This document shows, piece after piece, positions 1 through 64,000 of a DNA stretch of 64,000 nt. Positions within the stretch are counted from its first letter, which is position 1. Each line of letters begins with the position of its first letter. The notes under the pieces were generated by a model. The model saw only the letters and a list, made by a program, of their open reading frames with translations, was not told the DNA's origin and searched no databases. Location: NCBI RefSeq assembly GCF_030252345.1, contig NZ_CP126980.1, positions 124,001 through 188,000 of the forward strand, written 5' to 3'. The stretch comes from Actinoplanes oblitus (GTDB lineage: Bacteria > Actinomycetota > Actinomycetes > Mycobacteriales > Micromonosporaceae). A program made the position numbers and the translations under genes.

Positions 1-1
1 C

Positions 2-322
2 GAGTGCGCGGCCGTGCTGGACAAGGTCGCCGCGGGTCTCGCGGCCGGGCGTTTCGAGGGCGACCCATGCCAGGTCACCGGCGCCGGCTGGATCGCCGAG
101 GAGGCCCTGGCCACCGCGCTCTACTGCTACCTGATCTCACCGGACGAGCCGGTCACCGTCCTCGGCCGGGCCGCCGCGTCCTCCGGCGACTCGGATTCGA
201 TCGCCTGCCTGGCCGGTGCGTTCGCGGGTGCGGCGCGCGGGCTCGGCGCCTGGCCGGGCGACTGGCAGACCCAGATCGAGTACTCGGACCGCCTGATGCG
301 CCTCGGCACCGCCTGGGACTGA
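2..322 (+). CDS. ADP-ribosylglycohydrolase family protein, C-terminal part (cut by window edge)
   Basis: The reading frame is open from the first bases and ends in TGA at 320-322, so only the last 106 codons are visible. Near the end it carries SSGDSDSIACLAGAFAGA. This fits the C-terminal metal-binding block of ADP-ribosylglycohydrolases, normally G-G-D-[ST]-D-[ST]-I-A with a following A-G-A. In that family two Asp residues of this block hold the Mg2+ pair that removes ADP-ribose from protein or nucleic acid. There is an Ala/Ser-Ser where many members have Gly-Gly. The N-terminal half lies outside the window, so full activity cannot be judged. Confidence 0.8.
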   Translation, partial: ECAAVLDKVAAGLAAGRFEGDPCQVTGAGWIAEEALATALYCYLISPDEPVTVLGRAAASSGDSDSIACLAGAFAGAARGLGAWPGDWQTQIEYSDRLMRLGTAWD

Positions 323-421
323 GGCCGCCCGTCCGAAGCCAAATCAAGATCAAAACCGCTTTCGGTACGCCGATCGCCGAGCGGCCGGAATGATCGTGGC
401 GCGACCGGGTTGAATGAGGGC

Positions 422-844
422 ATGCAGAACCTCCTTCCCGAGCCGCCGGCCACGCGCCTGCCGGCCGACGCCGAAGCCGACCAGGAGCTGGCCGCCGCCG
501 CGACCGCCGGCACCGACGAGGCGTTCAAAGCGGTCGCGGCCAAGTACCCGGCCTACAGCGCGGTGTGGGCCCCGCTGGCCGCTGACGCTCTGGCTGCCGG
601 CGAGCCGGTGACCGCTTATGCCTACGCCCGCACCGGGTACCACCGCGGCCTCGACGCCCTGCGCCGCAACGGCTGGAAGGGCCACGGGCCGGTGCCCTGG
701 TCGCACGAGCCGAACCAGGGTTTCCTCCGCTGCCTGCACGTGCTGTCCCAGGCCGCTGCAGCGATCGGCGAGGCTGACGAGGCGGCCCGCTGCGCCCAGT
801 TCCTCCGCGACAGCGACCCGGCCGCCGCCGACGCTCTCTCCTGA
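422..844 (+). CDS. DUF3151 domain-containing protein
   Basis: This 140-residue acidic, alanine-rich cytoplasmic protein starts MQNLLPEPPATRLP and contains the block RTGYHRGLDALRRNGWKGHG, both typical of the actinobacterial DUF3151 family. Its biochemical role is unknown. A TTG 12 bases upstream (410) is in frame, but ATG 422 puts the conserved LLPEPPATRLP at the N-terminus as in relatives. There is no signal peptide or membrane segment. A GC-rich hairpin follows at 851-881. In many actinobacteria this family lies near purine or central metabolism genes, as here. Confidence 0.85.
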   Translation: MQNLLPEPPATRLPADAEADQELAAAATAGTDEAFKAVAAKYPAYSAVWAPLAADALAAGEPVTAYAYARTGYHRGLDALRRNGWKGHGPVPWSHEPNQGFLRCLHVLSQAAAAIGEADEAARCAQFLRDSDPAAADALS

Positions 845-850
845 CCACAA

Positions 851-881
851 CGGCCCGGCCCAGACGAACTGGGTCGGGCCG
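851..881. terminator. GC-rich hairpin after DUF3151 gene
   Basis: A 13-bp stem (851-863 with 869-881, one mismatch) around a 5-base loop lies 7 bases after the DUF3151 stop. There is no T tract, which is common for actinobacterial terminators. A second short inverted repeat (ACCAGT/ACTGGT) follows directly. Confidence 0.6.
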
Positions 882-924
882 ACCAGTAGCCAACTGGTGG
901 TGTCAGCGCTCCTGCCACGGCCAG

Positions 925-1135
925 CAGGTCTCGTGGCTGGCGCTCACGGTGGTGTCCGCGCTCCGGATACCACCGTCACGGCCAGCCGGGGTTTGGTGGC
1001 TGGCGCTCAGGGTGGTGTCCGGGCTCCGGATACTACCGTTACGGCCAGCCGGGGTTTGGTGGCTGGCGCTCAGGGTGGTGTCCGGGCCCCGGATACCGCC
1101 CGGATACCACCGTTACGGCCAGCCAGGGCTGATCT
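925..1135. repeat. 63-bp tandem repeat array, each unit a long hairpin
   Basis: The block GTGGCTGGCGCTCA recurs at 933, 996 and 1059, an exact 63-bp period. Units 2 and 3 are almost identical, and the last unit carries a short internal duplication (GGATACC). Each unit holds GGCCAGCC facing GGCTGGC, with an outer CCGGATACCACC facing GGTGGTGTCCGG, so every repeat can fold into a stem of over 20 bp. It lies between convergent genes. It may add to termination or be a decayed palindromic repeat element. Confidence 0.8.
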
Positions 1136-1158
1136 TGACGGCGGCGCCGGTATCTCCC

Positions 1159-2118
1159 TCAGGAAGAAGGCGCGTAGACGGCCCAGGCTCCCGCCTCGGT
1201 CCACCAGGACCTCTTGCGGCTGGTCGAGCCGGCCACCCCGTCGTCAAGGAACTGCAGCTCACCCTCCCGGGGCAGCACCGACACGGCACGCCCGCGAGCC
1301 CGGCGCACCTCCACGCGTACCCGAGTGCCCTTGAAACGCTGCTTGACCACCACCGGAACCGCCACCGCGACCTCCACCCGGCCGTCGGCCGGGTTTCCCT
1401 CGGCCAGCAGCCGCAACCCGTCGAACTCGGCGTAACCACCGCCGTTGCCGATCGCGCAGGCCAGGATGGGCTCCTCGCCCTCGCTCAGGACGCTGTCGTC
1501 GACCTCGACCCGGCCCCGCCACGGGACCGCCGCGCCGCTGTCGTCGGCGCCACCGAGCAGCGCGCCGTCCAGGGTGACCGAGCCGCCGTCGTTGCGCAGC
1601 AGGTCGAGGCGTTTCGCCGAGCCGGCCAGCACCGCCTTGGCCACGTCGGACGGGCTGCGCGGCAGGCCCAGCTGCGCGGCGAGATCCGTGTCGCCGGCCG
1701 GGTCGAGCGGCAGGATCGCTACCGGCGGCAGGTCGGGCACGGTGCGGGTGGCGGCCAGGTCGGCGGGACGCTTGCTGGGCGGCGGCGCCCAGCGGCGAAC
1801 CATCCGGCGCACCACGGCCCGCAGCTGCCCGTCGGCGGCGACGGCCACCACCAGGCGCGGGCCGTCGGCCGGGCCCGGCCAGGTCAGGCCGTCGGTCCGG
1901 GCCGGCCCGTCGAACCGGGCCAGCACCGCGTCGATCTCCTGATCCGAACCGGCCAGCACCGTCTCCACCCGCGCGCCACCGTCCCGGAGCGCGTCGGCGC
2001 AGGCCAGCACGGGGGTCCGCGGGGTGGCGCAGAGGGCGTTGCACCCGCCGCAGCCGGCGGATCCGGAACCGCACGAGTCGCCCGACCCCTCGGCCAGGCT
2101 GAGGATGACGACCTCCAT
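1159..2118 (-). CDS. Diacylglycerol-kinase-like protein lacking the catalytic Gly-rich motif
   Basis: This 319-residue protein shares the layout of DAGK-catalytic/NAD-kinase-fold proteins. It has an LVVAVAADGQL strand-turn near residue 90, an ILPLDPAGDTDLAAQLGLP block matching the family pattern lgilPlGTgNdfAralGip, an A-x-x-I/V-L-A-G-x-x-x-x-x-D-L segment, and a C-terminal beta-rich region. The nucleotide-binding GGDGT is replaced by AADGQ and the GTGND by AGDTD, so kinase activity is doubtful. The N-terminus has four Cys (16, 23, 26, 30) in a Gly/Ser-rich stretch. It starts 3 bases after purA and is probably cotranscribed with it. Confidence 0.7.
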   Translation of the reverse strand: MEVVILSLAEGSGDSCGSGSAGCGGCNALCATPRTPVLACADALRDGGARVETVLAGSDQEIDAVLARFDGPARTDGLTWPGPADGPRLVVAVAADGQLRAVVRRMVRRWAPPPSKRPADLAATRTVPDLPPVAILPLDPAGDTDLAAQLGLPRSPSDVAKAVLAGSAKRLDLLRNDGGSVTLDGALLGGADDSGAAVPWRGRVEVDDSVLSEGEEPILACAIGNGGGYAEFDGLRLLAEGNPADGRVEVAVAVPVVVKQRFKGTRVRVEVRRARGRAVSVLPREGELQFLDDGVAGSTSRKRSWWTEAGAWAVYAPSS

Positions 2119-2121
2119 GAC

Positions 2122-3471
<1,350 letters not shown>

Positions 3472-3495
3472 TTACGCGACGTAGGATGGACCGTC

Positions 3496-4737
3496 GTGCG
3501 CGTACTTCTGATCGGCTCCGGTGGGCGCGAGCACGCGCTTGCCGTCGGGCTCGCCGCCGACCCGTCCGTCGAGTTCCTGGCCGCCGCGCCGGGAAACCCC
3601 GGGATCGCCCAGGTGGCGGAGCTGCACCCGGTGACCGCCACCGATCCGGCCGCTGTCGCGGCGCTCGCCGTCGAGCTGAGCGCCGACCTGGTTGTGATCG
3701 GCCCGGAGGCCCCGCTGGTGGCCGGCGTCGCCGACGCGGTCCGGGCCAAGGGCATCGCCTGCTTCGGCCCGTCCGCCGCCGCCGCGCGGCTGGAGGGCTC
3801 CAAGGCGTTCGCCAACGAGGTGATGGCGGCCGCCGGCGTGCCGACCGCGCGGTCGTTCGCGTGCACCACCGTCGAGCAGGCGAAAGCCGCGCTGGCCGAG
3901 TTCGGTGCGCCGTACGTGGTGAAGAACGACGGCCTGGCGGCCGGCAAGGGCGTCGTCGTCACCGACTCGCTGGACGCCGCGGTCAAGCACGCCGAGGAGT
4001 GCGGCAAGGTCGTCATCGAGGAGTTCCTGCCCGGTCCCGAGGTCTCGCTCTTCGTGATCACCGACGGCACCGCTGTCGCCCCGCTGATGCCGGCCCAGGA
4101 CTTCAAGCGGCTCAAGGACGGCGACGAGGGGCCGAACACCGGCGGCATGGGCGCTTACGCTCCGCTCGACTGGGCGCCGGACGACCTGACCGAGCGGGTG
4201 CTCCGGGAGACCGTGGAGCCGACCCTCGCCGAGATGCGCAGGCGCGGCACCCCGTTCGCCGGCCTGCTCTACGTCGGCCTCGCGCTCACCCCGGACGGGC
4301 CCAAGGTCATCGAGTTCAACGCCCGCTTCGGCGACCCGGAGACCCAGGTGGTGCTGGCCCTGCTGGCCACGCCGCTGGCCGGGCTGCTCAAGGCGGCCGC
4401 CACCGGCACGCTGGCCGGGCACCCGCCGCTGCGCTGGCACGACGGTGCCGCGGTCACCGTCGTGGTGGCCGCCCACAACTATCCGGCCACCCCGCGCACC
4501 GGTGACGTCATCGAGGGTGCCGAGGTGCCTGGCGTGATCCACGCCGGCACGGCACGCGACGCCGAGGGGCGGCTGATCTCGGCAGGTGGCCGGGTGCTCA
4601 GCGTCACCGCCACCGGCACCGACCTGAGCGCCGCGCGGGAGGCCGCCTATGCGCTGGTCGCGGGCGTCGCCCTGCCCGGCGCGCAGTTCCGCTCCGACAT
4701 CGCGCTGCGCGCGATCAAGGGCCAGATCAAGATCTGA
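3496..4737 (+). CDS. purD: Phosphoribosylamine-glycine ligase (GAR synthetase)
   Basis: This 413-residue ATP-grasp enzyme couples 5-phosphoribosylamine and glycine to GAR, step 2 of purine synthesis. The N-terminus MRVLLIGSGGREHALA, the ATP-grasp YVVKNDGLAAGKGVVV and the metal-binding EFNARFGDPETQ are all intact. GTG at 3496 puts the Rossmann glycine loop at residues 7-10 as in relatives. No strong ribosome site is visible, so translation may be leaderless. Two stacked hairpins close the gene. Confidence 0.97.
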   Translation: MRVLLIGSGGREHALAVGLAADPSVEFLAAAPGNPGIAQVAELHPVTATDPAAVAALAVELSADLVVIGPEAPLVAGVADAVRAKGIACFGPSAAAARLEGSKAFANEVMAAAGVPTARSFACTTVEQAKAALAEFGAPYVVKNDGLAAGKGVVVTDSLDAAVKHAEECGKVVIEEFLPGPEVSLFVITDGTAVAPLMPAQDFKRLKDGDEGPNTGGMGAYAPLDWAPDDLTERVLRETVEPTLAEMRRRGTPFAGLLYVGLALTPDGPKVIEFNARFGDPETQVVLALLATPLAGLLKAAATGTLAGHPPLRWHDGAAVTVVVAAHNYPATPRTGDVIEGAEVPGVIHAGTARDAEGRLISAGGRVLSVTATGTDLSAAREAAYALVAGVALPGAQFRSDIALRAIKGQIKI

Positions 4738-4740
4738 TTC

Positions 4741-4797
4741 CGGTACGCCGGGAGCCGCTCGCCCGTGGTCACGCGGCGAGCGGCTCCGGGCGTACGG
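4741..4797. terminator. Long hairpin after purD
   Basis: A 14-bp core (GGGAGCCGCTCGCC and its complement) with an outer GTACGCC/GGCGTAC pairing lies directly after the purD stop. It sits between convergent genes and can work on both strands. Confidence 0.7.
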
Positions 4798-4848
4798 AAA
4801 AGGGTGTGCGGTGATCGCGGGCAACCGCGACCGGACCGCACACCCTTT
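4798..4848. terminator. Second hairpin between purD and SCP2 gene
   Basis: AAAAGGGTGTGCGGT pairs with ACCGCACACCCTTT around a loop that holds a smaller CGCGGG/CCGCG hairpin. The A/T-flanked stem ends 7 bases before the convergent SCP2 gene's stop codon, so this is probably that gene's own terminator. Confidence 0.75.
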
Positions 4849-4855
4849 CGTGCTC

Positions 4856-5305
4856 TCAGGCCTTGGGGATGTCGAAGAGCTTGGCGATGCTGGCGGCCAG
4901 GGCCAGGTCGCCCTTCGCCTTGATCTTGCCGGTCATGAACAGCATCATCGGGTTGCCGTCGCCCGCCACGACCTTGAGGAAGGTCACCGCGTCCATGGTC
5001 ATGGCCAGCTTCGGGTCGCGGACCGGCTCGTTGGTGACGGTGCAGGCACCGTTCTCGATCACGGTCTCGTAGGTGTTCGACGCGCCGTTCGGGCCGGTGA
5101 TGATCCAGTGGATGACGGCCTGGGCGTCGCCCGCCTTGTCCGCGCGGAACAGGGTCGGCATCCGGTTGAAGACCTCGTCGAGGATCTTGCCGCGCGAGTC
5201 CGACGCCATGATCTCGCTGATCTTGGAGTCCGGAGTGGACTTGACGAGCTGGGCGAACTCCTTCGGGCCGATCGAGGAGAGCGACTCGAGGTTGAATTCA
5301 GTCAT
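4856..5305 (-). CDS. SCP-2 sterol transfer family protein
   Basis: This 149-residue cytoplasmic protein has a short N-terminal helix region followed by an SCP2 fold. Features include AVIHWIITG, the basic-acidic surface strands, KLAMTMDAVTFLKVVAG and a glycine-containing GKIKAKGDLALAASIAKLF near the C-terminus. SCP2 domains bind lipids or acyl chains in a hydrophobic tunnel, and the ligand here is unknown. The ATG start has AAAGG about 8 bases upstream. A second, unrelated-looking SCP-type gene lies at 12263. Confidence 0.85.
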   Translation of the reverse strand: MTEFNLESLSSIGPKEFAQLVKSTPDSKISEIMASDSRGKILDEVFNRMPTLFRADKAGDAQAVIHWIITGPNGASNTYETVIENGACTVTNEPVRDPKLAMTMDAVTFLKVVAGDGNPMMLFMTGKIKAKGDLALAASIAKLFDIPKA

Positions 5306-5457
5306 CGGTGGACCTTTCGGATGAGCGTCGAACTTACTCGCCAGTAACCTTAGTGAGAATGCCGCCTTTTCGTGCAGTCTGCCACCCCCAATTTCGTCGG
5401 CACCCGGTGTTAGCGGGTGCGGTGGGCCGTGTCGGGGCGCATGGAAGAATCGGTGCC

Positions 5458-6879
5458 GTGACCATCCCGAACGTGCTTGCCAGCCGCTACGCCTCCGCCG
5501 AACTCGTCACGCTCTGGTCCCCGGAGGAGAAGATCCGGATGGAGCGCCGGCTCTGGCTGGCCGTCCTGAAGGCCCAGCGTGATCTTGGTGTCGCGGTGCC
5601 CGAGGGCGCCGTCGAGGCGTACGAGTCAGTCCTCGACCAGGTCGACCTGGCCTCCATCGCGGCCCGCGAGCGGGTCACCCGGCACGACGTCAAGGCCCGC
5701 ATCGAGGAGTTCTCCGAGCTGGCCGGGTTCGAGCAGATCCACAAGGGAATGACCTCCCGGGACCTCACCGAGAACGTCGAGCAGCTGCAGATCCGGGCGT
5801 CGCTGGAGCTGATCCGGGACCGGGTGGTGGCCACCCTGGCCCGGCTGGCCGCGCTCGCCGTCGAGCACTCCGACCTGGTGCTGACCGGTCGCTCGCACAA
5901 CGTCGCGGCGCAGGCCACCACGCTCGGCAAGCGGTTCGCGTCGGCGACCGAGGAGCTGCTGATCGCGTACGAGCGGCTGACGGACCTGCTCGGCCGGTAC
6001 CCGCTGCGCGGCATCAAGGGCCCGGTCGGCACCGCCGCCGACCAGCTGGACCTGCTCGACGGCTCGTTCTCGTCGCTGGAGCAGCTGGAGGCCAAGGTCG
6101 CCGAGCACCTCGGCTTCACCCGGGTGCTCAGCAGCGTCGGCCAGGTCTACCCGCGCTCGCTCGACTTCGACGTGGTGTCCGCGCTGGCCCAGATCGTCGC
6201 CGGCCCCTCCTCGCTGGCCACCACGATCCGCCTGATGGTCGGCCAGGAGCTGGTCACCGAGGGCTTCAAGCCGGGGCAGGTGGGCTCCTCGGCGATGCCG
6301 CACAAGATGAACACCCGCTCGTCGGAGCGGGTGAACGGCCTGGCCGTGATCGTCCGGGGTTACCTGTCGATGGTCGGCGAGCTGGCCGGCGACCAGTGGA
6401 ACGAGGGCGACGTCTCCTGCTCGGTGGTGCGCCGGGTGGCCCTGCCGGACGCGTTCTTCGCCACCGACGGGCTGTTCCAGACGTTCCTCACCGTGCTCGA
6501 CGAGTTCGGCGCCTACCCCGCGGTGATCGCCCGCGAGCTGGACCGGTTCCTGCCGTTCCTGGCCACCACCAAGCTCCTGGTGGCCGCGGTGCGCAAGGGC
6601 GTCGGCCGCGAGGTGGCCCACGAGGTGATCAAGGAGCACGCGGTCGCCGTGGCGCTCGCCATGCGGGAGAAGGGCGTGGCGGTCAACGACCTCTTCGACC
6701 GGCTCGCCATCGACGGCCGGCTCCAGCTGTCCCGCGCCGAGATCGACGCCCTGGTCGCCGATCGGGCCGCGTTCGTCGGTGCCGCCCCGGCTCAGGTGCG
6801 TGCGGTGGCCGATCGGGTCGCCGAGATCGTCGAGCGGCACCCGGCCGCCGCCGGTTACGCCCCCGCGCCCATCCTTTGA
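5458..6879 (+). CDS. purB: Adenylosuccinate lyase
   Basis: This 473-residue member of the fumarase/aspartase superfamily cleaves SAICAR and adenylosuccinate, releasing fumarate twice in the purine pathway. It shows TSRDLTENVEQ, GRSHNVAAQATTLGKR and the signature SSAMPHKMNTRSSE, whose flexible loop carries the catalytic Ser. GTG 5458 is chosen because GGAAGA lies 9 bases upstream and the product then begins TIPNVLASRYAS, as in relatives. The frame extends further upstream without a good start. Confidence 0.96.
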   Translation: MTIPNVLASRYASAELVTLWSPEEKIRMERRLWLAVLKAQRDLGVAVPEGAVEAYESVLDQVDLASIAARERVTRHDVKARIEEFSELAGFEQIHKGMTSRDLTENVEQLQIRASLELIRDRVVATLARLAALAVEHSDLVLTGRSHNVAAQATTLGKRFASATEELLIAYERLTDLLGRYPLRGIKGPVGTAADQLDLLDGSFSSLEQLEAKVAEHLGFTRVLSSVGQVYPRSLDFDVVSALAQIVAGPSSLATTIRLMVGQELVTEGFKPGQVGSSAMPHKMNTRSSERVNGLAVIVRGYLSMVGELAGDQWNEGDVSCSVVRRVALPDAFFATDGLFQTFLTVLDEFGAYPAVIARELDRFLPFLATTKLLVAAVRKGVGREVAHEVIKEHAVAVALAMREKGVAVNDLFDRLAIDGRLQLSRAEIDALVADRAAFVGAAPAQVRAVADRVAEIVERHPAAAGYAPAPIL

Positions 6880-6941
6880 ACTGCTTGAACAGTTGACCAG
6901 GTAGGCTCCTTCGTGCTTACACCTATCAGTCAGGAGTGCCC

Positions 6942-7193
6942 GTGGCTCGCGTCGTGGTCGACGTCATGCTCAAGCCGGAGATCCTGGATCCGCAGGGTCA
7001 GGCGGTGGCGAATGCCCTGCCCCGGCTCGGCGTCACCGATGTCTCCTCTGTCCGCATCGGCCGTCGGATCGAGATCGAATTCGATGGCGAACCCGACCTG
7101 GATCGGGCTCGTGAGATCGCCGACAAGCTGCTCGCCAACCCCGTGATCGAGGACTACCAGGTCCGGGTCGTGGCTGCGGCGGAGGTTGCCTGA
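6942..7193 (+). CDS. purS: Phosphoribosylformylglycinamidine synthase subunit PurS
   Basis: This 83-residue bridging subunit holds PurQ and PurL together and helps channel ammonia. The product [21 protein letters not shown] and the later [10 protein letters not shown] strands match PurS. An earlier in-frame GTG at 6936 lies inside the ribosome site CAGGAG (6931-6936), so GTG 6942, five bases after AGGAG, is the better start. It is first in the purS-purQ-purL unit, with two bases to purQ. Confidence 0.94.
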
Positions 7194-7195
7194 CC

Positions 7196-7896
7196 ATGCG
7201 GATCGGTGTGGTCACCTTCCCCGGATCATTGGACGACGGGGACGCCGCCCGCGCCGCCCGGATCGCCGGCGCCGAGGCCGTCCGCCTCTGGCACGGGGAC
7301 CCGGATCTGCACGGGGTGGACGCCGTGGTCCTGCCCGGCGGCTTCTCGTACGGCGACTATCTGCGCTGTGGCGCCATCGCGCGATTCGCTCCGGTGATGG
7401 AGACGATCGTCGACGCGGCCCGTGGCGGCCTGCCCGTGCTGGGCATCTGCAACGGCTTCCAGGTCCTCTGCGAGGCGCACCTGCTGCCCGGCGCGCTGAC
7501 CCGGAACCAGCACCTGCACTTCCGCAACCGAGACCAGTGGCTCAAGGTCGAGGCCACGAACACCGCCTGGACCAACGGCTTCACGCCCGGCCAGGAGATC
7601 CTCATCCCGGTGAAGAACGGTGAGGGCTGCTACGTCGCCGACCCGGCCACCCTCGACAAGCTCGAGGCCGAGGGCCGCGTGATCGCGCGATACATCAAGG
7701 GCAACCCGAACGGGTCGCAGCGCGACATCGCCGGTATCACCAACGAGGCCGGCAACGTCGTCGGCATCATGCCGCACCCGGAACACGCCGTGGAGGCGCT
7801 GACCGGACCGTCGCTCGACGGCCTCGGCTTCTTCACCTCCGTCCTGCGGGCCCTGGCGGGGTCGTCAGCGGGCGGTCAGCTCGCAGGGGGACAGCA

Positions 7897-7900
<4 letters not shown>
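7196..7900 (+). CDS. purQ: Phosphoribosylformylglycinamidine synthase subunit PurQ
   Basis: This 234-residue class I glutamine amidotransferase supplies ammonia to PurL for the FGAR to FGAM step. The nucleophile is Cys85 in GICNGFQVL, and the His-Glu of the triad is in MPHPEHAVE near the C-terminus. [15 protein letters not shown] is the usual oxyanion-side block. Its stop codon overlaps the purL GTG start (GTGA), which implies coupled translation. Confidence 0.97.
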
Positions 7901-10275
<2,375 letters not shown>

Positions 10276-10289
10276 CCGGCACATAGCGA

Positions 10290-10323
10290 AAAGGGCCCCG
10301 CGCGATCGCGCGGGGCCCTTTCT
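10290..10323. terminator. Perfect palindromic terminator after purL
   Basis: AAGGGCCCCGCGCGATCGCGCGGGGCCCTT is interpreted here as two 15-base arms (10291-10305 and 10306-10320) flanked by AAAA and TTTCT. It closes purSQL and also serves the convergent membrane protein gene ending at 10343. Confidence 0.9.
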
Positions 10324-10342
10324 CGTTGCCTACCTGGTCAGG

Positions 10343-12100
10343 TCACTCTTCCCAGTCGCGGTTGCCGCGCCGGTGCGGGTCCTGCCCGTACGGCCCGGGC
10401 TGTGCCTGGTTGCCGTAGTTGCCGCCGTGCTGGTCGTAGCCCGGCTGCTGGCCGTAGCCGGCCTGGTCGGGCTGGCCGTAGCCACCCTGCGCCTGGTCGT
10501 AGCCGGCCTGGTCGTAACCGCCGTGACCCTGGTCGTAGCCGGCGCCGTACCCGCCGGCGCCGCCGTAGGTGCCACCGTTGTCCGCCTGGTTGCCCCAGCC
10601 GGCCTGGTCGTCGTAGCCGCCACCGTAACCGTCGTTGTTCGGCTGGTAGAGGTTGGTGTGCTCGTCGTACCGCTGCGGCTGCTGCGGCTGCTCCGGCTGG
10701 TACATGCTGGTGTGCTCGTCGTAGCGCTGCTGGCCGTTGTCGTAACCGCCGGCCTGCGCGCCGTACTGACCGCCGTCGGCGTACTCACCGCCGCCGTAGC
10801 CACCCTGGTTGTCCCACTGGCTGCCGGCCGCGCCGCCGCCGCCGACGAAGCCACCGGCCGGCGGCATCGGAGCGCCGTACGGGTCGGGGAACTCGTCCTC
10901 GACCGGCGCCCGGTGGATCATCGTGGGGGCGTCGCCGATACCGCCCGCGCCCATCGCGGCGCCCATCCCGGGGCCGGCCACCATGGTGGCGTCGTTGCCG
11001 CGGGCGCCGACCGGCGCGGCCACCCGGGTGGCGTCAGCGGCGTACCGGCCGGGGCCGGCCGGACTGCCGATCGGGCCGCCGCCGAAGCCGTCCGCGTCGT
11101 CGTCGTTGTTGTTCTGCGCGCTCTTGCGGCGCAGCATGACCAGCACCATCGCGCCGATCCCGGCCGCCACCAGCAGGCCGCCGACGACCAGCAGCATCCA
11201 GGAGATGCCACCGTCCTCGGAGGCATTGGTGGTGTCCGCCGCGACAGTGTTCGCCGCGGTGGCCGCGTCGGTGGTCGGCTCGTCGTCCTCGGTGGCCTCG
11301 TCGGCAGGCGTCGCGCTGGCCGAGACGCTCGGCGAGGCGCTCGCCGAGGCGGACGCGGCGGCGGCCGGCTTGAGGGTGACGGTGGCGCTGACGCTCCGGT
11401 TGGCCCGGCCGTTGACAGTGGTCTTGCCGCCCTTGTAGCCGTCCAGGACGGCGCCGACGGTGATCGATCCCGGCGAGATCGGCTGCGCGTCGGACGAGGT
11501 GAAGGCGAACTGGCCGTCCCCGTCGGTGGTCGCCTGGTACGTGTGGCCCTGGCTGTCGGTCATCGCGACGCTGGCGCCGGCGAGCCGGGTGCCGTCGACG
11601 GCGCGGACCTTGCCGGAGACCTGCCGGACCGTCTTCGGCGCCTCGGGGCCCTTAGCGGTGATCTTCACCTTCCGCGTGGTGGGCGGGGAGCCGGCGACGG
11701 TGGCCGTCACCTGGAAGAAGAGATCCTGCGTCTGACCCTGGCCGACCTGCGGCAGCGCGATCTGCGCGTTGAAGGACTGCTTCTGCCCGACGGGGATGGT
11801 GGCGGTCTGGCTCCCGCAGCCGCTGTTGCACGCGCCGCCGGCGAGCTCGGCCACGATGCCGACGTTGGGATCGCCGCCGCCCTGCTCGCCACCGGTGCCC
11901 CCGCCGTCGCCCTGCGACCCGGGGTTACCAACCGTGTACGACACGGTTACAGTGGTGCCGGAGGCGCCGCTCAGCGACTCGGGCATCTGCACGGTGGGTG
12001 AGTCAGCCAGTGCAGCAGTCTGCACGCCGGCCACCAGGCCGACGACCAGCGCCAGGAACGCACCGGCCTGGATCGCCCGGCCTCGTAGGTGCGTTGTCAC
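10343..12100 (-). CDS. Secreted/membrane-anchored protein with CNA-B-like domain and low-complexity cytoplasmic tail
   Basis: This is a 585-residue protein from GTG 12100, with AAGG 8-9 bases upstream; GTG 12115 is an alternative. A signal sequence ends near ALADS (residue 32). The extracytoplasmic part has a beta-rich domain with a Cys pair (GACNSGCG) and a carboxypeptidase-regulatory/CNA-B-like domain starting VSGKVRAVDGTRLAGASV. A Ser/Ala/Asp-rich linker and one membrane helix (ISWMLLVVGGLLVAAGIGAM, about residues 297-322) follow. The tail of about 260 residues is rich in Gly, Tyr, Gln and Asp and holds repeated Thr motifs (DATMVAGP, APTMIHRAP, YDEHTSMYQP, YDEHTNLYQP). The function is unknown. 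The layout suggests an envelope protein with a phosphorylatable tail. Confidence 0.8.
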   Translation of the reverse strand: MTTHLRGRAIQAGAFLALVVGLVAGVQTAALADSPTVQMPESLSGASGTTVTVSYTVGNPGSQGDGGGTGGEQGGGDPNVGIVAELAGGACNSGCGSQTATIPVGQKQSFNAQIALPQVGQGQTQDLFFQVTATVAGSPPTTRKVKITAKGPEAPKTVRQVSGKVRAVDGTRLAGASVAMTDSQGHTYQATTDGDGQFAFTSSDAQPISPGSITVGAVLDGYKGGKTTVNGRANRSVSATVTLKPAAAASASASASPSVSASATPADEATEDDEPTTDAATAANTVAADTTNASEDGGISWMLLVVGGLLVAAGIGAMVLVMLRRKSAQNNNDDDADGFGGGPIGSPAGPGRYAADATRVAAPVGARGNDATMVAGPGMGAAMGAGGIGDAPTMIHRAPVEDEFPDPYGAPMPPAGGFVGGGGAAGSQWDNQGGYGGGEYADGGQYGAQAGGYDNGQQRYDEHTSMYQPEQPQQPQRYDEHTNLYQPNNDGYGGGYDDQAGWGNQADNGGTYGGAGGYGAGYDQGHGGYDQAGYDQAQGGYGQPDQAGYGQQPGYDQHGGNYGNQAQPGPYGQDPHRRGNRDWEE

Positions 12101-12262
12101 GTCCACCGCCTTCACCGCCTTCCGTGTCGCGCGGTCTCCGGCTTCCTGCCCGTCAGATCTCCCGCGACTCATACGCCGTCGGCAACTATGCCTTGTCGCA
12201 CGCCTTTTGCGCGACCCAGGGGCGTGTGCCGTTGTCGGCGAACCGCGTCGTATCGTCCCGAC

Positions 12263-12625
12263 ATGTCGCCTGCGCACAATAATTCCGAGTCGGTGGCCGC
12301 GGCGTTGGACGCGCTGGACCGGGGTGCGGAACCTGACCGCCCGGTCCTGCGTGACGCGGTCCGTGCCCTGCTGACCGAGTTGTCCCAGCGCGCGCCTGGC
12401 CGTTCGGTGGAGGTGCGAATTCCACCTTTCGGTGCGATTCAGTGCGTGCCCGGTCCGCGGCACACCCGCGGCACACCGCCCAATGTGGTGGAAACGGATC
12501 CGATGACGTGGCTGCTCGTGGCCACCGGCCGCCTCGGCTGGGCGGAGGCGGTCGGCGACGGCCGCCTGCGGGCCAGCGGGATCCGCACCGATCTCACCGA
12601 GTACCTGCCGCTGACCCCGGAATGA
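12263..12625 (+). CDS. Sterol-carrier-type (SCP_3-like) small protein
   Basis: This 120-residue protein has an alanine-rich N-terminal helix (SVAAALDALDRG) and a beta-rich body with VEVRIPPFGAIQCV, MTWLLVATGRLGWAEAVGDGRLRASGIRTDLTEYLPL. The body resembles the actinobacterial 'sterol carrier family protein' found next to purF. The ATG start gives MSPAHNNSES. It stops 121 bases before purF and is likely cotranscribed or neighbouring by conserved order. The ligand and role are unknown. Confidence 0.75.
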   Translation: MSPAHNNSESVAAALDALDRGAEPDRPVLRDAVRALLTELSQRAPGRSVEVRIPPFGAIQCVPGPRHTRGTPPNVVETDPMTWLLVATGRLGWAEAVGDGRLRASGIRTDLTEYLPLTPE

Positions 12626-12746
12626 GGCAGGGCCGGGCGGCTCCGGGCTCGCGTACACTGGGCGGTCGGAGCGAGCGGAGTTCGGGCAGACCAGCGGTGG
12701 TCGCGCTTCGAGCAGTTCGTGCGAACCGACATGAGGGAGCAAGCAG

Positions 12747-14354
12747 GTGCCCCGAGGCGACGGCCGATTGACCGACGATCTCGACCCCCAGGAGCGCGGC
12801 CCCCAGGATGCCTGTGGCGTCTTCGGCGTCTGGGCCCCCGAGGAAGAGGTCGCCAAACTCACGTACTTCGGGCTCTACGCACTGCAGCACCGGGGGCAGG
12901 AGGCCGCCGGCATCGCGGTGAGCGACGGCTCCGGTGTCGTGGTCTACAAGGACGTCGGCCTGGTCTCCCAGGTCTTCGACGAGCCGACGCTGGCCAGCCT
13001 GCGCGGCCACCTCGCGATCGGGCACGCGCGCTATTCGACCACCGGCGGGTCGAACTGGGAGAACGCGCAGCCCACCATCCGGGCCACCACGGCAGGCACC
13101 ACCATCGCGCTGGCCCACAACGGCAACCTGGTGAACACCGCCGAGCTGGCCAAGGAGGTCGCCGACCGCGGCCTCGAGGTGGGCGACGCCACCTCGGACA
13201 CCGCGCTGGTCACCACCCTGCTCGCCGGTCGTCCCGACATGTCGGTCGAGGCCGCGGCGCTGGAGGTGCTGCCCACCCTGCGTGGCGCGTTCAGCTTCGT
13301 CTTCATGGACGAGCACACCCTGTACGCCGCGCGTGACCCGCAGGGCGTGCGCCCGCTGGTGCTCGGTCGGATGGAGCGCGGCTGGGTGGTCGCCAGCGAG
13401 ACCGCCGCCCTGGACATCACCGGCGCCAGCTTCGTCCGCGAGGTCGAGCCCGGCGAGATCATCGCGATCGACGAGCACGGCCTGCGCTCCTCGCGGTTCG
13501 CCGCCCCGGAGCCCAAGGGCTGCCTCTTCGAATACGTGTACCTCGCCCGCCCGGACACCACCATCGCCGGTCGCAACATCTACGCCGCCCGCGTCGAGGT
13601 GGGCCGCAAGCTGGCCAAGGAGCACCCGGTCGAGGCCGACCTGGTGATCGGCGTCCCGGAGTCCGGCATCCCGGCCGCGATCGGGTACGCCGAGGCGTCC
13701 GGCATTCCGTACAGCGCCGGCTTCATGAAGAACGCGTATGTCGGCCGCACCTTCATCCAGCCCTCGCAGACCATCCGCCAGCTGGGCATCCGGCTCAAGC
13801 TGAACCCGCTGCGCGAGGTGGTCCGGGGCAAGCGGATCGTGGTGGTCGACGACTCCATCGTCCGGGGCAACACCCAGCGCGCCCAGATCCGGATGCTGCG
13901 CGAGGCGGGTGCCCTCGAGGTGCACGTGCGGATCTCCTCGCCGCCGGTGAAGTGGCCGTGTTTCTACGGCATCGACTTCGCCACCCGCGCCGAGCTGATC
14001 GCTAACGGTCTGGAGCTGGACGGCATCCGCCGCTCGATCGGCGCCGACAGCCTGGGTTACGTGTCGCTGGACAACCTGGTCCAGGCCACCGAGCAGCCGC
14101 GGACCCGGCTCTGCATGGCCTGCTTCGACGGGGAGTACCCGATCGAGCTGCCGGCCGCCGACCTGATCGGCAAGCACGTGCTGGAGGGCGTCGGCCGCCG
14201 GGCCGCGATGCCGGGAGCGTCGGAGGAGGCGGCCGAGGCGGCCGTCACCGACCTCGAGTCCGGTTACGAGGCCCGTGAGCACGGTGCCGACCACGCGGCA
14301 CCGTCGCCGCTGGTCGCCAGCCCGGGTGGCGCCTCCGCGCTGCACCATCCGTGA
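12747..14354 (+). CDS. purF: Amidophosphoribosyltransferase
   Basis: This 535-residue enzyme makes 5-phosphoribosylamine from PRPP and glutamine, the first step of purine synthesis. The catalytic N-terminal Cys of the Ntn glutaminase is Cys23 (DACGVFGVWAP), preceded by a 22-residue propeptide that must be removed. The phosphoribosyltransferase PRPP loop is VVVDDSIVRGNTQRAQ. Cysteines in GCLFEYVYLARP, KWPCFYGID and RLCMACFDGEYP fit the 4Fe-4S ligands of the Bacillus-type enzyme. The GTG start is preceded by GGGAG with 7-base spacing. Confidence 0.98.
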   Translation: MPRGDGRLTDDLDPQERGPQDACGVFGVWAPEEEVAKLTYFGLYALQHRGQEAAGIAVSDGSGVVVYKDVGLVSQVFDEPTLASLRGHLAIGHARYSTTGGSNWENAQPTIRATTAGTTIALAHNGNLVNTAELAKEVADRGLEVGDATSDTALVTTLLAGRPDMSVEAAALEVLPTLRGAFSFVFMDEHTLYAARDPQGVRPLVLGRMERGWVVASETAALDITGASFVREVEPGEIIAIDEHGLRSSRFAAPEPKGCLFEYVYLARPDTTIAGRNIYAARVEVGRKLAKEHPVEADLVIGVPESGIPAAIGYAEASGIPYSAGFMKNAYVGRTFIQPSQTIRQLGIRLKLNPLREVVRGKRIVVVDDSIVRGNTQRAQIRMLREAGALEVHVRISSPPVKWPCFYGIDFATRAELIANGLELDGIRRSIGADSLGYVSLDNLVQATEQPRTRLCMACFDGEYPIELPAADLIGKHVLEGVGRRAAMPGASEEAAEAAVTDLESGYEAREHGADHAAPSPLVASPGGASALHHP

Positions 14355-14391
14355 CTTTTCCGTTTTTCGCAGAACCGCTAAGGGGAGAACC

Positions 14392-15540
14392 GTGACGCAC
14401 GTGTCCGAGCGCAGTGCCGGATCGAACGGCGCTGAGGGCGGCGACCGACAGCCGTGGACGGCAGGCGCCGGCCGCGGGCCGCGCAAGCGCTCCGCGACGT
14501 ACGCGGCCGCGGGTGTCTCGATCGACGCCGGCGATCGGGCTGTCGAGCTGCTCAAGTCCAAGGTGAAGAAGACCACCCGTCCCGAGGTGATGGGTGACCT
14601 GGGTGGCTTCTCCGGGCTGTTCCGGCTGAACACCGCGAAGTACAAGAGCCCGATCCTGGCCTCGTCCACCGACGGCGTCGGCACCAAGCTGGTCATCGCT
14701 CAGCAGCTCGACATCCACGACACGATCGGTATCGACCTGGTCGCCATGGTCGTCGACGACCTGGTGGCCTGCGGCGCCGAGCCGCTGTTCCTGCTCGACT
14801 ACATCGCCTGCGGCGAGGTCGTCCCGGACAAGATCGCCGAGATCGGCGCCGGCATCGCCGACGGCTGCCGCTACGCGGGGTGTGCCCTGCTCGGCGGCGA
14901 GACCGCCGAGCACCCGGGCGTGCTGCGCCCGGACGAGTACGACGTCTCCGCCACCGGTGTCGGCGTGGTCGAGGAGAGCGAGATCCTCGGCAAGGAGCGG
15001 GTCGAGCTGGGCGACGCGGTGATCGCCATGCGCTCCTCCGGCCTGCACTCGAACGGTTACTCGCTGGTCCGTCACGTCCTGCTGGGCGCCGGCCGGATGC
15101 GCCTGGACACCGTGGTCGACGACTTCGGCACCTCGCGCACCCTGGGCGAGGAGCTGCTGACCCCGACCAAGATCTACGCCAAGGACTGCCTGGGCCTGAT
15201 CGAGGAGACCGACGTCCGGGCGTTCTCGCACGTCACCGGCGGCGGCATCCCCGGCAACCTGAACCGCGTGCTGCCGGGCACCATGGACGCCGTGGTGGAC
15301 CGTTCCACCTGGCGCCCGCAGCCGATCTTCGACCTGATCCAGGCCAAGGGGCGGATCGAGGACTCGGAGATGGAGGCCACCTTCAACATGGGCGTCGGCA
15401 TGTTCGCGATCGTCTCGTCCGACGACGCCGACCGCGCGATGGCCTACCTGGCCGGCCGCGGGGTCGAGGCGTGGCAGGTCGGCGAGGTCATCGAGGGTGA
15501 CGGCCAGGTGCGGATGATGGGCTCCTACACCCGGGGCTGA
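14392..15540 (+). CDS. purM: Phosphoribosylformylglycinamidine cyclo-ligase (AIR synthetase)
   Basis: This 382-residue enzyme closes the imidazole ring, FGAM to AIR, using ATP. It has SYAAAGVSID-like (TYAAAGVSIDAGDRAVELLK), the FRLNTAKYKSPILASSTDGVGTK block and HVTGGGIPGNLNRVLP. GTG 14392 is preceded by AAGGGGAG four bases upstream, and the frame is open further up but without a start of this quality. An acidic/basic N-terminal extension of about 40 residues precedes the conserved core. It probably forms a unit with purF, 37 bases apart. Confidence 0.96.
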   Translation: MTHVSERSAGSNGAEGGDRQPWTAGAGRGPRKRSATYAAAGVSIDAGDRAVELLKSKVKKTTRPEVMGDLGGFSGLFRLNTAKYKSPILASSTDGVGTKLVIAQQLDIHDTIGIDLVAMVVDDLVACGAEPLFLLDYIACGEVVPDKIAEIGAGIADGCRYAGCALLGGETAEHPGVLRPDEYDVSATGVGVVEESEILGKERVELGDAVIAMRSSGLHSNGYSLVRHVLLGAGRMRLDTVVDDFGTSRTLGEELLTPTKIYAKDCLGLIEETDVRAFSHVTGGGIPGNLNRVLPGTMDAVVDRSTWRPQPIFDLIQAKGRIEDSEMEATFNMGVGMFAIVSSDDADRAMAYLAGRGVEAWQVGEVIEGDGQVRMMGSYTRG

Positions 15541-15600
15541 CAGTGAGTGACGGTGACCGCTCATACGTGAGTCTGGTTCGTCATAGGTCCACCGTGAAAT

Positions 15601-15635
15601 GATCCGTGTGTGCCGATGTCCGGCACATACGGATC
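15601..15635. terminator. Hairpin after purM
   Basis: GATCCGTGTGTGCCG and CGGCACATACGGATC form a 15-bp stem (one mismatch) around ATGTC, followed by TTT. It separates the purine genes from the RiPP locus. Confidence 0.8.
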
Positions 15636-15705
15636 TTTCGCATGAGTTCTGGACCGCGAGGCCTAGCCTGGCCCTGTGTCACGGGCGCCGGACGGGAGGT
15701 ACGCG

Positions 15706-16830
15706 ATGGCGGACGCGTGGAGCGGGATGAGTGGCATCTCCGCGGAACCCTCCTACGTGGTGATGCAGCCGACTACTCTGTGCAATCTGGCCTGCGGCTA
15801 CTGTTACCTGCCGTTCCGCCGGGAGAACTGGAAGATGCCGGTCGCCGTGGCCGAGGCGGTCGCCGCCGAGGTCGCCGGTTTCGCCGGGTCGGGCCGGTTC
15901 TCCGTGGTCTGGCACGGCGGTGAGCCGCTCGCGGCCGGCCCGGACCACCTGGCCGCGCTCGTCGCGCCGTTCGGCGCGGGTGTGGAGCATCACGTGCAGA
16001 CCAACGCGACGCTGATCGACGACGCCTGGTGCGAGTTCTTCATCGCCCACGACGTCCGGGTCAGCGTGAGCGTGGACGGTCCCCGGGAGCGCAACGGCGA
16101 CCGGGTCGATCGGGGCGGCAAGCCGGCCTACGACCTGATCACCAAGGGGATCGAAGCGCTTCAGCGGCACGGCATCCCGTTCTCCGCCCTCTGCGTGGTC
16201 TCCGAGCCGCGTCCCGGTGTGGCCACCGAGCTCTACGACTACTTCCTCGGCCTGGGCTGCGAGGTGCTCGGCATCAACGTGGAGGAGCAGGAGGGGGTCA
16301 ACCTCCGGCTGAACCGCCATGACCCGGCCGCGGTGACCGCGTTCTGGGCCGAGCTGGTCGGTGCCTGGCGCGCGGCGCCACGGATCCACCTGCGTGAGGT
16401 GGAGTGGTCACTGCGATACGCCGCGGCGGTCCTCGACGGCACCGCCGACGGGCTGTTGCCCCGGCAGCTGGATCCGATTCCCACGGTGGCCCACGACGGC
16501 TCGGTGGTGCTGCTCTCGCCCGAGCTGGCCGGCTTCCACGATCCCCGGTACGGCGACTTCACCAGCGGCAACGTGCTCACCACCCCGCTGCGCCGGATCC
16601 TCGCGGAGGCGGCGGCGACGCCGTGGATCGGCGAGTTCCTGGAGGGGGTCGAGGGGTGCCGGCGCAGTTGCCCGTACTTCGGCTTCTGTGGCGGCGCCCA
16701 CGCGGCCAACCGCTACTTCGAACACGGCAGGTTCGACGTCACCGAGACGAACCACTGCCGGAACAGCAAGATTCGCCTACTGGAGGGAGTGCTGGATCAT
16801 GCCCGAGATCATCAGGCCACTGCTGTCTGA
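15706..16830 (+). CDS. Radical SAM/SPASM-type peptide maturase, cyclophane-forming type
   Basis: This 374-residue protein has the radical SAM cluster motif CNLACGYCYLP, a VVWHGGEPLAAGP block and HVQTNATLIDDAWC, as in anaerobic sulfatase-maturase/RiPP maturase proteins. A C-terminal Cys-rich stretch (GCRRSCPYFGFCGGAHAANR, then TNHC) fits auxiliary Fe-S binding of a SPASM-like domain. ATG 15706 is chosen because GGGAGG lies six bases upstream. A TAGCCT at 15664 may be the -10. The downstream overlapping gene encodes a small peptide ending in aromatic-x-N motifs, so the likely job is to crosslink aromatic side chains. It resembles AmcB-type actinobacterial cyclophane maturases, an assignment made from memory of motifs and not searched. 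Confidence 0.88.
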   Translation: MADAWSGMSGISAEPSYVVMQPTTLCNLACGYCYLPFRRENWKMPVAVAEAVAAEVAGFAGSGRFSVVWHGGEPLAAGPDHLAALVAPFGAGVEHHVQTNATLIDDAWCEFFIAHDVRVSVSVDGPRERNGDRVDRGGKPAYDLITKGIEALQRHGIPFSALCVVSEPRPGVATELYDYFLGLGCEVLGINVEEQEGVNLRLNRHDPAAVTAFWAELVGAWRAAPRIHLREVEWSLRYAAAVLDGTADGLLPRQLDPIPTVAHDGSVVLLSPELAGFHDPRYGDFTSGNVLTTPLRRILAEAAATPWIGEFLEGVEGCRRSCPYFGFCGGAHAANRYFEHGRFDVTETNHCRNSKIRLLEGVLDHARDHQATAV

Positions 16831-17026
16831 CGGCGTGGAGACGGATCCGGTGACGGCACGGGTGCACGACACCCGGGACGGTCTGGCCGCGCTCATCGAG
16901 GAGGCGGAGACGGCTCGCCGGCAGCGTGCCGAGGAGGCGGTGCCGGGCAGCGGCTCGGCGGTGTGCGCGTGGAACCACTTCGAGAACATTCCCACGTTCT
17001 ACAACTGGAACAACCGGCCGCGGTGA
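16799..17026 (+). CDS. RiPP precursor with C-terminal aromatic-x-x core (AmcA-like)
   Basis: This 75-residue peptide overlaps the maturase gene by 32 bases and has its own strong ribosome site, GGAGGGAG, 9 bases before ATG. Residues 1-50 form a charged, helix-prone leader (LAALIEEAETARRQRAEEAV). A Gly/Ser linker follows, then the core with WNH (58-60), FEN (61-63), FYN (67-69) and WNN (70-72), ending RPR. Three-residue cyclophane enzymes link an aromatic residue to the beta carbon of the residue two places on, often Asn, so up to four rings are possible. Cys56 just before the core is unexplained. No protease or exporter lies beside it. Confidence 0.85.
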   Translation: MPEIIRPLLSDGVETDPVTARVHDTRDGLAALIEEAETARRQRAEEAVPGSGSAVCAWNHFENIPTFYNWNNRPR

Positions 17027-17124
17027 GACCGCCGGATGCGGAGCCGCATCAATGCGGGCGAACGCGGTGAGGCCGCCGGATGCGGGGCACCCAGTTGCGG
17101 GTGAACCCGTTGGTGGACGGCAAT

Positions 17125-17300
17125 CGGCCACGCCGAAGCCAGTTCGCGCCCACGCCGACGGATCACGCGGGTGGGCGGCATCCGGCGCCGCCGAAGCGTT
17201 GTCGGGCCCACGCGAACGAGACAGCGCGTGGGCACCCCGGCAACGCTGAAGCGAGGCTCGGTCGAAGCCCACGCGGACAAAGCCCGCGTGGGCTTCAGTG
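17125..17300. repeat. Degenerate tandem repeats of about 60 bp with hairpins
   Basis: Three imperfect units each contain GAAGC, then GCCCACGC facing GCGTGGGC across about 10 bases (stems near 17148-17175, 17207-17235 and 17266-17298). The last stem, GAAGCCCACGCGG with its exact complement, is the most perfect and may end the RiPP transcript. A fourth, different hairpin follows at 17334-17359. The rest of 17027-17371 shows no gene. Confidence 0.65.
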
Positions 17301-17333
17301 CAACCGTAGGAGTTGATGACCGCGACACACGGG

Positions 17334-17359
17334 AGCACGCGGGTCAATCCGCGTGCTCT
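17334..17359. terminator. Hairpin between RiPP locus and DUF3073 gene
   Basis: AGCACGCGG and CCGCGTGCT pair around GTCAAT, 13 bases past the DUF3073 gene's stop codon, so it probably ends that minus-strand transcript. Confidence 0.65.
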
Positions 17360-17371
17360 GTGCAATACGGG

Positions 17372-17587
17372 TCAAAGCCGCCTTGGAGGCGACCAGGAAT
17401 CCTGGTCGTCGTCAGCGTCATCCTCGTCATCGTCGACGAACTCTTCGTTGTCGTCGTCGAAATGACGGTCGGACTGGCGTGTCCCAGCCAGTTCGCGCTG
17501 CAAGGCGGTGAGGTCGGTGTTCGGGGAGTGATACTTCAACTCCCTTGCCACCTTCGTCTGCTTGGCCTTAGCACGGCCGCGCCCCAT
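17372..17587 (-). CDS. DUF3073 domain-containing protein
   Basis: This 71-residue protein starts MGRGRAKAKQTKVARELKYHS, the hallmark of the actinobacterial DUF3073 family. A strongly basic N-terminus is joined to a very acidic C-terminus (DDDNEEF, DDDEDDADDDQD). Its function is unknown, and the charge split suggests nucleic-acid or protein binding. The frame is open for another 21 codons upstream, but the family starts at MGRGRAKAKQ. The family is commonly found close to purM. Confidence 0.9.
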   Translation of the reverse strand: MGRGRAKAKQTKVARELKYHSPNTDLTALQRELAGTRQSDRHFDDDNEEFVDDDEDDADDDQDSWSPPRRL

Positions 17588-17711
17588 GGCTCGACCCCCT
17601 CGCACAGAATTCGGGGCAGCCCGAAGGCGGGCCCCGATGACGTCAGGCATCTCTCGTGGGTCTTACGGTACATGGACGATGCCGTCTTCGGCACCTCGGG
17701 TTGCGTGTGAC

Positions 17712-17757
17712 ACTGCCGCGCGTCGCGGTTCGCTTTCTCCGACGCCGCGCGGCAGGC
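17712..17757. terminator. Hairpin after the amino acid dehydrogenase gene
   Basis: TGCCGCGCG and CGCGCGGCA form the outer stem and a shorter GTCG/CGAC pairing lies inside. It is 24 bases past the dehydrogenase stop codon on the minus strand. Confidence 0.6.
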
Positions 17758-17780
17758 CCTGAACCGGTCCAGTGAGGCGT

Positions 17781-18860
17781 CTACCTGAGGTAGATCGAAC
17801 GCAGTCGGCCGACCTCCGCCATGCGGCGTTCGGCCAGCCGGTCGGCGGCCACGGCCGGCGGCACGCCCTCGTCCCCGGCGAGCTGGAGGATGCGCCGGGT
17901 GGTGTCGAAGATGGCGGTGGCCCGCAGTTTCGCCCGATCGAAGTTGAAGCCCTCGATCTCGTCGGCCACCTGGATCACGCCGCCGGCGTTCACCACGTAG
18001 TCCGGGGTGTAGAGGATCCCGCGGTCGTCCAGCAGCTTGCCGATGCCCGGGTGGGCGAGCTGGTTGTTCGCCGCGCCGGTGACCACCTTGGCGCGCAGCA
18101 CCGGGACCGTGTCGTCGTTCAGCGCGCCACCCAGGGCACAGGGCGCGTAGACGTCGAGGTCGGCGGTGATCAGCGCCTGGTTGTCGGCGACCAGCTCGAC
18201 CGCCGGGTGGGTGGTCCGGGCCCACTCCAGGGCGGCCGGGTTCACGTCGGTGGCGACCACCGTGGCGCCGTCCTCGATCAGGTGGCCCACCAGGTACTTG
18301 CCGACCTTGCCCAGGCCGGCGACACCGACCGTGCGACCGGCCAGGGTGGGACTGCCCCAGGTGTGCTCGGCGGCGGCGCGCATGCCCTGGAAGACACCCC
18401 AGGCGGTGAGCACCGACGAGTCGCCGGCGCCGCCGTGCTCCACGCTGCGGCCGGTGACGTAGCGCGTCTCCCGGGCGATCACGTCCATGTCCGGTACGTA
18501 GGTGCCGACGTCGCAGGCGGTGTAGTAGCGGCCCTTCAGCGTCTCGACGAACCGGCCGTACGCCCGCAGCAGCGACTCGGACTTGACGGTGGCCGGGTCA
18601 CCCCAGATCACCGCCTTGCCGCCGCCCAGGTCCAGACCGGCCAGCGCGTTCTTGTACGCCATCCCGCGGGACAGCTTGAGCACGTCGGCGAGGGCGGCGT
18701 CCTCGCTCTCGTACGGGTAGAACCGGGTGCCGCCGAGCGCGGGCCCGAGGGCCGTCGAGTAGATCCCGATGATCGCTTTGAGGCCGGAGACCCGGTCCTG
18801 GCAGAAGACGACCTGTTCGTGCCCGGTGGCGTCGCTGCCGTCGGTGTCGAACACACCCAT
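17781..18860 (-). CDS. Leu/Phe/Val family amino acid dehydrogenase, probably valine dehydrogenase
   Basis: This 359-residue NAD-dependent oxidative deaminase feeds branched-chain 2-oxo acids into metabolism. The catalytic-domain block [19 protein letters not shown] holds the catalytic Lys and Gly-rich loop. [13 protein letters not shown] and the Rossmann motif [13 protein letters not shown] (about residues 178-190) follow. [26 protein letters not shown] is typical of the branched-chain members. The ATG is preceded by AGGAGAA. The exact substrate preference cannot be read from sequence. Confidence 0.9.
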
Positions 18861-19011
18861 CTTTAGTTCTCCTGATTCGTCGTGTGGGCCTTCGTGGGGC
18901 CCCGGACCCGGCGGGGTAGGCCGGACAAGGCGAGCGTAGTCGCGGGAATGGCACGGCGATTACGCCCGCGCGGGAAGTTCCTCCCGGCCGGATTCGTGAA
19001 AGGATCGCGCC

Positions 19012-19851
19012 GTGCCGTCTCTGTTCGCGTCGTACCTACGGGTTTACGAGCCGCTGACCGCCTTCGACCGGGAGCGGCAGGTTTTCTGGCGCCGTTATGC
19101 CAAGGAGGGTCGCGACCTCGGGCCGGTCGAGGGCCCGGTCCGGCAGCGCACCGCCGTGCTGGAGGCGCTCGGCGCCGGCTGGACCCGGCTGCCCGACCTG
19201 CCCGATGAGGCGTACGTGCTGGAGTGGGAGAACGCGCTGCTGGTCTGCCCGTGGAACCTGCGCCTGCGAGTCGCCGAGGCGGCGCTGAACGCCCGGGACG
19301 GCGTGCCGGCGGTGCTCGCCGACGCCTTCGTCCCGCCGGTGCTGGCCGGTCAGGCCAAGGCCGTGGTCGAGGACTGGCGCAGCGGTGCCCGGGTGCTGGA
19401 GCAGGGGGTGCCCCGGGTGCACGAGCAGATCGCCACCTGGGGCGTGCCGCTGCGCTGGTTCGCCTTCGTGGACCTGGACGAGCGGGAGATCTCGCTGACC
19501 GCCCGCCGGCGCACCCTGCGCTACCGCACCGAGATCTCCAAGGCACGCCGGCGGGCGCACCGGGCGGTCTCGGTGCTGCGCAAGTCGCTGGGCGACGCGC
19601 CGATCACCGAGGCGGTCGAAGAAGGCACCCGGTGGTTGGAGGAGTTCCATCCCCGCTCGGTCGTCGAGCTCGACTACGGCGGCCTGGTCAACCTCCTTCC
19701 GGAGGACAAACTCCGGGAGGACGATTCACCCGGGTTGGTGGCCGCCGGGCTGTCGGCACTGTCCCGGGGTGACGCCGACGCGGCCAGTGAGGCGTACGAG
19801 AAGTTGGTCGCTAGATGGCGAGTTGTCCAACTTCTGGAGCGGTCCAACTGA
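19012..19851 (+). CDS. Conserved actinobacterial protein of unknown function
   Basis: This 279-residue soluble protein has no signal peptide or membrane helix. It starts MPSLFASYLRVYEPLTAFDRERQVFWRRYA and has a basic central stretch (TARRRTLRYRTEISKARRRAHRAVSVL). I do not recognise a catalytic motif. GTG 19012 has AAGGA seven bases upstream. It lies upstream of bldC in the same direction, a neighbourhood I recall for this protein in related actinomycetes, but no function is inferred. Confidence 0.75.
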   Translation: MPSLFASYLRVYEPLTAFDRERQVFWRRYAKEGRDLGPVEGPVRQRTAVLEALGAGWTRLPDLPDEAYVLEWENALLVCPWNLRLRVAEAALNARDGVPAVLADAFVPPVLAGQAKAVVEDWRSGARVLEQGVPRVHEQIATWGVPLRWFAFVDLDEREISLTARRRTLRYRTEISKARRRAHRAVSVLRKSLGDAPITEAVEEGTRWLEEFHPRSVVELDYGGLVNLLPEDKLREDDSPGLVAAGLSALSRGDADAASEAYEKLVARWRVVQLLERSN

Positions 19852-20132
19852 CCTGCGGAAATAGGACAGACCGGGAACTTCTCCCGCCGATGAGAGCGCT
19901 CCCGAAGCGAACACTCTTCGTGATCGGTGCCAGGCGAAGCGTGATAATCGGACTAAACGAGACACTATCTGGCGTAGAAAACACGCAAAAATCGGGCATG
20001 CTTCATCCGTCTATCTGGGGACGTTCGTCCGTTCGGCCCATGTCGGACATCGGGGACTAGCCGGACCATGAGAGACGCACCGGCCGGCGGGACCCCGGCC
20101 GATGTTTTTAGGTACCTGTGGAGGAGTGACCG

Positions 20133-20342
20133 ATGGCATCGCGTACGCACGATCCTGAGCCGCTACTAACGCCGGCCGAGGTGGCGTCGATGTTCCGTGT
20201 CGACCCGAAGACCGTCACCCGGTGGGCGAAGGCTGGCAAGCTCAGCGCTATTCGCACGCTCGGCGGCCACCGTCGCTACCGGGAGTCGGAGGTTCGCGCC
20301 CTGCTGCAGGGGCAGATTCCCACGCAGCGTCAGGGTGACTGA
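20133..20342 (+). CDS. bldC: Developmental transcriptional regulator BldC (MerR-like)
   Basis: This 69-residue DNA-binding protein is essentially the conserved BldC. It has a winged-helix MerR-type domain with LLTPAEVASMFRVDPKTVTRWAKAG and IRTLGGHRRYRESEV, and no effector domain. BldC binds direct repeats head-to-tail and controls entry into development in Streptomyces. GGAGG lies eight bases before the ATG. The 281-base upstream region is less GC-rich than its surroundings, holds no gene and probably carries the promoter. A hairpin at 20365-20403 ends the transcript. Confidence 0.97.
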   Translation: MASRTHDPEPLLTPAEVASMFRVDPKTVTRWAKAGKLSAIRTLGGHRRYRESEVRALLQGQIPTQRQGD

Positions 20343-20364
20343 CCGGTTCGACCTAGATCGTTGT

Positions 20365-20403
20365 AAGGGGCGTGCGCTGGGGAAGGCGTATCGCCCCTTC
20401 TTC
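20365..20403. terminator. Terminator after bldC
   Basis: AAGGGGCG pairs with CGCCCCTT across an 18-base loop and is followed by CTTCTTC. It lies 22 bases after the bldC stop codon. Confidence 0.7.
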
Positions 20404-20457
20404 GTCTGCTGAGTTCCCCGGACGGCCCGTTTTACTAGATCAACGAGCCGGGTGCGG

Positions 20458-20829
20458 TCAGGATACGAGGACCGCCACGGTTCCCTCGGTGCCGCGGCGG
20501 ATCCGGCTGCCGAGCATGGTCAGCCGCCCGATCAGGCCGTACTTCCGCTTCAGCGTCTCGCCGACGCGCACCCGGTCGGCCAGGTCGCCGATCCGCGCGG
20601 TGGCCTCGATCGCCTCGCCGATGGGGTTGCCCCGGAAATCGCAGGCGGCAACGGTGACCCGCCCGTTGTTCTTGATCCGCTTCAGCTTGCCGGTGCCGGC
20701 CACCGTCCAGAACGCCAGGCCGCCGCCGTCGGGCACCACCCAGAGCGGGGTCGGCACCGCTCGTCCGTCCCTGCGGTATGTCGTGAGCAGGACGTATTTC
20801 TCCGAGGCGAGTTGCTCCAGGGTGGGCAT
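20458..20829 (-). CDS. PPOX-class F420/flavin-dependent oxidoreductase
   Basis: This 123-residue split-barrel protein starts MPTLEQLASEKYVLLTTYRRDGRAVPTPLWV. That stretch is the hallmark of the small actinobacterial 'PPOX class F420-dependent enzymes'. The later GKLKRIKNNGRVTVAACDFRG fits the cofactor-binding strand and loop. The substrate is unknown. It is divergent from the methyltransferase gene with only 18 bases between start codons, so the two share a promoter region. Confidence 0.87.
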   Translation of the reverse strand: MPTLEQLASEKYVLLTTYRRDGRAVPTPLWVVPDGGGLAFWTVAGTGKLKRIKNNGRVTVAACDFRGNPIGEAIEATARIGDLADRVRVGETLKRKYGLIGRLTMLGSRIRRGTEGTVAVLVS

Positions 20830-20847
20830 GCCACAAGAGTAGTGACC

Positions 20848-21624
20848 ATGGAGCAGCCGACGATCGGCGACGCCTTCGGCGACATGATCAGAGACGCGTA
20901 CGCGGTACGGACCGGCATCGGCCCGCGCCCGCTGGCCGGTGGGCGCCTGCCCCGGCCGGTGATCGAGGTGATCGAACGGGACGACGGGCTGATCAACGGC
21001 GCTCCCGCCGACCACTACCTGGACGAGCCGGACGCCTGGCAGCCGCACGACCATCGAGCCCTGCGGCTGTGTCGCGGCCACGTGCTGGACATCGGCGTCG
21101 GAGCGGCCCGGATCGCGCTCGAGCTGCAACGCCGCGGCATGGCGGTGACCGGCCTGGACACCTCGGCCGGCGCGATCGAGGTGGCCCGCAAGCGCGGCCT
21201 GCGCGACACCGTGCTGAGCACCGTGGACGGGTACGCCCGCGCCACCGCCCGGTACGACACGTTCCTGCTGCTCGGCAACAACCTGGGCCTGCTGGAAGGC
21301 CCGGAGCGGGCGCCGGTCTTCCTGGACGCGCTGGCCCGGCTGGCGAACCCGGGTGCGCGGATCATCGCGCAGGGCGCCGACCCGTACGGCACCAAGGATC
21401 CGGTGCACGTGGCGTACCACCGGCGCAACCGGGACCGCGGCCGGCTCGGCGGGCAGCTGCGGCTGCGGCTGCGCTACCGGCTGGTGGCCAGCGACTGGTT
21501 CGACTACCTCAACTGCTCGGTCGACGAGCTGGCCGAGTTGCTCACCGGTACCGGGTGGCGGCTGAAAGCGATCGACCGCGAGGACCACCCGTACTACCTT
21601 GCGGTCATGGAGCGAGACCGTTGA
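20848..21624 (+). CDS. Class I SAM-dependent methyltransferase
   Basis: This 258-residue protein has motif I VLDIGVGAARIALELQRRG (about residues 76-94), an acidic residue after the next strand (VTGLDTS), and YDTFLLLGNNLGLL as motif IV. The substrate is unknown. ATG 20848 is preferred, although the frame is open much further upstream where the opposite-strand PPOX gene lies. Its stop codon overlaps the kptA TTG start. Confidence 0.82.
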   Translation: MEQPTIGDAFGDMIRDAYAVRTGIGPRPLAGGRLPRPVIEVIERDDGLINGAPADHYLDEPDAWQPHDHRALRLCRGHVLDIGVGAARIALELQRRGMAVTGLDTSAGAIEVARKRGLRDTVLSTVDGYARATARYDTFLLLGNNLGLLEGPERAPVFLDALARLANPGARIIAQGADPYGTKDPVHVAYHRRNRDRGRLGGQLRLRLRYRLVASDWFDYLNCSVDELAELLTGTGWRLKAIDREDHPYYLAVMERDR

Positions 21625-22187
21625 CCGAACTCTCCCGGGATCAGGTGCGCCTCAGCCGGCGGATGTCCCTGGTACTGCGCCACCGGCCCGAGGTGGCCGG
21701 TCTGACGCTCGACGCGAACGGCTGGGTGCCGGTCGCCGATCTCCTCGCCGCCCTGCGGATCAGCCGTGCCGAGCTGGACCACGTGGTCGCCTTCAACGAC
21801 AAGTCCCGCTTCGCGATCGCCGCCGGCGACGACGGCGTGGAGCGGATCCGGGCCAGCCAGGGGCACTCCCGCCGGGTCGCCGTCGACCTGGACCTGCCGT
21901 CGGCCGAGCCGCCCGCGGTGCTCTACCACGGCACCCCGCGGGCCAACCTCGACTCGATCCTGCGCGACGGCCTGCGCCCGGGCTCCCGGCACCACGTGCA
22001 TCTGTCGGTGGACGTGCCGACCGCGCTGACGGTGGGCCGGCGGCGGTCGGCCGACGTCGTGGTGCTCACCGTCGCGGCGGGCGCGATGACCGCCGATGGG
22101 CACCTGTTCCATCGCAGCGCCAACGGGGTCTGGTTGACCGCTGTCGTCCCACCGGCGCACCTTTCGCTAAAACGGACAAATCCGTAA
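21621..22187 (+). CDS. kptA: RNA 2'-phosphotransferase (Tpt1/KptA family)
   Basis: This 188-residue enzyme family transfers a 2'-phosphate from RNA to NAD+, the last step of tRNA splicing in eukaryotes; the bacterial role is unclear. It shows RMSLVLRHRPE, the winged-helix NGWVPVADLL, IRASQGHSRRV and the NAD-binding YHGT, with HVHLS and R-rich strands after it. The start is TTG 21621, giving a TTGA overlap with the methyltransferase stop and placing the conserved N-terminus at residue 1. Confidence 0.93.
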   Translation: MTELSRDQVRLSRRMSLVLRHRPEVAGLTLDANGWVPVADLLAALRISRAELDHVVAFNDKSRFAIAAGDDGVERIRASQGHSRRVAVDLDLPSAEPPAVLYHGTPRANLDSILRDGLRPGSRHHVHLSVDVPTALTVGRRRSADVVVLTVAAGAMTADGHLFHRSANGVWLTAVVPPAHLSLKRTNP

Positions 22188-22270
22188 TCTGCCAGCTTGA
22201 GCGTCCATCCACAATGGTGGTACGCCCGGATCACCGGACATCTCCCGGGTCGTCTCGTTAGCGTGGACGG

Positions 22271-22852
22271 ATGGGGACGGTCACGCGGCGTCATCTCACC
22301 GATATCCCCAGTGCACCCGGACTCGTCAGCGCCCTCGTTCTGGTCGTGGTGCTGGTGACCCTCGCGCTCGGTCTGCCGGCGCTCGACCGTGCCGTCCCGG
22401 CCCAGCGCGCGGTGCCGGCCGGGCAGCCGTACCGGGTCGGCGCCGGAGTGACGGTGGTGCCGCCACCGGGCGCGACGCTCGACGTCACCGGCACCAGGCC
22501 GGCCGACGACCGCGGCACCGCGCTGTTCCGGCTCGGCCGGGTGCGGTACGCGATAGCGGTGCAGCCCTTCTCCGGTGACCTCACCGCGGCCGCCGTCCGG
22601 CTCCGCCAGCGGATCACCGGCAACTCCGGCTACCAGGTGACCGGCACGCAGCTGGCGGTCTCCACCGCCGGCGGCCTGGCCGGTCTGCAGGGCGGGTACA
22701 CCGCCGGCGACCGCGGCGGCCGGTACGCGGTCTTCGTCGCGCACGGCCTCAGCGTCGAGGTCACTGTCAGCGGTGCCGACCTGGACCTGGACCACACCCT
22801 GCCGGCCATCGACGCGAGCACCCGGACGCTGCGCTACGAGGGCGGCCGATGA
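22271..22852 (+). CDS. Membrane-anchored protein of unknown function
   Basis: This 193-residue protein has one N-terminal membrane helix (GLVSALVLVVVLVTLALGL, about residues 17-35) followed by an extracytoplasmic, beta-prone domain of 150 residues with no recognisable catalytic residue. The ATG overlaps nothing upstream; 83 bases separate it from kptA. Its stop overlaps the start of the PrsW-type protease gene by four bases, so it may be a partner or substrate of that protease. This is inference from context only. Confidence 0.75.
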   Translation: MGTVTRRHLTDIPSAPGLVSALVLVVVLVTLALGLPALDRAVPAQRAVPAGQPYRVGAGVTVVPPPGATLDVTGTRPADDRGTALFRLGRVRYAIAVQPFSGDLTAAAVRLRQRITGNSGYQVTGTQLAVSTAGGLAGLQGGYTAGDRGGRYAVFVAHGLSVEVTVSGADLDLDHTLPAIDASTRTLRYEGGR

Positions 22853-24129
22853 GCGACCCGGTGCGGCCCGGCGCCGCCCGGGCGGCCACCCTGGTCCGGC
22901 TGCCCGCGTTCTGGGTGGTGGTCGTCCTGCTGGCGGCCGGCGCGGTCCGGATGTCGCAGCTGCTGGGCCGGTTCCTGGCCGCCTACCCGGTCGCCACGGT
23001 CACCGCCCTGGTCCTGTTCGCGCTGCTCGCCGTCCCGTTCTGGCTGTTCGTCCAGGAGCTGGACTTCCTGGAACGGGAGCCGGCCGGCCTGCTCGTCGTC
23101 GCGTTCGCCTGGGGTGGTCTGGTGGCCACCAGCGTCTCCATCCCGGGCAGCACGGCCCTGGAGGATCTGATCGCCAAGCTGGGCTCACCCGGCCTGGCCG
23201 CGGACTGGGGTGCCGCGCTGGCCGGTCCCACGGTCGAGGAGATCGCCAAGACGCTCGGCGTGGTCGCCATCGTGCTGATCGCCCGCTCCCAGGTGAACAG
23301 CGTGCTGGACGGGGTGGTCTACGGCGCGCTGGTCGGGCTGGGCTTCCAGATCGTCGAGGACATCGTCTTCGCGATCGGCGCTGTCGCGCTGGCCGGGCAG
23401 GGCGACGAGGTCCAGCCGGTGATCACCACGTTCCTGGTCCGCGGATTCCTGGCCGGGGTGTGGAGCCATACCCTGTTCGGCGCGCTGGCCGGCGCCGGCA
23501 TCGGCTACCTGGTGGTCGCCACCGATCGTGGCTGGCCGCGCCGGCTCGCCATGGCCGCGCTGGCCCTCTTCGGCGCCTGGGCCTCGCACGTGCTGTGGAA
23601 CTCGCCGCTGTTCCGCGACGGCCTGGGCAACGGCGCGGTGGCACTGCTCGCCGTGCTGGTCTTCAAGGGCCTGCCGCCGCTGCTGCTGATCCTCTGGCTG
23701 GTCCGCCGCGCGCACGACCGGGAGGCGGAGTTCTACGTCGCCCGGCTGGCCCGCCTCGGCGATCCCGAAGTGATCACCGAGGGCGAGCTGCGGGCGCTGG
23801 GCTCGGGTGCGCGCCGGGCCGCGGCCCGCCGTCATGCCGCGGACCGCGCGGGTCGCAAAGCCAGGGCTGCGGTACGCCGTTTGCAGCGTGCCCAGGCCCG
23901 GCTGGCGGTCGAGCTCAGCCGGGCCCCGGAACTCGCCGGGCCGGCGCACTCCCTCGCCGGCCCGCAGCACGCCGAGGTGCGCGCCCACCGGGCCGCCCTG
24001 GTCGCGCTGGGACACCCGGAAGCGGTCGAGGGCCACCGGTCCTGGCGGCACACCGCTTCGACGGCGGTCACCGCGGCGGTGGCGATCGCCGTGCTCTGGG
24101 TCGCGCTGTCCGCCCTCGGCGGCTCCTGA
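22849..24129 (+). CDS. PrsW family intramembrane metalloprotease
   Basis: This 426-residue multi-spanning membrane protein has the PrsW signatures GPTVEEIAKTL (EExxK), GLGFQIVEDIVFAIG (FxxxED) and a histidine helix SHTLFGALAGAGIGY. PrsW of Bacillus cleaves the anti-sigma factor RsiW; family members act on varied membrane proteins. About seven helices fill residues 15-290. The C-terminal 130 residues form a soluble Arg/Ala-rich, helical tail, and a last hydrophobic segment (VTAAVAIAVLWVALSAL) ends the protein. It overlaps the upstream membrane-protein gene by ATGA. Confidence 0.88.
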   Translation: MSDPVRPGAARAATLVRLPAFWVVVVLLAAGAVRMSQLLGRFLAAYPVATVTALVLFALLAVPFWLFVQELDFLEREPAGLLVVAFAWGGLVATSVSIPGSTALEDLIAKLGSPGLAADWGAALAGPTVEEIAKTLGVVAIVLIARSQVNSVLDGVVYGALVGLGFQIVEDIVFAIGAVALAGQGDEVQPVITTFLVRGFLAGVWSHTLFGALAGAGIGYLVVATDRGWPRRLAMAALALFGAWASHVLWNSPLFRDGLGNGAVALLAVLVFKGLPPLLLILWLVRRAHDREAEFYVARLARLGDPEVITEGELRALGSGARRAAARRHAADRAGRKARAAVRRLQRAQARLAVELSRAPELAGPAHSLAGPQHAEVRAHRAALVALGHPEAVEGHRSWRHTASTAVTAAVAIAVLWVALSALGGS

Positions 24130-24130
24130 C

Positions 24131-24379
24131 TCAGGCGACCGGCGGGATCCCGCCGTCACCGTCGACGATGGTGTCCGGGGTGCCGTCCTCGTCGAGGTCC
24201 ACCATCGTCACGTCGACCTTGCCGTCGCCGTCGGTGTCGAACTGGAACAGGTCCGGCTTGCCGTCCCCGTCGGTGTCCGACACCCACACGTCGATCTTCC
24301 CGTCGTGGTTCGCGTCGCTGGTGATCAGGTCGACGCGGTCGTCGCCCCGGGTCTCGACGATCTCCTGCGGCTCGCTCAT
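24131..24379 (-). CDS. Small Asp-rich repeat protein, calcium-binding-like
   Basis: This 82-residue, very acidic protein has no signal peptide. Four consecutive 13-residue units follow the pattern D-x-x-x-D-G-x-x-D plus four hydrophobic-rich residues: DANHDGKID, DTDGDGKPD, DTDGDGKVD, DLDEDGTPD. These loops resemble EF-hand, dockerin or thrombospondin type-3 calcium sites. GAAGGAG sits five bases before ATG, so it is clearly expressed as its own gene. The role is unknown. It lies one base from the convergent PrsW stop. Confidence 0.82.
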   Translation of the reverse strand: MSEPQEIVETRGDDRVDLITSDANHDGKIDVWVSDTDGDGKPDLFQFDTDGDGKVDVTMVDLDEDGTPDTIVDGDGGIPPVA

Positions 24380-24532
24380 CTCGTCTCCTTCAGCTCGGGT
24401 TCCGCCCGACTGTGCCGCTTCGTCACCCCCGGCACAACCGCCACATCAATACCCGGCACACGCAAGGGGCAGTCCGCCGGCGGTGCCGGGTACCGCCGGG
24501 CCCGGCGCGCGGCGCGGGTAACGTACGCCGTC

Positions 24533-24952
24533 GTGGATATCGCGGAAGACGGCATGCAGCACCTCTTCACCAGCAACGGAGGCGGTGCGCTCGCCGAGCG
24601 GATGGGCATCAGGATCACCGAGGCGACCGCCGAGCGGGTGGTCGGGACGATGCCCGTCGAGGGCAACACCCAGCCGTACGGCCTGCTGCACGGCGGGGCG
24701 TCCTGCGTGCTCGCCGAGACCCTCGGCTCGGTCGGCGCGGTGCTGCACGGCCAGACAGTGGACCGGCCGTTCGCCGTCGGGGTGGACATCAACGCGACCC
24801 ACCACAAGGCGGCCCGCTCCGGGCTGGTGACCGGCGTCGCGGTGCCGGTGCACCGGGGACGTGCCGTCGCCACCTACGAGGTGGTCCTGGAGGACGAGGC
24901 CGGCGAGCGGGTCTGCACCGCCCGGATCACCTGCCTGCTGCGCGGCGCGTGA
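24533..24952 (+). CDS. Hotdog-fold thioesterase (PaaI/MenI type)
   Basis: This 139-residue acyl-CoA hydrolase-like protein has QPYGLLHGGASCVLAETLGSVGA with the conserved HGG and a following Glu that acts as catalytic base. GVDINATHHKAARSGLVTG and AVATYEVVLEDEAGERVCTARITC complete the fold. MenI (DHNA-CoA hydrolysis for menaquinone) and PaaI are both possible. The start GTG 24533 has no ribosome site but TAACGT lies 9 bases upstream, so the message may be leaderless. ATG 24554 is an alternative. Confidence 0.88.
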   Translation: MDIAEDGMQHLFTSNGGGALAERMGIRITEATAERVVGTMPVEGNTQPYGLLHGGASCVLAETLGSVGAVLHGQTVDRPFAVGVDINATHHKAARSGLVTGVAVPVHRGRAVATYEVVLEDEAGERVCTARITCLLRGA

Positions 24953-25014
24953 TCAGTAAGGGTTCCGCACTGATCAACGGGCGGTCCTTGACGGTTCCGC
25001 GTACGGTTCTCAAC

Positions 25015-25404
25015 GTGACCGAAGTACCACAGCATGCGTTCGACGACGCCACGCAGATCCTGACCTGCGCGCTCAGTGGTGACCACGATGCTGTGGCCAG
25101 CACCTTCGACGCCGTCGTCTCGCGGGACGGCGTGGTCGGCGCCTGGGATGTCGCGTGGTGCCTCGCCGCGACGATGGTCGGCGACCTGCCCGGCGGTGGT
25201 GGCTGGACCCTCGAGTTCCCCGGCATCGACGACGCGCGTTACGACAAGCGCTGGGTCGCCCGCTTCGTCAGCGCGTATGTGAACGGTGACTTCCCGACCG
25301 GCGAGGCGCTGTTCGGCGCCGCGATCGCCGACGGGCAACTGCCGGACTGCCTGCTCGCCCTCGCCGGCTCCACGGTCGCCACCCTGCGTCATCGGGCGGC
25401 GTGA
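25015..25404 (+). CDS. Conserved hypothetical protein
   Basis: This 129-residue soluble acidic protein starts VTEVPQHAFDDATQILTCALSGDHDAVASTFDAVV. It is helix-rich, with a central YDKRWVARFVSAYVNGD block, and I do not recognise a family. GTG 25015 is chosen because composition becomes typical coding from there and the product starts with an amphipathic helix. TACGGT seven to eight bases upstream hints at a leaderless message. The gene is convergent with the next one by one base. Confidence 0.65.
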   Translation: MTEVPQHAFDDATQILTCALSGDHDAVASTFDAVVSRDGVVGAWDVAWCLAATMVGDLPGGGGWTLEFPGIDDARYDKRWVARFVSAYVNGDFPTGEALFGAAIADGQLPDCLLALAGSTVATLRHRAA

Positions 25405-25405
25405 C

Positions 25406-25714
25406 TCACCGCGTCTTGTGGTAAAGCGCTTTCGCGTACTGCGTCGCGGCGGCCGCGTTGTACATCGACGCGAACGACATGAAGAACTGGTTGTCGGAGA
25501 TCGTCCGGGACGCGTGTGCGGTACCGGCGAACCGGATGTCAGCTTCCGCCTCGGACAGGCCCCGCGCCTTGAACTGCCGACGCATCGCCTGCTTACCGCT
25601 GCGGAAGGCGTCGGCGGCCTCCTCGGCCAGCTTCAAGAAGGTCATCGCCTTCTCGCTCATCGCCTCGGCCAGGTTGTAGGCCGTCTGTTCTTCCTCGTTG
25701 GTGAAGGTCTGCAC
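25406..25714 (-). CDS. Conserved actinobacterial small helical protein
   Basis: This 102-residue helical protein is MQTFTNEEEQTAYNLAEAMSEKAMTFLKLAEEAADAF and onward. There is no membrane helix, and Glu/Ala-rich amphipathic helices dominate. GTG 25714 is chosen because GAGGAGG lies nine bases upstream, although the frame continues upstream. The family is unknown to me. Confidence 0.72.
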   Translation of the reverse strand: MQTFTNEEEQTAYNLAEAMSEKAMTFLKLAEEAADAFRSGKQAMRRQFKARGLSEAEADIRFAGTAHASRTISDNQFFMSFASMYNAAAATQYAKALYHKTR

Positions 25715-25971
25715 GACGCTGAGCCTCCTCACGAACCCGGGTCCAGAGCGGACCGATCCCGATAACACTCTGATTGAGGCGGCGGCCGCCTACAAGGGCC
25801 CACGCATGCCGGGGGCCGCGCGATCCACGTAGGAGCGTGACGCCGATCACGGTGATGACTGCCGACAATCGGTCGAAACGGGGAGGCGCGCCGGAACGGT
25901 ACCGTTCTACGATGTGGCGTCGCCGGTGATCGACATCGCCGAATCCGCTTCTCTTCGGGGGAAATGCCGTC

Positions 25972-27024
25972 ATGTTCCTGACCAGTCGCAAGGCTCTCGC
26001 CACGATCGGCGCCACCGCCGTCGCCGTGGCCGCGGCCACCACCCTCTTCGCCGCCCCGGCGCAGGCCGCCACCGCGGGCCTGGCGCGGGTGTCCGGCACC
26101 ACCGTCAAGTTCAACGCCCTGATGACCAAGTCGAACTCGCTGGTCATCACGGTCTCCGGCCGCACCGTCACGCTGGACGACAAGGTCGCCATCAAGGCCG
26201 GCAAGGGCTGCAAGGCGGTCCGGGGTGACAAGACCAAGGTCAAGTGCACCACCTCGTCGAAGCCGAAGAAGCTGATCATCGCGCTCGGCGACAAGAACGA
26301 CCGGGTCGTCAACAAGACCGGCATCTACATGCTGGCCGACGGCGGCACCGGCGACGACACGCTGTACGGCGGTAGCGGCGCCGACCAGCTGCAGGGCGCG
26401 TCCGGCAACGACAAGCTCTACGGCAACAACGGCAACGACAAGCTGTTCGGCGAGAACGGCAACGACTTCCTGGTGGCCGGCGCCGGCAACGACGACATCT
26501 ACGCCGGCGCGGGCAACGACCGGGCCTACGGTTACGCCGGCAACGACCGCATCGCCGGTGAGGCCGGCAACGACGCGATCTACGGCGGCGTCGGCAACGA
26601 CACCATCGTGGGACTGGCCGGCAACGACTCGCTGAGCGGCGAGGACGGCGCCGACGTGATCTTCGGTGACGATTACAAGGCCGGCCCCTACGGCGCCGAC
26701 TCGATCTCCGGTGGTAACGGCAACGACATCCTGCTCGGCGGTTCCGGCAGCGACAAGCTCTACGGCGGCAACCACGACGACACCCTGTACGGCGCCTACG
26801 CCAACCAGGACTCCGGTGCTCCGTACGGCACCACCGGCTCGGACTACCTCGCCGGCGGCAACAACGGCACCCGCGGCGACTACTGCCTGACCGTGGGCGC
26901 CGCCAGCTACAACACCTGCGAGTACAACTGGACGACCGCGTCGGTCTCCGCCCTCGACGCCGAGTCCACCCACCCGCGGGTCCCGGCCGACGTGAAGAAG
27001 CGCCTCGCGGACGCCTCGCACTGA
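25972..27024 (+). CDS. Secreted RTX-like calcium-binding repeat protein
   Basis: This 350-residue protein has a Sec signal peptide ending AAPAQA|ATAG (about residue 33). A small beta-rich domain with a Cys pair (GKGCKAV...VKCTTS) follows, then about 16 glycine/aspartate nonapeptide repeats of the type G-G-x-G-x-D-x-[LI]-Y from residue 120 to 280. The repeats form a calcium-bound parallel beta roll in RTX proteins. A C-terminal Cys pair (DYCLTVGAASYNTCEYNW) closes it. RTX proteins of Gram-negatives use type I secretion, whereas here the Sec signal replaces that. GGGGGAA precedes the ATG. Confidence 0.9.
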   Translation: MFLTSRKALATIGATAVAVAAATTLFAAPAQAATAGLARVSGTTVKFNALMTKSNSLVITVSGRTVTLDDKVAIKAGKGCKAVRGDKTKVKCTTSSKPKKLIIALGDKNDRVVNKTGIYMLADGGTGDDTLYGGSGADQLQGASGNDKLYGNNGNDKLFGENGNDFLVAGAGNDDIYAGAGNDRAYGYAGNDRIAGEAGNDAIYGGVGNDTIVGLAGNDSLSGEDGADVIFGDDYKAGPYGADSISGGNGNDILLGGSGSDKLYGGNHDDTLYGAYANQDSGAPYGTTGSDYLAGGNNGTRGDYCLTVGAASYNTCEYNWTTASVSALDAESTHPRVPADVKKRLADASH

Positions 27025-27050
27025 CGCACCCGGCACAGCGCACCACAGCG

Positions 27051-27078
27051 GCGCCCGGCGGTCCTCCGCCGGGCGCCG
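27051..27078. terminator. Terminator after the RTX-like gene
   Basis: GGCGCCCGGCGG pairs perfectly with CCGCCGGGCGCC around TCCT and is followed by GCCCTTTT. Confidence 0.9.
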
Positions 27079-27140
27079 CCCTTTTCCCGCGAAGAGCCCG
27101 CCTCACGCGCCAGGTCCGCTCCTCTTCCGCGCAGACCCTT

Positions 27141-27304
27141 TCCGGTACGCCCGGAGCAGCCCAGCCTCGATCACGGTCCACACGCCGGCCGCCGCAGGCC
27201 GGAGCTGGATCGGGTCGTCCGCTCCGGTACGCCCGGAGCAGCCCCGCCTCGATCACGGTCCACACGCCGGCCGCCGCACGCCGGAGCCGGACCGGGTCGT
27301 CCGC
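27141..27304. repeat. 82-bp direct tandem duplication
   Basis: TCCGGTACGCCCGGAGCAGC starts at 27141 and again at 27223. The two 82-bp units differ at only a handful of positions. On the minus strand both units stay open in one frame, but no start or ribosome site supports a gene. The surrounding 27079-27762 shows no convincing gene, and its codon usage in every frame is irregular. Confidence 0.75.
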
Positions 27305-27762
27305 GCCAACGCACGTGTCGACGGCAGCGCCTGCCAGCCCCGCCCGTAACCGCTGCGCCTGCTGCTCGGCCCCCGCCCGCCCTCGACGCCGGGCACCTGC
27401 CCCTGGCCGAGTGTCTCCGTCCCCGCACGCACGACAGGGCGCGTTACCTACTCATCCGGCATGAAGCGAAACAGCCGCCGCCCCGGCTCGCGCGAAGCAC
27501 CGTGCCGTAGCCGAAATTCGTCCTGTGACGGCAGTCACCGGTCGGCGGAATCGCGCTTTAGCGGGTCCGAACCGGCGCCGGCCGCCGTTTACCGGAGGGG
27601 TCAGAGGCTTCGTGAGGGGCGTTGCCCCATCAGGCCGGACGTTTCACCATTAGCCAGCCTGGCTTGCCTCTGGCGTGCGACGGAAATCCCTCGGAGCAAT
27701 CCGCTGGCAAGTTGTCGCGATCGGAAGGTCCGGCGATGGGCGGTCACGCCCGGAAAGCAAAA

Positions 27763-27796
27763 CGTCCACCATGCGTTTCCGCAGGTGGACGATGCT
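27763..27796 (-). terminator. Terminator of the tRNA Glu-Asp-Phe operon
   Basis: Read on the minus strand, GTCCACC pairs with GGTGGAC, with an inner TGCG-GAAA-CGCA tetraloop stem, followed by GTTTT. It lies 20 bases past the 3' end of tRNA-Phe. Confidence 0.85.
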
Positions 27797-27815
27797 CAAA
27801 GCCCGGCGAGAGGCC

Positions 27816-27892
27816 TGGTGGCCAGGGGCGGGGTCGAACCGCCGACCTTCCGATTTTCAGTCGGACGCTCGTACCAACTGAGCTACCTGGCC
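27816..27892 (-). tRNA. tRNA-Phe (GAA)
   Basis: This is a 77-base cloverleaf including an encoded CCA. The acceptor stem is GGCCAGG/CCTGGCC, the anticodon loop CTGAAAA with anticodon GAA is closed by TCCGA/TCGGA, and the T loop is TTCGACC. It is last of three tRNAs in one minus-strand unit. Confidence 0.97.
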
Positions 27893-27907
27893 GCGCTTGG
27901 TGCTTTG

Positions 27908-27981
27908 CGGTCCTGACGGGACTTGAACCCGCGACCTCCGCCTTGACAGGGCGGCGAGCACTCCAACTGCTCCACAGGACC
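27908..27981 (-). tRNA. tRNA-Asp (GTC)
   Basis: This is a 74-base cloverleaf without encoded CCA. The acceptor stem is GGTCCTG/CAGGACC with discriminator G, the anticodon loop CTGTCAA (GTC) is closed by CCGCC/GGCGG, and the T loop is TTCAAGT. Confidence 0.97.
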
Positions 27982-28041
27982 TTGCTATTCACTTCTGTCT
28001 TGCTCTGGCCGGCTCGCGACCTGCGCCGCAAACCTTACCAG

Positions 28042-28114
28042 TACCCCCAACGGGATTCGAACCCGTGCTACCGCCTTGAAAGGGCGGCGTCCTAGGCCAC
28101 TAGACGATGAGGGC
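28042..28114 (-). tRNA. tRNA-Glu (TTC)
   Basis: This is a 73-base cloverleaf without encoded CCA. The acceptor stem GCCCTCA/TGGGGGT has two G-T pairs, the anticodon loop CTTTCAA (TTC) is closed by CCGCC/GGCGG, and the T loop is TTCGAAT. It is first of the three-tRNA unit, so its promoter must lie in 28115-28286. Confidence 0.96.
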
Positions 28115-28286
28115 AACTCCGCCATCATTGCACATCGAGCTGGCGACCCGATCTGCAACGCTTGGTGGCCTTCGCCCCAACCGCGCCCCGTTGAAGGCTT
28201 GCAAAGCATATGTGATCCACCAAGCGCCCGCCAAATCGGTATCCCCCTTTTCGCCGGCAAGTCGTTGACCTGCGAAAACAGGGGGT

Positions 28287-29144
28287 CTATATCGATGCCA
28301 GCAAGTGCAGTGCCTCGGCCAGGCCGGTCAGCCGGGTGATCCCGGGCGGAAGATCGTCTTTCGGCCAGCCCGGACCGGCGGCCGCGATCACCACCGGCGG
28401 GCACGGGGCGTCCCGGACCCGGATCAACTGGTCGACGGTGCCGGTGTGCGGCCCCTGCGACCAGAGCACCACGGCGGCCGGCCCGGTCCGTCCGATCGCG
28501 TCCAGCAGCGCGGCCGGGGGCAGCCGGGCGCCGAAGAGCCGGCACGCCACACCGGCCTCGCCCAGGGCGGCGGCCAGCGCCTCCAGGGCGAGGGTGTGCT
28601 GCTCCTCGTCGGCGGCGGCGAGCAGGACCCGCGCCACCCCGGCCGGTCGCGCGGTGGCGGCGAGCACCTCGGTGACGGTCCGGGACAGCAGGTGCTCGAC
28701 CTCCACGTAGCGCTGGGTGGTCTGGTAGCGGTCGCCGATGCCGATCAGCACCGGCACCATCACCTCGGTCCAGGCCGCCACCACGCCGCACTGGCTCACC
28801 GCGGTGCGCAGGATCTCCCGCATGCCCGGCGCGTCCAGTCGCAGCGCGGCCCGGGCCAGCCCGCGAGCCGCCGCATCCAGCCGGACCGGCGCCGGATGCA
28901 GGGCCGGATCACCCTGCGGGGAGTTCCGGGCCCAGGCGGCGGCCTCAGCGGGCGCCACGCCCTGCGCGGTGAGCCGTTGCATGACCTGCAGGCGGCCCAT
29001 GTCCTCGTCGGTGTAGCGCCGGTGGTGCCCGGGCTCGTGCCGGCTGGGGCCGAGCCCGTATCGCTGGTGCCAGGTGCGCAGGGTGGTGACCGCGACACCC
29101 AGGCGGCGGGCGGCGGCTCCGGCGCTCAGCGCCTCATCGGCCAC
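28287..29144 (-). CDS. MerR family regulator with B12-binding domain (CarH/LitR-like)
   Basis: This 285-residue protein has a MerR winged helix (residues 7-60: AARRLGVAVTTLRTWHQRYG, HHRRYTDEDMGRL), then a helical bundle and a cobalamin-binding domain. It resembles CarH/LitR, which use adenosylcobalamin to sense light and free carotenoid genes from repression. The lower-ligand His is probably His183 (DEEQHTLAL). The CarH capping motif W-x9-E-H appears here as Y140-x9-E150-H151. GTG 29144 overlaps idi by 11 bases, and GGAGGGG precedes it. It ends the crt unit, in keeping with self-regulation. Confidence 0.88.
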   Translation of the reverse strand: MADEALSAGAAARRLGVAVTTLRTWHQRYGLGPSRHEPGHHRRYTDEDMGRLQVMQRLTAQGVAPAEAAAWARNSPQGDPALHPAPVRLDAAARGLARAALRLDAPGMREILRTAVSQCGVVAAWTEVMVPVLIGIGDRYQTTQRYVEVEHLLSRTVTEVLAATARPAGVARVLLAAADEEQHTLALEALAAALGEAGVACRLFGARLPPAALLDAIGRTGPAAVVLWSQGPHTGTVDQLIRVRDAPCPPVVIAAAGPGWPKDDLPPGITRLTGLAEALHLLASI

Positions 29145-29736
29145 CCGGCCCCTCCGTAAGCAGGGCAGCCGGTCGCTCCGCGAGGGTGTCCGGTTGCTGG
29201 GAAAGGCTGCCGAGCAGCACCTCGAAGACCCCGGCCAGCCACGGCGCGTAGGACTGCGGTGCGGCTGGCAGGTCGGCGCGCAGCGACGGCGGCGAGACCC
29301 ACCGCAACTCGGCGATCTCGGCCGGGTCGGGCTCCGGCACCACCCCGTCGGGCAGGCGGCCCACCAGGACGTGGTCGTACTCGTGCTCGACCCGTCCGGT
29401 GACCGGGTCCGCCGCCCGGTAGGTGTACGTGCCGACCTCGGTCAGCGCGACATCGCGTACCGAAAGCTCCTCGGCGAGGCGGCGACCAGCCGCCTCCGTC
29501 ACCGTCTCGCCGGGCCCGGGGTGGCCGCAGCAGCTGTTTCCCCAGCGCAGCGGGAAGCGGGTCTTCACCGCGGCCCGCCGCTGGAGCAGCACCCGCCCCT
29601 CGGCGTCCTGGAGGAAGACCGAGAAGGCCCGGTGCAGTCGTCCGGGTTCCTGATGCGCGTCGGCGACGGTGGCCGAGCCGACGGCCCGTCCGTCGCCGTC
29701 GACCAGCTCGACCAGGTGCGTCTCTCGCAGGCTCAT
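29134..29736 (-). CDS. idi: Isopentenyl-diphosphate delta-isomerase, type I
   Basis: This 200-residue Nudix-fold enzyme interconverts IPP and DMAPP, feeding carotenoid synthesis. The catalytic Cys lies in RWGNSCCGHPGPGE, and AAGRRLAEEL is the Nudix helix. HEYDHVLVG contributes metal and active-site residues. The ATG lies just after crtI's stop, two bases away, so the genes are cotranscribed. It has the expected length. Confidence 0.95.
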   Translation of the reverse strand: MSLRETHLVELVDGDGRAVGSATVADAHQEPGRLHRAFSVFLQDAEGRVLLQRRAAVKTRFPLRWGNSCCGHPGPGETVTEAAGRRLAEELSVRDVALTEVGTYTYRAADPVTGRVEHEYDHVLVGRLPDGVVPEPDPAEIAELRWVSPPSLRADLPAAPQSYAPWLAGVFEVLLGSLSQQPDTLAERPAALLTEGPGGR

Positions 29737-29738
29737 GT

Positions 29739-31214
29739 TCAACCCCCTGTGATCCGGCTCGCGGCCAGCTTCCCGGAGATGAGCACCATCGGCACGCCGA
29801 CACCGGGTTGTGTGCCCGAACCGGTGAAGACCACGTTGGGCAACTCGGGATGCAGGTTCGCCGGGCGGAACGGACCGGTCTGGGAGAACGTGTGCGCGGC
29901 CGCGAACGGGGTGCCCGCTGCCATCCCCTCGTCCGCCCAGTCGGCCGGGGTGATGATCCGCTCGACCTCCACGCCGTCCCGGAAGCCGACGTAGCCGCGC
30001 TGCTCCAGGGTGCGCAGCAGCTCGTCGGCGTAGCGCTGGGCGAGACCGCCGCGCCAGTTCATCGGGCCGCTCTCCAGGTTCGGCGCCGGCGCGAGCACGT
30101 AGTAGGTCTGCTTGCCGGGCGGGGCCGCGGCGGGATCGGTGTGGGTCGGGTTGGTCACCAGCAGTGACGGGTCGCTCATCAGTAGGCCCTGGTTGATCAC
30201 CTCGTCGAAGGTGCGCTTCCAACCCGTACCGAAATGGATGTTGTGGTGGGCGATCTTCGAGTACGCCTGCGTCGAACCGATGTGCAGCACCACACAGGAC
30301 GGTGAAAACCGCAGGCGGCGCGAGCGGCGCTCGGGCAGCAGGTCGCGGTAGGCGATGGGCAGGTCCGGGTTGAGCACGACGGTGTCCGCCGCTATGAACT
30401 CGCCACCGGCGGTACGCACGCCGGTCGCCCGGCCGTGCTGGGTGATCACCCGCTCGACGGTGGTGTCGTAACGGAACGTCACTCCGTGCTTCTCGGCGGC
30501 GCCGGCCAGCGCCCGCGGCACGGCGTGCATGCCGCCCTTGGGGTAATACACCCCGACCACCGAGTCGAGGTACGCGATCACCGCGTAGACGGCGAGCGCG
30601 TCGTGCGGCGCGAGACCGGCGTACATCGCCTGGAACGAGAAGATCCGCTGGGTGCGCGGGTCCCGGAAGTAGTCGTTGATCTTCGGCTGGAGCCGGCGGA
30701 ACGCGCCCATCCCGAGCAGCCGCAGCAGGTTCAGGTTGAGCAGGTCGAACGGACTGTCCAGGTTCCGATCGATGAAGTGGTTCCGCTCCAGCTGCCACAG
30801 CTGCCTGGTGAAGTCGACGAACCGCAGGTAGCCGTCGGCCTCCCGGGGCCCGCAGACCCGGGCGATCTCGGCGGCCATCCGGGTGGTGTCCGAGCGGACG
30901 TCCAGAGTGGAGCCGTCCGGGTAGTACGCCCGGTACGCCGGGTCGATCGGCGTCAGATCCAGCCAGTCGGCGAGTTTCTCACCGACCGCGGCCAGCGGCT
31001 CGGCGATCAGTTCCGGCATGGTCAGCACCGTCGGGCCGGTGTCGAAGTCGAAGCCGCCGACCGAGAGCCGGCCGGCGCGACCGCCCGGCACCGGTTCCCG
31101 CTCGACGACGGTGACCTCGCGGCCGGCCGCGGCCAGGTGCAGGGCGCAGGAGAGGCCGGCCAGGCCGGCCCCCACTATCACGACACGATCGGTAGGTCCG
31201 GTCACAGTACGCAC
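29739..31214 (-). CDS. crtI: Phytoene desaturase
   Basis: This 491-residue FAD-dependent CrtI-type enzyme introduces conjugated double bases into phytoene. It has the N-terminal dinucleotide motif VVIVGAGLAGLSCALHLAAAG with VVEREPVPGGRAG, and the C-terminal signature FTGSGTQPGVGVPMVLISGKLAA. GTG 31214 is preceded by GGAGC at six bases; an inner GTG (VTGPTDR) is possible. It stands between crtE and idi on the minus strand. The number of desaturation steps (lycopene or further) cannot be read from sequence. Confidence 0.95.
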   Translation of the reverse strand: MRTVTGPTDRVVIVGAGLAGLSCALHLAAAGREVTVVEREPVPGGRAGRLSVGGFDFDTGPTVLTMPELIAEPLAAVGEKLADWLDLTPIDPAYRAYYPDGSTLDVRSDTTRMAAEIARVCGPREADGYLRFVDFTRQLWQLERNHFIDRNLDSPFDLLNLNLLRLLGMGAFRRLQPKINDYFRDPRTQRIFSFQAMYAGLAPHDALAVYAVIAYLDSVVGVYYPKGGMHAVPRALAGAAEKHGVTFRYDTTVERVITQHGRATGVRTAGGEFIAADTVVLNPDLPIAYRDLLPERRSRRLRFSPSCVVLHIGSTQAYSKIAHHNIHFGTGWKRTFDEVINQGLLMSDPSLLVTNPTHTDPAAAPPGKQTYYVLAPAPNLESGPMNWRGGLAQRYADELLRTLEQRGYVGFRDGVEVERIITPADWADEGMAAGTPFAAAHTFSQTGPFRPANLHPELPNVVFTGSGTQPGVGVPMVLISGKLAASRITGG

Positions 31215-31242
31215 GCGGCAGCTCCAGGGGTGTGGGCACTCA

Positions 31243-32313
31243 TCATGCCGGTCGCTGCGTGGCGACCGTGGCCAGCTCGACGAGCGTGGCCCGGGCCTCG
31301 TCGTCGATGGGCGCCGACGCCAGCGCGGCCAGTCCTTCGGTGACCCGGGACCGGATCATCTCCTCGACCCGGGCCGGCGCGCCGGTCTCCGTGACGATCG
31401 TCGCCTTCCGCTCGATCCCGGCCGACTCGAGCTCGGCGAGCTGGGCCGGGGTGGCCATCCGCCGGGCAAGCATGAGCAGCGCTGTCGGCTTCCCGGTGCG
31501 CAGGTCGTCGCACGCCGGCTTGCCGGTCACCGCCGGGTCGCCGTAGACCCCGAGCAGGTCGTCGCGCAGCTGGAAGGCCTCGCCCACGGCCAGCCCGTAC
31601 GCGCGGTAGGCCTCGGTCACCTCGGCGTCCGTCACCCCGGCCAGCGCCAGCCCGAAGTCGAGCGGCCACTGCACCGTGTAACTGGCGGTCTTGTGCCGGG
31701 CGACCAGCAGGGCCCGGTCCACCGACCAGGACGACGGATCGGTCTCGCCGAGCACGTCGAGGTACTGCCCGGCCACCGCCTCGACGCGCATCCGGTCATA
31801 CCGGGCACGCACCTCGAGCAGGGTCACCGGCGGCAGCGGCGTGCGGGCGAGCAGCTGGTCGGCCCAGACCAGGCACAGGTCGCCGACCAGGATCGCGGCC
31901 GAGGAACCGAACCGGGCGCCGTGCCGGGCCCCGAAGATCCGGTGCGCGGTGGGCCGGCCCCGGCGGGTCGCCGAGTCGTCCATCAGGTCGTCGTGGACCA
32001 GCGCGAACGTGTGCATCAGCTCCAGCGCGCCGAGCGCCGGCAGCAGCGGCTCGGCCGACGCGCCGGGACCGGCGACGCCGCGCCAGCCCCAGTAGGCGAA
32101 CGTCGGGCGCAGCCGTTTCCCGCCGGCCATCACCAGGTCACGGGCGGTGCGAGCGAAGCCGCCCAGGGCCGGGTCGACGGTGTCCAGGGCGGCGATCTGC
32201 GAGGCGAGGAAATCGGCGAGCGTCCCCTCGACGGCATTGACCAGCCCGGCGTGGGAGACGTGCTGGCGGGGTATCGCACTCAGGCGATTTCCCTCGAGGG
32301 TGTCATTGGCCAC
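31243..32313 (-). CDS. crtE: Polyprenyl/geranylgeranyl diphosphate synthase
   Basis: This 356-residue trans-prenyltransferase extends allylic diphosphates with IPP to supply GGPP for crtB. The first Asp-rich motif is in LVHDDLMDDSATRRGRP, the second in FQLRDDLLGVYGDP. GGKRLRPTFAYW is the usual IPP-binding block. The GTG start has TACGGT eight bases upstream and little ribosome site, hinting at a leaderless message. It leads the minus-strand crtE-crtI-idi-regulator unit and is divergent from crtB across 67 bases. Confidence 0.92.
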   Translation of the reverse strand: MANDTLEGNRLSAIPRQHVSHAGLVNAVEGTLADFLASQIAALDTVDPALGGFARTARDLVMAGGKRLRPTFAYWGWRGVAGPGASAEPLLPALGALELMHTFALVHDDLMDDSATRRGRPTAHRIFGARHGARFGSSAAILVGDLCLVWADQLLARTPLPPVTLLEVRARYDRMRVEAVAGQYLDVLGETDPSSWSVDRALLVARHKTASYTVQWPLDFGLALAGVTDAEVTEAYRAYGLAVGEAFQLRDDLLGVYGDPAVTGKPACDDLRTGKPTALLMLARRMATPAQLAELESAGIERKATIVTETGAPARVEEMIRSRVTEGLAALASAPIDDEARATLVELATVATQRPA

Positions 32314-32380
32314 GCTCAGTACCGTACCCTAACTTTCGGATGTTGCGTCGATTCGTGCGTCGATTTACCGGAGGACCGGG

Positions 32381-33268
32381 ATGGATACCGACCTGGCGGC
32401 TGCCTACGAGCGCTGCCGAGAGCTGCACCGAGAGCACGGACGCACGTACTACCTGGCGACCCGGTTGCTACCGGCCTGGAAGCGCCGGCATGTCCACGCT
32501 CTGTATGGATTCACCCGATTCGCCGACGAGATCGTCGACCGGACCGAGTCCCAGCCGCCCGCCGAGCGCGCCGCCGCGCTCGGCGCCTGGTCCGACCGGT
32601 TCCTGGCCGGCCTGCGCGGCGAGCCGGTCGACGACCCGCTGCTGCCGGCCGTGCTGCACACCATCGCGGTCTTCGACCTGGACCTGGACGACTTCGAGAA
32701 GTTCCTCCGCAGCATGGCGATGGACCTCACCGTCAGCCGCTACCCCACCTACGCCGACCTGCTCGACTACATGGAGGGGTCGGCCGCCGTGATCGGCACC
32801 ATGATGCTGCCGATCCTCGGCTCCTCCGACCCGGCCGCCGCCCACGAGCCGGCCCGGCAGCTTGGCCTCGCCTTCCAGCTGACCAACTTCATCCGGGACG
32901 TCGGCGAAGACCTCGCCCGCGGCCGGATCTACCTGCCCGAGGAGCACCTCGCCGAGTTCGGTGTCACCCCGGAGGACCTGGCCGCCGGGGAGGCCACGCC
33001 GGCGATCCGCGCGCTGATCAGGGCCGAGGTGGCCCGCGCCCGGGAGCACTACGCGGCCGCCGCGCCCGGCATCCCGCTGCTCGAACCGGCCTCGCAGGCC
33101 TGCATGCGCACCGCGTTCCAGCTCTACGGCGGGATTCTCGACGAGGTGGAGGCGGCCGGTTACGACGTCTTCGCCCGGCGTGCCACGGTGCCGAACCGCC
33201 GGCGGGCCGCGGTCGCCGTCCGCAGCCTGCTCACCCGGCCCGGCACCCCGGTCCAGCTGGCGGCCTGA
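32381..33268 (+). CDS. crtB: Phytoene synthase
   Basis: This 295-residue enzyme condenses two GGPP into phytoene, the first carotenoid-specific step. It has RTYYLATRLLP, the first Asp motif in YGFTRFADEIVD, and the second in LTNFIRDVGEDLARGRIYLP. The ATG is preceded by GGAGGACCGGG. A direct repeat (GCGTCGATT twice, 12 bases apart) lies 16-36 bases upstream. The photolyase gene follows after one base. Confidence 0.95.
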   Translation: MDTDLAAAYERCRELHREHGRTYYLATRLLPAWKRRHVHALYGFTRFADEIVDRTESQPPAERAAALGAWSDRFLAGLRGEPVDDPLLPAVLHTIAVFDLDLDDFEKFLRSMAMDLTVSRYPTYADLLDYMEGSAAVIGTMMLPILGSSDPAAAHEPARQLGLAFQLTNFIRDVGEDLARGRIYLPEEHLAEFGVTPEDLAAGEATPAIRALIRAEVARAREHYAAAAPGIPLLEPASQACMRTAFQLYGGILDEVEAAGYDVFARRATVPNRRRAAVAVRSLLTRPGTPVQLAA

Positions 33269-33269
33269 G

Positions 33270-34580
33270 ATGGCCGCCCGGATCGCGCTGCTCACCCGGG
33301 ACCTGCGCGTCCACGACAACCCGCTGCTCAGCGGCGACGGCGAGATCGTCCCGCTGTTCGTGCTCGACCCGCGCCTGGCCGGGCTCTCCGCCAACCGGCA
33401 GCGGTTCCTGCACCAGTGCCTCGCCGACCTGCGGGACAGCCTCCGGGACCGGGGCGCCGACCTGGTGATCCGGGAGGGCGACCCGGTGGCCGAGACCGTC
33501 CGCCTGGCCCGGGAGGTGGACACGGCAACGGTGCAGGTGGCTGGCGATGTGACCGATTACGCCCAGCGGCGGGAGCGGCGGTTACGGACCGCGGGGCTGG
33601 ACCTGCGGGTGACTCCCGGGGTCACGGTGCTACCGCCCGGGGCGGTGCGGCCGGCCGGTGGGGGCCAGTCCTATCGCGTCTTCACGCCGTACTGGAAATC
33701 CTGGGAGCGGACCGGGTGGCGGGAGCCCGCCGCAACCCCTCGCACGATCGCGATGCCGGACGGCATCGCGCCGGGCAGGCTGCCCGAGACGCCCGCCGGC
33801 GAGTCACCGGACGCGCTCGCCGGCGGCGAGACCGAGGCTCGCCGCCGGCTCCGCGCGTGGTCCGGAGAGCTTTCCCGGTACGCCGACGAGCACGACGACA
33901 TGGCCGCCGACAACACCAGCAGGCTCAGCGCCTACCTGCGGTTCGGCTGCCTCTCGCCACTCGAACTGGCCCTCGCCGCGAAGGCCACCGACTCCCCGGG
34001 CGCACAGGCCTTCCTGCGCCAACTCGCCTGGCGCGACTTCTACTACCAGGTCACCGCGGCCTTCCCGAGGATCTCCACGCAGCCGATGCGGCCCTCCGCG
34101 GACACCACGTGGCGCTCCGACGAGGACGCACTCCAGCACTGGCAGGACGGGCTCACCGGGGTGCCGATTGTCGACGCCGGGATGCGCCAGCTGCGTGCCG
34201 AGGGCTGGATGCACAACCGGGCCCGGCTGATCACCGCGGCGTTCCTGACCAAGCACCTGGGCATCGACTGGCGGCTCGGCCTGCGCTGGTTCTCCCGCTG
34301 GCTGATCGACGGTGACGTGCCGAACAATTCCGGCAACTGGCAGTGGACGGCCGGCACCGGCAACGACACCCGGCCCTACCGCAGGTTCAACCCGATCCGG
34401 CAGGCGCAGCGATTCGACCCGCAAGGCGAGTACGTTCGTCGGTACGTGCCGGAGTTGAAGGACGTCGACGGCGGAGCCGTGCACCAGCCGTGGCGTCTGC
34501 CCGAGCCGGTGCGCCGCGGCCTCGACTACCCCGGCCCTCTGGAGTCACACCGGGACGAGGCGGTCTGGCTGCGGAACTGA
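33270..34580 (+). CDS. phr: Deoxyribodipyrimidine photolyase
   Basis: This 436-residue cryptochrome/photolyase family protein repairs UV-made cyclobutane pyrimidine dimers with light. The N-terminal antenna domain starts ARIALLTRDLRVHDNPLL. The FAD-binding core has FLRQLAWRDFYYQV, MRQLRAEGWMHNRARLITA and the class I signature GDVPNNSGNWQWTAGTGNDTRPYRRFNP. Trp residues of the electron chain appear present. It begins one base after crtB, so light control of carotenoids and repair is shared, as in Streptomyces LitR regulons. Confidence 0.95.
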   Translation: MAARIALLTRDLRVHDNPLLSGDGEIVPLFVLDPRLAGLSANRQRFLHQCLADLRDSLRDRGADLVIREGDPVAETVRLAREVDTATVQVAGDVTDYAQRRERRLRTAGLDLRVTPGVTVLPPGAVRPAGGGQSYRVFTPYWKSWERTGWREPAATPRTIAMPDGIAPGRLPETPAGESPDALAGGETEARRRLRAWSGELSRYADEHDDMAADNTSRLSAYLRFGCLSPLELALAAKATDSPGAQAFLRQLAWRDFYYQVTAAFPRISTQPMRPSADTTWRSDEDALQHWQDGLTGVPIVDAGMRQLRAEGWMHNRARLITAAFLTKHLGIDWRLGLRWFSRWLIDGDVPNNSGNWQWTAGTGNDTRPYRRFNPIRQAQRFDPQGEYVRRYVPELKDVDGGAVHQPWRLPEPVRRGLDYPGPLESHRDEAVWLRN

Positions 34581-34587
34581 GCTGCGG

Positions 34588-34634
34588 GGTCCACCGGCTG
34601 GTTGCGTCCGTCAAAACGTCCTCACCGGTGGACC
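34588..34634. terminator. Hairpin after crtB-phr
   Basis: GGTCCACCGG and its perfect complement CCGGTGGACC enclose a 27-base loop, seven bases after the photolyase stop codon. Confidence 0.6.
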
Positions 34635-34737
34635 TCGCGTCGGTTACCCGCTTTACCGGCGCTTGATGCTCCCCACCGACGCCCTCGCCTGGAGTTACCC
34701 ACGCTCCGGTGACACGCGTTTCTGCTTAGCTGGGCGC

Positions 34738-36105
34738 ATGGTTGAAGTGCGGCAAGTGGACGTGGTGGTCGTCGGGCTCGGTGTCGGCGGCGAGGAGGTC
34801 GCCGGTCGTCTGGCAGCGGCCGGGCTGAACGTGATCGGGGTCGAGCACCGGCTGGTCGGCGGCGAGTGCCCGTACTGGGGCTGCATCCCCACCAAAATCA
34901 TGGTCCGGGCCGGGAACGCCCTGGCCGAGGCGCGCCGGATCCCCGGACTCGCCGGAAAGTCCACCGTGGAGGCGGACTGGGCGCCGGTGGCGCGCCGGAT
35001 CCGCGACGAGGCCACCGACGACTGGAACGACAAGGTCGCGGTGGACCGCTTCACCGGCAAGGGCGGGACGTTCGTCAGGGGCACGGCATCGCTGGCCGGT
35101 CCCGGCCAGGTGCGGGTCGGGGACCAGGAATTCGCCGCTTCGCGCGGCGTGGTCATCGCCACCGGCACGGCCGCGGTGGTCCCACCCATCGAAGGACTTT
35201 CCGGTACGCCGTACTGGACGAACCGGGAAGCCGTGGAGGCGGCCACCCTGCCCGAGTCGATGCTGGTGCTCGGGGGCGGGGCGATCGGGTGTGAGCTGGC
35301 CCAGGCGTACGCGCGGTTCGGCGTGCGGGTGACCGTGATCGAGGGATCGCCCCGGCTGCTCGCCCAGGAGGAGCCGGAGTCGTCCGAGGTGGCCGCCGCG
35401 GCGCTGGCCGCCGACGGGGTGCGAGTCGAGTTCGGCACCCGGGCCGAGCGGGTGGCCTTCGACGGCGCCTTCCACGTGACGCTCACCGACGGGACCGTGC
35501 TGACCGGGGAGAAACTGCTGGTCGCGACGGGTCGTACGGCCCGGCTCGGCGGCCTCGGCCTGGAGACCGTGGGACTGGACCCGGCCGCCCGCTACCTCAC
35601 CACCGACGAGCGGATGCGCGCCGGCGACAAGATCTGGGCGGTCGGTGACGTCACCGGCCATGGCGCCTTCACTCACATGGCGATGTACGAGGCGGACATC
35701 GCGGTGCGGGACATCCTCGGCGAGGGCGGGCCGGCGGCCGACTACCGCGCGCTGCCCCGGGTCACCTTCCTGGATCCGGAGATCGGCGCGGTCGGGATGA
35801 CCGAGAAGCAGGCCCGGGACGCGGGGCTGAACGTCCGGGTCGGGTACGTGCCGCTGAACCAGACGTCGCGGGGCTTCATCCATGGACCGGGGAACGAGGG
35901 GTTCATCAAGCTGGTGGCCGACGCCGACCGGGGAGTGCTGGTCGGCGGGACCACGGCGGGGCAGGCGGGTGGCGAGATGATCGGGGCGGTGTCGGTGGCG
36001 GTGCACGCGGAGGTGCCGGTGTCGACGCTGCTCAGCTCGATCTGGGCGTACCCGACGTTCCACCGGGGTCTCGGGCAGGCGTTGTCGCCGCTCGCCGGTT
36101 CCTGA
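34738..36105 (+). CDS. NAD(P)/FAD-dependent pyridine nucleotide-disulfide oxidoreductase
   Basis: This 455-residue flavoprotein is related to dihydrolipoamide dehydrogenase and mercuric reductase. The redox disulfide is in GGECPYWGCIPTK (CxxxxC). The FAD motif starts VVVVGLGVGGEEVA, the NAD(P) motif is VLGGGAIGCELAQAYARFG, and the second FAD block is KIWAVGDVTG. The C-terminal interface has AYPTFHRGLGQAL where true reductases have H-x-H-P-T-x-x-E. The acid-base His is therefore missing and the substrate is uncertain. ATG 34738 lies 6 bases after a TAGCTG and may start a leaderless message. Confidence 0.85.
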   Translation: MVEVRQVDVVVVGLGVGGEEVAGRLAAAGLNVIGVEHRLVGGECPYWGCIPTKIMVRAGNALAEARRIPGLAGKSTVEADWAPVARRIRDEATDDWNDKVAVDRFTGKGGTFVRGTASLAGPGQVRVGDQEFAASRGVVIATGTAAVVPPIEGLSGTPYWTNREAVEAATLPESMLVLGGGAIGCELAQAYARFGVRVTVIEGSPRLLAQEEPESSEVAAAALAADGVRVEFGTRAERVAFDGAFHVTLTDGTVLTGEKLLVATGRTARLGGLGLETVGLDPAARYLTTDERMRAGDKIWAVGDVTGHGAFTHMAMYEADIAVRDILGEGGPAADYRALPRVTFLDPEIGAVGMTEKQARDAGLNVRVGYVPLNQTSRGFIHGPGNEGFIKLVADADRGVLVGGTTAGQAGGEMIGAVSVAVHAEVPVSTLLSSIWAYPTFHRGLGQALSPLAGS

Positions 36106-36167
36106 GCCGGCCAGGTTCCGCGTTTTCCTGCGCTGAGCTGGGGAGACGCGGGACACTGGACCCCGAT

Positions 36168-36197
36168 TTGGAGGACCGGGAAACCGGCGGGTAATGT
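36168..36197 (+). promoter_or_regulatory. Candidate upstream rRNA promoter
   Basis: TTGGAG (36168-36173) and TAATGT (36192-36197) are spaced by 18 bases, 370 bases before mature 16S. It is weaker than the second promoter. Confidence 0.5.
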
Positions 36198-36349
36198 TTT
36201 GCGAGCCGGCAGGGAAACGGGCGAGCAAGCGGAGAGATCCGCAAGCGGCCGTCCTGCCAAATCCTCTGATCACGAGACCACGGCAGTGCTGTGGGCTAGC
36301 TCAGCGGTGGCCGTACTAGGTCAGATCGGCACCAACCGGGATAAACCGG

Positions 36350-36378
36350 TTGACAACGCCGGACCGGCCGAGTAACGT
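36350..36378 (+). promoter_or_regulatory. Main rRNA operon promoter
   Basis: A perfect -35 TTGACA (36350-36355), 17-base spacer and TAACGT (36373-36378), followed by AGAGCGAG. The leader to 16S is about 180 bases. Region 36106-36567 otherwise holds only leader and processing signals. Confidence 0.85.
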
Positions 36379-36433
36379 AGAGCGAGTGCCCCGGAGGGCG
36401 GGCCGCGAAAGCGGTTCTTCTGATGGTGTGCGG

Positions 36434-36455
36434 TTGTTCTTTGAGAACTCAACAG
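36434..36455 (+). promoter_or_regulatory. boxA-like antitermination signal in rRNA leader
   Basis: TGTTCTTTGAGAACTCAACA resembles the conserved Nus boxA block found ahead of actinobacterial 16S genes. A short GCAACA/TGTTGC hairpin lies further down the leader near 36530-36545. Confidence 0.6.
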
Positions 36456-36567
36456 GGTGCTTGAAAAGCCAGTGCCAATTATGGCAATACCCCGGCTGAT
36501 CATTTCGATGGTCAGTGGGAGATTCCTTTGGCAACATTTTTGTTGCCGGGACGCTTTACAACAGATT

Positions 36568-41502
<4,935 letters not shown>

Positions 41503-41606
41503 TAAATTTTCTGCTTGCGTCCACTGTGTGATTCACAGCAAACGAACAACCACCCTGATATGCCGGTGACGGTATGACAGGTTGCTGGTTGGTTCTGCTG
41601 ATGGCT

Positions 41607-41724
41607 GTTTCGGTGGTCATAGCGGAGGGGAAACGCCCGGTTACATTCCGAACCCGGTAGCTAAGCCCTCCAGCGCCGATGGTACTGCACTCGGGAGGGT
41701 GTGGGAGAGTAGGACGCCGCCGGA
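41607..41724 (+). rRNA. rrf: 5S ribosomal RNA
   Basis: This gene of about 118 bases starts GTTTCGGTGGTCATAGCGG and contains CCCGGTTACATTCCGAACCC. It ends AGTAGGACGCCGCCGGA, whose last bases pair with the 5' end. Confidence 0.95.
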
Positions 41725-41735
41725 CTCAACGTATG

Positions 41736-41772
41736 GAAACGCCCACCCTTCGGGGTGGGCGTTTCTTTTTTG
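41736..41772 (+). terminator. rRNA operon terminator
   Basis: GAAACGCCCACCC and GGGTGGGCGTTTC form a perfect 13-bp stem with a TTCG loop, followed by TTTTTT. It is a strong intrinsic terminator. Confidence 0.97.
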
Positions 41773-41857
41773 CTGCCCAAAAACAGGTAGAGGCCGGTCT
41801 GCTGCCCGAAACCGGGCCGGCGGCGGGATGCTGACCTGCCGGCCCGGGAAGGGCGGG

Positions 41858-42010
41858 ACAACGGCGCCCTGCAGGAGGACCGGCGGCGCAGCCCGCGGGG
41901 GCGCAACGACGCCTTGCTCGAGGTCCGGCAGCGCGGCTTGCGGGCGGAACAAACGGCGTCTTGCGCGGAGTCCGGCGGGGCGGGATCACGACGCCTTACA
42001 GGGCGAGCTG
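41858..42010. repeat. Decayed tandem repeats of about 46 bp
   Basis: Units starting near 41859, 41904 and 41951 share the pattern AACGGCG-C-TGC, then AG--CCGGC-G-GC. A partial fourth unit begins near 41988. Spacing is 45-47 bases. No gene is visible in 41773-42159. Confidence 0.6.
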
Positions 42011-42089
42011 ACCGGTTAGGGCATGTGCTGCGGACGGCGTGTGCGGGCCGGAGGGCGATTTCAGGCGTTGGCCGGCTCGTGGCAGAAAG

Positions 42090-42126
42090 AAAACACCCCG
42101 CCCAGGGAACGGGCGGGGTGTTTTTG
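42090..42126. terminator. Terminator after phytase gene
   Basis: AAAACACCCCGCCC pairs perfectly with GGGCGGGGTGTTTT around a 7-base loop. A/T tracts on both sides allow work on either strand. It lies 34 bases past the phytase stop codon. Confidence 0.85.
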
Positions 42127-42159
42127 TTTCGGGAGCTGATGGGCGTACCGAAAGCGGGG

Positions 42160-43383
42160 TTAGATCTTGGTGATGTGGAGGCTGCGCCAGTCGACGAACT
42201 TGAAGTTGGTGCTGGTGCGGCCGCCGTCGGGGGTGTTCTCGCCGTCGTGGAGGACCAGCAGGCCCTTCGGGTAGCCGGGGAGGGCGACCGAGGTGGCGGC
42301 GGCGCCGTCGGAGTGCTGGACGCCGTCGACGCGGGGGCCGTCGGTGACGGCGAAGAGGGTGACCGGGCGGTTGGTGCGGCGGTCGTAGACGTAGAACGTG
42401 CTGTCGCCCTGGCTGGAAACGATCAGGTAGCCGTCGCGCTTGCCGGTGGCGTAGAGCGTGGTGCCTTCGACGTCCGCGGTGATCCGGCCCCCGAAGCCGG
42501 GGTCGTTCGCGGAGTCCAGCACGCACTCCTCGGCGTCGGCGTCCCAGGTCGCCGGCACGCCGTACTCTTTGACCTTCTCGACGATCCGCGGGATGCTGCC
42601 GAACGTGCCGCCCTTCAGATCGATCCTCCAGAGGGCGACGTCCTCCTGCGCGGCGTAGAGCACGCCCGCCTCGGCGTCCACCACCATGCCCTCGACCTGC
42701 GGGCCCTCACCCGGCTCGGCGCACGGTGACCAGGTGCCGCCGTTCGGCAGGCGGAACGAGCTCGGCAGGTCCAGGGTGTCCGAGGTGCGGTAGGTGACCT
42801 TGCCGTGCCGCTCCTCCAATCGGAAGATGCCGAGCCGGGTGCTGTGCCGGCGGCTGACCACGGCGTACCGGTCATAGGTGGCCAGGCCGTAACCGGTGGC
42901 CTGCTCCTCGACCTCGGCCTGGTCCTTCGAGAAGAGCAGCGGGACGTCCGCCGAGGTGACGTCGATCAGGCCGGCCGCGGTGATCCGGTAGATGCGCAGC
43001 TTGTCCAGGCCGCGGTCGGTGACGACGGCCAGGTCGACCTTCTGGTTGCCGAGCTTGAAGCCGGAGATGAGGTCGACGTTGTTGAAGCGTCCGCCGTCCG
43101 GCGTCGCGATCGTCTGGACCTCGCGGCCGGTGAGGTCGTAGACCCGCAAGCCGCCGTTCTTGGCCGTGCCGATCACCAGGCTGCGGGCCTTGTTCGCCGG
43201 GTTGACCCAGATCGCGGGATCGTCGGCGTCGGCATTACCGCCGGCCTCGTCGTGGTACAGGGCCGGGGTCTCGACCTTGGCGGTGATCTCACGGGCCGGT
43301 CGGCGCTCGGAGCCGTAGGCCGGTACGCCCGCGGCCAGCGTAGTCAGCGCTACGAGTGCGGCGATTCCGGAAGTACGTTGCAT
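42160..43383 (-). CDS. Secreted beta-propeller phytase (3-phytase)
   Basis: This 407-residue protein has a signal peptide (TSGIAALVALTTLAAGVPAYG) and the body of a Bacillus-type beta-propeller phytase. Blocks are DADDPAIWVNPANKARSLVIGTAKNGGL, DLAVVTDRGLDKLRIYRI, GPQVEGMVVDAEAGVLYAAQEDVALWRID and the C-terminal DGVQHSDGAAATSVALPGYPKGLLVLHDG. These enzymes need calcium and release phosphate from phytate outside the cell. ATG 43383 is chosen with AGGGA 11 bases upstream; GTG 43392 is the alternative. A Pho-box-like triple repeat lies at 43491-43517. Confidence 0.92.
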   Translation of the reverse strand: MQRTSGIAALVALTTLAAGVPAYGSERRPAREITAKVETPALYHDEAGGNADADDPAIWVNPANKARSLVIGTAKNGGLRVYDLTGREVQTIATPDGGRFNNVDLISGFKLGNQKVDLAVVTDRGLDKLRIYRITAAGLIDVTSADVPLLFSKDQAEVEEQATGYGLATYDRYAVVSRRHSTRLGIFRLEERHGKVTYRTSDTLDLPSSFRLPNGGTWSPCAEPGEGPQVEGMVVDAEAGVLYAAQEDVALWRIDLKGGTFGSIPRIVEKVKEYGVPATWDADAEECVLDSANDPGFGGRITADVEGTTLYATGKRDGYLIVSSQGDSTFYVYDRRTNRPVTLFAVTDGPRVDGVQHSDGAAATSVALPGYPKGLLVLHDGENTPDGGRTSTNFKFVDWRSLHITKI

Positions 43384-43612
43384 GGTCTGCACGATCCCTG
43401 ATCTACCTGTCTTCCGGGTGGCCGGAGACTGAACAGGCCACCCACCCGTGATCCACTTGTGATCTTGGATGGTCCGCAGTCCCGCCAGGTCGTTATCCGG
43501 CCGTTATGAAGCGTTCCGAACCCGCGTCGCGAACCGCGCATCGCATCTGATGACAGCAATACGGGGAGCTTCGAAAGAGGAAGACATGACACGGCGTGGA
43601 CGAGCACGGCTG

Positions 43613-44935
43613 CTACGAGCGGGTCACCCGGAGCGTGCGCAGTATGTCGTCGGTGCGGTCGGCCTCGTCGTCCTGCCGGATCTGAAGGTAGACGCCGCGG
43701 CCACCGGGGCCGGTCAGCAGCACCTCGGTGTACGAGAGGGCGGTGCCGGCACAACCGGTCCAGCGCCGGGCCGACCCGCTCAGCTCGCCGGCCGAGACCC
43801 GCCGATCCGGCTGCCGGGTGCAGGAGCCGTGCACCGGCAGGGTGGCGTCCACCGGTTCCCGGATCCACCGGCCGGCGCCGGCCAGAACGGCCGGCGAGGC
43901 GGCCGCCGGATCGATCAGATCGGCGCCGACCTGGAGCCCGGGCTGTCCGCCGGCGGGCAGGCCGATCGACGCCGGGTCCCAGCCGCCGTCACGCAGTTGC
44001 CGGGACCAGGACGAGGGCACCGCGACCGACACGACGCCGTCCGCGGAACCGACCCGGGTCCAGCCGGGCGGGGTGCCGCCCGGGACCGCCGCTCCACCGG
44101 CCGCGGCCAGGGCGGCCAGGCACACGACCGCCCCGGCGACGCGGGCCAGCCGGCGGCTCGGGGAGGTGCTCAGCGCCTCGGCGAACGCGGCGGCGGTGGG
44201 CCAGCGGCGATTCCGGTCCGGGTCGAGGGCGCGGAGCACCGCCCGGTCGATCTGCCGGGAAACACCGGGACGCAGCTTGGACGGCGCGGCCACCGCACCG
44301 GGCCGGGGCGGCTTGCCGGTCAGCATCTCGTAGGTCAGGGCGCCTATCGCGTGCACGTCGACGCGGACGTCCAGGCCGCCGCCCGGCAGGCTCTGCTCCG
44401 GCGCCATGTAGCCGGGCGTGCCGGCCACCACGGTGAACCCGGAGGCCTGCGCGATCTCCTTGGCCAGTCCGAGATCGGCGACCAGCACCCGCTCGTCGCC
44501 GCGGACCGTGTCGAAGAGCACGTTCGACGGCTTCAGGTCGCGGTGCAGCACCCCGGAGTCGTGCAGGACGGTCACGGCCCGGGCGATGTCGGAGGCCGTG
44601 CGCAGGGCTGCCCCGATCGGCATCGGCCCGCCGGCCAGGCGGTCGGCCAGCGTGCCACCGGCCGCGTAGGTCATCACCTGGTACGGCCGGCCGTCCGGCA
44701 GCTCGCCGAAGTCGTGCACCCGGACCAGCCGTTCCGAATCGGCCCGGCGCAACACCTGGGCCTCCTGCTCGAACCGGGCCCGGACATCCGGGTGGTGCGC
44801 CCAGTTGTCGGCCAGCACCTTGATGGCCACCTGGGACTCGAGAACGTCGTCCTCGGCCAGCCACACCGTGGCGAACGCGCCGGAGCCGAGGCGTCCGGTG
44901 ACTCGGTATCTACCGATCGTGGTTGGCGCGGGCAC
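43613..44935 (-). CDS. Membrane Ser/Thr protein kinase
   Basis: This 440-residue protein has an N-terminal kinase domain (residues 7-255): GRLGSGAFATVWLAEDD as P-loop, VAIKVL with the catalytic Lys, HRDLKPSNVLF as catalytic loop, DLGLAKEI in place of DFG, and GTPGYMAPEQ as activation segment end. One membrane helix (ARVAGAVVCLAALAAAGG) follows near residue 280, then an extracytoplasmic domain of about 140 residues with two or more Cys (GSCTRQPD, TGCAGT). The start GTG 44935 has no ribosome site and lies inside a palindrome, with TAATAC just upstream, so translation may be leaderless. It is divergent from an ECF sigma gene across 42 bases. Confidence 0.93.
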   Translation of the reverse strand: MPAPTTIGRYRVTGRLGSGAFATVWLAEDDVLESQVAIKVLADNWAHHPDVRARFEQEAQVLRRADSERLVRVHDFGELPDGRPYQVMTYAAGGTLADRLAGGPMPIGAALRTASDIARAVTVLHDSGVLHRDLKPSNVLFDTVRGDERVLVADLGLAKEIAQASGFTVVAGTPGYMAPEQSLPGGGLDVRVDVHAIGALTYEMLTGKPPRPGAVAAPSKLRPGVSRQIDRAVLRALDPDRNRRWPTAAAFAEALSTSPSRRLARVAGAVVCLAALAAAGGAAVPGGTPPGWTRVGSADGVVSVAVPSSWSRQLRDGGWDPASIGLPAGGQPGLQVGADLIDPAAASPAVLAGAGRWIREPVDATLPVHGSCTRQPDRRVSAGELSGSARRWTGCAGTALSYTEVLLTGPGGRGVYLQIRQDDEADRTDDILRTLRVTRS

Positions 44936-44952
44936 GTTCGTATTATGAACGT
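44934..44952. promoter_or_regulatory. Palindrome in the kinase/sigma shared promoter
   Basis: ACGTTC and GAACGT, seven bases apart, form a 19-bp palindrome whose centre GTATTAT looks like a -10 on both strands. It covers the kinase start codon and lies 25 bases before the sigma gene. Confidence 0.5.
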
Positions 44953-44977
44953 CACTGCAACGGGGAGAAGTTGATCT

Positions 44978-45526
44978 ATGGCACGCGACGACGACCAGGA
45001 GGAACTCGCCCGGCGGGCGGCCGGCGGCGACCGGGTCGCGCTGGACACGCTGCTCGGCCGGATCCAGCCGTCGGTGCTGCGGCGATGCGCCCGGTTCCTG
45101 CCCTGCTATCAGGATGCCGAAGAGGCCTGCCAGGACGTGCTGCTGCAGGTGGCGCGGAACATCAGCAGATTCCGGGGGCAGTCGAAGTTCAGCACCTGGC
45201 TGCACGTGATCATCGCGAACAGTTCGCGGCAGACGTACCGGTCGCTGAAGCGGCGGGCGGTCGAGCAGGCACACGGGGTGCCGCCGATCGACGTGCCGGA
45301 CGCCCGTACCACCAGCGTCATCGCCGGCTCCCGGCTTGACCTGCTGGACGCCCTGGACCGGCTGGAGAACCGCAATGCCGACCTGGTCGGGCCGATCGTG
45401 CTGCGCGACATCTGCCAGCTCGACTACCGCGAGATCGCCCAGCACCTGGGCATTCCGGAGGGGACCGTGAAATCCCGGATCCATCAGGGACGGGCCCGGG
45501 TGCGGGAGTATCTCGGCGCGGGTTGA
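44978..45526 (+). CDS. ECF-type RNA polymerase sigma factor
   Basis: This 182-residue sigma factor has region 2 (LRRCARFLPCYQDAEEACQDVLLQVARNISRFRGQSKFSTWLHVI, about residues 34-80) and region 4 (LRDICQLDYREIAQHLGIPEGTVKSRIHQGR, about 145-175). There is no anti-sigma gene beside it. The divergent membrane kinase suggests control by phosphorylation, as in kinase-linked ECF groups. The ribosome site is GGGGAGAAG, about eight bases before the ATG. One in-frame stop separates it from the downstream Ig-like frame. Confidence 0.93.
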   Translation: MARDDDQEELARRAAGGDRVALDTLLGRIQPSVLRRCARFLPCYQDAEEACQDVLLQVARNISRFRGQSKFSTWLHVIIANSSRQTYRSLKRRAVEQAHGVPPIDVPDARTTSVIAGSRLDLLDALDRLENRNADLVGPIVLRDICQLDYREIAQHLGIPEGTVKSRIHQGRARVREYLGAG

Positions 45527-45607
45527 TCGGGGGCGCGCGGCTCCGCCTCGCAAGGCATCAGCTGCCCCATCTTCGTTCCGGACGCGCTGACTGGCACCGC
45601 CATCGAC

Positions 45608-46804
45608 GTGACGGTTCGCGCCGTCGACACCGCAGGTAACCACGCCGACCTGATCACTCGGGTGCACGTCGTCGCGGTGACCTTGTCCGGCACACTCACG
45701 CCGAAGGCCGGAACAGCGATGCGTAGCGGACCCACGACCGCCACGCTGAGCGACATCCCTGCCGGGACAAGCAAGGTCGAGATGACGGATGGGCTCAACG
45801 GCGCCGTTCTCGCCACGCTCACTGCCGCGCCATGGGCCTTCACGTGGAACGCCGCCACGACCGCCGCCCCGCCGTGCTTCCGGCTCAGCGAAACGGCCGG
45901 CGACAGCACGACCTACTGCTCCAACTACGTCGTCTCCGACGAAGCTCCCGTGATCAACTCGGTATCGGTGTGGCACGAATTCGGCGGCGACCAGTTCGGC
46001 GGCAGGCAGGCCTGGTCCAGCCGGCTCGACCAGGGCAACGGCTGGATCGGCACCGACGGCACGATCACCTCGAACGCCACGGACAAGGTCGGCATCGATC
46101 ACACCGAGCTGTGGGTCGACGGCGTTCTCCGCAGCAGCATCACCGGGCGGTGGGCCTCCTTCCCGTGGCACGACGCGACGCGCGGAAAGACCTCCGCGAA
46201 CCTTGAGGTGCGCGTGACGAACCGGGTCGGCCTCACCACCATCAAGGCGTTTCGCCTGAATATCGACAATGCCGGGCCGGTGCTGCGGCTCACGCCGCGA
46301 AACGGCACGCTGCTGCGCGGCAACCAGGTCGTCGTGACCAGAACCGCGACCGACCAGCACCGGATCGTCCTGCCCGAGTCGGCCGGTTTCAGCTCCCAGA
46401 CGCAGCCCTCGCCGCTGTCGTACTGCGACGTCCTGACCCGGCGCGCGGACGGCGGGATCCTGTTGACCTTCTCGGTTCACGACGAGCTCGGTAACCCGTC
46501 CACGGTCAACAGCTGGGTGACCGTGGACACCACGAAAGCCACGGTGGCGTTCGCGAAGGCGCCGAAGAACAAGGCCAAGGTCAAGGGAACCGTCAAGATC
46601 ACCGCGTCGGCCAGCGACAGGTACGGCGTCGCCCGGGTCCAGCTGCTGGTCAACGGCAAGGTCGTCGCGACAGACACCACGGCGGCCTACAAGTTCTCGA
46701 TCAACACCAAGAAGTACGGCAAGAAGCTCAAGGTCCGGCTGCGGGCGTACGACCGGGCCGGCAACGTGACCACCACGTCGGCGCGTACCTGGTATAGCCA
46801 CTGA
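45608..46804 (+). CDS. Ig-like repeat protein, probably 5'-truncated
   Basis: This frame gives up to 398 residues with at least three bacterial Ig-like beta-sandwich repeats. Repeat ends recur as VRAVDTAGNHA, VTNRVGLTT, VHDELGNPS and LRAYDRAGN, and a basic last domain is KAKVKGTVKITASASDRYG. It has no signal peptide and starts inside a repeat; the in-frame bases before GTG 45608 (coding CPIFVPDALTGTAID) also look like Ig sequence. No ribosome site precedes the GTG. The frame is the same as the sigma gene's, with its TGA between. It is most likely the 3' part of a once larger surface protein gene. Confidence 0.6.
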   Translation: MTVRAVDTAGNHADLITRVHVVAVTLSGTLTPKAGTAMRSGPTTATLSDIPAGTSKVEMTDGLNGAVLATLTAAPWAFTWNAATTAAPPCFRLSETAGDSTTYCSNYVVSDEAPVINSVSVWHEFGGDQFGGRQAWSSRLDQGNGWIGTDGTITSNATDKVGIDHTELWVDGVLRSSITGRWASFPWHDATRGKTSANLEVRVTNRVGLTTIKAFRLNIDNAGPVLRLTPRNGTLLRGNQVVVTRTATDQHRIVLPESAGFSSQTQPSPLSYCDVLTRRADGGILLTFSVHDELGNPSTVNSWVTVDTTKATVAFAKAPKNKAKVKGTVKITASASDRYGVARVQLLVNGKVVATDTTAAYKFSINTKKYGKKLKVRLRAYDRAGNVTTTSARTWYSH

Positions 46805-46871
46805 TCTGACGCGTGATGGCCCGGTTTCGCTGGTCCAGCCAGCGCGCCATCGCGTGCTTCGCTCCGGGCGG

Positions 46872-47060
46872 TCATGGTGCATCGCCGTTTGCTGGAAGTC
46901 CCCAGCGGACCGGGCCACCCGCCAAGGCCCGCCCGGCGTCGAGCAGTGCTTCCCGCGTGGGGCGGGGCGTCCAGCCGGGCGTCTCGCGGGCGGCCACGTC
47001 GGAAACCCGCCGGACCACGTCGGCGCTGGGATTGGTGTGGTCGATGCGGGTGGCCCTCAT
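46872..47060 (-). CDS. Small protein or gene remnant of unknown function
   Basis: This 62-residue frame (MRATRIDHTNPSADVVRRVSDVAARE, later REALLDAGRALAGGPVRWG) has strong GC bias at third positions, which supports real coding. AGGAGG lies 12 bases before ATG 47060, and a TTG directly behind it is in frame. No family is recognised. The short length and neighbouring debris also fit a remnant of a larger gene. Confidence 0.4.
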   Translation of the reverse strand: MRATRIDHTNPSADVVRRVSDVAARETPGWTPRPTREALLDAGRALAGGPVRWGLPANGDAP

Positions 47061-47129
47061 GGGGACCAGCAACCTCCTGAGTCACCCTGCGGGGAAGGCT
47101 CCTTGCGGCCCCACCAGGTCGGGCCGTAC

Positions 47130-47300
47130 TCACAAGAGGCACTCGACGGTAGCGACGTCCATCTTCATGCCGCCCATCTCGGTGAGCTGCCCTCCCTCCG
47201 CGGTAGCGAAGCGGATGGCGCGGGTTCGACCGCGTCGCAACACGAAAGTCCAGGCTATGCCCGCAAAAGCTGCGGAGGTGGATATCGCGTAGGCTGGCCT
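47130..47300 (-). pseudogene. Possible C-terminal gene fragment
   Basis: An open minus-strand frame ends at 47130 with the coding-like TAEGGQLTEMGGMKMDVATV, preceded by a hydrophobic stretch AAFAGIAWTFVLRRGRTRA. There is no clear start. It lies between the 62-residue frame and the tRNA-Lys repeats and is probably a gene remnant. Confidence 0.25.
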
Positions 47301-47306
47301 GGAGTT

Positions 47307-47344
47307 GCCAGGTACTCTGGCCTGGCGTCGCCAGGTACTCTGGC
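47307..47344. repeat. Two 23-bp direct repeats before tRNA-Lys
   Basis: GCCAGGTACTCTGGC occurs at 47307 and 47330. Each copy is itself a hairpin (GCCAG/CTGGC). The array ends seven bases before the tRNA-Lys 5' end. Confidence 0.75.
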
Positions 47345-47351
47345 GCGCTGC

Positions 47352-47426
47352 GGGCTGCTAGCTCAATGGCAGAGCTGAGGACTTTTAATCCTTAGGTTCG
47401 GGGTTCGAATCCCCGGCGGCCCACCA
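47352..47426 (+). tRNA. tRNA-Lys (TTT)
   Basis: This is a 75-base cloverleaf with encoded CCA. The acceptor stem is GGGCTGC/GCGGCCC with one G-G/T-type mismatch, the anticodon loop CTTTTAA (TTT) is closed by GAGGA/TCCTT, and the T loop is TTCGAAT. Confidence 0.95.
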
Positions 47427-47437
47427 TTCTTTACCTG

Positions 47438-47455
47438 GGGAAACGCTGTTTCCTC
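47438..47455 (+). terminator. Short hairpin after tRNA-Lys
   Basis: GGGGAAAC pairs with GTTTCCTC around GCT with minor mismatch, 12 bases after the tRNA. The rest of 47456-47699 shows no gene that I can support. Confidence 0.5.
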
Positions 47456-47699
47456 ATCGATTTCGCCGTTGTGGGTGGCTTCGTTTCCGGGGAGCGGAGC
47501 TACCTGGCAGCGACTCGGCTGGCCCGCCGGATGCGCGTCGCACCAGGGCGGCGGCTTCAGCGCACGACGACCTCCGCCGTCTTTTAGCCGGCCTTGAGGT
47601 CGGGCGGCGAAAGGTTCCGGTTGCCCCCGTCCTCCGGTCCGGGCTGCCCTCTGGCCAGCGCACGGCCTCTTCCCGACCACCACCAGCCCTGCCTTGATC

Positions 47700-47743
47700 A
47701 TCAACTTTTGTTGACGGCGATCTTGCTATCAACTAAAGTTGAT
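47700..47743 (+). promoter_or_regulatory. Twin-operator leaderless promoter of the HTH/Clp-N pair
   Basis: TTGACG (47711-47716) and TAAAGT (47734-47739) are spaced by 17 bases, and transcription would start about at the ATG 47747. Two copies of ATCAAC-N4-GTTGA(T/C) lie at 47700-47715 and 47728-47743. The first covers the -35 and the second covers the -10. This arrangement fits self-repression by the encoded HTH protein. Confidence 0.7.
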
Positions 47744-47746
47744 GAC

Positions 47747-47962
47747 ATGGTCGAGTTCCCATCACCGGAGGATCCGGAGGCCGCGCTCGCTGCCGTCGTG
47801 GCGCTGCGACGTCTCGCCAACCAGCTGGAGCGCGACGCGGTCGAGCACGCGCTGCGGCAGGGATGGACGTGGGCCCACATCGGTCAGGCACTCGGCATCA
47901 GCGCCCAAGCCGCCCACAAGAAGCTCGCCCAGAAGGTCGCACAGGAGAGAGACGCCAAGTGA
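47747..47962 (+). CDS. Small helix-turn-helix regulator
   Basis: This 71-residue protein is an N-terminal helix (DPEAALAAVVALRRLANQLERDAVEHAL) joined to an HTH, RQGWTWAHIGQALGISAQAAHKKLAQKV. No effector domain is present. It probably represses its own promoter through the two ATCAAC palindromes. There is no ribosome site, consistent with a leaderless message starting at ATG. Its stop overlaps the Clp-N gene start (GTGA). Confidence 0.85.
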   Translation: MVEFPSPEDPEAALAAVVALRRLANQLERDAVEHALRQGWTWAHIGQALGISAQAAHKKLAQKVAQERDAK

Positions 47963-48459
47963 AGCTTCCTCGTCCCATCCAGGACATGCGCACCATCAAG
48001 ACGCTGCTCACCGCGGCGGAGTCCGAGGCGCAGCGCGCCGGTGACGACCTGCCCGGCCCGGAGCATCTCCTGCTGGCCGCGTTCGACCTGCCCGACGGCA
48101 CGGCGCGGCTCGCGTTCGAGCGGGCCGGGGCCGACCCGGCCGGGTTCCGGGCGGCGGTCAACGACGCGCACCGGCAGGCGATCCATGACCTCGGCGTGCA
48201 GGTCACCGGCTCGGACCGGGCGCTTCCCGAGGCTGCCCCGGCCACCGGGCCCTATCGGCTGACCGCGCCCGGCCAGGAGGTCTTCCAAGCCGCGGTGCGG
48301 CTGGCGAAGGAGAGCCCACGGTCGCCGCTGCGCGGTGCGCATGTCGTCGCCGCGATCGGCGGGCAGGAACGCGGCACCGTGACCCGGGCGCTGCGCACAC
48401 TCGGCGTCGACCGCGCCGCGCTGGCCACCGCCGCCGGCGAGGTCCTCACCGAGCGGTGA
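47959..48459 (+). CDS. Clp N-terminal-domain protein without ATPase
   Basis: This 166-residue protein carries two Clp-N-type helical repeats: TIKTLLTAAESEAQRAGDDLPGPEHLLLAAFD near residues 13-45, and a second, YRLTAPGQEVFQAAVRLAKE...LRGAHVVAAI, near 98-135. In ClpA/ClpC this domain binds substrates or adaptors. Here the AAA+ part is missing, so it may act as an adaptor or sensor. GTG 47959 overlaps the HTH gene stop. Confidence 0.87.
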   Translation: MKLPRPIQDMRTIKTLLTAAESEAQRAGDDLPGPEHLLLAAFDLPDGTARLAFERAGADPAGFRAAVNDAHRQAIHDLGVQVTGSDRALPEAAPATGPYRLTAPGQEVFQAAVRLAKESPRSPLRGAHVVAAIGGQERGTVTRALRTLGVDRAALATAAGEVLTER

Positions 48460-48539
48460 GCTCGGCCTCCCGGGCCGCTCGGAGGACGGCGCGGACGCCA
48501 TCCCGGCCAGACCGGAGAATCCTGACGGAAGGACATTTC

Positions 48540-49622
48540 ATGAAACACCGTCTCCTGGCCGTCGCCATGGTCGGGATCCTCGGCGCCGGCGGGTGCGAGA
48601 CGACATCGACATCCGAGGCGGCCCCGGCGACGTCCACCGCCGCCGACCGCCCCGGCCAGAGCGACCGGCTCCTGGCGCAAGCGTTGAAGGCCGACCAGCC
48701 CGGCTGCTCCGCCGCTGTCGGGTCCGACGGCACGGTCGTCTGGTCCGGCGCCCGCGGCGTCGCCGACATCGCCACCGGACGGCCGCTCACGACCACGTCG
48801 GTCTTCGACATCGCCTCGGTCTCGAAACAGTTCACCGCCACCGCGGTCCTCCTTCTCGCCGGTGCCGGCGAGCTGGCCCTGACCGATCCGGTCAGCAAGT
48901 ACGTGCCGGGCCTGCCGGAGTGGGCCCGGACCGTTACCGTCGACCACCTCTTGCACCACACCAGCGGCATCGCTGACTACACGCATCTGCTCACCGCCGC
49001 CGGTCACGCCCTCACCGAGCCCGCGACGCAGCGGCAGGCCCTGGACGCGATCGCCGGGGCACCCCGGCCCTCCCCAGGCGCGTTCGCCTACTCCAACTCC
49101 AACTACGTGCTGCTCGCCGAAGTGGTGGCGGCCGCCTCCGGCCAACCGCTGCCACAGTTCCTTCAGGCACGGGTCTTCCGCCCGCTGCGGCTGGCGATGA
49201 CGCTGGCACCCGCGGCACACGGCCCGCAGACCGCGGTGCCGTACACCATGCTGCCGGACCGCACATGGCAGCCGGCCGGATCCGCATGGACCCAGATCGG
49301 CGACGGGTCGATCCAGACCACCCCGAGTGAACTGGTGCGCTGGGCCGACAACTACCGCACCGCGGCCGTCGGCGGCGACGCCCTCCGCCGGGCGCGACTC
49401 GACCGCGCCGTCCCGACCGGCCTGCCCGACGGGTCGAAATACGGGGCGGGGATCACCGTCCACCCGGACGGCACCCTGAGCCATGAGGGCGGCTGGGCCG
49501 GCTACGCGACCCTGTTCGGCATCACCGCCGACCGCCACACCGCCATCGCTGTCAGCTGCAACGCCGCCGAAGCCGACATCGCCGCCGTGGCCACCGGCCT
49601 GCGTGACATCTGGACCCGCTGA
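48540..49622 (+). CDS. Serine hydrolase lipoprotein (class C beta-lactamase/DD-peptidase family)
   Basis: This 360-residue protein has a lipobox LGAGGC with Cys19, so it is anchored to the outer face of the membrane. The nucleophile motif S93-V-S-K96, the Tyr motif YSNSNYVLLAE and the third motif as HEGGWAGYA (in place of KTG) are present. Substrates may be peptidoglycan peptides, beta-lactams or esters. GGAAGGA lies seven bases before the ATG. It follows the Clp-N gene after 80 bases. Confidence 0.9.
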   Translation: MKHRLLAVAMVGILGAGGCETTSTSEAAPATSTAADRPGQSDRLLAQALKADQPGCSAAVGSDGTVVWSGARGVADIATGRPLTTTSVFDIASVSKQFTATAVLLLAGAGELALTDPVSKYVPGLPEWARTVTVDHLLHHTSGIADYTHLLTAAGHALTEPATQRQALDAIAGAPRPSPGAFAYSNSNYVLLAEVVAAASGQPLPQFLQARVFRPLRLAMTLAPAAHGPQTAVPYTMLPDRTWQPAGSAWTQIGDGSIQTTPSELVRWADNYRTAAVGGDALRRARLDRAVPTGLPDGSKYGAGITVHPDGTLSHEGGWAGYATLFGITADRHTAIAVSCNAAEADIAAVATGLRDIWTR

Positions 49623-49787
49623 CCAGCAGCACGTCCGGTTCCGCCGGCCGGCACCGCGTCCGGCTCCGTCGGCCTGGCCCCCTTCCGGACCGCCGACCGG
49701 CACGGTTTTCCGGCCCGCCGACGTGCGTCACGCCTTATGGTGCACCCCACGGATTCCCGGTACGGCACCGAACCGCCCCGCTCCTAA

Positions 49788-50104
49788 GAGGTTCGAGGTG
49801 CGCGACGCCGGCGAGACCAGCAACGCGTGGATCGCCTCGCGGACCACCGCGGTCTTCGGGGCCTGGGTGCACCTGGCCGGCGTGTACGACGCGGAAGACA
49901 ACACCATCGAGCTCTACGTCAACGGCGTCAGCCAGGGCACCCAGACCGCGCTGCCGGGCTGGGCGGCGGACCGGAACCTGAACATCGGCCAGGCCACCTG
50001 GCACAGCGGGCGAGTTCGCCGGATACCGCTGGAGCGTGAACACGTCGAGCTCCGGCACGTACGACGTCAGCCGCCGCCCGATCGCCGCCGCCCGCCTCCT
50101 CTGA
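49788..50104 (+). pseudogene. LamG-domain gene remnant with frameshift
   Basis: One frame gives FEVRDAGETSNAWIASRT, VFGAWVHLAGVYDAEDNTIE and LYVNGVSQGTQTALPGWA, a clear LamG/concanavalin-like core. Near 50010 the frame must shift to continue as EFAGYRWSVNTSSSGTYDV, ending at TGA 50104. No start, signal peptide or upstream domain remains. It is a decayed piece of a secreted carbohydrate-binding protein. Flanks 49623-49787 and 50105-50214 hold nothing else. Confidence 0.7.
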
Positions 50105-50214
50105 CGGTGGAGCGGCAGCCCTGATACCGCATCGCCCGGAACGCGGCCGCCACGGTGACGGGCGACTCGGTGCCACCGACCTGACGACCTCACCCTGCGA
50201 GGAACACCCGCTCC

Positions 50215-51246
50215 TCAGTCGACGACGCGGCGGCGGCGGGAGAGCCGCACAACCTGGCCGGTGACCAGAGGTAGCAGGACGCCGGTGACCAGAGCCCCGA
50301 GCATCCCGGCGAGACATACCCGCAACTCGTTCGAGCCCACCGCCCGGACGGCGGCCCGGGCGAGCGGCTCCACGCCGTAGAGGCGCATCGTCTCCATCAG
50401 GGTGATCGGGGTGAGCAGGATCAGCAGGGTCCAGGCACCGCGGGCACGGCCGTTGATCGCGTCCCCCAGCGCGACCGCAACCCCGGCCGCCAGCACCGCC
50501 ATGGCGGTCAGGTGCAGCACGTACGTGGTCGGCGTGAGATAGCCGCAACAGAGGTGGTAGCCCCAGGTCGACGTCTCCCAGATGCTGCCGACCGGCTCCG
50601 ATCCGCCGAGGATCGGAGCCGGCAGGTGCGCCCCGGCCGCCAAGACGGCGGCGACGGTGACGCCGAGTGGAAGCAGCCGGACCGGCCACGACGGGGAACG
50701 CGGCGCGGCGAGGGCCAGGGCGCTCAGCGCGAACAGCGGGATCAGCAGGTAAGCCGGCATTGCCACCACGGGCATGCCGATCGCGGCGCGGGTCAGCAGC
50801 ACCCCGGTGACCAGCAGCACCGCGACGACACCGGCGATGCGGGCGAACCGGCCCGGACGGGCGGCGAAGGCCAGCACGGACACCAGGCAGCCGAGGTAGG
50901 CGAGCGCGGCCGGGGTCCGGAACGGACCCACCGGGAGGTCGACCGAACTGGGCCAGAGATGCTGGATCTCCACGGTGGCCAGGTAGTAGACGGAGATGGC
51001 ACCGAGCGCGGCCAGGGCGATCACCGCAGCCGCGGGCAGCCCGTCGGCGACGCCGCTGAGCCCGGCGGCGCGCAGGCGTTCACGCAGTCCGCCACGGATC
51101 AGGTCGACGGCGTCGGACGGGCGCGGCCGGCTGCGGTTACCCGCCATCTCGAGGTAGAGATCCACCAGTTCGTCGCCACGCTCCCGCCGGTAGCGGCCGG
51201 GATAGGCGAACATCAGGCGGCGGTATGCGGTGCTCAGGTCGCTCAT
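50215..51246 (-). CDS. PadR-linked integral membrane protein
   Basis: This 343-residue protein has a cytoplasmic N-terminus of the type MSDLSTAYRRLMFAYPGRYRRERGDELVDLYLEMA. Such a start is typical of membrane proteins encoded next to PadR regulators (HAAS-like, kinase-like helical domain). Seven or so membrane helices follow. The ATG overlaps the padR stop by four bases. Its role is unknown; such pairs respond to envelope or antibiotic stress in several actinobacteria. Confidence 0.82.
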   Translation of the reverse strand: MSDLSTAYRRLMFAYPGRYRRERGDELVDLYLEMAGNRSRPRPSDAVDLIRGGLRERLRAAGLSGVADGLPAAAVIALAALGAISVYYLATVEIQHLWPSSVDLPVGPFRTPAALAYLGCLVSVLAFAARPGRFARIAGVVAVLLVTGVLLTRAAIGMPVVAMPAYLLIPLFALSALALAAPRSPSWPVRLLPLGVTVAAVLAAGAHLPAPILGGSEPVGSIWETSTWGYHLCCGYLTPTTYVLHLTAMAVLAAGVAVALGDAINGRARGAWTLLILLTPITLMETMRLYGVEPLARAAVRAVGSNELRVCLAGMLGALVTGVLLPLVTGQVVRLSRRRRVVD

Positions 51247-51602
51247 GCGAAGCCCACCGCCGTCCGCGGGGCCGGCGCGATCCCGCCGAGACCGCGCAGC
51301 TTGGCGGTGGCCGCCTCGACGTGCCGGCGCATCCGCTCGGTCTCGGCCCGCAAGGCGCGCTCGCCGTCTGGTGTGATCCGGTAGTAGCGGCGCAGGCGTC
51401 CGTCGACGACCTCCTCCCGGTCGCGGGCGACCAGGCCGTCGTCGGCGAGCCGGTCCAGCGCGCCGTAGAGGGTGCCGGGTTTGAGGGCGACACGTCCGTC
51501 GGACAGCCCGTCCACCTCGGTGATCAGACCGTAACCATGCCGGGGCTCGTCGGCCAGGGCGGTCAGGATCAGGAACGTCGGTTCCCGCATGGGGTACGTC
51601 AT
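51243..51602 (-). CDS. PadR family transcriptional regulator
   Basis: This 119-residue winged-helix regulator has REPTFLILTALADEPRHGYGL, VALKPGTLYGALDRLADDGLV and VVDGRLRRYYRITPDGERAL, the full PadR core with a short C-terminal helix. ATG 51602 is used; ATG 51590 (MREPTFLIL) is the alternative. A palindrome at 51615-51633 and a TATATAGT just upstream suggest a self-regulated promoter. Confidence 0.92.
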   Translation of the reverse strand: MTYPMREPTFLILTALADEPRHGYGLITEVDGLSDGRVALKPGTLYGALDRLADDGLVARDREEVVDGRLRRYYRITPDGERALRAETERMRRHVEAATAKLRGLGGIAPAPRTAVGFA

Positions 51603-51614
51603 GATTGCCACTAT

Positions 51615-51633
51615 ATATCGTTCACGAAGATAT
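51615..51633. promoter_or_regulatory. Candidate PadR operator
   Basis: ATATC-N9-GATAT (extended ATATCGTTC/GAAGATAT with one gap) lies 13-31 bases before the padR start and overlaps an A/T-rich -10-like element. Region 51634-51960 shows no gene. Confidence 0.45.
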
Positions 51634-51960
51634 GCCCGCGTCGGCCGGCCTGCTCGGCCGGGCACGCGAGCTGACACATAGCACGGGAGATGACCGCCAG
51701 GCTGGTCCGGGCTGCGCCGATCTAGGCCGCCTGGCCCGGTCCGGGTGGCTTGCGCTTCGCGCTTCGGGTACGCGTGACGGTCGCCCCGGAAGGCACCCGG
51801 TCGGGGTAAGCGGGTCGTCGGGGCGGGGCGGACGAACGGTCTTGTGGCGCACTCTTGGGTGTGTATTCGCTGGTCAGGTTGGCATTGGCGTGCAAGGGTC
51901 AGTGCGGCGTGACGTGGTGGGATGGGGCCCGCCCGGCACGTTCGGGAACGGAGTGTTGTG

Positions 51961-52575
51961 GTGACTGGGTGGGATGACGAACAGCTGCGAGCCGGGTTCC
52001 GGTCGATGATGTTGCTGGCTGCGCTGGTGGATCGGGGTGGGCGGCCGGCGGGGGTGTCGCCGACCGTGCGGCTGCTTCCGGGGGAGAAGCAGTACGGGTG
52101 GTTCCCGGCGGACGTGGCCGGGGACGGGCGCCGAGTGGTGGCGATCACCGATCAGCGGATCATGGTGGGGGAGCGGCAGTGGTCGCTCCGGGTGCTGACC
52201 GAGGTGCTCAGCGAGCCGGCGGACTGGGCGGTCACGCTGCGGATGCGGGGGCGGCGGGAGCCGTTGACGCTGAGCGGGCCGTGGGTACCGTGGCTGGGTG
52301 TGGTGCTCTGCGCGGAGTTGTACAGCGCGGCGTTCCCGCCCGAGGAGGCGACGATCCCGCCGGTTCTTCCGCGGGGCGAAACGGTCCTCCCGCACCGGGA
52401 TGGTGCTCCCGCGGCCGGGGAAACGGCCTTCCCGCGGGGCGGGGTGGGGCGGCTGCTGCCGGGGCCCCGGATGCCGGCGCGGTCAGTAGACCCAGACCTT
52501 GGTCTTCAGGGGCAGCGCGTCGTTCTTCCACATCCAGTTCATCGCGGCGATCGACACCCGGGCGCAGCCGTGTGA
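51961..52575 (+). CDS. Hypothetical protein with Pro/Gly-rich C-terminus
   Basis: This 204-residue protein's first 125 residues look folded: a helix (EQLRAGFRSMMLLAALVDRGG) then strands including RRVVAITDQRIMVGERQWSLRVL, similar to bacterial PH-like domains. The last 75 residues are Pro/Gly/Arg-rich with repeats of P-R-G-E-T/A-G-E-T. GGAG lies seven bases before GTG 51961. The last 93 bases overlap the convergent L,D-transpeptidase gene, so the true stop may reflect a lost earlier one. Confidence 0.6.
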   Translation: MTGWDDEQLRAGFRSMMLLAALVDRGGRPAGVSPTVRLLPGEKQYGWFPADVAGDGRRVVAITDQRIMVGERQWSLRVLTEVLSEPADWAVTLRMRGRREPLTLSGPWVPWLGVVLCAELYSAAFPPEEATIPPVLPRGETVLPHRDGAPAAGETAFPRGGVGRLLPGPRMPARSVDPDLGLQGQRVVLPHPVHRGDRHPGAAV

Positions 52576-53277
52576 GGCGGCGTAGGGCGGAACGCTGGTC
52601 GCCCCGTGCACGGCGATCCCGCCGTTGAAGTATTTCGGCCGCCAGAGCAGGCCCAGCGGGGCGTGCCGCCAGCCGTCGATCTGCCGGCTGACCTTGAACT
52701 TGCCGCGCGGGGTGTCGGCCAGATGGGTCTCACCCTCCGACTCGTAGTACTCGTTCGAACCTGTCGAGGTGTTGAAGACCTGGGTGATCCGCCCGTCCTG
52801 GACCAGCATGAGCAGCTGCCGCTTCAGGTCGATCTCGACGGTCCGGCCGCTGGTCGACCTCGCTTTCGGTAGCACGCCGGCATCCAGCGCCTTACGGGTT
52901 TTCGGGCCGACCGTGCCGTCCCGGCCGATCCCGGCGGCCTTCTGCAAGGCGAAGATCGCCTGCTGGGTGGTCCCGCCGAACTTGCCGTCGGCCTTGCCGT
53001 TCCAATAGCCCAATGCGGTCAGCCGCTGCTGCAGGGCCAGCACATCGGCGCCTTTGGCGCCGACCTTCAGCTTGCGCGCCGGCGCCACGGGGGTGGACGG
53101 CGCGGCGGAGGAGGGCGGTGCGGAGGGTGCGGCGGTCCCGGTGGGCCCGCTCGAGGAGATTTCCGGTACGGCGGAGGACGTGCCCTGCGCGGTCGGCGAG
53201 CCGGAGTCGGAGTCGCAGCCGGCGGCCAGGGTCAGCGTGGTCATCGCGGCGACCGTGAACGCCAGAACTCTCCGCAC
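52483..53277 (-). CDS. L,D-transpeptidase lipoprotein with peptidoglycan-binding domain
   Basis: This 264-residue protein has lipobox LAAGC (Cys21) and a Ser/Pro-rich linker. A PG_binding_1 domain follows (GAKGADVLALQQRLTALGYW, about residues 74-135), then a YkuD catalytic domain. The active site is HGATSVPPYAASHGCARVS with the catalytic Cys. It makes 3-3 crosslinks or attaches proteins to peptidoglycan outside the membrane. GGGAGG lies before the GTG start. Confidence 0.94.
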   Translation of the reverse strand: MRRVLAFTVAAMTTLTLAAGCDSDSGSPTAQGTSSAVPEISSSGPTGTAAPSAPPSSAAPSTPVAPARKLKVGAKGADVLALQQRLTALGYWNGKADGKFGGTTQQAIFALQKAAGIGRDGTVGPKTRKALDAGVLPKARSTSGRTVEIDLKRQLLMLVQDGRITQVFNTSTGSNEYYESEGETHLADTPRGKFKVSRQIDGWRHAPLGLLWRPKYFNGGIAVHGATSVPPYAASHGCARVSIAAMNWMWKNDALPLKTKVWVY

Positions 53278-53419
53278 GGGGCCTCCCTCGTCATCAGCCG
53301 GGTCAGTGTAGTGACCTATTTACAACCGTCCACCGATCATCTCGGATCGTCCACCCGCCCGGGTGGTGACCGGGACCGGGGGACGACGGGGGTGAAAAAG
53401 AGTCAAGTAGTCTTCGGCT

Positions 53420-54037
53420 ATGTCGTGGAAGGCGAGCGCCCGGCACGGCGTGCGGGAGGCGCCCGGGGGCTTCGCCCTCATCCAGGAGTTGCTGAACACT
53501 CGCGCGGCGATGTCGTACGGGCCGGACCTGCTGGGCACGGTGGAGGACGCCCAGTGGTGGGTGACCGACGCGCTGGGTGCCTGGTCCCGGGTGTCCGGCC
53601 TGCCCGCCCCGACGCTGCTGCTCTCCGCCGGTGACCTGCGGTCGCTGCGCCGGCTGCGGTCGGCGTTCGAGCAGGTGGTGCTGGCCGGGTCGAACCAGGA
53701 GCCGCCCGGGGCGCTGCCGCCCGCCGACGTCGCGGTCAGCCTGGCACCGGACGCGGCCGGCTGGGTGCGGGTGGTGCCGACCGGCCGGGGCACCCGGTGG
53801 CTGGCCTCCGCACTCTGGGCCGAGGCGCTGCTCGCACAACAGGCCGGGGTCTGGCCGCGGCTCAAGCTGTGCCACAACACGGTCTGCCGGGCGGCGTTCT
53901 TCGACACCTCGCGAAACAACAGCGGTGTCTGGCACGACGTCAGCACCTGCGGCAACACGGCGAACCTGCGAGCGTTCCGGGAGCGGCGGCGCCTGCTCGG
54001 CCACAGCCAGGAGTTGCCGGTCGGCCCCGAGCAATAA
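53420..54037 (+). CDS. CGNR zinc finger domain protein
   Basis: This 205-residue protein has an N-terminal helical ABATE-like region (FALIQELLNTRAAMSYGPDLL) and the C-terminal zinc finger LCHNTVCRAAFFDTSRNNS...CGNTANLRAFRERRR, the CGNR motif. It is probably a DNA-binding regulator. No ribosome site precedes the ATG, but TAGTCT lies six bases upstream, so it may be leaderless. Confidence 0.9.
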   Translation: MSWKASARHGVREAPGGFALIQELLNTRAAMSYGPDLLGTVEDAQWWVTDALGAWSRVSGLPAPTLLLSAGDLRSLRRLRSAFEQVVLAGSNQEPPGALPPADVAVSLAPDAAGWVRVVPTGRGTRWLASALWAEALLAQQAGVWPRLKLCHNTVCRAAFFDTSRNNSGVWHDVSTCGNTANLRAFRERRRLLGHSQELPVGPEQ

Positions 54038-54210
54038 GGCCGGCGCTCAGGAGGTGCGGATGCCTGAAGCCGGAGCGCTGAGGGGGCGCGGGTGCGGACG
54101 GCGGGGGCGTTGCGAGGCGCGGGCCCATGAAGGCCGGCGCGCGATCGGCGCGGGTGCCGCCGGGGAAAGACGGCGGGAACCATTGGCGCAGCTCGCGCGA
54201 CTATGGATGC

Positions 54211-54987
54211 ATGGCGTGTGAGCGGTGGCGCGAGATGCTGTCGGCGCAACTGGACGGCGAGGACGACCCGGTGACCCGGCCGCTGGTCGACGAGCACCTG
54301 GCCGGCTGCGCGGGATGCCGGGCCTGGCTGGACGCGGCCGCGGCGGTGAACCGGCTGACGCGTACCGGAAAAGTCCCTGACGTGCCGGATCTCAGTGCCG
54401 CCATCCTGGCCGCCCGGCCGGCGGCGCCGGCCAAGGCGCCGCGGCGCCGCCTGCCGCTCGCCGCGCTGCTGTATGTCGCGCTGGCGCTGGTCGGGGCGGT
54501 GCAGATCATCCTGGGGCTGGCGCAGATCGGTGGGGCGTCCAGCGCCGGGCACGTGCATCTGGGGCTGTCCGCCGCGCCCGGGCACCTGTGGAACGAGTCG
54601 GCCGCGTGGAATGCCGCGGTGGGCACGGGATACCTCTTCATCGCGCTGCGGCGGACCCGGCCGGTCGGGCTGGTGCCGATGCTCACCGCGTTCGTCGGGA
54701 TGCTGCTGCTGCTTTCGGTCAACGACCTGACCGGGGGCCGGGTGGACGTCGCGCGGCTGGTCGGTCACGGCTTCGTGATCGTGGGCTATCTGCTGGTGGT
54801 GGCGCTGTCCCGGGGCGCCGGCGGGTCGGTGCGGCCACCCGGGGCGCGGGCCGGGGCCGGGTGGCGTTTCGACGGAGCGGCCGGCGAGGAGACCGAGGCG
54901 CCGGGGACGCGACGGCCGGGGCTACGGGTGGTGCCGCCAGCCGGGCCGCTCACCGCTCGGGACTCCCGCGGCGATCGCGCGGCCTGA
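54211..54987 (+). CDS. Zinc-finger (zf-HC2) anti-sigma-like membrane protein
   Basis: This 258-residue protein has an N-terminal zf-HC2 motif, CERWREMLSAQLDGEDDPV...VDEHLAGCAGCRAWL (H-x3-C-x2-C), typical of anti-sigma factors. Four or so membrane helices follow (from LAALLYVALALVGAVQIIL on), then a charged C-terminal tail. No sigma gene adjoins it, so its partner is distant or it has another role. ATG 54211 is chosen since the zinc motif then starts at residue 3; the frame is open further upstream. Confidence 0.78.
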   Translation: MACERWREMLSAQLDGEDDPVTRPLVDEHLAGCAGCRAWLDAAAAVNRLTRTGKVPDVPDLSAAILAARPAAPAKAPRRRLPLAALLYVALALVGAVQIILGLAQIGGASSAGHVHLGLSAAPGHLWNESAAWNAAVGTGYLFIALRRTRPVGLVPMLTAFVGMLLLLSVNDLTGGRVDVARLVGHGFVIVGYLLVVALSRGAGGSVRPPGARAGAGWRFDGAAGEETEAPGTRRPGLRVVPPAGPLTARDSRGDRAA

Positions 54988-55141
54988 ACGGAAGGTTTCG
55001 CAGGTCAGCGGGTGGATCGTGGCGCATCGAAGGCCCACCCTCCCAAGGGGGCAGCCCCCGCAAGCAGTATGGCGGAAATCCGTGGAGGCTTTCGCGTGCC
55101 CTGTGGGCAAGTCCCTGGTGTGGAAAACGCGGTGGACCCGG

Positions 55142-55372
55142 TCAGCGGGGCGGGCGGACGGAGAGCTCCCGCCACTCGTCCGGGCCGTTCAGCAGGGCAC
55201 GGACCATGTCGAGGGCGGCGTCCTCGCTGTCGTACTCAAAGAAGTGCGAGGCGCCGTCGGAGCCGCCGGCGCGCTGCTCGACGTACCACTGGTCGCCGTT
55301 GGTGCGGAGGTAGACGTCCTTCCGGGCGAGACGTCCCCATTTACCGTTCCACCAGTGCTTACGCTGCTCCAT
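55142..55372 (-). CDS. Small SOS-linked protein of unknown function
   Basis: This 76-residue protein, MEQRKHWWNGKWGRLARKDV then YLRTNGDQWYVEQRAGG and FFEYDSEDAALDMVRALL, is Trp-rich at the N-terminus and acidic-helical at the C-terminus. No family function is known to me. A perfect LexA box lies 13 bases upstream of the ATG and overlaps a TACAGT -10-like element. The gene is therefore probably induced by DNA damage. Confidence 0.82.
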   Translation of the reverse strand: MEQRKHWWNGKWGRLARKDVYLRTNGDQWYVEQRAGGSDGASHFFEYDSEDAALDMVRALLNGPDEWRELSVRPPR

Positions 55373-55384
55373 CCCGGCACTGTA

Positions 55385-55400
55385 TCGAACATCTGTTCGA
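55385..55400. promoter_or_regulatory. LexA (SOS) box
   Basis: TCGAACATCTGTTCGA matches the actinobacterial LexA operator (TCGAAC-N4-GTTCGA) with perfect symmetry. It lies 13 bases upstream of the 76-residue gene and after mscL's stop, so the small gene is the target. Confidence 0.88.
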
Positions 55401-55434
55401 ACCGTGCCGGGAGGGCGGATCTTTTCCGACTGTT

Positions 55435-55932
55435 TTAGCGCGGGGGCTCCTGGCGGCGCTGCAGGATGTCGTCGACCGCGCTGCCGTAGACGTTGCCCTG
55501 CTGGGCGTGCCGGCCGTCCCGCGACTGGGCGACCAGCGCGTCCCGGATCTCGGTGAGCAGCTTGACCTCTTCACTGGGCGCCTTCGGCGGCGGCTCCTCG
55601 CCACGGCGGCGCCGCTCGGCCAGCGCGTTGAGCGGGAAGACGACCAAGAAGTACAGCGTGATCGCGGTGAGCAAGAAGGTGATCAGCGCGTTGACGAAGG
55701 CGATCACGTCGAACGGGATGCCGTGGAGCGAGGGAGTGCTTGAGGGGTCTCCCTTGAGACCATCCTTGCCGATGATCAGCACGGTGATCAGACGGATCAG
55801 CGGCTCCAGGAAGGACTTGGTGAACTGGGTGATCACGCTGGTGAACGCGGCACCGATCACCACACCCACGGCAAGGTCGACGACATTGCCGCGCATGATG
55901 AAGTCTTTGAAGCCTTGGAACATTTTCTTCAC
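55435..55932 (-). CDS. mscL: Large-conductance mechanosensitive channel
   Basis: This 165-residue protein forms the pentameric channel that releases solutes on osmotic downshock. It has FKDFIMRGNVVDLAVGVVIGAAFTSVIT as N-terminal helix and TM1, and FDVIAFVNALITFLLTAITLYFLVVFPLNAL as TM2. A C-terminal charged bundle with KLLTEIRDAL follows. GTG 55932 with GGGAG five to six bases upstream is preferred over ATG 55923. The C-terminal tail is longer than that of E. coli. Confidence 0.95.
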   Translation of the reverse strand: MKKMFQGFKDFIMRGNVVDLAVGVVIGAAFTSVITQFTKSFLEPLIRLITVLIIGKDGLKGDPSSTPSLHGIPFDVIAFVNALITFLLTAITLYFLVVFPLNALAERRRRGEEPPPKAPSEEVKLLTEIRDALVAQSRDGRHAQQGNVYGSAVDDILQRRQEPPR

Positions 55933-56029
55933 GGGCGCTCCCGGGGGGCCGAGGTCAATCCGGCAACGAGTTCCCGTCACCGGTCGGCGACAAACTACGC
56001 CGACCGGAACGTCCGTCGAATGTCAGGCG

Positions 56030-56383
56030 TCAGTCGAGCGCAGGCTCCTGCGCGCTGACCGCCTCGTCCACCGTCGGGTACGTGTGCAGCACCTCGACCA
56101 GACCGCTCACCTCGAGGATGCGCAGCACGCCCCGCTGCGGCGCGGCCAGCCGGACGGTGCCGCCGGCATCGTCGGTGCTGTTCTTGGCCCGGACGAAAAC
56201 GGACAGGCCGGTGGAGTCGCAGAACGAGACCTCGGCCAGATCGAAGACCAGCCTGGTCCGGCCTTTCTCCAGCAGGTCGCTGATCTGGTCCTGCAGTTGC
56301 GGGGCGGTGGCCATGTCGAGCTCACCGGCCACCGACACGACGACCATGTCGCCGCGCTGTTCGGTCTGCACCGTCAAGGACAT
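56030..56383 (-). CDS. STAS-domain anti-sigma factor antagonist
   Basis: This 117-residue protein of the SpoIIAA/RsbV type starts MSLTVQTEQRGDMVVVSVAGELDMATAPQL and has the phosphorylation loop CDSTGLSVF. When unphosphorylated such proteins bind an anti-sigma kinase and free the sigma factor. GAAGGG lies seven bases before ATG. It is divergent from the stress operon and likely one of its outputs. Confidence 0.93.
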   Translation of the reverse strand: MSLTVQTEQRGDMVVVSVAGELDMATAPQLQDQISDLLEKGRTRLVFDLAEVSFCDSTGLSVFVRAKNSTDDAGGTVRLAAPQRGVLRILEVSGLVEVLHTYPTVDEAVSAQEPALD

Positions 56384-56453
56384 TCGGGGACCCTTCTGTT
56401 ATTGCTGAACGGTACTCCAAGTACCGGGGGATGTGCGCGGTGGGACGAGGGCC

Positions 56454-56482
56454 TTGACCTCGCCCGTTAGTTGGTCTACAGC
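56454..56482 (+). promoter_or_regulatory. Promoter of the partner-switching operon
   Basis: TTGACC and TACAGC with a 17-base spacer lie 69 bases before the RsbR-type gene's start. Confidence 0.6.
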
Positions 56483-56550
56483 AATTAACGGACATCCTGA
56501 TGGTAAAGTCCGGCCGTTGCGCACGGATCGTGTGGTTGGGGGAGGCAGCG

Positions 56551-57408
56551 GTGGCGCTGAGTCCGGACGAGTCGGGTCGCTTCGCGAACCTGCTCAAGGA
56601 GCACGCCGACGGGCTGGTGGCCCGGTGGGCGGAGCTGGTCGGAGTCAGCCTTCAGGGCCGAATGACCCGGCCGGAGCTGGAGCGACAGACCCGGGAATTG
56701 CAGAAAGGTTTTCAGCAGGCGCTCGCCGCGGGTGCTCAGGACCTCGCTGACGAGGAGGCCGGTGAGCTGCGCGCTCATCTCAGCGAGCTGTCCAACAACC
56801 GGGCCCGGCAGGGTTTCTCGGCCACCGAGACCGCGGTCAGCGTGTTCACGCTGAAGGACGTGGTCCTCGAGGTGCTCGGCGACCAGACCGACGCGCGGAC
56901 CCTGCGGGACTACGTGTCCTTCGCCGCCTTCGTCGACCGGGCCGCGCTGTTCACCTTCGACAGCTACGTCCGGGTGCGCGAGTCGCTGATCGCCGACCAG
57001 GCCGAGCAGCTGCTGGAGCTCTCCACCCCGGTGGTGAAGCTGTGGGAGGGCGTGGTGGCCGTCCCGCTGGTCGGCACCCTCGACTCGGCCCGCGCCCAGG
57101 TGGTGATGGAGCGGCTGCTGCAGACCCTCGTCGACACCGGCTCGCCGTACGCGATCATCGACATCACCGGCGTCCCGGCGGTCGACACCCAGGTGGCCCA
57201 GCACATCCTGAAGACCGTGGTGGCCGCCCGCCTGATGGGTGCCGACTGCATCATCTCCGGTATCCGCCCGCAGATCGCGCAGACCATCGTCGCGCTCGGC
57301 ATCGAGTTCGGCGACATCGCCACCAAGTCCTCGCTGGCCGACGCGCTGCGCTACGTCCTGGGCAAGAACAGCTACCGGGTGGTCGGCGCCAAGCGGACGG
57401 AGCGCTGA
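56551..57408 (+). CDS. RsbR-type stressosome protein
   Basis: This 285-residue protein has an N-terminal RsbRD helical sensor domain (FANLLKEHADGLVARWAELV onward) and a C-terminal STAS domain starting PVVKLWEGVVAVPLVGTLDS. The latter has AIIDITGVPAVDTQVAQHIL, where Thr179/Asp positions correspond to RsbT-phosphorylated sites. GTG 56551 with GGAGG five bases upstream is preferred over an open frame beginning further up. It is first of six tightly packed genes. Confidence 0.93.
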   Translation: MALSPDESGRFANLLKEHADGLVARWAELVGVSLQGRMTRPELERQTRELQKGFQQALAAGAQDLADEEAGELRAHLSELSNNRARQGFSATETAVSVFTLKDVVLEVLGDQTDARTLRDYVSFAAFVDRAALFTFDSYVRVRESLIADQAEQLLELSTPVVKLWEGVVAVPLVGTLDSARAQVVMERLLQTLVDTGSPYAIIDITGVPAVDTQVAQHILKTVVAARLMGADCIISGIRPQIAQTIVALGIEFGDIATKSSLADALRYVLGKNSYRVVGAKRTER

Positions 57409-57409
57409 C

Positions 57410-57832
57410 GTGGAGCGCGTCCCGGTCCTGAAGATCGGCGACTTCCTGCTGGTCTCCATCCAGATCGACATGGAGGACCAGACCGCCCTCCAGCTCCAGG
57501 AGGACCTGGCCGAGAAGATCGTCGTCACCGGCTGCCACGGTGTGATCATCGACATCAGCGCGCTGGACATCGTCGACTCGTTCGTCGGCCGGACGCTGGC
57601 CACCATCGCGTCGGTCTCCCGGGTGCTGGACGCCGAGACAGTGGTGGTCGGCATGCGCCCGGCGGTGGCGATCACCCTGGTCGAGCTGGGCCTCTCGCTG
57701 CCGGGGATCCGGACCGCGCTCAACGTCGAGCTGGCCATCGAGATGCTGGCACGCACCCGCACCGAGGCGGAGATGCTGCTCGGTGACGACGACGAGGACG
57801 AGGCCGACCAGGCAGCGGTAACCACGCCGTGA
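57410..57832 (+). CDS. RsbS-type STAS protein
   Basis: This 140-residue single STAS domain has VPVLKIGDFLLVSIQIDMEDQTALQLQEDL and IIDISALDIVDSFVGRTL, in which the Ser is the expected phosphorylation site. RsbS is the core scaffold of stressosomes. An acidic tail (GDDDEDEADQ) is added. GTG lies one base after the RsbR-type stop. Confidence 0.94.
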   Translation: MERVPVLKIGDFLLVSIQIDMEDQTALQLQEDLAEKIVVTGCHGVIIDISALDIVDSFVGRTLATIASVSRVLDAETVVVGMRPAVAITLVELGLSLPGIRTALNVELAIEMLARTRTEAEMLLGDDDEDEADQAAVTTP

Positions 57833-58233
57833 ACGAGGAGAGCCGGCGGATCCCGGTCGCCACCGACCAGGACGTGGTCCGTGTCCGGCAGTTGGTGCGG
57901 ACGGTCGCGGTGGAGGCCAAGCTCTCCCTGGTCGACCAGACCAAGCTGGTCACCGCGGCCAGCGAGCTGGCCCGCAACACCCTGGTCTACGGCGGTGGCG
58001 GCACCGTCGAGGTGAGCCGGGTGCGCAACGAGATCCGGGCCGGCATCCGGATTGTTTTCGCCGATCAGGGGCCGGGTATCGCCGACCTGGAGCTGGCCCT
58101 CACCGATGGGTACACCACCGGTGGCGGGCTCGGTCTGGGACTCAGCGGCGCACGCCGGCTGGTCGACGAGTTCGCCATCGAGACCGCGCCCGGCGCGGGG
58201 ACGACGATCACCGTGACCAAGTGGTGTCGATGA
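57829..58233 (+). CDS. RsbT-type serine kinase
   Basis: This 134-residue GHKL ATPase has ASELARNTLVYGGGG as N box, FADQGPGIADLELALTDGYTTGGGLGLGLSGARRLVDEF as G1/G2 boxes. RsbT phosphorylates RsbR and RsbS and on release activates a phosphatase. It overlaps its neighbours by four bases on both sides. Confidence 0.94.
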   Translation: MNEESRRIPVATDQDVVRVRQLVRTVAVEAKLSLVDQTKLVTAASELARNTLVYGGGGTVEVSRVRNEIRAGIRIVFADQGPGIADLELALTDGYTTGGGLGLGLSGARRLVDEFAIETAPGAGTTITVTKWCR

Positions 58234-59261
58234 CTGAAGGAGCGGTGGTGTCCGTACCCGAAGGACTCCTCGACGAGGGAGTCTGGTTCCGGGTGGAGGC
58301 CGCCGGGACAGCCGCCGCGGTACGCCGTGCCGCGGAACGGCTGGCCAGTGAGCTCGCCATGCCGGAGCAACGCATAGCGGAACTCTCCATCGTCGCCGCC
58401 GAGATGGCCGGCAACCTGGTCAAGCACGCCCTGCAGGGCACCATCCTGGTTCGCGCGGTCCGCGTCGAGGCGCAGGCCGGCGTCGAACTGATCGCCATCG
58501 ACAGCGGCCCGGGGATGCCCGACGTGCCGCACTCGCTCGGCGACGGGCACTCCACCGCCGGCACCCTGGGCATCGGGCTGGGTGCGATCCAGCGCCAGGC
58601 CAGCCGCTGGGACCTGCACTCGCTGCCGGGCCGCGGGACGGTGCTGGTCGTCCAGGTCTGGCCGGGCTCGCTGCCGGCGGTGCCCTGGGCGGCCGGGCTG
58701 ACCAGGCCGATCACCGGGGAGACGGTGAGCGGCGACGCGGTGGCCGCCCGGGAGACCGACGGCCGCCGGCAGCTGCTGGTCTGTGACGGGCTGGGGCACG
58801 GCGGACTGGCCGCGGCCGCCTCGCGGGAGGCGGTACGAGTGTTCCGGCAGACCGCCGCCGCGCCGCCGGCGATGGTGGTGGAGGCGCTGCATCGCGCGCT
58901 CGGGCACACCCGCGGCGCGGCCCTCGCCGTCGCCGAGCTCGACCAGGCGGCCGGCCTGGTCCGGTACGCCGGGCTGGGCAACATCGTCGGCACCGTGTTC
59001 GACACGGTCGGCGGGCGGCGCGGCATGATCTCGATGCCCGGCATCGCCGGTCACCAGCGCCGGCGGATCCGGGAGTACGACTATCCCCTGCCTCCCGGAG
59101 GGATAGTGGTGATGCACTCGGACGGCGTGGTGGACCGCTGGAATCCGGCGGAGTACCCCGGACTGCTGACCCGCTCGCCCGAGGTGATCGCCGGTACCGT
59201 GTTGCGCGACGCCGGTACCCGCCGGGACGACGCCGGCGTTATCGTGGCCCGGTTGCGATGA
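58230..59261 (+). CDS. GHKL ATPase fused to SpoIIE/RsbX-type phosphatase
   Basis: This 343-residue protein has residues 1-145 as an ATPase-like domain (AAEMAGNLVKHALQG, IDSGPGMPDVP, GTLGIGLGAIQRQ). Residues 160-343 are a PP2C-like domain (LLVCDGLGHGGLAAAASREA, MHSDGVVDRW, RRDDAGVIVARL). It may combine RsbT-like and RsbX-like roles, resetting the complex. It overlaps by ATGA with the gene before. Confidence 0.9.
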   Translation: MTEGAVVSVPEGLLDEGVWFRVEAAGTAAAVRRAAERLASELAMPEQRIAELSIVAAEMAGNLVKHALQGTILVRAVRVEAQAGVELIAIDSGPGMPDVPHSLGDGHSTAGTLGIGLGAIQRQASRWDLHSLPGRGTVLVVQVWPGSLPAVPWAAGLTRPITGETVSGDAVAARETDGRRQLLVCDGLGHGGLAAAASREAVRVFRQTAAAPPAMVVEALHRALGHTRGAALAVAELDQAAGLVRYAGLGNIVGTVFDTVGGRRGMISMPGIAGHQRRRIREYDYPLPPGGIVVMHSDGVVDRWNPAEYPGLLTRSPEVIAGTVLRDAGTRRDDAGVIVARLR

Positions 59262-60607
59262 GCGCGCCCGAGCCTCTCATGCGCATGCGCCTGCGGGTCG
59301 AGCAGGACATCTTCTCGATCCGTCAGCTGGGCCGGGAGGTGGCCCGCGCGGTCGGCATGGAGTCGCAGGACCAGACCCGGGTGGCCACCGCGCTGAGTGA
59401 GGTGGGCCGGGTGCTGCTCGCCGAGGGGCCGGACGCGGACGTGACGTTCACGGCGGACCCGCACGGGGTACCCAGTCTCCAGGTGACAATGGCACACTCG
59501 GCGACCGGCGGCGCAGCCCGGCTGGCCGAGCAGTTGCAGCAGGTCGGCCGCCTGGTCGACATGATGGAGGTCGACGATGGTGGTCCCGGCACGACGGTCC
59601 GGATGGCGCGGCGCCTCCCTCCCGGCGCGCCAGTACTGACCCGGACGCGGATGGACGAGATTCGTGCCGGGCTGGCTCAGCACGTGCCGGGCAGCCCGCT
59701 GGACGAGTTGGCGGTGCAGAACCAGCAGCTCATCGCGGCCCTGGACGAGGTGCGCGCGCAACGCGACGATCTGGCCCGGCTGAACGCTGAGCTGGAGGAG
59801 ACCAACCGCGGCGTGATGGCGCTCTATCACCAGCTCTCCGACGAGCTGGAGGAGACCAACCGCGGCGTGGTCGCGCTCTACGCCGAGCTGGACGAGAAAT
59901 CGGTGCAGCTGCGCACGGCCAGTGAGGCGAAGAGCCGGTTCCTGGCGAACGTCAGCCATGAGCTGCGGGCCCCGGTCACCGCGATCATCGGGCTGGGCCG
60001 GTTGCTGGTCGACTCTTCCTCGGACGAGCTGACCGAGGAGCAGGCCCGGCAGGTGGAGCTGATCCGCACCTCGGCGAGCGACCTGCTGACCCTGGTCAAC
60101 GGCCTGCTCGACCTGGCCAAGGCGGAGGCCGGCCGGATCGAGCCGAACTGGTCCGAGGTCGACCTCAAGGCGATGTTCGGCCAGCTCCGTGGCACCCTGC
60201 GCCCGCTCGCCACCCGGCCCGAGGTGGATTTCGTGGTGGACGAGCCGGCCGTGCCGACGCTGCGCTCCGACGAGGTGCTGCTCGCCCAGGTGCTGCGCAA
60301 CCTGCTGACCAACGCGCTCAAGTTCACCGAGTCCGGCTCGGTGCGGCTGAGCGTGCGGCGCGCCGGCACCGAGGTGGTCTTCGTGGTCGCGGACACCGGC
60401 ACCGGCATCCCGCCCGAGCTGCACGAACGCATCTTCGAGGAGTTCTACCAGGTGCCCGGCAGCAAGCCGATCAGCGGCAAGGGCACCGGCCTGGGCCTGC
60501 CCTACGCCCGGCGGCTGGCCGGGATCCTGGGTGGCGGCCTGCGGGTCGATTCGGTTCCGGGGGAGGGCAGCACCTTCACGCTCCAGCTGCCGGCCGGGTC
60601 GTCATGA
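59258..60607 (+). CDS. Sensor histidine kinase with degenerate GHKL N-terminus
   Basis: This 449-residue soluble kinase has residues 1-120 resembling an RsbT/RsbW fold (QDIFSIRQLGREVARAVGM) lacking a clear G1 box. A coiled coil follows, containing a duplicated ELEETNRGV-x-ALY unit, then HisKA (FLANVSHELRAPVTAIIGLGR) and HATPase (LRNLLTNALKFTESG, DTGTGIPPE, GKGTGLGLPYARRLAG). It likely pairs with the next gene's receiver domain. Confidence 0.93.
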   Translation: MSAPEPLMRMRLRVEQDIFSIRQLGREVARAVGMESQDQTRVATALSEVGRVLLAEGPDADVTFTADPHGVPSLQVTMAHSATGGAARLAEQLQQVGRLVDMMEVDDGGPGTTVRMARRLPPGAPVLTRTRMDEIRAGLAQHVPGSPLDELAVQNQQLIAALDEVRAQRDDLARLNAELEETNRGVMALYHQLSDELEETNRGVVALYAELDEKSVQLRTASEAKSRFLANVSHELRAPVTAIIGLGRLLVDSSSDELTEEQARQVELIRTSASDLLTLVNGLLDLAKAEAGRIEPNWSEVDLKAMFGQLRGTLRPLATRPEVDFVVDEPAVPTLRSDEVLLAQVLRNLLTNALKFTESGSVRLSVRRAGTEVVFVVADTGTGIPPELHERIFEEFYQVPGSKPISGKGTGLGLPYARRLAGILGGGLRVDSVPGEGSTFTLQLPAGSS

Positions 60608-62181
60608 CCCCTGAGCTGCCGCGCGCCGGAAAACGCGGGCAGGGCCACGGGAAAGCCACCGTCCTGGTCGTCGACGACAGCGCCACCAAGCGTTACCTGC
60701 TGGTCAGCTGGCTGACCCGGGCCGGGTTCACCGTGGTGGAGGCGGAGACCGGCGGCGAGGCGCTGCGCAAGCTGGACGCCGCCGCTGTCGACACCGACCT
60801 GGTGGTCCTCGACGTCAAGCTGCCGGACATGAGCGGTTTCGACGTCTGCGAGAAGATCAAAACCGATCCCCGGTACGGCGTCCTGCCGGTGATCCACGTG
60901 TCCGCGCACGCCGTCGACGTCAACGACCGCACCCAGGGCCTGAACCGGGGCGCGGACGCGTACCTGGTGGAGCCGATCGAGCCGGACGAGCTGATCGCTA
61001 CCGCGCAGGCCGTGCTGCGGTACTACCGGGCCCGGCAGCGCGCCGAGCTGCTGGCCGAGCGGATGGTCAAGCTGGCCGAGACCACCCTGGCGATCAACTC
61101 GGCGTCCACCCTGTCGGCGCTGCTGGAGGCGGCGGCCACCGGCGCGGTGGAGATCTTCGGCGGGCCGGTCGTGGTGGTGGCCGAGACGTCCGAGGGCGAG
61201 AGCCTGGCCGCGGCGGGGCCGCCCGCCGCCGTACGCAAATGGGCTGTTCCTCGTCATCGCGTAGCGGTGGGTTCGCTGGTCCGCACCGATGAGCCGGCCG
61301 ACTGGGACGTCGTCGACTGGCCGGAGGGGGAGACCGTCGCGGTGGCCGCGGCCCGGCTGCGGATCGACCGGCCCCCGGTGTACGTGGCGGTCTCCGGCAG
61401 CTCGCAGACGCCCGGTTTCCCGGTGCTGCGGCAGCTGTCCCAGGCGGTGGCGGCCGCGGTGGAGGCGCAGCGGTCGTTCGACGAGGAGCACCGGATCGCC
61501 GTCACGCTGCAGCGCAGCCTGCTCCAGTCGAAGCTGCCCGACGTGCCCGGACTCGATCTGGCCGTGCGGTACGAACCGGCCGGCGCGCAGACCGAGGTGG
61601 GCGGCGACTTCTACGAGCTGACCGTGCTGGACGGCAAGCTGCTGGTGGCGATCGGGGACGTGGCCGGGCACTCGCTGCACGCCGCCACGGTGATGGCCGA
61701 GCTGCGGCACGCGGTCCGCGCCTACGCGGTCGAGGGGCACCCGCCGGGTGCCGTGCTGGAGCTGGCGAACCGGTTCATGCGTACCGTGCTGCCCGCCGAC
61801 TCGGCCACCCTCTGCCTGCTCACGCTGGACCCGGCCACCGGCAAGATCCGGATGGCGTCGGCCGGCCACCTGCCGCCGCTGTTGCACATCGACGGCGAGG
61901 CGCGGTTCGTCTGGCCGCGCGGCGCCCTGCTCGGCCTGGACGCCCCGGTGCGCGGCGAGCTGGAGCTGGAGCTACCGCCCGGCGGGACGCTGGTGCTCTA
62001 CACCGACGGCCTGATCGAGCGGCGGGACGCCGACATCGACGTCGGGTTGCGGGCCCTGGCGGCCTGCGCGGCCGAGGTGGAGCCGGACCTGGACGCCTTC
62101 TGCAGCCGCCTGCTGACTCGCCTGGGCGGCTCGGCGGACCAGGCCGACGACATCGCCGTTGTCGCGCTGCGCCGCGCCTGA
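60604..62181 (+). CDS. Response regulator with SpoIIE-type phosphatase output
   Basis: This 525-residue protein has an N-terminal receiver domain (VLVVDDSATKRYLLVSWL, phospho-Asp in VVLDVKLPDMSG). A middle GAF-like region follows, then a PP2C/SpoIIE domain (QTEVGGDFYELTVLDGKLLVAIGDVAGHS, MASAGHLPPLL, YTDGLIERR, DDIAVVAL). It probably dephosphorylates STAS proteins such as the one at 56030 when its receiver is phosphorylated. It is last of the overlapping series. Confidence 0.94.
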   Translation: MTPELPRAGKRGQGHGKATVLVVDDSATKRYLLVSWLTRAGFTVVEAETGGEALRKLDAAAVDTDLVVLDVKLPDMSGFDVCEKIKTDPRYGVLPVIHVSAHAVDVNDRTQGLNRGADAYLVEPIEPDELIATAQAVLRYYRARQRAELLAERMVKLAETTLAINSASTLSALLEAAATGAVEIFGGPVVVVAETSEGESLAAAGPPAAVRKWAVPRHRVAVGSLVRTDEPADWDVVDWPEGETVAVAAARLRIDRPPVYVAVSGSSQTPGFPVLRQLSQAVAAAVEAQRSFDEEHRIAVTLQRSLLQSKLPDVPGLDLAVRYEPAGAQTEVGGDFYELTVLDGKLLVAIGDVAGHSLHAATVMAELRHAVRAYAVEGHPPGAVLELANRFMRTVLPADSATLCLLTLDPATGKIRMASAGHLPPLLHIDGEARFVWPRGALLGLDAPVRGELELELPPGGTLVLYTDGLIERRDADIDVGLRALAACAAEVEPDLDAFCSRLLTRLGGSADQADDIAVVALRRA

Positions 62182-62248
62182 TCCGGCACCCGGAAAACCC
62201 TCCTCCGGGGGTGAGGTGAGCGGGCCGGGACCGGCGTGAGGGTGGGGC

Positions 62249-63055
62249 ATGGCAAAGCACAAGCACGAGGACGGCCCGCTACCGCGGATGCGGGAGAAGG
62301 AGTATCAGCACGAACTGCGCCGCCTGCACGGCGAGCTGGTGGCCATGCAGGAGTGGACGAAGACCAGCGGCGCCAAGGTCTGCGTGGTGTTCGAGGGGCG
62401 GGACACGGCAGGCAAGGGCGGGGTGATCAAGGCGATCACCGAGCGGGTCAGTCCGCGGGTCTTCCGGGTGGTGGCGCTGCCGGCGCCGAGTGAACGGGAA
62501 CGGTCGCAGATGTTCCTGCAGCGCTACGTCGCGCACCTGCCCGCCGCCGGCGAGGTGGTCATGTTCGACCGCAGCTGGTACAACCGCGCCGGGGTGGAGC
62601 GGGTGCTCGGCTTCTGCCGGCCGGAGCAGACCGAGCAGTTCCTCCGGCAGGTGCCGGGAGTCGAGCGGGCCATGGTCGACTCCGGGATCATCCTGATCAA
62701 GTATTGGCTGGAGGTCAGCCAGCAGGAGCAGACCCGTCGGCTGGAGAACCGGATCAACGACCCGCGCAAGGTCTGGAAGCTCTCCGACCTGGACCTCAAG
62801 TCGTACAGCCGGTGGTACGACTACTCGCGCGCCCGGGACGAGATGTTCCGGACCACCGACACGGCCTGGGCACCCTGGTATGTCGCGCACACCGACGACA
62901 AGAAGCGCGGCCGGCTCAACATCATCAGTCACCTGCTGAGCAGCGTGCCGTACGAGCCGCTCAAGCACCGCGAGGTGAGCCTGCCCAAGCAGCGCAAGGC
63001 CGGTGGGTACCGCGAGCCGGAGCGGCCCCCGCACCGGATCCCCGAGCCCTTCTGA
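62249..63055 (+). CDS. ppk2: Polyphosphate kinase 2
   Basis: This 268-residue class I PPK2 has Walker A GRDTAGKGG (residues 50-58), the lid FDRSWYNRAGVERVLGFC as Walker B region, and NRINDPRKVWKLSDLDLKS. It transfers phosphate between polyphosphate and nucleoside diphosphates (ADP or GDP). GAGGG lies six bases before ATG. It follows the stress operon by 67 bases and may be coregulated with it. Confidence 0.95.
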   Translation: MAKHKHEDGPLPRMREKEYQHELRRLHGELVAMQEWTKTSGAKVCVVFEGRDTAGKGGVIKAITERVSPRVFRVVALPAPSERERSQMFLQRYVAHLPAAGEVVMFDRSWYNRAGVERVLGFCRPEQTEQFLRQVPGVERAMVDSGIILIKYWLEVSQQEQTRRLENRINDPRKVWKLSDLDLKSYSRWYDYSRARDEMFRTTDTAWAPWYVAHTDDKKRGRLNIISHLLSSVPYEPLKHREVSLPKQRKAGGYREPERPPHRIPEPF

Positions 63056-63062
63056 ACGATGC

Positions 63063-63095
63063 CCGGCAGGCGATGGTCGCACCAGCGCCTGCCGG
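63063..63095. terminator. Hairpin between ppk2 and peptidase gene
   Basis: CCGGCAGGCG and its perfect complement CGCCTGCCGG enclose a 13-base loop between convergent genes. Confidence 0.75.
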
Positions 63096-63104
63096 AAGCG
63101 ATCG

Positions 63105-64000
63105 CTAGGCGCCCGCGGCGCCGATGGTGTCGAGGACCCAGGCCAGGTTGAAGGCCTCCTCCCGCCACGAGTCGTAACGACCGCTCGGGCCGGCGTGCCC
63201 GGCGCCCATCTCGGTCTTGAGCAGGAACTGCCCCTCCGGAACCGTGGCGCGCAGCCGGGCGATCCACTTGGCCGGCTCGTGATAGAGCACCCGGGTGTCG
63301 TTGAGGCTGGTCACCGCGAGGATCTTGGAGTAGGGCAGCTTCGCGACGTTCTCATACGGGCTGTACGACTTCATGTACGCGTACACCTCGGCCGACTCGA
63401 GCGGGTTGCCCCACTCCTCCCACTCGGTGACGGTCAGCGGCAGCGACGGGTCGAGGATCGAGGTCAGCGGATCGACGAAGGGCACCTCGGCGAGGATGCC
63501 GGCGAACGTCTCCGGAGCCAGGTTGGCCACCGCGCCCATCAGCAGGCCGCCGGCCGAGCCGCCCCGGGCGACCAGGCGGTCGGCGCTGGTCCAGCGGTTG
63601 CGGATGAGCGCCTCGGCGCACGCCACGAAGTCGGTGAAGGTGTTCCGCTTGGCCAGCATCTTGCCGTCCTCGTACCACCGGCGGCCCATCTCGCCGCCGC
63701 CGCGGACGTGCGCGACGGCGAAGACCACGCCCCGGTCCAGCAGGGACAGCCGGGCGATGGAGAAGTACGGGTCGATGCTGTGCTCGTAGGAGCCGTAGCC
63801 GTAGATCACGGCCGGCGCCGAGCCGTCGCGCGCGACGCCCTTGCGGGCCACGATCGAGATCGGCACCCGGGTGCCGTCAGGTGCGTGCGCCCACTCGCGG
63901 AACTGCTCGTAGTCGGCCGGGTCGTAGCCGCCGAGGACGGGTTTCCGCTTGCGCAGCGTCATGGTGCGGGTGACCAGGTCGACGTCGTAGACCGAGTCGG
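63105..64000 (-). CDS. S9 family peptidase (oligopeptidase B type), C-terminal part
   Basis: The frame is open to the window edge, so only the C-terminal 298 residues are seen. The alpha/beta hydrolase core has the Ser nucleophile in ARGGSAGGLLMGAVAN, the acid in TSLNDTRVLYHEPAKW and the His in EMGAGHAGPSGRYDSW. It is preceded by the typical FAVAHVRGGGEMGRRWYEDGK. Such enzymes cut peptides after basic or proline residues in the cytoplasm. Confidence 0.92.
   Translation of the reverse strand, partial: DSVYDVDLVTRTMTLRKRKPVLGGYDPADYEQFREWAHAPDGTRVPISIVARKGVARDGSAPAVIYGYGSYEHSIDPYFSIARLSLLDRGVVFAVAHVRGGGEMGRRWYEDGKMLAKRNTFTDFVACAEALIRNRWTSADRLVARGGSAGGLLMGAVANLAPETFAGILAEVPFVDPLTSILDPSLPLTVTEWEEWGNPLESAEVYAYMKSYSPYENVAKLPYSKILAVTSLNDTRVLYHEPAKWIARLRATVPEGQFLLKTEMGAGHAGPSGRYDSWREEAFNLAWVLDTIGAAGA

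Follow-up and report, generated by a model that had tools for sequence, protein, structure and literature searches.

The amcB and amcA genes

The locus occupies positions 15706..17026 of the window, by which we mean the whole stretch of 64,000 nucleotides analysed (C1:124001-188000 of the 9.81-Mb single-contig genome of Actinoplanes oblitus), and it comprises two genes on the forward strand. The first of them, amcB (15706..16830, with its ATG at 15706 and its stop codon ending at 16830), encodes a radical SAM/SPASM-type peptide maturase of 374 residues, and the second, amcA (16799..17026, from the ATG at 16799 to the end of the stop codon at 17026), a precursor peptide of 75 residues. The two frames overlap by 32 nt, and the same 32-nt overlap is found in 73 of 81 loci, a set made up of this locus and 80 named ones (the best 80 of 180 related stretches, with a bias towards close relatives). 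Purine-rich stretches resembling ribosome-binding sites were recognized by eye ahead of both starts. The coordinates that the original prediction had given for this two-gene locus and its overlapping 75-residue peptide are correct, and the features it had read there are all present, namely the CNLACGYCYLP motif and the C-terminal cysteine cluster of the maturase, and the peptide end WNHFENIPTFYNWNNRPR with its WNH, FEN, FYN and WNN units.

Both proteins exceed the curated cut-offs of NCBIfam models, AmcB with NF041718 (514.3 bits, cut-off 425, E 1.7e-154, profile positions 1-361 of 362) and AmcA with NF041722, the AmcA_3a model (111.2 bits, cut-off 65, E 2.8e-32, profile positions 1-58 of 58). 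The likeness to AmcA/AmcB pairs, which had been proposed from the motif, is upheld in this way for enzyme and peptide alike, and the comparison of the precursor with AmcA families, put forward at that time as a check, assigns it to AmcA_3a. The AmcA_3b model gave 37.4 bits, under its cut-off of 65, and the second-best NCBIfam model for AmcB, GrrM/OscB (TIGR04261), gave 228.2 bits, below its cut-off of 310. Radical_SAM was the sole Pfam family above cut-off in AmcB; the precursor had no match in the copy of Pfam used, and a precomputed PF28164 assignment is present in the table of its homologues. The enzyme carries a CX3CX2C motif at residues 26, 30 and 33 and, as expected for a SPASM-type protein, C-terminal cysteines at 318, 322, 328 and 351, all of which are kept in every one of 141 aligned rows that has a residue there (139 rows for C26, C30 and C33, 141 for C318, C322 and C328 and 140 for C351, within a range of 138-141).

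Among named organisms, the closest relatives of the enzyme are found in Actinoplanes (up to 90% identity), and close Actinoplanes relatives bear the NCBI name 'multiple cyclophane-containing RiPP AmcA'. A homologue search with the precursor returned 1081 of 1082 candidate proteins at E 0.01 or better, of which the best 120 were listed. By the tests available to sequence analysis, the locus is thus a member of the AmcA/AmcB kind, already catalogued among the three-residue-cyclophane RiPPs or triceptides, and very likely works as a triceptide locus does. The family model has one match above cut-off in the genome. Two more radical SAM genes of the same genome match it weakly, at 80 bits each (C1:5690762-5691223 in an 876-aa frame and C1:583897-584412 in a 470-aa frame). 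A chance open reading frame was ruled out by the NCBIfam E-values, together with a core that is fixed at the protein level over many DNA versions.

Two elements were noted in the gap between purM and amcB. A 15-bp inverted repeat followed by TTT (15601..15635, forward strand) is matched by a related hairpin in 31 of the 81 loci, among which the stem changes are paired, and may represent a terminator of purM or an operator. Closer to the gene, 37 nt 5' of the amcB ATG, the hexamer TAGCCT (15664..15669, forward strand) sits inside the most conserved block of the gap (21 aligned loci) and is a candidate -10 element; a sigma-70 consensus scan found no promoter and did not pick it up. A structured RNA at the locus was ruled out, there being no Rfam match at E 0.1.

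Chromosomal place, frozen core and the second AmcB type

The pair is flanked on the left by purM (14395..15540, forward strand, true start uncertain) and on the right by a convergent DUF3073 gene (17372..17587, reverse strand; PF11273, 89.6 bits). In 80 of the 80 named loci, which represent 14 named genera and one unclassified strain, a purM orthologue precedes amcB and a DUF3073 gene follows amcA, in the order PurM(+), AmcB(+), AmcA(+), DUF3073(-), with a dehydrogenase in 79 and a BldC-like gene in 78 of them, the misses being at least partly due to contig ends. The aromatic-rich peptide itself accompanies the maturase in all 80, in agreement with the expectation of the original prediction that homologues of the enzyme would not lack one. 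The neighbours that we take to be PurL, PurF, PurM and BldC were named from their sequences, a family match (HTH_17/MerR) backing the BldC-like one alone. Six neighbour proteins were scanned with Pfam, giving SCP_3, DUF3073, a Glu/Leu/Phe/Val dehydrogenase, HTH_17/MerR and a carboxypeptidase-regulatory-like domain, and no match for the protein at 19012-19848. The last of these domains belongs to an 839-aa frame in the purL/purF gap (10343-12862 of the window, reverse strand) with an end rich in Gly, Gln and Tyr.

Distances between AmcB sequences track those between PurM sequences (r 0.875 over 79 loci, a value as high being reached in 0 of 2000 permutations), at the level given by AmcB against the dehydrogenase (0.873) and by PurM against the dehydrogenase (0.837). 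Inheritance of the pair therefore looks vertical. Recent spread by transfer was ruled out by this correlation and by the fixed gene order.

The C-terminal part of the precursor, AVCAWNHFENIPTFYNWNNRPR (residues 54-75; 16958..17023, forward strand), is the same in all 22 residues in 81 of the 81 loci, in which it is encoded by 68 DNA versions. Of the 22 codons, 17 or 18 vary synonymously, the figure changing with the inclusion of single-copy variants. The unvaried codons are those of the two Trp residues, for which there is no synonym, and of N63, N69 and N71, which are always AAC; the codon of Y68 varies in one locus. A single precursor of the 81 extends one residue past the core. The exact 17-residue core, searched as a back-translated pattern, was found in 228 of 300 genomes of the family (taken, from the named relatives of the enzyme, to be the Micromonosporaceae), belonging to 19 of 44 genera and including 67 of 67 genomes of the genus itself, and the reversed pattern used as a control gave 0 among the matches listed. 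Likewise, the exact core ends 118 of the 120 best-listed homologues, a count biased by being made on top hits, the two departures being P0004 (HLEN) and P0097 (CGW). A core computed to be frozen to this extent indicates that the product is kept nearly constant by selection. No report of the fixed chromosomal place and frozen core, both of them properties of this clade, was found in the open-licence literature. A literature match to 'AmcB' proved to concern amycomicin, which is unrelated.

On the other hand, the family holds a second type of AmcB. The enzyme was found above cut-off in 258 of the 300 family genomes, including some that have this other type only (G041, for example), and 42 have none above cut-off. 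The other-type copies are about 40-44% identical to the AmcB studied here, lie away from purM, and have precursors with FDN/WDN units, although no FDN/WDN core was found in the stretch read for 6 of 24 such rows. In a tree of 65 AmcB rows, the enzymes of the purM locus form one group (41 rows, support 97/95) against the 24 others; labels were set by flanks or by score, and those of L107, L110 and L113 without a flank check. Outside the family AmcB is rare, accounting for 2 of the 48 genomes that pass the cut-off in an order sample (n=298) and for 2 of the 5 that pass it in a class sample (n=197); at the order-level loci L117 and L118 no precursor was found in the stretch read, the contig of L118 having only 388 bases downstream. 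In one other-type gene (L096:1507-2343, in G316), the C-terminal half of AmcB is continuous with an FDN/WDN core and a TAG stands upstream in the gene, which may be broken or misassembled. Within the family, 16 of the AmcB-negative genomes have a recognizable PurM, and neither AmcB nor AmcA was found in its flanks, which were covered for about 1.5 kb downstream (for L153, about 0.4 kb); DUF3073 lies within reach in two of them. These lineages can therefore do without the locus, and its role is not an essential one.

These data bear on what the product is for, a fate that the original prediction had called unknown, having seen neither the fixed position nor the frozen core. Radical SAM cyclophane peptides are usually mined as antibiotics, and cross-linked peptides of this origin are usually filed among the secondary metabolites. 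An ordinary, if conserved, antimicrobial or competition peptide, served by genes elsewhere for its export, cleavage and self-protection, would have precedents, since the triceptides and related radical SAM cyclophane peptides discussed in PMC11002830 include the antibiotics dynobactin and darobactin. We nevertheless hold this explanation to be unlikely: the core is not diversifying, being identical in 81 of 81 loci when FDN/WDN cores comprise 15 distinct sequences among 18; the position is fixed and vertically inherited; and, as had already been remarked, no linked exporter, protease or immunity gene of the sort expected in an antimicrobial RiPP cluster was recognized by Pfam among the six neighbour proteins. 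Frozen sequence by itself does not prove a non-antimicrobial role. Together, however, the near-unchanging core and the setting among housekeeping genes suggest an everyday task rather than a weapon.

Precursor anatomy and the ranking of the putative rings

Upstream of the core, the leader (residues 1-53; 16799..16957, forward strand) drifts, with a mean top-residue frequency of 0.67 over residues 1-52 and 9 invariant positions of 52 in the 81 loci, against 1.00 in the core. A helix-like patch is conserved within it, G28-L29-x-A31-L32-x-x-E35-A36-E37-x-A39-R40-x-x-R43-x-E45, and is likely to be an enzyme-binding site. The core carries four aromatic-x-x units on the forward strand, WNH (W58-N59-H60; 16970..16978), FEN (F61-E62-N63; 16979..16987), FYN (F67-Y68-N69; 16997..17005) and, immediately after it, WNN (W70-N71-N72; 17006..17014), which would correspond to putative rings A, B, C and D.

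A deeper set of loci helps to rank these units. Of 26 genomes, a part of those with AmcB and without the exact core, 24 gave matches, amounting to 28 loci with 22 readable precursors in the same neighbourhood, whose flanks were seen on both sides in 13, on the purM side alone in 1 and on the DUF3073/dehydrogenase side alone in 8, no PurM being found in the upstream stretch covered for these 8. The deep cores differ at many positions, with loss of the Cys and of WNH, and read CAWNHFENIPTFFNWNNRPR in 8 loci, WRPFEDAFPTFYQFTN[R/K]P.R in 4, GPRPFEDAFPTFYQFSN[R/S]PQ in 4, PRWTDVFTTQFTEFSNRPR in 3, and GWRAFEDSFPTFYEFTNRPR, GWRAFSDAFPTFWEFSNRPR and CESTGTYYNWNNRSR in one locus each. All 22 keep [FYW]-x-[NQE]-[FW]-x-N, in a pattern that, like the one used to count the FDN/WDN cores and the exact ends of the best-listed homologues, was composed after the peptides had been read and is descriptive rather than a test. 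In the branch with an FFN core (L126-L129, L145, L146), no PurM was found within about 0.8-1.5 kb upstream, and DUF3073 and the dehydrogenase follow; an insertion may separate purM from amcB there. The pair at L130-L133 is flanked by PurM and the BldC-like gene, with neither DUF3073 nor the dehydrogenase found in the stretch covered.

The survival of the motifs in these branches supports the back-to-back FYN and WNN rings best, FEN next and WNH least. At the FYN position the first residue is aromatic in 22 of 22 deep precursors, as FFN, FYQ, FYE, FWE, FTE or YYN, so that the third residue is N, Q or E and the middle aromatic, Tyr, is dispensable. At the WNN position WNN, FTN or FSN is found, [WF]-x-N being kept in 22 of 22. 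The FEN position reads FEN, FED, FSD or WTD in 21 of 22, the exception being L142. WNH, although unvarying throughout the 81 loci and the FFN branch, becomes WRP, WRA or PRP or is absent in deeper branches, in some of which the unit survives only as its W. With four conserved units of the aromatic-x-[N/D or other] kind here and two to three in deep branches, the original proposal of up to four rings stands as an upper limit, WNH being replaced or lost in the deeper branches.

The exception just named, L142 (1444-2730, in G033), lies in the same neighbourhood and holds amcB and amcA fused in a single frame of 429 codons, which runs with no stop through a leader-like stretch into TYYNWNNRSR, just the last two aromatic-x-x units remaining. 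Such a fusion pairs the substrate with its enzyme. A search with its tail for further fusions returned a single NCBI protein, which is encoded in a Dactylosporangium MAG, has a 100% identical tail and is apparently the same gene. The presence of enzyme and core on one chain, the invariance of Cys56 and His60 in 81 of 81 loci and the failure to recognize a protease or exporter among the neighbours scanned would all fit an AmcA that stays uncut and acts in the cell as a full-length stapled protein, with a small regulatory or a metal-binding task, for example. The leader, on the contrary, drifts as leaders do beside its frozen core and the Cys is lost in deep branches, and we regard an uncut product as improbable.

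Proposed product and comparison with known systems

In the mechanism that we propose, AmcB would bind the leader of AmcA, the cluster held by Cys26, Cys30 and Cys33 would drive the radical SAM chemistry, and an auxiliary cluster would sit at Cys318, Cys322, Cys328 and Cys351. In each aromatic-x-x unit handled, the aromatic side chain would be joined to the beta carbon at position i+2, with loss of 2 H per ring. Rings would be likely at the adjacent FYN and WNN units, next at FEN and possibly at WNH, and would make the last 20 or so residues rigid. Produced from single-copy genes that are inherited vertically at a fixed place of the core chromosome, the product would serve the producing cell itself in a conserved capacity. 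We consider it probable that AmcB makes, by cyclophane chemistry, a stapled peptide with a conserved cell function as a signal, morphogen or cofactor-like molecule, and not a diversifying antimicrobial; the role is here inferred from evolution. A normal cellular role is what one fixed place and a product hardly changing over 14 named genera indicate, and the comparison of frozen with variable AmcA cores predicts which rings matter. The fuller view, of a housekeeping triceptide of the Micromonosporaceae, single-copy, vertical and frozen, which next to the purine genes would act family-wide as a signal, morphogen or cofactor and would descend from the diversifying type still present elsewhere in the same genomes, is more tentative and in our estimate falls somewhat short of an even chance.

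A further explanation would be a redox cofactor precursor of the mycofactocin type, with an invariant C-terminus that a radical SAM enzyme modifies and partner enzymes use. The signature described in PMC3023750, which led Haft to propose mycofactocin, is also that of amcAB: as for mycofactocin and PQQ, a short precursor with a near-invariant C-terminal part, fixed in the protein and not in the DNA, goes with a SPASM-type radical SAM enzyme and is near-universal in its clade. The amcAB locus differs in having two genes, with no linked tailoring or redox partner genes among the scanned neighbours or in the conserved gene order, and an enzyme of a different subfamily; moreover, conservation extends over all 22 residues instead of a few terminal ones, and the aromatic-x-x units are spaced as in cyclophane substrates. 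A cofactor in the strict sense is accordingly given a low probability, below that of the antimicrobial. The mycofactocin-type signature, taken together with the conserved RiPPs SapB and AmfS reported to act in the development of Streptomyces, favours with moderate confidence a physiological product over a weapon.

Among enzymes of solved structure, the top match of AmcB in both sequence and fold is ChlB (PDB 9gm3, 9gmc), called a multiple cyclophane synthase in the title of its paper. In the sequence search of solved chains it ranks first (E 1.1e-18), and ChlB bound to the leader of its precursor is the best fold match (TM 0.72-0.74) of an AF2 model of AmcB obtained from a 36-row alignment (pLDDT 80.6, pTM 0.83). 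The two differ in that identity is 22-23% and that the ChlB system has, as far as its paper describes it, a linked or fused hydroxylase domain, absent at the amcAB locus. The triceptide enzymes XncB, OscB, MscB, YxdB, HaaB and YhhB, as presented in PMC11002830, likewise combine aromatic-x-x substrates with a SPASM-type radical SAM enzyme; here, the bond is a prediction, the GrrM/OscB cut-off is missed and the third residues of the clade include His, Gln and Glu. The FDN/WDN-type AmcA loci of the same bacterial families also join AmcB relatives to adjacent precursors, and differ in not lying beside purM and in having cores of repeated, variable FDN/WDN units. With AmcA/AmcB as catalogued (rSAM_phane_AMC and phane_AmcA_3a), both of whose cut-offs are passed, the member described here is itself no different.
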